The notes under the pieces were generated by a model. That model was not told where the DNA came from, made no database searches, and saw nothing but the letters and a program-made list of their open reading frames with translations. A stretch of 22,288 nt of DNA from a virus: the IMG/VR virus record IMGVR_UViG_3300030099_000594, positions 1-22,288 of that record; one strand, 5' to 3'. This document shows positions 1 through 22,288 of this stretch, in pieces. Made by a program: the position numbers and the translations under genes. Numbering within the stretch: position 1 is the first letter of the stretch; each line of letters starts with the position of its first letter.

Positions 1-1898
1 GTTACTTTGTCAGGGTCTAAGTCCATACTCTTTGCTATCTCTCTAATGATGTAATCCATCTTAGCAAAAGGTGCTAGTGCAGGATTAGACGCAACTTGTA
101 AGAACTGCATTAGTCTTTGGCTACGCACTTCGTTAGCCATTAGACTTTCTGTACCCTGTGCTTTAACCTCTAAATCACCTTTGATACTATTATCATAGTC
201 AAACTGCATGTTAAAGCTAAAGAAAGCCTTACCTAGTGGTGCTAACAGATAATCATCAACATTCTTAACTACGTTTCTGATAGAACCATTAGCTGCTGAC
301 ATTAACATTGATATACCTGATGCAGTTCTACCTACACCCTGTATACCTGTCTGTCCGTGAGCAAAACTTGGAAAGCCTGTACTTTCGTCTGCAAGCACTC
401 TAGCTTTGTCAAACAGTTGCATATTCTCTCCTGCTACGTTTGGAAACTTTGTGCCAAAGATAGCTTGTCCTGGTGCGCCACCTTGTCTACGGAATATCTT
501 TCCTGGATATACTGATAGATCCTGTCCTGGAACTAGATTAGTTTCATCAACCTCAATAATTAAGTTACCACTAAGGGCTGCGTTATCAATAGCCATACGC
601 ATAAAACCATTCATTAAAGTCTGTGTATCGTCCATATTCTCAGCAATTCCCACACCAAAGAAGCTGTAGGGATTAAGCTCATATGGTACGGCATAGTAAG
701 GTATACGAACTGGTTTAAACGGATTGAGTACCAAACGTAATACTTCTCCATTACATACCCATATATTGACATTAAGTTGCTCCATATCTTTTAAATCAGC
801 AGGTATGTCTAAACCATTTTCCTCAAGGGTAGAACTACCTACGTATCCCCAAAACTCAAGCACTTCATATCTATCAATATATTGCTGAGTAGTGTAGTCT
901 ATCATGTCATCTTCCCAGTACTTTTTCTCATAAAAAGGACCAACTTCTATAGCTCTATCTACCGACTCAGATCTGAAGAAAGGACGCATCTTTAATGCTC
1001 TCATTTGCATACGAGACATTTTGTGTCTCTCTACAACAAACTCAACCTCGTCCATATTTTGTGAGTCAGGATCAGGATAGAAGTCCCATATAGAAACATG
1101 ATTAGTAGAAGGTACAGTTTTAATTAAAGGATCATACTCACCATCGTCATTCCAGTTTGGATACTCTTTGTCAATAGCAAATGGACCTTTCATAATACCT
1201 GTACCAAACAAGGACATTTCAAAAGCTGTACTTCTAAGTTGTTTATTAGCACCAGACTCTTCTAATTGATCATGTATCTTCTTTTCCATCTTTTTTGCAG
1301 CAATTAGTGCAGGATGAAAAGTCACTGTGTTTTGTGTCTTACCTGTTCCTTCTATTAGCTTTTCTGATACAGGCTGTAGTTTGTCTTCTAGTGGACCTAA
1401 TCTATTTTGTAAATCAGATGTAGTTTCTCCTGCTTTTAGCTCCATATCTGGACTAAATAGATAAGGCTCAGAAGGTTTATCCTCTGACACTAATCTAATA
1501 TCATCTATAGCTTTATCAGCATTAGGATCAATATTAATGTGAACAGATTCGGCTACACCGTCTGGTAGTCTAGTAGGATTAACTGTAAGGGGAAATCTGT
1601 TATTGCCAAATAATACATCTGTTATTTGACCATAAGCTGCTAGTGTTTTAGTTTTAGTTACTTTTATAAATACACGAGACTTTTCTGCTTCTGTAAATTG
1701 CACATCTGTTCCGTACAATCCTCTGTAGTTTCTGTAAGCTTTTAGCCAACGAGCTTCATCGCTTTGTCTTGCATCTTCTGCTCTTTTAAATTTTTGTTGC
1801 ACAAAACCTGTTAGTGTTTCTGCATCTCTAAGAGCGTCATCTCCTTCTTCTATTACGGAGACTTCATCTGTATCAAAGTTTAGTTCTTCTTCTGCCAT
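1..1898 (-). CDS. Portal protein (head-tail connector), C-terminus cut off by window edge
   Basis: Reading the minus strand from ATG at 1898 gives an uninterrupted frame of about 632 codons that leaves the window at base 1. The protein starts MAEEELNFDTDEVSVIEEGD, is acidic and mostly helical, and contains portal-like segments such as LFGTGIMKGPF (upstream core), WDFYPDPDSQNMDEVEFVVE, and NGFMRMAIDNAALSGN followed by PGKIFRRQGGAPGQAIF. In podovirus portals these regions build the dodecameric ring through which DNA enters the capsid. It lies 5 bases after the large-terminase stop, the usual terminase-portal order, so both are probably co-transcribed leftward. The family call is from sequence feel and synteny; the downstream capsid and tail genes lie outside the window. 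Confidence 0.85.
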   Translation of the reverse strand, partial: MAEEELNFDTDEVSVIEEGDDALRDAETLTGFVQQKFKRAEDARQSDEARWLKAYRNYRGLYGTDVQFTEAEKSRVFIKVTKTKTLAAYGQITDVLFGNNRFPLTVNPTRLPDGVAESVHINIDPNADKAIDDIRLVSEDKPSEPYLFSPDMELKAGETTSDLQNRLGPLEDKLQPVSEKLIEGTGKTQNTVTFHPALIAAKKMEKKIHDQLEESGANKQLRSTAFEMSLFGTGIMKGPFAIDKEYPNWNDDGEYDPLIKTVPSTNHVSIWDFYPDPDSQNMDEVEFVVERHKMSRMQMRALKMRPFFRSESVDRAIEVGPFYEKKYWEDDMIDYTTQQYIDRYEVLEFWGYVGSSTLEENGLDIPADLKDMEQLNVNIWVCNGEVLRLVLNPFKPVRIPYYAVPYELNPYSFFGVGIAENMDDTQTLMNGFMRMAIDNAALSGNLIIEVDETNLVPGQDLSVYPGKIFRRQGGAPGQAIFGTKFPNVAGENMQLFDKARVLADESTGFPSFAHGQTGIQGVGRTASGISMLMSAANGSIRNVVKNVDDYLLAPLGKAFFSFNMQFDYDNSIKGDLEVKAQGTESLMANEVRSQRLMQFLQVASNPALAPFAKMDYIIREIAKSMDLDPDKV

Positions 1899-1903
1899 GT
1901 TTA

Positions 1904-3487
1904 TTAATATCCAAATTTAGCGTCAGCCGCTTGAAAGCCTGACTTTTGTGTTACAGGGTTGTAGTCCCATAATGAGCTTCTTGGTCTAGTCATAATGCCG
2001 TATCTAAGAGCATCGTACATGTGATCAAGAGCGTTAGTGTCTACATCTTCAGGGTTCTTCTTGTCAAGAGGTAGACTAGGTAGTTGACTAATACATTCTG
2101 TGCAGTTATTAAAAAATACTAGTCTTGGTTCTTCTGTGAACTCGTCAACTTGTAATCGTCTATGAAGTTCATTCTTTCCTGCGACTCTCGAACCCTTGCT
2201 GCGATCTGACGGTCTAAAGCGGCAACCTCGTTGTACCATCTGCTCTGCCAGAGATGGACCAGTATCGCCACGTTTGTGCCAAAGGCTGCTGTCAAGCACA
2301 CCATACCGAATACCTCCATCATCTTTTTCTGCCTCCAATATCATATCAGCTAAATCTACTGCTAATACTTTAGAAACGTGCAACTCTCTATATACTACAA
2401 GTTGCTCTGATGGTGTAACTGCAAACCAAACAACGGCTGAGAAACTTCCGTATCCGTAGTCACAAGCTCGAAACTTTGTCCAACTATTAGGTATCTTATA
2501 AGGCTCAACAGTGTGTATCCTTCTATTAAACTCTGGAAAAGCAGCACCTTCAGCTACATCCCAGTCACCTTCTAATAGTTGTTTTCTTTGCTGCTCTGGC
2601 AAAGACAAAAGCATCGCTTCGTAGTCACCTGACTCAGCTAGATAGGGATTATCAAACAAACTTGCAGGTATAAACCTACGTTTAAATAAGGGTTGCCCTT
2701 CTCTGCTGTGTCCTTTAGGAAAAGTTATTACTTCTCCTGTCTCTATATTTGTAGCCCAGAACGATCTGTTTGGCGGTGCAGGGTCTATAAAAGTTTTTTT
2801 CACCCACTGATGTCCTGCTCCTCCTGGGTTTGTAGTGCCTCGCATATATAACCCTAGCTCTGGGTCTACACTTCTAAGACGAGATCGCATATAATCCCAA
2901 GCAAAAGGTGATGACCATTGCGTTAACTCGTCAAAACCTATCCAGTTAAACGCTTGTCCTTGATATCGCATCACATCTAAGTCACGATCTAGGTAGGACA
3001 TCCACAGTCTACCGCCTCTAGGACTAATCCATTGTGACTTACGTTCTGACCACTTTATGTTAGGTATCGCTTTTGGGTACAACTCTTGAGACTTCTGTAT
3101 AAGTTCTCTTAATTCTTCTGTCGTGTGTCGTACAAGCAACCCACTAAAGTTTGGGTCATTTAAGCCTCGCAGAGGGTCAGCAAGCATTGCGAAACTTTTG
3201 CCACCCCCTGCTGCACCTCCGTATAGCACTTCCCTTTCAGATGATGCTAGGAAGTCTGTTTGAGGTCCGTCATTGGGTTTGAAGACAACATCCTGTGCTT
3301 GTTGCACTTCAAACGGTTCAGCAATTACTTCAGCAGGAACTACTGTGGTTTCAGGCTGTTGCTCCTGCAGTTGTGGTGTAAGTTCCTGTTTTTTCTTTTT
3401 CGAGCTTTTCGATTTCTTGTATCGTCTTTTCGAGCCTTGCGGCAAGTTTGCGTTTAATTGTAGCTGCTTTCTTACGTTTTCGCTCAA
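1904..3487 (-). CDS. terL: Terminase large subunit (TerL), packaging ATPase/nuclease
   Basis: This 527-residue protein powers DNA translocation into the prohead and cuts the concatemer. Visible motifs are Walker A GGAAGGGKS (90-98), Walker B IGFDE (183-187), the coupling motif TTNPGG (218-223), and nuclease acidic residues in RACDYG (D343), GVLDSS (D399) and NALDHMYDALRYG (D488, D492). Length is normal for the family. The first about 46 residues are a Lys/Gln-rich tail (KKSKSSKKKKQ) encoded inside the 3' end of the preceding gene in another frame. The next Met would remove Walker A, so the long overlap is probably genuine unless a non-ATG start is used. The portal gene follows after 5 bases. 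Confidence 0.95.
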   Translation of the reverse strand: MSENVRKQLQLNANLPQGSKRRYKKSKSSKKKKQELTPQLQEQQPETTVVPAEVIAEPFEVQQAQDVVFKPNDGPQTDFLASSEREVLYGGAAGGGKSFAMLADPLRGLNDPNFSGLLVRHTTEELRELIQKSQELYPKAIPNIKWSERKSQWISPRGGRLWMSYLDRDLDVMRYQGQAFNWIGFDELTQWSSPFAWDYMRSRLRSVDPELGLYMRGTTNPGGAGHQWVKKTFIDPAPPNRSFWATNIETGEVITFPKGHSREGQPLFKRRFIPASLFDNPYLAESGDYEAMLLSLPEQQRKQLLEGDWDVAEGAAFPEFNRRIHTVEPYKIPNSWTKFRACDYGYGSFSAVVWFAVTPSEQLVVYRELHVSKVLAVDLADMILEAEKDDGGIRYGVLDSSLWHKRGDTGPSLAEQMVQRGCRFRPSDRSKGSRVAGKNELHRRLQVDEFTEEPRLVFFNNCTECISQLPSLPLDKKNPEDVDTNALDHMYDALRYGIMTRPRSSLWDYNPVTQKSGFQAADAKFGY

Positions 3488-3764
3488 TATCTATTCTCTT
3501 CTTTAAACCAACATGTGAAATATATCTTCCTGATTCTTTACTTAACCAGTTTGCTACTTCTCTGTAGCTGTATTGTATTAGATGTTGTTTTGCTTTCTCT
3601 AATAATTCTAATTCGTTATCTATAGGTATTAAAAAGTCTTCGTCTGTTTCGTCTACTTTATATCCAAAAGGTGTTGTTCTTGCTACTCTAGGTATGCGTT
3701 CCCACCTTTTTAAGTTTATCTCAGGCTTGGGTAGAGTCCAATAGCCTAGACTTTCTTTACTCAT
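3351..3764 (-). CDS. HTH/coiled-coil protein of the packaging module, possible terminase accessory
   Basis: I start this 137-residue protein at the ATG at 3764, which overlaps the stop of the small-terminase gene by 8 bases; an ATG at 3791 is also in frame. Residues 66-90 (YSYREVANWLSKESGRYISH) look like a helix-turn-helix, followed by a very basic amphipathic helix (IDIERKRKKA...LEKTIQEIEKLEKEK, 91-126) that could be a coiled coil. A similar YREVANWL...GRYISHVGLKKR segment is, from memory, found next to TerL in other marine phages. It may bind DNA and assist TerS, or be the true small subunit; no assay-level function is claimed. Its last 137 bases overlap the TerL start. Confidence 0.8.
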   Translation of the reverse strand: MSKESLGYWTLPKPEINLKRWERIPRVARTTPFGYKVDETDEDFLIPIDNELELLEKAKQHLIQYSYREVANWLSKESGRYISHVGLKKRIDIERKRKKAATIKRKLAARLEKTIQEIEKLEKEKTGTYTTTAGATA

Positions 3765-4122
3765 TTGTACCTTCTTTGGCAGGTAATACAAAAATACCGC
3801 CAGTTGATTCTACGTTGACCTTTTCAGTTTTGATATAACCTGCTCTGTCAAGTAGATCTTTGGCGGCTGTCATTTTATCTCTAATCCCTAACTCAGTAGG
3901 ATCTATTAAAGCATTACCAAGAGCAACGGCAGCACGAGGAGCAATCCTAGCCATATACTGCTTCGTAGCATCATCAATTTCTTCTTTGAGAGATTTAACA
4001 ATATCACTTGTAGATGTTCCTTCTGAATATCCTGCTAGTCTTTTAGCAGTTAAAACATCACCACCTGCTTCATCGAACAATACTTTTAAAAAAGCTTGTT
4101 GTTTTTCTGTCAGTTGTTTCAC
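3757..4122 (-). CDS. terS: Terminase small subunit (TerS)-like DNA-recognition protein
   Basis: 121 residues starting at GTG (4122), preceded by GAGG eight bases upstream. The N-terminus (TEKQQAFLKVLFDEAGGDVL, then TAKRLAGYSE) is the typical small-terminase homeodomain-like HTH that recognises the packaging site. Residues 55-95 (YMARIAPRAAVALGNALIDP onward) form the helical oligomerisation part. The C-terminal tail GIFVLPAKEGTNE is the kind of peptide TerS uses to contact TerL. Position directly upstream of the HTH protein and TerL supports the call. The 5' end overlaps the zinc-ribbon gene by 53 bases. Confidence 0.8.
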   Translation of the reverse strand: MKQLTEKQQAFLKVLFDEAGGDVLTAKRLAGYSEGTSTSDIVKSLKEEIDDATKQYMARIAPRAAVALGNALIDPTELGIRDKMTAAKDLLDRAGYIKTEKVNVESTGGIFVLPAKEGTNE

Positions 4123-4249
4123 GTTTTTCCTCTTTTAAATTAACCCAGTGCGAGTCAGGGTGAAAGTTTTCACAGTATGGACAAGACACACGCTTATTTT
4201 CTTTGACAACCAACGTGTGTCCACAAATGGGACATATGTTGTTGTCCAT
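4070..4249 (-). CDS. Small zinc-ribbon protein
   Basis: A 59-residue frame from ATG at 4249 to TGA at 4070. It begins MDNNICPICGHTLVV and has a second knuckle SCPYCENFHPDSHW, so the pattern is C-x2-C-x16-C-x2-C with nearby His residues: a compact zinc ribbon. Such proteins act as nucleic-acid or protein adaptors; the partner is unknown. It lies between the basic 82-residue gene and TerS and overlaps TerS by 53 bases, its C-terminal about 18 residues being read from the TerS 5' end in another frame. The Cys spacing makes chance unlikely. Confidence 0.75.
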   Translation of the reverse strand: MDNNICPICGHTLVVKENKRVSCPYCENFHPDSHWVNLKEEKRETTDRKTTSFFKSIVR

Positions 4250-4258
4250 ACTCTAGGT

Positions 4259-4507
4259 TTATTTAACCTTACGATAGGCTCTAGTTTTCTTAGCAATACT
4301 TTTCGGTTGCTTAACAAACTGTTTGCCTTGTTTTGTACCTTTCCTTTTAGCTCTTGTTGTAGCTGCATATTCTTGTGGAGATAGAGATTTTATAGCTGCT
4401 TCAGGTAAATATCTCTCCCCAGTTTTAGCAGATGGCTTACCGCTTTTGGTTCGCCACTTTTGCTTAGTCCATGATTTAAGACTTCGTTGACTTTTTGCGA
4501 GTGCCAT
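4259..4507 (-). CDS. Small very basic phage protein (82 aa)
   Basis: Starts MALAKSQRSLKSWTKQKWRT and ends KKTRAYRKVK. It is rich in Lys, Arg and Gln and has a central block GERYLPEAAIKSLSPQEYAA. I recognise this as a recurrent marine-phage protein of unknown function, not as a named enzyme. High charge suggests nucleic-acid binding or packaging inside the virion (inference). It overlaps the end of the upstream basic gene by 32 bases and lies 9 bases before the zinc-ribbon start. Confidence 0.8.
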   Translation of the reverse strand: MALAKSQRSLKSWTKQKWRTKSGKPSAKTGERYLPEAAIKSLSPQEYAATTRAKRKGTKQGKQFVKQPKSIAKKTRAYRKVK

Positions 4508-4778
4508 GTTGCCTCTTTAGTTGTGCTTTAGCCGCTTTAGCTATTCTAGCTTGTTGTGGCTTACCACCGTACTTGCTGCGTTGTTCCATAACAGTCAGTA
4601 TCTGTATTTTTCTAGCATAAGGTTTACTTATGTTTTTAACTTTTCTAGCTGTTGCTCTAGCATCAGCAGGAGTAGCATACTTTATACGAACTGTATCTTT
4701 TGGATTTTCATCCGTATAAAGTCTTCTGCCACTACCTCTAGGTTTTTTACCTGTGCCTATTTTAGGATCTTTACTCAT
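4476..4778 (-). CDS. Small basic conserved phage protein (100 aa)
   Basis: Starts MSKDPKIGTGKKPRGSGRRL followed by YTDENPKDTVRIKYATPADA, then a helical basic part ending GTRKKSTKS. The SGRRLYTDENPKDTV block is a conserved phage domain of unknown function that I have seen in cyanophage-like genomes; I do not assign a family number. It overlaps the 26-codon gene upstream by 8 bases (ATGAGTAA junction) and the next basic gene by 32 bases. Confidence 0.8.
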   Translation of the reverse strand: MSKDPKIGTGKKPRGSGRRLYTDENPKDTVRIKYATPADARATARKVKNISKPYARKIQILTVMEQRSKYGGKPQQARIAKAAKAQLKRQHGTRKKSTKS

Positions 4779-4851
4779 CTAAACATGTGCAGTCGTTTGA
4801 GCATTTTCTGTTTAAAATAGCACACCATAGTCTTTTAAAATATCGTCTCAT
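4771..4851 (-). CDS. Micro-protein with C-terminal Cys cluster (26 aa)
   Basis: ATG at 4851 overlaps the stop of the preceding gene by 4 bases, and its TAA overlaps the next ATG by 8 bases, so it fills the gap with perfect coupling. The product is MRRYFKRLWCAILNRKCSND then CTCLDE: a basic amphipathic or membrane-active N-terminal helix followed by C-x3-C-x-C. Short proteins of this layout occur in other marine phages. Function unknown; metal binding or membrane association are guesses. Confidence 0.55.
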   Translation of the reverse strand: MRRYFKRLWCAILNRKCSNDCTCLDE

Positions 4852-5141
4852 CTGTATCCTCCCCCTTTTGCTTTGTACTGTTTAGCAAGCATTTGAGCTT
4901 TTCTAGCAGACCATTGTCCTGCTCTACCACCCTTAGTTCCTGCTTTAATGCGATTAAATAGATTCTTACGCATGGTAGGTTTTGTGTAATTACCTGCTTT
5001 GTTTACAGTGCTACCGCCTTTATTAAACTTTAGGGCAGACAAAGTTTTAGCTTGACCTGCGTGAGCCTTACTAGCTTTTCTTAGCTTTCCTGCTACCTTT
5101 TTTACCGTTGCTTTTGCTTTTGCTGTCATGCCTGTCCTCAT
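4848..5141 (-). CDS. Basic protein with WSARKAQ...KGGGY C-terminal domain (97 aa)
   Basis: The N-terminal half is Lys/Ala-rich (VAGKLRKASKAHAGQAKTL), then comes a KFNKGGS motif, and the C-terminus reads GGRAGQWSARKAQMLAKQYK plus AKGGGYR. The latter is a common small phage domain of unknown function. The KASKxHxxQAKTL segment also occurs in the 48-residue gene at 9083-9229, so the two are partial paralogues. The start is either ATG 5141 or ATG 5129 (MTAKAKATVKK); both overlap the preceding gene (71 or 59 bases). Probably a virion-associated or DNA-binding accessory protein (inference). Confidence 0.8.
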   Translation of the reverse strand: MRTGMTAKAKATVKKVAGKLRKASKAHAGQAKTLSALKFNKGGSTVNKAGNYTKPTMRKNLFNRIKAGTKGGRAGQWSARKAQMLAKQYKAKGGGYR

Positions 5142-5805
5142 ACAAGTTATTAAAGGTTACAGATGGATCAAGATAACTTTCATGGCTCTCTGCTGAGTGT
5201 GTCCACTGTGACGGTGTAAAGTCAGGCGCACCTTCACCAGTTCTCCAAAGAGCAGGACTTGTAGCTCTAACTCTATTGTTAGGTAATGCTACTAAGTTTC
5301 CTGTCCACTGTCCTGCATCTGTCAAATATAAAACATGTGACTGTTTATGTTGTGCAGGGTCATCAGCTATATCACTGTCTGTGTAGTCAACAGTAAATAA
5401 ATACTTACCTGTATAAAACTCGTTATCTATCTTACATAACCAAGGTGATGAACTAACTCTATCCATCACTACTACACTGTGATTTCTTGACTCACAATCC
5501 CAAGGTTGACATATGTGGTCTTCCATCGGAACTGCCCAGTCTTCTACTGGTATATCAGCTACTAGAGCCTGTATGGGCATCCTAGCCCACATTGCACCAC
5601 CATGTACGTTTTCGTCAGGTCCGTCTTCTCTGTCAACTTCGCAGCCAGTGAACACTAGCTGAAAACTTAACGATCTGTCAGGTATCGTGTTTACTGCAAA
5701 TACCATAGCGTGTAAAAACTCGCCATGATAGTCTTGATGATTACAGGTAAACTCTCTTCTTACCCAACATTTAAAATGTGGTACATTACTTATTAAGTAC
5801 GACAT
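5071..5805 (-). CDS. Conserved marine-phage protein of unknown function (244 aa)
   Basis: Starts immediately after the DUF1127 stop (no spacer). The sequence is Trp-, Asp- and His-rich with segments such as FTCNHQDYHGEFLHAMVF, GGAMWARMPIQALVADIPVE and HICQPWDCESRNHSVVVMDR. It reads as a soluble beta-rich protein without signal peptide or membrane helix. The last about 20 residues (KSKSNGKKGSRKAKKS) are a Lys-rich tail lying inside the overlap with the following basic gene. I recognise it as a conserved hypothetical of marine phages. Sitting in the virion module, it is more likely structural than enzymatic, but this is inference. Confidence 0.85.
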   Translation of the reverse strand: MSYLISNVPHFKCWVRREFTCNHQDYHGEFLHAMVFAVNTIPDRSLSFQLVFTGCEVDREDGPDENVHGGAMWARMPIQALVADIPVEDWAVPMEDHICQPWDCESRNHSVVVMDRVSSSPWLCKIDNEFYTGKYLFTVDYTDSDIADDPAQHKQSHVLYLTDAGQWTGNLVALPNNRVRATSPALWRTGEGAPDFTPSQWTHSAESHESYLDPSVTFNNLYEDRHDSKSKSNGKKGSRKAKKS

Positions 5806-5970
5806 TTACTTCTTTTGATACTCGCATATCATTCTCCTAATATCGCTTCTGCTACCTATACCAATATCTTTAAGTTGATAGTCTGTTAAAGTATTCAGCA
5901 CTTCGTATGCTGCTCTTCTTTCTTGGTATACTTGATAGCGTTCCCATAGTTTATATAAATATTGTTTCAT
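5806..5970 (-). CDS. DUF1127-type small protein, host-like
   Basis: I choose ATG 5970 (MKQYLYKLWERYQVYQERRA) because AGGAG lies 7 bases upstream; an in-frame ATG at 5997 would lack this. The product is 54 residues. Residues 25-48 (LNTLTDYQLKDIGIGSRSDI) match the DUF1127 signature (L-x2-L-[ST]-D-x2-L-x-D-I-G-[IL]-x-R-S-[DE]-I), typical of small alphaproteobacterial proteins, some of which regulate RNA turnover or phosphate metabolism. In a phage it may be an auxiliary host-modulating gene. It directly follows a strong promoter and precedes the 244-residue gene without spacer. Confidence 0.85.
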   Translation of the reverse strand: MKQYLYKLWERYQVYQERRAAYEVLNTLTDYQLKDIGIGSRSDIRRMICEYQKK

Positions 5971-6028
5971 GTTATTACTCCTTTTAATAGTGTGCAATTA
6001 TTAGCACAAGGAAGTTATAACATATTTT

Positions 6029-6057
6029 ATTATATCATACTACAGACAATATTGCAA
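6029..6057 (-). promoter_or_regulatory. Sigma-70-like promoter upstream of DUF1127 gene
   Basis: On the minus strand TTGCAA (6057-6052), a 17-base spacer and a perfect TATAAT (6034-6029) place transcription start near 6022, about 50 bases before the DUF1127 ATG. It lies in a 97-base gap between two otherwise tightly packed gene runs. It probably gives separate expression of DUF1127 and the terminase/portal genes downstream. Confidence 0.6.
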
Positions 6058-6067
6058 GTCCGATATG

Positions 6068-6472
6068 TTATCTTTTTCCACCTCTGGAATAGCTTTTAGT
6101 TTTTTTCATTCCACCTTTAGCATATCCTTTAGTTTTCTTCATAGTCATACCACCTTTAGCGTAGCCTTTAGTTTTCTTCATGCCACCTTTAGCGTATCCT
6201 TTAGTTTTTTTCATACCGCCTTTAGCGTATCCTTTGGTTTTTTTCATAGTCATGCCTCCATCTTTCATAAAACCCATTTTGTTTCTAACAGCACTAGGGA
6301 GCTTAGATAGTCCTTTTCCTTTACTTCCTTTAGGAACAGGAGCTAGGTCTTTTCCTTTGTTAGCTGCTATTATCATTACGGCTTTTCTGCCGCCTTTTCC
6401 TTTCATCATTTTTTCATCCATTTTAGCTTTTTTGCCTTTAGCGGATGTGCCTTTCATAGCTCCTCTTGCCAT
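6068..6472 (-). CDS. Lys/Gly-rich repeat protein (134 aa)
   Basis: Preceded by AGGAG and starting MARGAMKGTSAKGKKAKMDE. Residues 1-75 are Lys/Gly/Met-rich with a short hydrophobic patch AVMIIAA; residues 77-134 are five tandem copies of KKTKGYAKGGM, two of them preceded by MT, the last degenerate (KKTKSYSRGG). Strongly cationic repeats of the GYAKGGM type recur in marine phage structural modules. DNA condensation or attachment to other virion proteins is plausible but unproven. Confidence 0.8.
   Translation of the reverse strand: MARGAMKGTSAKGKKAKMDEKMMKGKGGRKAVMIIAANKGKDLAPVPKGSKGKGLSKLPSAVRNKMGFMKDGGMTMKKTKGYAKGGMKKTKGYAKGGMKKTKGYAKGGMTMKKTKGYAKGGMKKTKSYSRGGKR
6075..6256 (-). repeat. Tandem 33/39-bp repeats encoding KKTKGYAKGGM
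   Basis: Five in-frame units on the minus strand, each 33 bases (KKTKGYAKGGM), with six extra bases (MT) before two units. Units differ mostly by synonymous changes, so selection seems to preserve the peptide while copy number can vary by slippage or recombination. Confidence 0.8.
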
Positions 6473-6473
6473 C

Positions 6474-6698
6474 TTATATTCTCCTAGATCTGTTTTTACT
6501 AGATGACACTACCCTTAGATTTGACCTAGAGTTGTTTCTAGTATTTTTGTCAATGTGATGCACATCTTTACCATCACCTTTTTTAGCTAAACCTGCTCTA
6601 ACCATTTTGCGTCTAGCTTTATTGCGATTAGCTCTCTTCTTCTTAACTGCAGGAGTGCCATCGTAATTAATATATTCTCTTCTGTAGTTTCTAGCCAA
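6474..6698 (-). CDS. Small HNH-like protein
   Basis: 74 residues: MARNYRREYINYDGTPAVKK, a basic helix (KRANRNKARRKMVRAGLAKK), then DVHHIDKNTRNNSRSNLRVV ending KNRSRR. The [D]-V-H-H-I-D...N...NLRVV...N-R-S arrangement matches the HNH nuclease core (beta-hairpin HH, central N, terminal N/R). Very short HNH proteins of this type are frequent in marine phages, and some HNH proteins support packaging by TerL. The terminase lies in the same module, so a packaging-related role is possible. Confidence 0.75.
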   Translation of the reverse strand: MARNYRREYINYDGTPAVKKKRANRNKARRKMVRAGLAKKGDGKDVHHIDKNTRNNSRSNLRVVSSSKNRSRRI

Positions 6699-6977
6699 CT
6701 AGCACCGCCATCTTCTTCTAGCTTGTCTTAGTCTACTGTTAGGATCTTTAGCAGCTTTAGGAAACTTTTTCATTTGTCCTGCAGATCTTGCACAGTACGA
6801 CTTTCTTCTTGCTGCACGTTTACCTGTAGGTTTCTTTTCAGTCACTGCAGTTTGTAACTTACTTCCTGGGTTTTCTCTACGGTACTTAGCTACACCTTTT
6901 GCAGTCATACCTGCTCCTGCTTTAGTAGGACGCTTGTGACCGCCTTTTATAGTGTGACCTTTCATGCCTGTAGCCAT
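6699..6977 (-). CDS. Small basic conserved phage protein (92 aa)
   Basis: Starts MATGMKGHTIKGGHKRPTKA. It contains AGMTAKGVAKYRRENPGSKL then QTAVTEKKPTGKRAARRKSY, with a C-terminal CAR...RRRWRC. The block GMTAKGVAKYRRENPGSKLQ is a very conserved phage domain of unknown function found in cyanophages and other marine phages. The highly basic C-terminus suggests nucleic-acid contact. It ends just before the HNH-like start and shares one base with the upstream stop. Confidence 0.85.
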   Translation of the reverse strand: MATGMKGHTIKGGHKRPTKAGAGMTAKGVAKYRRENPGSKLQTAVTEKKPTGKRAARRKSYCARSAGQMKKFPKAAKDPNSRLRQARRRWRC

Positions 6978-7228
6978 TAGAATTTATACTCATAATTGAT
7001 CTGTAATTTATCTTTAGTTGTACCTTTAAATATTTTACCTAATTTTTGTAAGCTTCGTAAATAAGGACTATTAGCAGGTAATTTATCATACGTAGGTGTT
7101 TCAGCTTTTGTACCTGTTTTAGCGTACTCTTTTACTAACCTACTTACAGCAGCATCAGTTTCTGCTTCTTTTCTGCCTTTTGTAGTGAACCTTTTAGGTC
7201 TAGGTGGTGGTGGAGATATTTTTTTCAT
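6977..7228 (-). CDS. Hypothetical proline-rich N-terminus protein
   Basis: ATG 7228 (MKKISPPPPRPKRFTTKGRK) begins two bases after the previous stop; an upstream in-frame start at 7261 would only add residues read through the previous gene. The protein has a PPPPRP stretch, a charged helix (EAETDAAVSRLVKEYAKTGT) and ends KDKLQINYEYKF. I do not recognise a family. Confidence 0.7.
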   Translation of the reverse strand: MKKISPPPPRPKRFTTKGRKEAETDAAVSRLVKEYAKTGTKAETPTYDKLPANSPYLRSLQKLGKIFKGTTKDKLQINYEYKF

Positions 7229-7229
7229 A

Positions 7230-7745
7230 TTAGTAAAATAAACCACCTTTACGCATATCATTATGACCCTTTTTTAACATACCACCTTTGTTAAATTTTA
7301 TTATACCTCGACTAACACCTTGTCTAATACTTTCAGGCATTTTAATGTTAGGGTTATTTTTAACTTTGTTTTGCAGTGCTACTTGTTTTGCTGCTTTTTC
7401 ATTTGCTATTCGTTCTTTTGCATCTGTAGTAATTTTTGCTAATCTTGCTTGATTAAGTTCAGCGACCTTAGCCGCATTTTCTTTCATAAATTTATCAAGT
7501 TGAGCGTTATATTCTTTTGTGCCAAACTCTGGTGCTGCTTTAGCAGTTATTTGTTGATTAACAGTAGGTCTACGTGGTCTTTTAGGATCTACGGTAGGTC
7601 TACGTACTCCTCCCATTCTTCTATCTGTAACAGGATCTACCCTTGTAACCATCCTCCGTACAGGAGGTCTTGGAGGTCTTCTTCTACCACCGCCTCTTCC
7701 TCTACGAGGAATATGTATCATACCTCTATGTGCTTTAGTTACCAT
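7230..7745 (-). CDS. Arg/Pro-rich basic protein with KFNKGGM tail
   Basis: 171 residues. Residues 1-60 are Arg/Gly/Pro-rich (RRGRGGGRRRPPRPPVRR), residues 75-130 form a charged helix, probably coiled coil (KFMKENAAKVAELNQARLAK), and the end reads KFNKGGMLKKGHNDMRKGGL. The KFNKGG motif is shared with the protein at 4848-5141, and KxGHxDMRKGGxF tails recur in marine phages. Unknown role; likely virion-associated and cationic. Confidence 0.75.
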   Translation of the reverse strand: MVTKAHRGMIHIPRRGRGGGRRRPPRPPVRRMVTRVDPVTDRRMGGVRRPTVDPKRPRRPTVNQQITAKAAPEFGTKEYNAQLDKFMKENAAKVAELNQARLAKITTDAKERIANEKAAKQVALQNKVKNNPNIKMPESIRQGVSRGIIKFNKGGMLKKGHNDMRKGGLFY

Positions 7746-7758
7746 ATCTTATTCCCCT

Positions 7759-8211
7759 TTAATTCAATTCAAAATGAGGTCCGTCTATAAAAGGTCTTCT
7801 GCCTTCTGATCTGCGTAGATCTATGTAAGCCATCATAGCTTCTTCCATAGTACCTTCCCATGTAGATATGTCAGGTATATGCCAAGCTGCACCCCATCTA
7901 AGCGTAGTTCCATATTCTGTAGCTGCCCACTTCATAGCATCAGCTAAATCATCATACAAGTTAAGTTCCCATGATGCTTTACCATCTACATATGCCATCA
8001 AGTCCACTGCATCGCCTGTTAGATGCTTAGATTTCATTGTTTGAGATTTACCAGAATCAAATAACTTCTGTTGTTCTTCTTTGGTTCTCATGCCATATAT
8101 GACTCCAAAGTCGATTTTTGTCAGTTCTATTGCTCTTTTAACAACCATAACTAAATCTTCATTTACACCTTCAAGTTTTTCAAGTGATCTTTTGGATAGT
8201 GTGTAAGCCAT
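7759..8211 (-). CDS. M15-family D-Ala/L-Ala-type peptidase, phage endolysin
   Basis: 150 residues with RBS GGAAA 12 bases before ATG 8211. The zinc-peptidase M15 (VanY/T5 endolysin type) signature is clear: YGMRTKEEQQKLFDSGKS, then SKHLTGDAVDL (zinc ligands H63 and D70), LRWGAAWHIPD, and the C-terminal GPHFEL with the third ligand H146. It would cleave peptide cross-links of peptidoglycan at lysis. No signal peptide, so it needs the holin-like protein encoded nearby (8513-8881). Two small genes lie between. Confidence 0.92.
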   Translation of the reverse strand: MAYTLSKRSLEKLEGVNEDLVMVVKRAIELTKIDFGVIYGMRTKEEQQKLFDSGKSQTMKSKHLTGDAVDLMAYVDGKASWELNLYDDLADAMKWAATEYGTTLRWGAAWHIPDISTWEGTMEEAMMAYIDLRRSEGRRPFIDGPHFELN

Positions 8212-8371
8212 GTCTATATTTCCTTTTACTATTAAATCGTGCTAACGGTATTCTTCTTTCACCTAAATAGTTGCCTTTAAATTTCACTACCTTTATAGGA
8301 ACGTGACCCATATGTATCAACAAGAAATCCCCATATGTCATTTGCTTGGATGCATCCGATTCTGTACTCAT
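8180..8371 (-). CDS. Small hypothetical protein in lysis cassette; start uncertain
   Basis: An open frame of up to 63 residues ending HTIQKIT and overlapping the endolysin start by 32 bases. The Met at 8371 overlaps the upstream gene by 95 bases; starts at 8341 (MTYGDFLLIHMGHV) or 8311 (MGHVPIKVVKFKGNYLGERR) would reduce the overlap and are more likely. The core KFKGNYLGERRIPLARFNSK is basic and looks folded, but I recognise no family. Confidence 0.5.
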   Translation of the reverse strand: MSTESDASKQMTYGDFLLIHMGHVPIKVVKFKGNYLGERRIPLARFNSKRKYRHGLHTIQKIT

Positions 8372-8516
8372 TCTCTTGTATTGTCCTCATTTGAATATCA
8401 AAATAGTTCTCCATTGCTCTACATTGTTGTGCATCTTTCATAATTACAGGTGGAAAGTTAGGATCAATCCACCATACATCATTTACTAAGAACATTACGT
8501 ATAAAAATATCTTCAT
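8277..8516 (-). CDS. Small possibly exported protein in lysis cassette
   Basis: 79 residues from ATG 8516, which overlaps the holin stop by 4 bases. The N-terminus MKIFLYVMFLVNDVWW resembles a short signal or anchor segment. A middle part DAQQCRAMENYFDIQ...YRIGCIQAND has two Cys, like small phage proteins of the type also seen at 13763-13975. Its position between holin and endolysin would fit a spanin or lysis accessory, but there is no lipobox or proline-rich domain, so this is only a possibility. Confidence 0.65.
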   Translation of the reverse strand: MKIFLYVMFLVNDVWWIDPNFPPVIMKDAQQCRAMENYFDIQMRTIQENEYRIGCIQANDIWGFLVDTYGSRSYKGSEI

Positions 8517-8881
8517 TTTTTCTTAGGTCCAAAAAACTTAGCTACCCCTTTTGTTCCTAGTGATGCAGCCACAACAGCACCCAGACTATACTGATACCAG
8601 TCAGGCATACCTGCTAGAGCAGTAAAGCCATTTGCTACTATCTCCCTACCCCAATCACCACAAAAAGACAGTACTAGAGGAATAGAGAAAAGTACAGTAA
8701 TCCATTCATCTTTCCACGAACTCTGTGATGCCCTAATAGCAGCTAAGTCCCAATCTATATCGCCTGTAGCTTCTTTCAGGCGAATCTCCGCTTCAGCTTT
8801 GTTAGCGGCTACTTTACCATCTAACCATGTAGATGCTAAATTTCCTGCTGATGATAATAATGTTCCTGCTAGATTAAACAT
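8513..8881 (-). CDS. Holin, GTA three-helix-like
   Basis: 122 residues. After an amphipathic/hydrophobic start (MFNLAGTLLSSAGNLASTWL) and a charged helix (AANKAEAEIRLKEATGDIDW) comes SSWKDEWITVLFSIPLVLSF, then a second hydrophobic segment (YQYSLGAVVAASLGTKGV) and a KKK tail. The W-[KR]-DEW...PL..F.. layout matches phage holins related to gene-transfer-agent three-TM holins. It would make the membrane lesions that release the endolysin encoded two genes downstream. It shares an A (TAATG) with the upstream stop. Confidence 0.8.
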   Translation of the reverse strand: MFNLAGTLLSSAGNLASTWLDGKVAANKAEAEIRLKEATGDIDWDLAAIRASQSSWKDEWITVLFSIPLVLSFCGDWGREIVANGFTALAGMPDWYQYSLGAVVAASLGTKGVAKFFGPKKK

Positions 8882-9093
8882 TAATTATCTTTTCCGTTTG
8901 GCTTACCCTCTACAGCACCTATTAACATATTAACAAATTGCTGTTTAGCTATCTCGTGTTGGTCTAGTTGAAACTTAGCAGCAGCAACTTTACCTTCCAA
9001 ATCTCTTATTTGAGCTACTATGTATTTAGACTTGCTGTCTAGGTCTTCTAGTTTATAGTCTTTTTGATTTATATTAATTACATTATCTGCCAT
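8881..9093 (-). CDS. Small coiled-coil protein (DUF6447-like)
   Basis: 70 residues: MADNVININQKDYKLEDLDS, then a heptad-rich helix SKYIVAQIRDLEGKVAAAKF and an acidic tail. The INxKxYxLEDL start followed by a dimerising helix matches small marine-phage proteins I associate with DUF6447. Cytosolic, no membrane segment. It sits directly upstream of the holin (TAATG junction), so it may belong to the lysis cassette. Confidence 0.75.
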   Translation of the reverse strand: MADNVININQKDYKLEDLDSKSKYIVAQIRDLEGKVAAAKFQLDQHEIAKQQFVNMLIGAVEGKPNGKDN

Positions 9094-9229
9094 GTGTACC
9101 TTTCTTTTTATATCGTGTCTTTTGATCTTTGTTTATCTTGGTAAGAGTCTTAGCTTGCTTTGAATGTAGCTTAGATGCTTTCTTTAATCCCTTTATAACT
9201 TTAGTTAATGGCTTAGTGTAGTGTGGCAT
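9083..9229 (-). CDS. Basic 48-residue protein, paralogue of the 4848-5141 N-terminus
   Basis: ATG 9229 shares its A with the preceding TAA, and the frame ends at 9083, overlapping the next start by 11 bases. The product begins MPHYTKPLTKVIKGLKKASK and continues LHSKQAKTLTKINKDQ. The KxLKKASKxHxxQAKTL segment matches VAGKLRKASKAHAGQAKTL in the gene at 4848-5141. Strongly cationic; probable DNA- or virion-associated peptide. The coupled junctions and this similarity support a real gene. Confidence 0.7.
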   Translation of the reverse strand: MPHYTKPLTKVIKGLKKASKLHSKQAKTLTKINKDQKTRYKKKGTHGR

Positions 9230-9549
9230 TATTTACTCCTATTACTCATCCATGCTGATGTTCCCATATAAGCACCTACAATACCTGCTCCAGAGATGTA
9301 AAACAAGTTAGAAAGATCTGATAGAGCTTCTATATGCTCAATAGGCATGAAGAACATTGCTGCTGTAAATCCTCCCATGCCAATTAGAGTACCTGTAGCC
9401 ATTCTACGCTGTGCTTTCTGCTTTCTTAGGTCAGCTTCAGTTTTATTTATCTCTTTAGCGTGTTCTAACTCATCATCTGTCACTACACCATCACCATCTA
9501 AATCATATTTGTTATAGTTACTATCTTGTTCTAGGTTTTTTTGTGTCAC
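9229..9549 (-). CDS. EF-hand membrane protein
   Basis: 106 residues with a GTG start (9549). Residues 16-27 (DLDGDGVVTDDE) form a canonical calcium-binding EF-hand loop (D16, D18, D20, T24, E27). It is followed by a charged helix and two hydrophobic segments: ATGTLIGMGGFTAAMFFMPI and LFYISGAGIVGAYMGTSAWM. It is likely an inner-membrane protein with a cytoplasmic Ca2+ site. EF-hand proteins with two membrane segments are seen near phage lysis genes; the role is unknown. Confidence 0.8.
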   Translation of the reverse strand: MTQKNLEQDSNYNKYDLDGDGVVTDDELEHAKEINKTEADLRKQKAQRRMATGTLIGMGGFTAAMFFMPIEHIEALSDLSNLFYISGAGIVGAYMGTSAWMSNRSK

Positions 9550-9808
9550 TTGAGCAGTATCCTCTTGGTCTATCTGGGTCTAAGACTTCATCTCTGCGTA
9601 AATGTCCTTCCAGAAACATAGCCCTTTCAATATGGTCTAAACTATAAGTCTTTCCTGTATGCATTTCTATCGCTTTACGGACATAAAAGACATCCGATTT
9701 AGGAATATGAACTTTATTAAGCCTATTAGCATCATTTTTAGCCAATGTTTCATAAAAATCCTCAATAACAGAATCGCTTGCATATAGTTTTACCTTCTTT
9801 TTACGCAT
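9521..9808 (-). CDS. Conserved small phage protein, first gene of the leftward operon
   Basis: 95 residues from ATG 9808 (MRKKKVKLYASDSVIEDFYE); a TTG at 9814 is in frame but unnecessary. Contains NDANRLNKVHIPKSDVFYVR and HTGKTYSLDHIERAMFLEGH, well-conserved-looking and mainly helical, with a basic C-terminus KKPRTR. I recognise the type from marine podoviruses but not a function. As the promoter-proximal gene downstream of the operator array it might be regulatory (inference). Confidence 0.75.
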   Translation of the reverse strand: MRKKKVKLYASDSVIEDFYETLAKNDANRLNKVHIPKSDVFYVRKAIEMHTGKTYSLDHIERAMFLEGHLRRDEVLDPDRPRGYCSSDTKKPRTR

Positions 9809-9845
9809 TGTCAAACATTTTTTACTAAAAAACTACATTTCTCTG

Positions 9846-9979
9846 TAGTTATAACTATATAGTAACACATATTTAATAATATATCAATAAAATAGTTTTA
9901 ACTTTAGAGTTTTAACTGTATTTTATATAAACTTAATAAATATTTTAACTAAATAGTTTTAACTAAATAGTCTTAACTA
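9846..9979. repeat. Array of six 12-bp near-palindromes (TAGTTTTAACTA), putative operators
   Basis: Copies start at 9846 (TAGTTATAACTA, a perfect palindrome), 9893, 9907, 9940, 9954 and 9968. The pairs 9893/9907, 9940/9954 and 9954/9968 are spaced exactly 14 bases. The last copy overlaps the predicted start site of the leftward promoter, so the array would occupy the first about 130 bases of the transcript. This fits cooperative repressor sites or iterons. Confidence 0.7.
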
Positions 9980-9980
9980 T

Positions 9981-10009
9981 GTTATACCACAGAATCACAA
10001 GGTTGTCAA
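9981..10009 (-). promoter_or_regulatory. Leftward promoter of the lysis/packaging block
   Basis: On the minus strand TTGACA (10009-10004, perfect), a 17-base spacer and TATAAC (9986-9981, 5 of 6) put the start near 9974, inside the sixth operator-like repeat. No other good promoter was noticed until 6029-6057, so it probably drives the genes from 9808 leftward. Confidence 0.7.
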
Positions 10010-10392
10010 GCGACATATTGTCACAGTAAGTAGTATATTGGTATTCCTATTAGGGTCAAAACTAGGGGACGGTTTGTTTTTTGCTAGGTGTGATCACATT
10101 CCTGTCAAAATAATGTGGTTAACAGGCAAAAATACCCTTCCGTGTAGAATTACATATACATATATCCATATACCCCCCTGCGTCCCACGCACTGTCACGC
10201 TTCATGGGTGGGTTTTCAATATCTTAAAAAATAAATATACCATAGCAAGCCTAATAAAATATTTTTTGGGAAAGACTCCAGAAATAAAAATAATAATTTC
10301 TACTAAGCTACTGATAAATAATAATAACTAAACTGTTTTACTATCAGTTATTAAAAATAGTATACCCATATTATATTGATATTCTAAAATTA

Positions 10393-10454
10393 GTTACAAA
10401 CGTAACGGTTATGTATGATACTAAAACTTTTAAAATATTAGTTACAAATGTAAC
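10393..10454. promoter_or_regulatory. Two GTTAC-N4-GTAAC palindromes, putative operators
   Basis: GTTACAAACGTAAC at 10393-10406 and GTTACAAATGTAAC at 10441-10454 start 48 bases apart, each preceded by TTA. Dyad symmetry, duplication and location about 100 bases before the first rightward gene suggest repressor or activator sites for the early operon. No regulator gene was identified. Confidence 0.55.
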
Positions 10455-10557
10455 TTTTACCAGCGTGTAAAATTTTATTTAACTATATACAAGCCTCCAA
10501 TTTTTTGGTAAAAGTAATAATAATTTAAAACTTTAATTGATTCGGAAAGACTCTAAA

Positions 10558-10974
10558 ATGAAAAATAAAAATGAAATACTAGCTGAAAAGCATAGTGAAA
10601 TAGAAAGCTTAAAAGGCTGGAGCAAAAATTTAGAAAGTAAAATTGTAAAGTTAAAGGGCGAGAGAGACTCTTTAGTTCAGCTTGCCAATGATAGATTTGA
10701 CGTTATTGAAAATTTACAAGAAATAGTAGATCAATATACAAATGAGCCAAAAAATAAAAGTTTAGTTGATGAAGTTATAAAGTTAAAAACTGAAAATCAA
10801 AAGCTAAAAAACGATAACGATATAACACAATCTAATTTAGGCGAATGTTTAAAAGATAACGAAAAGCTAGAATCTGAAATAAAAAAATTAAAGACTCATT
10901 TTAGACTAATATCTAAATTGTGTGATTATGAATTGTTTGAGATGTTACAAACAAAGCTAGGATATAAAAAATAA
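10558..10974 (+). CDS. Coiled-coil early protein, unknown function
   Basis: 138 residues from ATG 10558; a TTG at 10537 is in frame but lies upstream of the GGAAAGACTC leader. It is almost wholly heptad-like: SEIESLKGWSKNLESKIVKL, then KNKSLVDEVIKLKTENQKLK and SEIKKLKTHFRLISKLCDYE. Lys/Glu-rich and predicted to be a long parallel coiled coil with a small C-terminal helix. First gene of the AT-rich rightward operon, and so probably an early, host-interaction or nucleoid-type protein (inference). Confidence 0.75.
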   Translation: MKNKNEILAEKHSEIESLKGWSKNLESKIVKLKGERDSLVQLANDRFDVIENLQEIVDQYTNEPKNKSLVDEVIKLKTENQKLKNDNDITQSNLGECLKDNEKLESEIKKLKTHFRLISKLCDYELFEMLQTKLGYKK

Positions 10975-10975
10975 A

Positions 10976-11030
10976 TAGTGAATCCTATAAGCAGATTCAA
11001 ATATAAGAGTCTGCTTATGGATATTCACTA
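10976..11030 (+). other. Long imperfect intercistronic hairpin
   Basis: Left arm TAGTGAATCCTATAAGCAGA (10976-10995) pairs with the right arm 11010-11030 with only two small bulges, closing a 14-base loop. No U-run follows, so it is not a classical intrinsic terminator; an RNase III-type processing site or mRNA-stabilising structure is more likely. The element contains GAATC, GATTC and GAGTC. Confidence 0.6.
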
Positions 11031-11070
11031 AAGAATATCATAAACCAAATAATGACAATAGGAGTCAAAA

Positions 11071-11403
11071 ATGCTTAAATTTAACTTAAACAATATTACT
11101 AAAGGTCAAACTATTAAAGGTGGTTTAACACCAGTTAGAGTCTTATTTACCGCTTTCGATTTATGGCGTAAAGGTTACAAGCCCGTTATCCATAGGAAGA
11201 ATCCGCAAGAGAAAGGTTTTTTCATTAGGCTAGGGACTGGTGGTGTTTCTGGAGAATCTTTATTAAGGTTAAATTTTGGGAATAGTTATTCTTACTTTCA
11301 AGCATACGATAGAAACGGTTATTCTCGTATTAATCAAAATGCAATCGTTAGGCATAAAAGAAAAGCTAACGGTACTAAACTTACTCAAAGGTTAGCTAGT
11401 TAG
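11071..11403 (+). CDS. Hypothetical early protein (110 aa)
   Basis: Preceded by GGAGTC five bases before ATG. MLKFNLNNITKGQTIKGGLT and VLFTAFDLWRKGYKPVIHRK lead into an aromatic beta-like segment (FGNSYSYFQAYDRNGYSR) and a basic C-terminus. No family recognised, and no membrane segment. It lies between two intercistronic hairpins in the AT-rich early block. Confidence 0.75.
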   Translation: MLKFNLNNITKGQTIKGGLTPVRVLFTAFDLWRKGYKPVIHRKNPQEKGFFIRLGTGGVSGESLLRLNFGNSYSYFQAYDRNGYSRINQNAIVRHKRKANGTKLTQRLAS

Positions 11404-11473
11404 CTTATATTAGGAGTCTAGCTTTAACGGTTAGACTCCATTTATAAGTTAATCAATAAACAATAGGAGTCTA
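11401..11473 (+). promoter_or_regulatory. Candidate translational switch: alternative GGAGTCTA/TAGACTCC pairings
   Basis: Three elements in order: GGAGTCTA (11413-11420), TAGACTCC (11432-11439) and GGAGTCTA (11466-11473). The last is the ribosome-binding site of the next gene (ATG 11476). The central element can pair perfectly with either flank. The upstream hairpin is extended by TAGCTTATA/TATAAGTTA outer arms (11401-11449). Pairing with the downstream copy would hide the RBS, and pairing upstream would free it. Confidence 0.45.
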
Positions 11474-11475
11474 AA

Positions 11476-11610
11476 ATGAAAATTAACTTAAAAAGACTAT
11501 TAAGAAATACCACTAAAAAACAAAAGCTAATAATATTAGATGATGTTAAGACTAGAAAAAAAGACTATATTAATTTTAGAACTAAAAGAAAAAACACAAG
11601 GAGTCTTTAA
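11476..11610 (+). CDS. Basic 44-residue early peptide
   Basis: ATG 11476 lies two bases after GGAGTCTA. Product MKINLKRLLRNTTKKQKLII then a middle LDDVKTRKKDYINFRTKRKN and TRSL. Its TAA ends one base before the next ATG, and that gene's RBS is inside this frame, so coupling is likely. Strongly cationic and short; no family recognised. Codon composition matches the AT-rich neighbours. Confidence 0.55.
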   Translation: MKINLKRLLRNTTKKQKLIILDDVKTRKKDYINFRTKRKNTRSL

Positions 11611-11611
11611 A

Positions 11612-12310
11612 ATGCCGCTTGATAATATAGGACACGTTTCTAAACTTAGAGGAAAGCTAGATAAATTTGAAGCTATAGGAAACAATACGAAAAAGAATAA
11701 GTTTTGCTATGATAGATATATTGAAGCTAAAAAGAAAAATGAACTAGCGGGAAAAATTGTAGATATATGCGGAGTCTGTTATTCTCACGAGTCTATGAAC
11801 GGTTATATGAAAAATTTACCATTATCATTAGATAAAAATGAGATACTAGCTGAAAAACTATTGAGTGATCTGGAGATTAAACAATTCTTTTTTCTACAAT
11901 CTTTTTTTAGATTTAATCATCACGGAGAACTACTAACAGAATTAGTAGATGATAACGGAGTCACAATAAAAACTTTTCCAAAATATAATATGATTGAGAA
12001 TTATTGTAGAATAGCTGAATATAATCCACATTGTACATTCGCATTATGGACTAAAAGAACCGATATAATAAAAAGATATTTTGACAAAAGAGAAAAACCA
12101 AAAAACCTTATTATAGTTTTTTCTAATACTAAAGTAGACAAGGTTATATCTAAAATACCAAAACATTTTGACAAGGTTTTTAATAATGTAAATGGTGATA
12201 ACTTTAAAGAGATTCAAAATTGTACTGGTCAAAAATGTAAAGATTGTTTAAGATGCTATAAACATTCAGACAAGCTAGATGATAATATCATAGTAGAAAA
12301 AACAAAATAG
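11612..12310 (+). CDS. GP88-like cysteine-rich phage protein
   Basis: 232 residues from ATG 11612 with AAGGAGTC upstream; extending to 11540 would read through the previous gene. The layout resembles the phage gene-product-88 family: an early CYD, then DICGVCYSHE (C-x2-C-Y), FFRFNHHGEL (the family's R-x-H-x-x-G-[DE] block), a segment NPHCTFALWTKR (P-x3-F-x2-W-T-K), IIVFSN, and a C-terminal cluster CTGQKCKDCLRCYK. The clustered Cys suggest an Fe-S or zinc centre. The function of the family is unknown to me. It differs from the AT-rich neighbours in being recognisably conserved. Confidence 0.7.
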   Translation: MPLDNIGHVSKLRGKLDKFEAIGNNTKKNKFCYDRYIEAKKKNELAGKIVDICGVCYSHESMNGYMKNLPLSLDKNEILAEKLLSDLEIKQFFFLQSFFRFNHHGELLTELVDDNGVTIKTFPKYNMIENYCRIAEYNPHCTFALWTKRTDIIKRYFDKREKPKNLIIVFSNTKVDKVISKIPKHFDKVFNNVNGDNFKEIQNCTGQKCKDCLRCYKHSDKLDDNIIVEKTK

Positions 12311-12321
12311 ATTTATCTAGG

Positions 12322-12335
12322 GTCAAAATTTTGAC
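12322..12335. promoter_or_regulatory. Perfect 14-bp palindrome GTCAAAATTTTGAC
   Basis: Located 12 bases after the GP88-like stop, with full dyad symmetry. The right arm includes TTTTGACA, a -35-like hexamer, although no good -10 follows at 16-18 bases. Candidate operator at the boundary between the AT-rich early segment and the next operon. Confidence 0.4.
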
Positions 12336-12376
12336 ACTTAAGATTCTGGTTTAGCTTGAAAAAGTTAAATCAGGAT

Positions 12377-12450
12377 CTACGGTCATCATTTATGGGATGG
12401 GATGGCATGGGATGGTTTGGCTACGGTCATTATGGGATGGGATGGGATAC
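12377..12450 (+). repeat. GGGATGGGATGG-type G-rich repeat block
   Basis: CTACGGTCAT occurs at 12377-12386 and 12421-12430, each followed within a few bases by TATGGGATGGGATGG. The block has several GGG/GG runs in an otherwise AT-rich stretch and could form a G-quadruplex. It lies between the GP88-like gene and the 50-residue gene at 12467. Confidence 0.7.
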
Positions 12451-12463
12451 AAACAGGAGGTAA
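12392..12463 (+). CDS. Possible 23-residue Gly/Trp/Tyr-rich micropeptide
   Basis: The G-rich repeat is open from ATG 12392 to TAA 12463 and reads MGWDGMGWFGYGHYGMGWDT plus NRR. The GMGW unit repeats, giving a peptide with only Gly, Met, Trp, aromatic and few polar residues in the core. The stop lies in the spacer just after the AGGAGG of the next gene. There is no close RBS (only AGGA about 17 bases upstream), so this may be a by-product of a functional DNA or RNA repeat. Confidence 0.25.
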   Translation: MGWDGMGWFGYGHYGMGWDTNRR

Positions 12464-12466
12464 AAC

Positions 12467-12619
12467 ATGGATGAAGTACCAATTAATTTAGAATTATTTT
12501 TATTAGAACATGGGATAGTAGACACAGAAAAGCCTAAAACGCAGGTATTGGATGAGGGCAGAAACTGGACACCTATTATAAATGTAGTATTTGATGAAGA
12601 TGGAGAGCCTAATTTTTAA
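12467..12619 (+). CDS. Acidic 50-residue protein
   Basis: ATG 12467 has AGGAGG seven bases upstream, the best RBS in the area. Product MDEVPINLELFLLEHGIVDT then EKPKTQVLDEGRNWTPIINV and VFDEDGEPNF. Acidic, no membrane helix, no recognised family. Followed directly by the promoter of the DUF932 operon. Confidence 0.6.
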   Translation: MDEVPINLELFLLEHGIVDTEKPKTQVLDEGRNWTPIINVVFDEDGEPNF

Positions 12620-12627
12620 TATACCTA

Positions 12628-12655
12628 TTGACAAAAAACGAATCATCTATATGGT
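12628..12655 (+). promoter_or_regulatory. Rightward promoter upstream of first DUF932 gene
   Basis: TTGACA (12628-12633, perfect) with 16 bases to TATGGT (12650-12655). Start near 12662, about 27 bases before ATG 12689, whose RBS is AAAGGAG. It probably drives the dense small-gene operon to about 16468. Confidence 0.6.
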
Positions 12656-12688
12656 AGGATTAATAATTAACAAAAGGAGAATCAATTT

Positions 12689-13537
12689 ATGACTATATAT
12701 GATGAAAGACCATTAACTAAGATGCCAGAAGAAATAGCATTTGACGTTTCTTTTGAGCCTACCAGATTTGACATGCGTAAGTATGTCATCAACAACAATA
12801 CTGATGAGGTGATAGGAATTGTAGGTAAAGACTTTAAATGTGCCAGTCACATTGATTTCTACAGACAGGTCAGAGATACAGTTGTAGCTGAACTTAGTGA
12901 CCATGACCTAGATGGTGCGACATTAACTTGGCGAACTGCCAGAAACAATGCTTGGACTATGATGGATATGCGTTTGCCAAACGTGACACATAAGATAACG
13001 ACTAGCAAACATCAGACTGACGTAGCACAAAGAATTATAGCTTTGCATGGTGTTGATGGGTCTTGTAGTAACATTACCTTATTTGGTGCAATAGACTTTT
13101 ATTGTACTAATGGCATGGTTACTGGCGAATACAATACCATTAAACGAAAGAATACATCAGGGTTTAGCTTAGAATCTTTCATAGATGAACTGTATAGGTC
13201 TAAAGAAGATTTTACTCAGCAGATGGGCATTTTGCAGAAATGGGCAGATACTACGTTGATTTACGTTAATGTCAAAGAGGTTCTAGAGAAGATGATTAAG
13301 TCTGAACGTAAAGCTGAGAAGATGCTCAAGCTATACAATCAAGAGCGAATCACCAGAGGTGCTAATGTATTTGCCTTATATAGTGCTTTGACTAACTATT
13401 CATCTTACGCAGATGAGAGAAATGGTTTCGCTCTTAGAAACACTGGCTACGATACTGCATCTGAGTCAATGTGGAAGCGAGAGAACGAAGTGTCACAATG
13501 GGTATCATCTCCTATCTTTAAGGAGTTAGTAGCATGA
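12689..13537 (+). CDS. DUF932 family protein, copy 1
   Basis: 282 residues. Matches the DUF932 phage/plasmid family: an N-terminal strand-rich part with VGKDFKCASHIDFYRQV, a central block RIIALHGVDGSCSNITLFGA then IDFYCTNGMVTGEYNTIKRK, and a C-terminal helical part with RGANVFALYSALTNYSSYAD followed by ERNGFALRNTG. Biochemical role unproven; the family is common in phage early and replication regions. The same-length paralogue at 16554-17402 shares nearly all these blocks, so the pair arose by duplication and divergence. Its stop overlaps the next start (GCATGA). Confidence 0.85.
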   Translation: MTIYDERPLTKMPEEIAFDVSFEPTRFDMRKYVINNNTDEVIGIVGKDFKCASHIDFYRQVRDTVVAELSDHDLDGATLTWRTARNNAWTMMDMRLPNVTHKITTSKHQTDVAQRIIALHGVDGSCSNITLFGAIDFYCTNGMVTGEYNTIKRKNTSGFSLESFIDELYRSKEDFTQQMGILQKWADTTLIYVNVKEVLEKMIKSERKAEKMLKLYNQERITRGANVFALYSALTNYSSYADERNGFALRNTGYDTASESMWKRENEVSQWVSSPIFKELVA

Positions 13538-13773
13538 TACCGATAAAAGAATACGCAAAGAGTAAGACTGAATATGCTGATACACCTTCAAACCATATAC
13601 ACATGGAGAAGGTGGGCAGTCTTACCCTTAACGAGATTATGAGCATGGATAACTATGAGGACTTGTTCAAAGGTAAGGCAGACCTGATAGATAACTTATA
13701 CTACTACTTATGTGATAACTTAGGTGTTAGGAAACACATGAAATATGATTGGAGTTTAGACAATGATAACTGA
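13534..13773 (+). CDS. Hypothetical small protein (79 aa)
   Basis: Begins 4 bases before the DUF932 stop ends (ATGA junction): MIPIKEYAKSKTEYADTPSN, with LTLNEIMSMDNYEDLFKGKA and a C-terminus DNLGVRKHMKYDWSLDNDN. Acidic, helical, soluble. No family recognised; the coupled start suggests it partners the DUF932 protein or is at least co-regulated. Confidence 0.75.
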   Translation: MIPIKEYAKSKTEYADTPSNHIHMEKVGSLTLNEIMSMDNYEDLFKGKADLIDNLYYYLCDNLGVRKHMKYDWSLDNDN

Positions 13774-13975
13774 AACTATAACAACTTATGGACTGCTCAT
13801 GGTTATGCAATTCGCTAGCCTTGAGCAGTGTGAAACATGGGCAACTAAAGTTTACGAACAAGAGAAAGGTGGGTGCTTTGTGAGTTATGAACATATTAAA
13901 ACTCTTGTTGACATTCCACCAGAAAGACCTAGTATATTTTCATCGAATCAATATAACTATATGGAAGGATATTAA
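13763..13975 (+). CDS. Hypothetical small two-Cys protein (70 aa)
   Basis: Overlaps the preceding gene by 11 bases. MITETITTYGLLMVMQFASL has a modest hydrophobic stretch; then EQCETWATKVYEQEKGGCFV with two Cys, as in small phage proteins with the pattern F-x-S-L-x-x-C...C-F. Possibly periplasmic or membrane-anchored, but the signal is weak. Confidence 0.7.
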   Translation: MITETITTYGLLMVMQFASLEQCETWATKVYEQEKGGCFVSYEHIKTLVDIPPERPSIFSSNQYNYMEGY

Positions 13976-13977
13976 TA

Positions 13978-14400
13978 ATGACTAATGTAATTCAAACACA
14001 AGTTAATAATGGCATGATAGAGGAGACTACATTCACTGACAATAGGTTCACTATCAAGCTGACTAAGACTATGCTAGAGAAATCTATCATGGATGCAACT
14101 AAACCTATACAGGATTGGTACTCTAAAGCATTGTGTTGTACCTTTGATGGACTAGAAAAAGGTGAGTGCGATGAGTATGATGCAGAGTTTATCTTTGGTG
14201 CAGAGACTACCTTAAAGTTTTACAAAAGTAAAAGCAGAGGTGACAAAAGATTTTCTATCAAAGGTTTACGCAAGTATGCTGATGTAGGAGATTACCTGAC
14301 TGTCCAAGAAGCATATAAGTATAGTGAGAACGGTAAGGGTGGTGTACACTCCATTATCATAAGTGTAGATGAACCAGAAGTAATAGAAAGAGGAGAATAA
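13978..14400 (+). CDS. Hypothetical protein (140 aa)
   Basis: MTNVIQTQVNNGMIEETTFT is followed by LTKTMLEKSIMDATKPIQDW (helix), two adjacent Cys (ALCCTF), an acidic strand region (ECDEYDAEFIFGAETTLKFY), and KRFSIKGLRKYADVGDYLTV. The second half looks like a small beta barrel with basic loops, which could bind DNA or protein. No family assigned. RBS GGATATTAATA is weak, but the two-base spacing to the previous stop implies coupling. Confidence 0.7.
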   Translation: MTNVIQTQVNNGMIEETTFTDNRFTIKLTKTMLEKSIMDATKPIQDWYSKALCCTFDGLEKGECDEYDAEFIFGAETTLKFYKSKSRGDKRFSIKGLRKYADVGDYLTVQEAYKYSENGKGGVHSIIISVDEPEVIERGE

Positions 14401-14402
14401 AT

Positions 14403-14681
14403 ATGACAAACAAACAAGCAGAAAAGGTAGTGTCTTTCACAGTAAGCCAGAGATATGATTTCTTAGAACTTATAAATGCCATGAAAGACTTAGACAATCA
14501 AGTATCTGAAGGTGTACCATTGGAGTACAACACTATAGAAAAGATTAGGAATAGCTCTTGGTTAATCAGTAAAGTGTTTGACTTTGCACAACCAAAATCA
14601 GATAATGGGTATACGAATCACTACAGTGACTACATATTTAGTGAAGATGTACCTAAAGAAAAGAAAGATAAGGTGAACTAA
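14403..14681 (+). CDS. Hypothetical protein (92 aa)
   Basis: AGAGGAG precedes ATG 14403. MTNKQAEKVVSFTVSQRYDF leads into helices (LELINAMKDLDNQVSEGVPL), ending EDVPKEKKDKVN. Soluble, mixed charge, unrecognised. The TAATG junction with the next gene shows translational coupling. Confidence 0.75.
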   Translation: MTNKQAEKVVSFTVSQRYDFLELINAMKDLDNQVSEGVPLEYNTIEKIRNSSWLISKVFDFAQPKSDNGYTNHYSDYIFSEDVPKEKKDKVN

Positions 14682-14821
14682 TGACTGAAGAAGAATTTCA
14701 AAAGTGGTTAGAAACTTGCCCTGACCATAATTGGGATGAGGTGCAAAGATTTGAAGGAGTAGTGTGGATTAGATTTTGTGTAGAAGAGGAGCAAGAAGAC
14801 GATGAACTGTTGGCACTGTAA
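14681..14821 (+). CDS. Acidic 46-residue protein
   Basis: Shares its first A with the previous stop. MTEEEFQKWLETCPDHNWDE then RFEGVVWIRFCVEEEQEDDE and LLAL. Two Cys, strongly acidic; resembles short phage proteins with a WxxxCPxHxW core. It overlaps the zinc-ribbon gene by 20 bases. Confidence 0.65.
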   Translation: MTEEEFQKWLETCPDHNWDEVQRFEGVVWIRFCVEEEQEDDELLAL

Positions 14822-14972
14822 CACACAACTAATCTGGGGAGGTGACCATGACATCAGCGAAGAAGATGACACATGGCTCATGGTCACTAACTTACATTGT
14901 CCTAAGTGTCAGAGCCATGTAGATGTATATTTACCAAAGGAGGATGAAGATGAAGTACGCAGTAATGATTGA
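14802..14972 (+). CDS. Phage zinc-ribbon protein
   Basis: 56 residues: MNCWHCNTQLIWGGDHDISE, then LHCPKCQSHVDVYLP. The C-x2-C...C-x2-C pattern (C3, C6, C33, C36) makes a zinc ribbon. Near-identical MNCWHCxTxLIWGGDHD openings are familiar from other phages. Probably a small nucleic-acid or protein adaptor. It overlaps both neighbours, by 20 and 23 bases. Confidence 0.8.
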   Translation: MNCWHCNTQLIWGGDHDISEEDDTWLMVTNLHCPKCQSHVDVYLPKEDEDEVRSND

Positions 14973-15123
14973 ACCTTTTGAGGGCTTTGAGTATGTCAAA
15001 GATGGGTGTGGTGCTATGTGGACAGTAGACACACCTGTTAAAGTGTTTGACACAAAGGAAGAAGCACAAGTAGAAGCAGATAAATGGAACACAGGAGAGG
15101 TGGTAGAATGGACGATAAAGTAA
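14950..15123 (+). CDS. Hypothetical protein (57 aa)
   Basis: I choose ATG 14950 because AGGAGG lies 7 bases upstream; ATGs at 14944 and 14923 are also in frame. MKYAVMIEPFEGFEYVKDGC, then DTPVKVFDTKEEAQVEADKW and NTGEVVEWTIK. The small alpha/beta pattern with FDTKEEAQxEADKWN resembles short phage proteins of unknown role. Confidence 0.7.
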   Translation: MKYAVMIEPFEGFEYVKDGCGAMWTVDTPVKVFDTKEEAQVEADKWNTGEVVEWTIK

Positions 15124-15251
15124 AACAAGACGCACAGGCACAGGCAGAGATAGCTTACACAGGCTTCCTATCCTTCCTTAAATGGATGTTAGTAGCCACA
15201 TTGTTTATATTTGTACTGTTAGTGCGTTGTAATTTTGGAGTAGAAACATGA
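15108..15251 (+). CDS. Single-pass membrane protein (47 aa)
   Basis: Overlaps the previous gene by 16 bases. A polar N-terminus (MDDKVKQDAQAQAEIAYTGF) precedes a transmembrane helix WMLVATLFIFVLLVRC and a short tail. Begins a run of three tiny membrane proteins. A holin-like or host-membrane-modulating role is possible but unsupported. Confidence 0.65.
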   Translation: MDDKVKQDAQAQAEIAYTGFLSFLKWMLVATLFIFVLLVRCNFGVET

Positions 15252-15343
15252 GCTATTGGAATGACAAAGACCCAAATGATTATTACATAATACTCTTGGT
15301 AGTGCTTTTATTAGGGATGATGATATGGGCGCAGTATGGCTAA
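15248..15343 (+). CDS. Membrane micro-protein (31 aa)
   Basis: ATGA overlap with the previous stop. MSYWNDKDPNDYYIILLVVL then LLGMMIWAQYG: a polar head plus one transmembrane helix. Small size lowers certainty; coupled starts on both sides support it. Confidence 0.5.
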   Translation: MSYWNDKDPNDYYIILLVVLLLGMMIWAQYG

Positions 15344-15537
15344 TACTATTAACTGTTTTTGCAGGTTACTTTGTAATGATATTAGTAGTGGGTTTACTAA
15401 AACATCTAAACCTGTTACAATATTTTTTAGTATGGGGAAATAATGCAATAGGCATATACATTGTATGCACCCTAGTAACATATATAATAATGCAAGGAGT
15501 ATCATGGCGAAGAAAGATGAACATAAAAAAAGAATAG
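15325..15537 (+). CDS. Two-helix membrane protein (70 aa)
   Basis: Overlaps the previous gene by 19 bases. Hydrophobic segments AVWLILLTVFAGYFVMILVV and AIGIYIVCTLVTYIIMQGV, with a basic C-terminus WRRKMNIKKE. Two membrane helices with short loops resemble small holins. The C-terminal bases lie in copy A of the 71-bp repeat. Confidence 0.65.
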   Translation: MGAVWLILLTVFAGYFVMILVVGLLKHLNLLQYFLVWGNNAIGIYIVCTLVTYIIMQGVSWRRKMNIKKE

Positions 15538-15564
15538 AAGAGATGCGAGAGTTTACAAAAGGTA
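15494..15564 (+). repeat. 71-bp direct duplication, copy A
   Basis: Matches 15901-15971 (offset 407) at 64 of 71 positions by eye. It includes the overlap of two frames, so in each copy the upstream gene ends in SWxxKMNxKKE and the downstream gene begins MAK[KQ]DEHKKRIEEMREFTKG. Confidence 0.85.
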
Positions 15565-15581
15565 TGGATGCAGTATGGTAA
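15504..15581 (+). pseudogene. Truncated 25-codon duplicate of the gene at 15911
   Basis: From ATG 15504 (AAGGAG upstream) it reads MAKKDEHKKRIEEMREFTKG then MDAVW and stops. The first 20 residues equal the start of the 74-residue protein at 15911-16135 except one substitution. Either a remnant of a duplication or a retained short peptide; the ORF remains well coupled (overlap with the next ATG at 15575). Confidence 0.6.
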
Positions 15582-15775
15582 ATTTTTTTGAACACAGAAG
15601 AGAGTTACGATTAAAACAAGAGCTATACTCTAAAGTTAAAGACCAGACTCTTAATAAACATTATGATGCAGGTTTACCTAGTTTTACACTTGCCTACAAT
15701 GACACTATATATTTTGGGCATACTGCTGAAGAGGTCATAGAAAAAGTTTTAAAAGAAATACAAAATGAAAATTGA
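15575..15775 (+). CDS. Hypothetical protein (66 aa)
   Basis: MVNFFEHRRELRLKQELYSK then AGLPSFTLAYNDTIYFGHTA and EEVIEKVLKEIQNEN: a charged helix, a short beta hairpin and a final helix. Unrecognised. Lies between the two copies of the 71-bp repeat, with ATG overlapping the stop of the truncated duplicate. Confidence 0.65.
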   Translation: MVNFFEHRRELRLKQELYSKVKDQTLNKHYDAGLPSFTLAYNDTIYFGHTAEEVIEKVLKEIQNEN

Positions 15776-15944
15776 ATATGTAGATAAAGACACAGTGGTA
15801 TGTGAGGATGACCATCCTAGAGTATATTATAGATTGAAAGAGGGAGAAGCTATCTGTGGTTATTGCAACAAAAAATTTGTACATATAAATAAAAACAGGA
15901 AAGGAATATCGTGGCAAAACAAGATGAACACAAAAAAAGAATAG
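15765..15944 (+). CDS. zf-CHCC-type zinc finger protein
   Basis: 59 residues from ATG 15765: MKIEYVDKDTVVCEDDHPRV then YYRLKEGEAICGYCNKKFVH. The C13...H17-P-R-V-Y...C31-x2-C34-x-K-F pattern matches the zf-CHCC domain known from the NDUFS6/complex I zinc subunit and small bacterial proteins. The C-terminus (SWQNKMNTKKE) is encoded by copy B of the 71-bp repeat and overlaps the next gene by 34 bases. A host-derived acquisition or a metal-binding adaptor is possible. Confidence 0.75.
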   Translation: MKIEYVDKDTVVCEDDHPRVYYRLKEGEAICGYCNKKFVHINKNRKGISWQNKMNTKKE

Positions 15945-15971
15945 AAGAAATGCGAGAGTTTACAAAAGGTA
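15901..15971 (+). repeat. 71-bp direct duplication, copy B
   Basis: Partner of 15494-15564. Here the downstream frame starts with GTG (15911) where copy A has ATG, and the frame continues into the full 74-residue gene. Third-position differences predominate in the downstream frame. Confidence 0.85.
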
Positions 15972-16135
15972 AGATGCCTTTGATATTACTCGCTAGTACA
16001 GAAGAAGATTACAAAGGTTTGAAGAAAGCTAAATCTAGGATGCGAAATGTAAGTAACCTAGAGATAATTAGGAAAGAGGATTATGATGAGAATAACAGAA
16101 AAGTTTTAACAGAAATGAAAGGAGAAAACCCATGA
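15911..16135 (+). CDS. Hypothetical basic protein (74 aa), GTG start
   Basis: GTG 15911 with AAGGA 6 bases upstream, and the start is confirmed by alignment with the ATG of the duplicate at 15504. MAKQDEHKKRIEEMREFTKG, then MPLILLASTEEDYKGLKKAK, and NRKVLTEMKGENP. Charged N-terminal helix followed by a small alpha/beta part. No family recognised. Confidence 0.7.
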   Translation: MAKQDEHKKRIEEMREFTKGKMPLILLASTEEDYKGLKKAKSRMRNVSNLEIIRKEDYDENNRKVLTEMKGENP

Positions 16136-16410
16136 TAAAAGTGGTTACCAAAAGTGTCCGAGGTCTGACACTTAGCACTGGTTCTTACTGCTTACGTGTA
16201 CTCATATCTCTGTCTATGTTACTTAACGTAGTTACAGGTGGGCGAGTGCATCAGCCATTCAGTGCTAGGAATTGGCAGTGGAAGAAGGAAAATAAATTTA
16301 ACCTTGTTTCTCTTATTGATATGTGCTATGGTGAGTCACACTGTATGTACAGTTGGATAAGATGGAACGCAAGACAGGAGATAACAAATGAACTCAGTAG
16401 AAATACCTAA
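16132..16410 (+). CDS. Conserved membrane-associated phage protein (92 aa)
   Basis: Overlaps the previous stop by 4 bases. A hydrophobic segment (LRVLISLSMLLNVVTGG, about 21-37) is followed by HQPFSARNWQWKKENKFNLV then a SLIDMCYGESHCMYSWIRWN block. This layout (hydrophobic helix, LLNV-x-GG-x3-Q-x-FSAR, H-C-x3-W) is a conserved small phage family whose members often occur near lysis genes. Function not established. Confidence 0.75.
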   Translation: MIKVVTKSVRGLTLSTGSYCLRVLISLSMLLNVVTGGRVHQPFSARNWQWKKENKFNLVSLIDMCYGESHCMYSWIRWNARQEITNELSRNT

Positions 16411-16468
16411 CGACCCATGCGATGATTGGTCAGAAAATATTATTTTATGGCTGATTAAGAACGCATAA
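16388..16468 (+). CDS. Acidic 26-residue micro-protein
   Basis: AGGAG lies 7 bases before ATG 16388. Product MNSVEIPNDPCDDWSENIIL then WLIKNA. Overlaps the previous gene by 23 bases and is the last gene of the dense small-gene run. Too short for family assignment. Confidence 0.45.
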   Translation: MNSVEIPNDPCDDWSENIILWLIKNA

Positions 16469-16490
16469 AAATAACCGTTACTAGTACAGG

Positions 16491-16505
16491 GGGTATGCTA
16501 TACCC
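16491..16505. promoter_or_regulatory. GGGTAT-GCT-ATACCC inverted repeat, putative operator
   Basis: Perfect 6-bp arms in the 85-base gap before the second DUF932 gene. The neighbouring ACTATCAGTT (16516-16525) also occurs at 10340-10349 in the control region, there 11 bases before another TATACCC, so both gaps may bind the same regulator. No clear -35/-10 pair was found beside it. Confidence 0.5.
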
Positions 16506-16553
16506 TACATAATTAACTATCAGTTGCAACCTAACCAGAAAAGGAGATTACAA

Positions 16554-17402
16554 ATGCCATTTGATTTAACAACAAACAACTTTCAAGTACCTGAGAACTT
16601 TGACTTTGAGGTGGAGTATGAGCCATCCAAAGTACCTGACAAGAAGTACGTCAAGGTTAAAGGTACAGACACATACCTTAACGTGGTGGGTAATGGCTTC
16701 ACTACTACGTCACACACAAACTTTGCCCACACTGTATGGAATACCATGCAAGACAAGCTATCTGCTGATGAGCTAGATGGTATGACTATTGACTGGAAGT
16801 CTGCACGTAATGATGGGTACATGATGATGGACATCACATTACCTAGCGTGAGCTATGACATCTACACAGATAAGCATAGCGAGAAGATTGGACAGCGTAT
16901 CATAGGTCTGCATGGTGTAGATGGTCTGTGTTCTAACATCGTGGTGTATGGACAGATCTCATTCTTCTGCACAAACAAGATGGTACGAGGTGAGCATGAC
17001 ATCGTGAAGCGTAAGAACACATCTAACTTCTGCATAGATAGCTTTGGCAGACAGCTAGAGAAATCTTCAACAGACTTCTATGACCAAGCTAACACACTAC
17101 AACAGTGGGCAAACACATCCACAGTTAATGTAGATGTTAAGGCTATGTTTGAGAAGATTATGTCTGACAAACAGGCAGAGAAGATGTACTCACTCTATGG
17201 TGCAGAGGTAAGTACACGAGGTGCTAATGCCTACAGTATCTACAGTGCCTTCACTAACTATGCAAGCTATGCTGATGAGCGTAATGGCTTTAAGCTACGT
17301 AACACAGGCAAAGATACTGAAGCAGTATCCATGTGGAACAGAGAGCTTGACGTTACCAAGTGGGTAAAGTCCAAGCAGTTTCAAGACTTGGTGGCGGCAT
17401 AA
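16554..17402 (+). CDS. DUF932 family protein, copy 2
   Basis: ATG 16554 with AAGGAG nine bases upstream (a TTG at 16524 lies before this RBS). 282 residues, the same length as copy 1. Shared blocks are RIIGLHGVDGLCSNIVVYGQ, CTNKMVRGEHDIVKRKNTSN and RGANAYSIYSAFTNYASYAD then ERNGFKLRNTG; the N-terminus is the most divergent part. It is less AT-rich than the early region and heads the integration/replication operon, its stop sharing an A with the integrase start. Two diverged copies suggest separate roles or a heteromer (inference). Confidence 0.87.
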   Translation: MPFDLTTNNFQVPENFDFEVEYEPSKVPDKKYVKVKGTDTYLNVVGNGFTTTSHTNFAHTVWNTMQDKLSADELDGMTIDWKSARNDGYMMMDITLPSVSYDIYTDKHSEKIGQRIIGLHGVDGLCSNIVVYGQISFFCTNKMVRGEHDIVKRKNTSNFCIDSFGRQLEKSSTDFYDQANTLQQWANTSTVNVDVKAMFEKIMSDKQAEKMYSLYGAEVSTRGANAYSIYSAFTNYASYADERNGFKLRNTGKDTEAVSMWNRELDVTKWVKSKQFQDLVAA

Positions 17403-18481
17403 TGTCGCTACCTCGTTTTACACAGAAGCGGCTAGACACGTACCGTTTTAATCCACCACAGGATATTGTAGACGCAAATGTTGTGAAGCGTTGTGAGCTA
17501 GGCAAAGACCTAGCCACAGCCACACAGCTTGCTCGTAGTCTCAATAAGAAGATAGACCTATGGAGAAAGGGTAAGGACGAAAGTGTTGAGGTGTATGATA
17601 AAAGCACTGTCAATCAAGTTATCAATGCGTACACAAAGTCGTGGGATTTTGCACAGTTACGTGACAAGACACAGACAGACTACCAATACTTCATGCGTCA
17701 GCTATCTGAAGACATAGGCAACAAGAAGTATAGGTCTGTGACACTGAAAGATGCGAAGCAGATATACAACAAGTGGTTGAACAGAGGGATAACCTTTGCA
17801 AATCATGCCTGTAGTGTAAGCTCACGCTTATTCACATACGCAGTACAGTTTGATGACCAACCTTTCAATCCATTTAGTCAGGTGACACGCAAAACACCAC
17901 TACAACGCAAGGTAGTATGGACTAAAACAGATGTAACCAAGTTTCTTGAGACAGCTTATGCTGATTTTGAGACTAGGAACATAGGATTGATAGTTCAGAT
18001 GGCTTACGAGTGGGTACAAAGGCTAGGTGATATGCGTCTGTTAGAGTGGACAAGCATCAAGGATAGGCAGGTTCACATCAAGCAATCCAAGCGTAGAGCA
18101 GAGGTATTTTTACCCATATCAGAGGAGTTATTTGACATGTTAGAACAGCAACGAAATGACTTTGGCTTTCAAAGGTACATATGCCCTCAAATAAAGCCTG
18201 TACAGGGGGAGTTCTTACCCTATTCCTTGTACGGTCTATCCAAAAAAGGAAGAGATGTCATGCGCAAAGCAGGATTGTCTGACGAGCTACGATTAATGGA
18301 CATTCGGAGGACAGGAACAACCGAAATGGTAGACGCAGGTGTGTCACTTGGACAGATTATGTCTGTGACTGGACACACGAATCCAAGTTCAGTCAAACCA
18401 TACATGAAAAATACATTTACGAGTGCTAATAATGCGTTGACTACACGCAAAGAACATGTTAAGAGTGTGTATAATGTTTAA
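17402..18481 (+). CDS. int: Tyrosine recombinase / phage integrase with His-to-Met box II variant
   Basis: 359 residues from ATG 17402 (TAATG junction with DUF932). Residues about 70-160 form a SAM-like core-binding domain (VYDKSTVNQVINAYTKSW). The catalytic domain has R207 in QRLGDMRLLEW, K227 or K230 in HIKQSKRRAEVFLP, R302 in LMDIRRTGTTE, H325 in SVTGHTNPSS and nucleophile Y334 in VKPYMKNT. The usual HxxR first His is Met (M299). It would catalyse site-specific integration or excision, so the phage may be temperate or descended from temperate phages. It lies inside the replication operon rather than beside an obvious attP. Confidence 0.92.
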   Translation: MSLPRFTQKRLDTYRFNPPQDIVDANVVKRCELGKDLATATQLARSLNKKIDLWRKGKDESVEVYDKSTVNQVINAYTKSWDFAQLRDKTQTDYQYFMRQLSEDIGNKKYRSVTLKDAKQIYNKWLNRGITFANHACSVSSRLFTYAVQFDDQPFNPFSQVTRKTPLQRKVVWTKTDVTKFLETAYADFETRNIGLIVQMAYEWVQRLGDMRLLEWTSIKDRQVHIKQSKRRAEVFLPISEELFDMLEQQRNDFGFQRYICPQIKPVQGEFLPYSLYGLSKKGRDVMRKAGLSDELRLMDIRRTGTTEMVDAGVSLGQIMSVTGHTNPSSVKPYMKNTFTSANNALTTRKEHVKSVYNV

Positions 18482-19253
18482 TATTAATACACTTATAAAT
18501 GATTTACAGTTACGTGATGGTGAAACTAAACGTATGACTTGTCCTGTATGTAAGAACAAGGAGAAGACGTTTACCATCACTAACAACATGGGTCAGCTAC
18601 TGTGGAATTGTTACAAGGCTTCTTGTCATCTCTCTGGTGCTAAGAAAGTGCATCTTACAAGTGATGATATAAGAAAGTCTATTGGTGCATTTGCCGAAGA
18701 GACAGTAGAGATACCGTTTGAATTACCTGAGTACGTAATACCTCACAATAATAATGAGGATGTACTCAAGTTTGCAGATACCTATGGTTTAGATATTGAC
18801 ACAACTGAGTTGATGTATGATGTCAAAGACCATAGGATTGTGTTTCCTATCGTACATGACGGTAAGATTGTTGACGCTACAGGACGTAGCCTTGATAAAA
18901 GATTGCCTAAATGGAAACGATATGGAAAAAGTGACTTGCCTTATACACATGGATATGGTAAAGTCGCTGTAGTTGTAGAGGATTGTGTGAGTGCCGCAGT
19001 GGTTGGAACAGTTAGCGATGTGCATGTTGGGGTTGCTGTGTTGGGTACGTCACTATCGGAATCACACAAGCGATACTTATCACGATTCTCTACAGCAGTA
19101 GTTGCGCTAGACCCTGATGCATTACCCAAGACACTAGCGTTTGTACGAGAACTAAAGACCCATGTGCCAGATGTAAAAGCCCTACGTTTGACAGATGATT
19201 TAAAATACAGAAACCAACAAGACTTAGATAGTCTTACCAACATAGGAGTATAA
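18474..19253 (+). CDS. DNA primase (zinc-binding plus TOPRIM), stand-alone
   Basis: 259 residues from ATG 18474, overlapping the integrase end by 8 bases. The N-terminal zinc finger has C23-x2-C26 (TCPVCKNKEKTF) and C46-x4-C51 (WNCYKASCHLSG). The TOPRIM core shows VVVEDCVSAAVVG (E169, D170) and ALDPDA (D213, D215). This equals the primase half of T7 gp4 but without a fused helicase; the helicase follows after one base. It makes RNA primers for the replisome. Confidence 0.9.
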   Translation: MFNINTLINDLQLRDGETKRMTCPVCKNKEKTFTITNNMGQLLWNCYKASCHLSGAKKVHLTSDDIRKSIGAFAEETVEIPFELPEYVIPHNNNEDVLKFADTYGLDIDTTELMYDVKDHRIVFPIVHDGKIVDATGRSLDKRLPKWKRYGKSDLPYTHGYGKVAVVVEDCVSAAVVGTVSDVHVGVAVLGTSLSESHKRYLSRFSTAVVALDPDALPKTLAFVRELKTHVPDVKALRLTDDLKYRNQQDLDSLTNIGV

Positions 19254-19254
19254 T

Positions 19255-20478
19255 ATGGAACTATCATTAGTACGCAGTCTGATGGACAGAAAGTTTTACG
19301 ATGACCATCGTGGAGCAAGATGCCCTGACCGACTGTTCACAAAAGATGTCCGCAAGATTAAGCAAGCCGTTGACCTTGCTATGGACAGATATGAAAGGAC
19401 TGTGACACCTGATGAGATAGAAGCTCTCTTCATGTCTAGCAATCCTACACTTACAACGGCACAGAAGCAGGCATATGGTGACTTGTTTCGTAAGATTAAA
19501 GCTGAGACACCTATGGGTAGTGACGTAGCACAGGAGGTGCTGTCTAAACTATTCCAACAGGTAGTGGGCGAAGACATAGCGAACTTAGGATTTGACTATG
19601 TGAATGGTACGCAGACTAGCCTTGAGCCTCTACGTAACTTACTTGAGTCTTACTCAGATGACTTTACTCCTGACCTCAAGATAGAGTGGGATGATATGTC
19701 TATTGAGACACTGCTTGCTAAGAACAAGATGGAAGCAAGATGGACATTCAACATACCCTCACTTACTCGTGTGCTTGAAGGTGTGAACGAGGGTCACTTG
19801 GTTGAGATAGGTGCTAGACCTAACACAGGCAAGACATCTTTCCATGCAAGTCTGATTGCAGGTCCGAATGGATTTGCTAGACAGGGTGCAAACTGCATTG
19901 TCTTATGTAATGAAGAAGCGTCACACAGAGTTGGTGCTAGGTACTTGACTGCGGCATCAGGCATGTCGGTGCAAGACATCAAGGCTAACCCACGTAAAGC
20001 TAAAGAGTTATACGACCCTGTTCGACAGAACATTAAGGTACGTGATGTGACAGGTAGAGATATGTCATGGGTTGAGTCTGTATGTAAGTCTTACAAGCCT
20101 GACATTGTAGTATTAGACATGGGCGATAAATTTGCCAAGACAGGAGGATTTGCTCGACAGGACGAGGCACTCAAGGCTAATGCAGTCCATGCTCGTATGA
20201 TTGCAAAGCAACACAACTGTGCTATCTTCTACATGTCACAGCTATCTGCTGAAGCAGAGGGTAAGGTAATACTTAACCAAGCTATGATGGAAGGCTCACG
20301 TACAGGTAAAGCTGCTGAAGCAGACCTGATGCTTTTGATTGCTAAGAATCCTGTAAGAGAGAACGAGGATGAGGAAGACCCACAGCGACATATTAATATT
20401 GTTAAAAACAAACTGTCAGGATATCATGGTGTTATACACTGTAATCTTGACTACAAAACAGCGAGGTATTCAGCATGA
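19255..20478 (+). CDS. Replicative DNA helicase, DnaB/RecA-like
   Basis: 407 residues. Walker A GARPNTGKTS (186-195), Walker B DIVVLDMGDK (283-292), a glutamine switch YMSQLS (Q329) and a basic finger VKNKLSGYHG (384-391) identify a hexameric DnaB-family (SF4) helicase. The N-terminal about 170 residues are helical (RKFYDDHRGARCPDRLF onward) and correspond to the primase-interacting domain. It unwinds the fork for the DNA polymerase and works with the primase encoded upstream. Its last codons RYSA-stop overlap the start of the HNH gene. Confidence 0.92.
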   Translation: MELSLVRSLMDRKFYDDHRGARCPDRLFTKDVRKIKQAVDLAMDRYERTVTPDEIEALFMSSNPTLTTAQKQAYGDLFRKIKAETPMGSDVAQEVLSKLFQQVVGEDIANLGFDYVNGTQTSLEPLRNLLESYSDDFTPDLKIEWDDMSIETLLAKNKMEARWTFNIPSLTRVLEGVNEGHLVEIGARPNTGKTSFHASLIAGPNGFARQGANCIVLCNEEASHRVGARYLTAASGMSVQDIKANPRKAKELYDPVRQNIKVRDVTGRDMSWVESVCKSYKPDIVVLDMGDKFAKTGGFARQDEALKANAVHARMIAKQHNCAIFYMSQLSAEAEGKVILNQAMMEGSRTGKAAEADLMLLIAKNPVRENEDEEDPQRHINIVKNKLSGYHGVIHCNLDYKTARYSA

Positions 20479-21152
20479 AAAAATTTAATAAAAAAGAGTA
20501 TGATGCAAAATATTGGCTAGAGAACAAAGAAAAACTGAAGGAGTGGCATAAGAATTATCGTCAAGAAAACAAAGAAAAACTGAAGGTAAGTGCGCAAAAG
20601 TATTATCAAGAAAATAAAGAAAGAATTAATGAACAAGGCAGAAGATATAGGCAAAAAAACAAAGAAAAAATAAATATGAGGATGGCAGAATATTATAAGA
20701 AAAATAGAGAAATAATTATTGAAAAATCTACAAGATATAGGCAAGAAAATAAAGAAAGAGTTAATGAACGAATAATGAAACGATATTATAGCGATATAGA
20801 ATTTAAACTAAGAATGTCTTTAAGAAATGATTTACGAAAGAGACTAAAAGCTCATCTAGCTAATAAGACTTCTTCAGCTTTATCGTTAACAGGTTGCACT
20901 ATGGAGGAGCTAAAAGCTCACATAGAAAGTAAGTTTGAAGATGGTATGTCATGGGAAAACTGGGCAGTAGATGGTTGGCATCTTGACCACATTATTCCTT
21001 GTAGTTCCTTTGACTTAACGATAGAAGAAGAACAAAAGAAATGTTTTCACTACACAAACCTACAGCCGTTGTGGGCAAAAGACAATCTGAGTAAGTATAA
21101 TAAACTAAACTGGAGTAAAGAAGATATGAAGGAGGAAAGGTATACAGCATGA
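20475..21152 (+). CDS. Free-standing HNH homing endonuclease
   Basis: 225 residues. Residues 1-105 are about six repeats of a 15-17-residue Lys/Glu-rich unit ([YW]-x-Q/E-ENKEK-x2-K), a long basic helix likely to lie along DNA. Residues 139-210 hold the HNH nuclease: GCTMEELKAHIESKFEDGMS, WHLDHIIPCS (D171, H172), then FHYTNLQPLWAKDNLSK (N195, N204). More AT-rich than the helicase and polymerase on either side, indicating a mobile intruder. ATG overlaps the helicase stop, and TGA overlaps the polymerase ATG. The 17-base junction AGGTATTCAGCATGAAA recurs at its 3' end with one change. Confidence 0.9.
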   Translation: MKKFNKKEYDAKYWLENKEKLKEWHKNYRQENKEKLKVSAQKYYQENKERINEQGRRYRQKNKEKINMRMAEYYKKNREIIIEKSTRYRQENKERVNERIMKRYYSDIEFKLRMSLRNDLRKRLKAHLANKTSSALSLTGCTMEELKAHIESKFEDGMSWENWAVDGWHLDHIIPCSSFDLTIEEEQKKCFHYTNLQPLWAKDNLSKYNKLNWSKEDMKEERYTA

Positions 21153-22288
21153 AACTAACACTTGACGTAGAGAACACTGTCACCAAGCGTGATGGTAAGT
21201 TACATCTTGATCCCTTTGAGCCTACAAATGAGCTTGTTATGGTGGGTATGTTATCAGATAATAATGAAGAAAAGATTGTAACATTCAATCACAACAGAAA
21301 GAGTCCTACTCCCTCTGGTAAAGAGATAGTACAGGATTGGCTAGACAGATCTACTATACTCATTATGCATAACGCATCACATGACTTGTTGTGGTTGTGG
21401 GAGAGTGGATTTACATATGATGGTCCTGTGTTTGACACTATGCTAGGTGAGTATGTATTACAGCGTGGGTTAAAGCAACCGTTATCTCTTGAAGCATGTG
21501 CGGAAAGATATGACTTAGCTACAAAGAAGCAAGATACCATGAAAGAATACTTTAGTAAGGGCTACTCTGTAGCAGGTATACCTTGGCAGGAATTAACAGA
21601 TTATTTATCTGCAGACTTACATGCTACACAGCAGTTAGCAGACACAATCTATAAAAGATTATTATTAGAGGATCACTCTTTAAAAGATACCGTAGACCTT
21701 ACTAATCAAGTAGCTGTGTGTCTATCACGTATCTATCAACGTGGTTTTGCAGTAAATTTATCTGCATTAGACAGAGTGCAAAAGGAGTTTGAAGAAGAGA
21801 AAAAAGAAATACTAGATGATCTAAGTATACAGGTTAGAGAGTTGATGGGAGATACTCCTATTAATCTTAATAGTCCAGAGCAACTATCTTGGGTTATTTA
21901 CAGCCGCAAGCCACAGGACAAAACAGTATGGGCAAATACATTTGACCCTTATATGCCAGTCAATGAGTACAAGACTGCGGTAAAGAAGCACTCTACTGTG
22001 CTATGTAAACAGATAGCACATCAATGTAACACCTGTAAAGGATCAGGAATTATAAGAAAGGTAAAGAAAGATGGAACACCATTTGCTAGAACAAATAAAT
22101 GTGTCGATTGTCGTGGGCATGGTTATGTTTACATTATATGTAATAATGTGGTGGCAGGGTTAAAGTTTAATGCGCCCAATGCTAAATGGATTAGTGCTAA
22201 TGGTTTTAGCACGAATAAGACAAACCTATTGTATCTTGAAAGGATTGCTCGTGCTAGGAATATGGATAGTGCTGTTGCTTTTCTTAGT
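21149..22288 (+). CDS. Family A DNA polymerase with DnaJ-type zinc insert, 3' part cut off by window edge
   Basis: 380 residues visible from ATG 21149 (GGAGG at 21131). The 3'-5' exonuclease domain has TLDVEN (D6, E8), MHNASHDLLWLW (N75, D79), VFDTML (D96) and DYLSADLHAT (D156). Then comes a helical region, and residues 286-331 hold a DnaJ central-type cysteine-rich insert: C293-NTC-KGSG and C318-VDC-RGHG, with extra C286 and C331. This is the unusual feature described for HMO-2011 polymerase. The palm/fingers region with its catalytic aspartates is expected past the right edge. Replicative polymerase working with the helicase and primase. Confidence 0.95.
   Translation, partial: MKLTLDVENTVTKRDGKLHLDPFEPTNELVMVGMLSDNNEEKIVTFNHNRKSPTPSGKEIVQDWLDRSTILIMHNASHDLLWLWESGFTYDGPVFDTMLGEYVLQRGLKQPLSLEACAERYDLATKKQDTMKEYFSKGYSVAGIPWQELTDYLSADLHATQQLADTIYKRLLLEDHSLKDTVDLTNQVAVCLSRIYQRGFAVNLSALDRVQKEFEEEKKEILDDLSIQVRELMGDTPINLNSPEQLSWVIYSRKPQDKTVWANTFDPYMPVNEYKTAVKKHSTVLCKQIAHQCNTCKGSGIIRKVKKDGTPFARTNKCVDCRGHGYVYIICNNVVAGLKFNAPNAKWISANGFSTNKTNLLYLERIARARNMDSAVAFLS

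Follow-up and report, generated by a model that had tools for sequence, protein, structure and literature searches.

Results

The polymerase gene at the end of the window

The window, by which we mean the whole 22,288-base virus record analysed here, ends inside a gene that starts at position 21149 on the + strand and continues past 22288, so that only the first 380 residues of its product are present. The features of this gene that concern us are as follows.

21149..22288, +, family-A DNA polymerase gene, 5' part (phrog_17 DNA polymerase, E=1.8e-32; 63% identity to the HMO-2011 polymerase)
21338..21661, +, 3'-5' exonuclease domain, matched part, residues 64-171 (PF01612, E=3.2e-7)
21782..21904, +, beginning of the polymerase domain, a stretch of the thumb carrying NLNSPEQL, residues 212-252, upstream of the insert (PF00476, Klenow alignment)
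21905..22201, +, enlarged loop of the thumb, residues 253-351 (some 100 residues long, compared with 11-15 in the cellular Pol I compared)
22004..22024, +, first predicted stalk strand, residues 286-292 (DSSP on AlphaFold2 models)
22025..22048, +, first putative zinc knuckle CNTCKGSG, residues 293-300 (sequence; PF00684; cysteines and glycines invariant)
22049..22099, +, basic hairpin IIRKVKKDGTPFARTNK with tip RKVKKDG, residues 301-317 (tip motif in 237/240 relatives; dN/dS 0.070)
22100..22123, +, second putative zinc knuckle CVDCRGHG, residues 318-325 (sequence; PF00684; cysteines invariant)
22124..22153, +, second predicted stalk strand, residues 326-335 (DSSP on AlphaFold2 models)
22202..22213, +, GFST, residues 352-355, return to the common family-A thumb (aligns with G-Y-S-T of cellular Pol I)

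Immediately upstream, a 225-aa endonuclease VII/HNH-like gene (phrog_1035; 20475-21152) lies between the helicase and polymerase genes and overlaps each by 4 bases. The helicase and polymerase genes of HMO-2011 overlap directly, and an endonuclease VII label is found near the helicase in CRP-345. Elsewhere in the window, the genes at 12689-13537 and 16524-17402 (282 and 292 aa) have translations that look alike by eye, and the 282-aa product matches DUF932.

The putative zinc motifs and their relation to DnaJ

Both of the CxxCxGxG motifs claimed in a preliminary description of this DNA, CNTCKGSG and CVDCRGHG, are present in the open frame 21149-22288 (+). The DnaJ central-domain profile PF00684 matched residues 289-328 of the window protein (E=1.4e-4, 22.5 bits), and a search with a 47-aa piece gave E=7.1e-6 and 26.6 bits; both scores are below Pfam's gathering score of 32.7 bits. 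The same profile matched every one of the 61 relatives scanned from a diverse alignment, and the four cysteines are kept in 240/240 full-length polymerases collected as relatives from IMG/VR and isolates. On these three grounds we conclude that the motif pair is not a chance occurrence. The lack of a DnaJ match, which the preliminary description had named as a refuting outcome, was therefore not what we observed.

The PF00684 match in the insert covers only profile positions 15-54 of 65, and the best match of the insert to E. coli DnaJ is to repeats 2-3, which in that protein form zinc centre II. Thus, the insert corresponds to roughly half of a DnaJ domain. What had been called a DnaJ-type zinc finger is probably a DnaJ-like hairpin linking CxxCxGxG knuckles, but it has two repeats where DnaJ has four, and its cysteines would be ligands for a single zinc rather than for the two of DnaJ or for the more than one site previously envisaged. 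Likewise, the spacing is only approximately that of DnaJ, as 21 residues separate the inner cysteines compared with 18 between repeats 2 and 3 of E. coli DnaJ. In addition, the insert differs from DnaJ in its basic KxKKDG tip, and the polymerase gene has no J-domain. The invariance of C293, C296, C318 and C321 suggests that these residues bind the zinc. A search of NCBIfam returned nothing more specific than generic matches to DNA polymerase I, DnaJ and anti-TRAP, and the insert alone, compared with solved structures, matched E. coli DnaJ at E=0.62 with the remainder chance-like.

Location of the insert in the thumb

According to the preliminary description, and likewise to the papers on HMO-2011-type phages, the insert separates the exonuclease from the polymerase part of the protein. 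Our alignments do not agree with this placement. The alignment with Klenow continues through NLNSPEQLSWVIYS onto the thumb NLSSTKQLQTILFE before the insert starts, and a profile of the 61 relatives aligned with the Klenow fragment from the exonuclease through the thumb NLSSTKQLQTILFEKQ, broke, and resumed in the polymerase domain. A weak PF00476 match (residues 212-254, E=0.05) also begins upstream of the insert. Because both the flanking motifs and the Klenow alignment place it there, we locate the insert, on sequence grounds, within the thumb tip region, in the loop that follows the SPxQL helix, which is a different loop from that carrying the thioredoxin-binding domain of T7. The loop length given above was measured from the thumb segment to the G-[YF]-S-T motif.

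T7 gp5 resembles the window polymerase in being a family-A phage polymerase with a large thumb insertion. However, with the extent of the T7 domain taken as established, this insertion precedes the equivalent FNPSSRDHI motif of T7, upstream of the thumb N-P-S-S, whereas the present insert lies after the motif; T7 is short at the site of the present insert, the present polymerase is short at the T7 site, and the T7 domain has no zinc motifs and no similarity that we found. MAFFT did put the T7 insertion (length 88) in the same columns as the insert, an alignment artefact, since the flanking motifs decide the placement.

The same thumb loop is enlarged in other phage polymerases, to 53 residues in QDWS535 and MEP402 and to 100-138 in five Autographiviridae. 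These loops have no CxxC pairs, and none was found in the thumb loop of the six phage polymerases from outside the HMO-2011 group that we read; several carry a lysine/glycine-rich stretch, for example SGKNKGxxK, a resemblance seen by eye. In QDWS535 (L087:3983-5898) and MEP402 (L088:3992-6103), neither of which has the zinc insert, the polymerase is encoded by two genes, with the break just upstream of motif A, and that of ICP2 (L308:1953-4521) is a joined CDS enclosing another gene.

Conservation and selection

Among the 240 full-length relatives, the pattern CxxC-x21-CxxC occurs in 239, with x33 in the remaining one; in the isolate CRP-738 the hairpin is lengthened. A set of 46 representatives sharing less than 80% identity showed no variation at any of the four cysteines or at either glycine of repeat one; repeat two does vary at its first glycine, a further difference from DnaJ. 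At the tip, 237/240 relatives have the motif [KR]x[KR]K[DN]G, and the net charge between the knuckles ranges from +2 to +9.

The tip had the lowest dN/dS measured, 0.070, with the palm and fingers at 0.085, the exonuclease at 0.112 and the stalk and zinc region at 0.152; these values come from 1,500 phylogenetically overlapping, non-independent pairs and are read as a ranking for which no significance is claimed. By this measure the hairpin tip is under constraint comparable to that on the catalytic core.

Predicted structure

We obtained AlphaFold2 models of a full-length relative, L003, which is 79% identical to the window protein (mean pLDDT 90.7), and of the window's own 123-residue piece (pLDDT 91.4), in which the layout is as in the L003 model, with a strand on either side of the zinc region (residues 286-292 and 326-335); the models carry neither metal nor DNA. 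The full L003 model superposed on the Pol I enzymes of Bacillus, Klenow and Taq over residues 1-677, with Z of 31-33 and rmsd of 2.7-3.5 A.

When the piece was compared with the PDB using Foldseek, the leading relevant chains were DnaJA2, BSD2, UvrA and anti-TRAP, all with weak E-values. DnaJA2 and BSD2 stood near the top of the list, but at E of 0.23-0.34. The match to UvrA covered 36 residues at 2.0 A (probability 0.96, E=0.56), with the zinc module concerned unspecified in the output. VIA-align of the insert returned DnaJA2 (Z 2.7), anti-TRAP (Z 2.0-2.2) and nothing else, and in BFVD most of its matches were phage proteins that are small and uncharacterised.

Phage group and distribution

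Previous work has defined the HMO-2011 type in part by its polymerase, whose "partial DnaJ central domain" contains two CXXCXGXG motifs (PMC9038755, PMC6918029, PMC8528129); the enzyme has been called atypical on that account (PMC9038755, PMC6918029). The dataset of PMC9038755 comprises 207 genomes from metagenomes together with 2,433 sequences of the polymerase, and such enzymes account for up to 19.7% of the family-A polymerases in ocean virome sets (PMC9038755). The window polymerase has both motifs and the partial domain, its polymerase half having been read in close relatives. The polymerases of HMO-2011, the roseophages CRP-1, CRP-2 and CRP-3 and the pelagiphage HTVC033P carry the same insert at the same place in the same gene, at 30-64% identity over the covered part. 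Thus, the window polymerase is an ordinary member of a published group and the insert itself is already known; what is new here is its placement in the thumb, the single putative zinc site, the basic and constrained tip, and a role that can be tested.

In a phylogeny in which the window is represented by L003 (79% identical), its own partial protein having been left out, the polymerases of the window's group, HMO-2011, CRP-3 and HTVC033P form one clade, and L003 pairs with HMO-2011 at 99/99. With the insert columns removed, the eight zinc-bearing polymerases sampled fall on one side of a 99/99 branch, a clade that is consistent with a single gain of the insert. A search of 50,697 phage records, with hits accepted to an E of 10, found no similar insert outside the HMO-2011 group. 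DnaJ is mentioned in the papers on Acinetobacter phage Loki and the Poorviridae, in connection with other proteins only.

The kinship proposed earlier extends beyond this gene, as the polymerase, helicase, TerL and portal are all of HMO-2011 type. The window TerL and portal are 74% and 67% identical to those of HMO-2011, and up to 80% and 75% identical to those of CRP-603 and CRP-2. The insert had also been taken to fix the phage group of the window. TerL and portal bear out the group, but the insert is a marker of the replication module and not of the phage as a whole, because structural and replication modules are exchanged among these phages (PMC8528129) and because CRP-9 and CRP-13, which gave TerL and portal matches, are absent among the listed polymerase matches.

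Matches in a scan of bacterial genomes were confined to MAGs and one single-cell genome, and we therefore assign no host. A polymerase of HMO-2011 type that shares 43% identity with the query (L323) lies on a contig of the alphaproteobacterial genome AG-899-M17, which looks like a single-cell genome and gives a possible host link. Identical phage contigs (L315/L316 and L319/L320) are filed under the Flavobacteriales TMED123 and Neomarinimicrobiota MED589 MAGs, so at least one of these binnings must be wrong.

The gene downstream of the polymerase

In 172 relatives, the gene that follows the polymerase encodes a product of 230-340 aa whose last 25 residues have a mean charge of -6.6; this charge is -4 or lower at 156 of the 172 loci, and the product of the gene after that has a mean of -0.3. 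The isolates have the same order of polymerase and acidic-tailed gene. The gene at L082:7083-7985, and at the same place in relatives, is conserved and unannotated. Because our searches found no recognised domain in this protein, nor a solved relative or SSB match, we can only infer that it is a candidate single-strand binding protein, and as such it is a plausible partner of the hairpin.

Discussion

We favour, tentatively and at somewhat short of an even chance, the idea that a zinc-stiffened basic hairpin grips the new duplex and so raises processivity. The insert would be a single-zinc DnaJ-type beta-hairpin, borne on a two-stranded stalk in the thumb tip loop of the polymerase. One zinc ion held by C293, C296, C318 and C321 would stiffen this hairpin, and its basic aromatic tip (K/R-x-K/R-K-D-G-x-x-F/Y/W) might touch the phosphate backbone of the new duplex or close over it. 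Such a contact would increase DNA affinity and processivity, with no need for a thioredoxin-like factor.

Our preference is based on the thumb position, the basic and constrained tip, the lysine/glycine-rich stretches in the same enlarged loop of other phage polymerases, the precedent of polymerase theta Insert 1 and the UvrA fold. Insert 1 is likewise a thumb insertion of a family-A polymerase; it makes contact with the minor groove and matters for processive synthesis (PMC9962433); however, it is eukaryotic and 31 residues long, and we liken the two by description, not by sequence. UvrA is also a DNA-handling enzyme, and its zinc-module hairpin superposes on the insert, but it is an ABC ATPase, and we have no sequence evidence for common descent to set beside the weak Foldseek E-value. 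In UvrA, a hairpin joined to the third zinc module takes part in DNA contacts (PMC7835731); the C-terminal zinc finger, as reported from ref 42 of that paper, regulates damage-specific binding and does not bind DNA directly.

Against a grip on DNA, a basic tip would suit protein docking equally well. The hairpin could bind an acidic-tailed replication protein, likely the product of the next gene, and thereby couple the polymerase to the coated template. We consider this possible but rather unlikely. The acidic tails at 156 of 172 loci and the synteny in isolates speak for it, as does T7, where the acidic tail of the SSB binds the thumb insertion of the polymerase; more generally, the T7 and human mitochondrial polymerases bind their processivity factors via thumb insertions (PMC7699545). 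Yet we infer both the SSB identity of the downstream protein and its binding to the polymerase, and the strict KxKKDG sequence exceeds what a loose charge contact would need. The two ideas are not mutually exclusive. A combined form, in which the hairpin and the neighbouring acidic-tailed protein make up a self-contained, thioredoxin-independent device that couples the polymerase to an SSB and raises processivity, and that was gained once and retained by one of the most abundant phage groups in the ocean, is in our judgement doubtful as a whole.

Three further roles seem less probable to us. Zinc might merely shape the enlarged thumb loop, with the insert making no DNA or protein contact of its own. 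Zinc knuckles are often the folding cores of small domains, and the flanking strands here make a stalk, but the most constrained part is the solvent-side tip, which goes beyond the zinc ligands alone, so a pure brace is improbable. We regard as very unlikely a chaperone or redox role, in which the half DnaJ domain would bring in the DnaK of the host or serve as a thiol switch. The sequence does match DnaJ repeats 2-3, the interaction of DnaJ with DnaK is reported to depend in some measure on zinc centre II (PMC4428491), and the HMO-2011 papers cite the role of DnaJ in lambda replication (PMC9038755); however, the gene encodes no J-domain, the aligned E. coli DnaJ hairpin lacks the basic tip, and the hairpin is also present in unrelated proteins, UvrA and anti-TRAP among them. 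The preliminary description had mentioned a thioredoxin-like processivity contact. In the form known from T7 we find this hardly credible even though both inserts are thumb insertions of family-A phage polymerases, because the T7 domain sits in the other thumb loop, that loop is short here, and we found no sequence similarity between the two.

In the papers on HMO-2011-type phages that we read, we found no functional test of this hallmark insert. Once the insert is assigned to the thumb, and its basic tip is seen to be under constraint like that of the active site, the loosely defined "partial DnaJ domain" becomes a testable proposal for how these phages might hold DNA, with the exact residues and a possible partner gene named.
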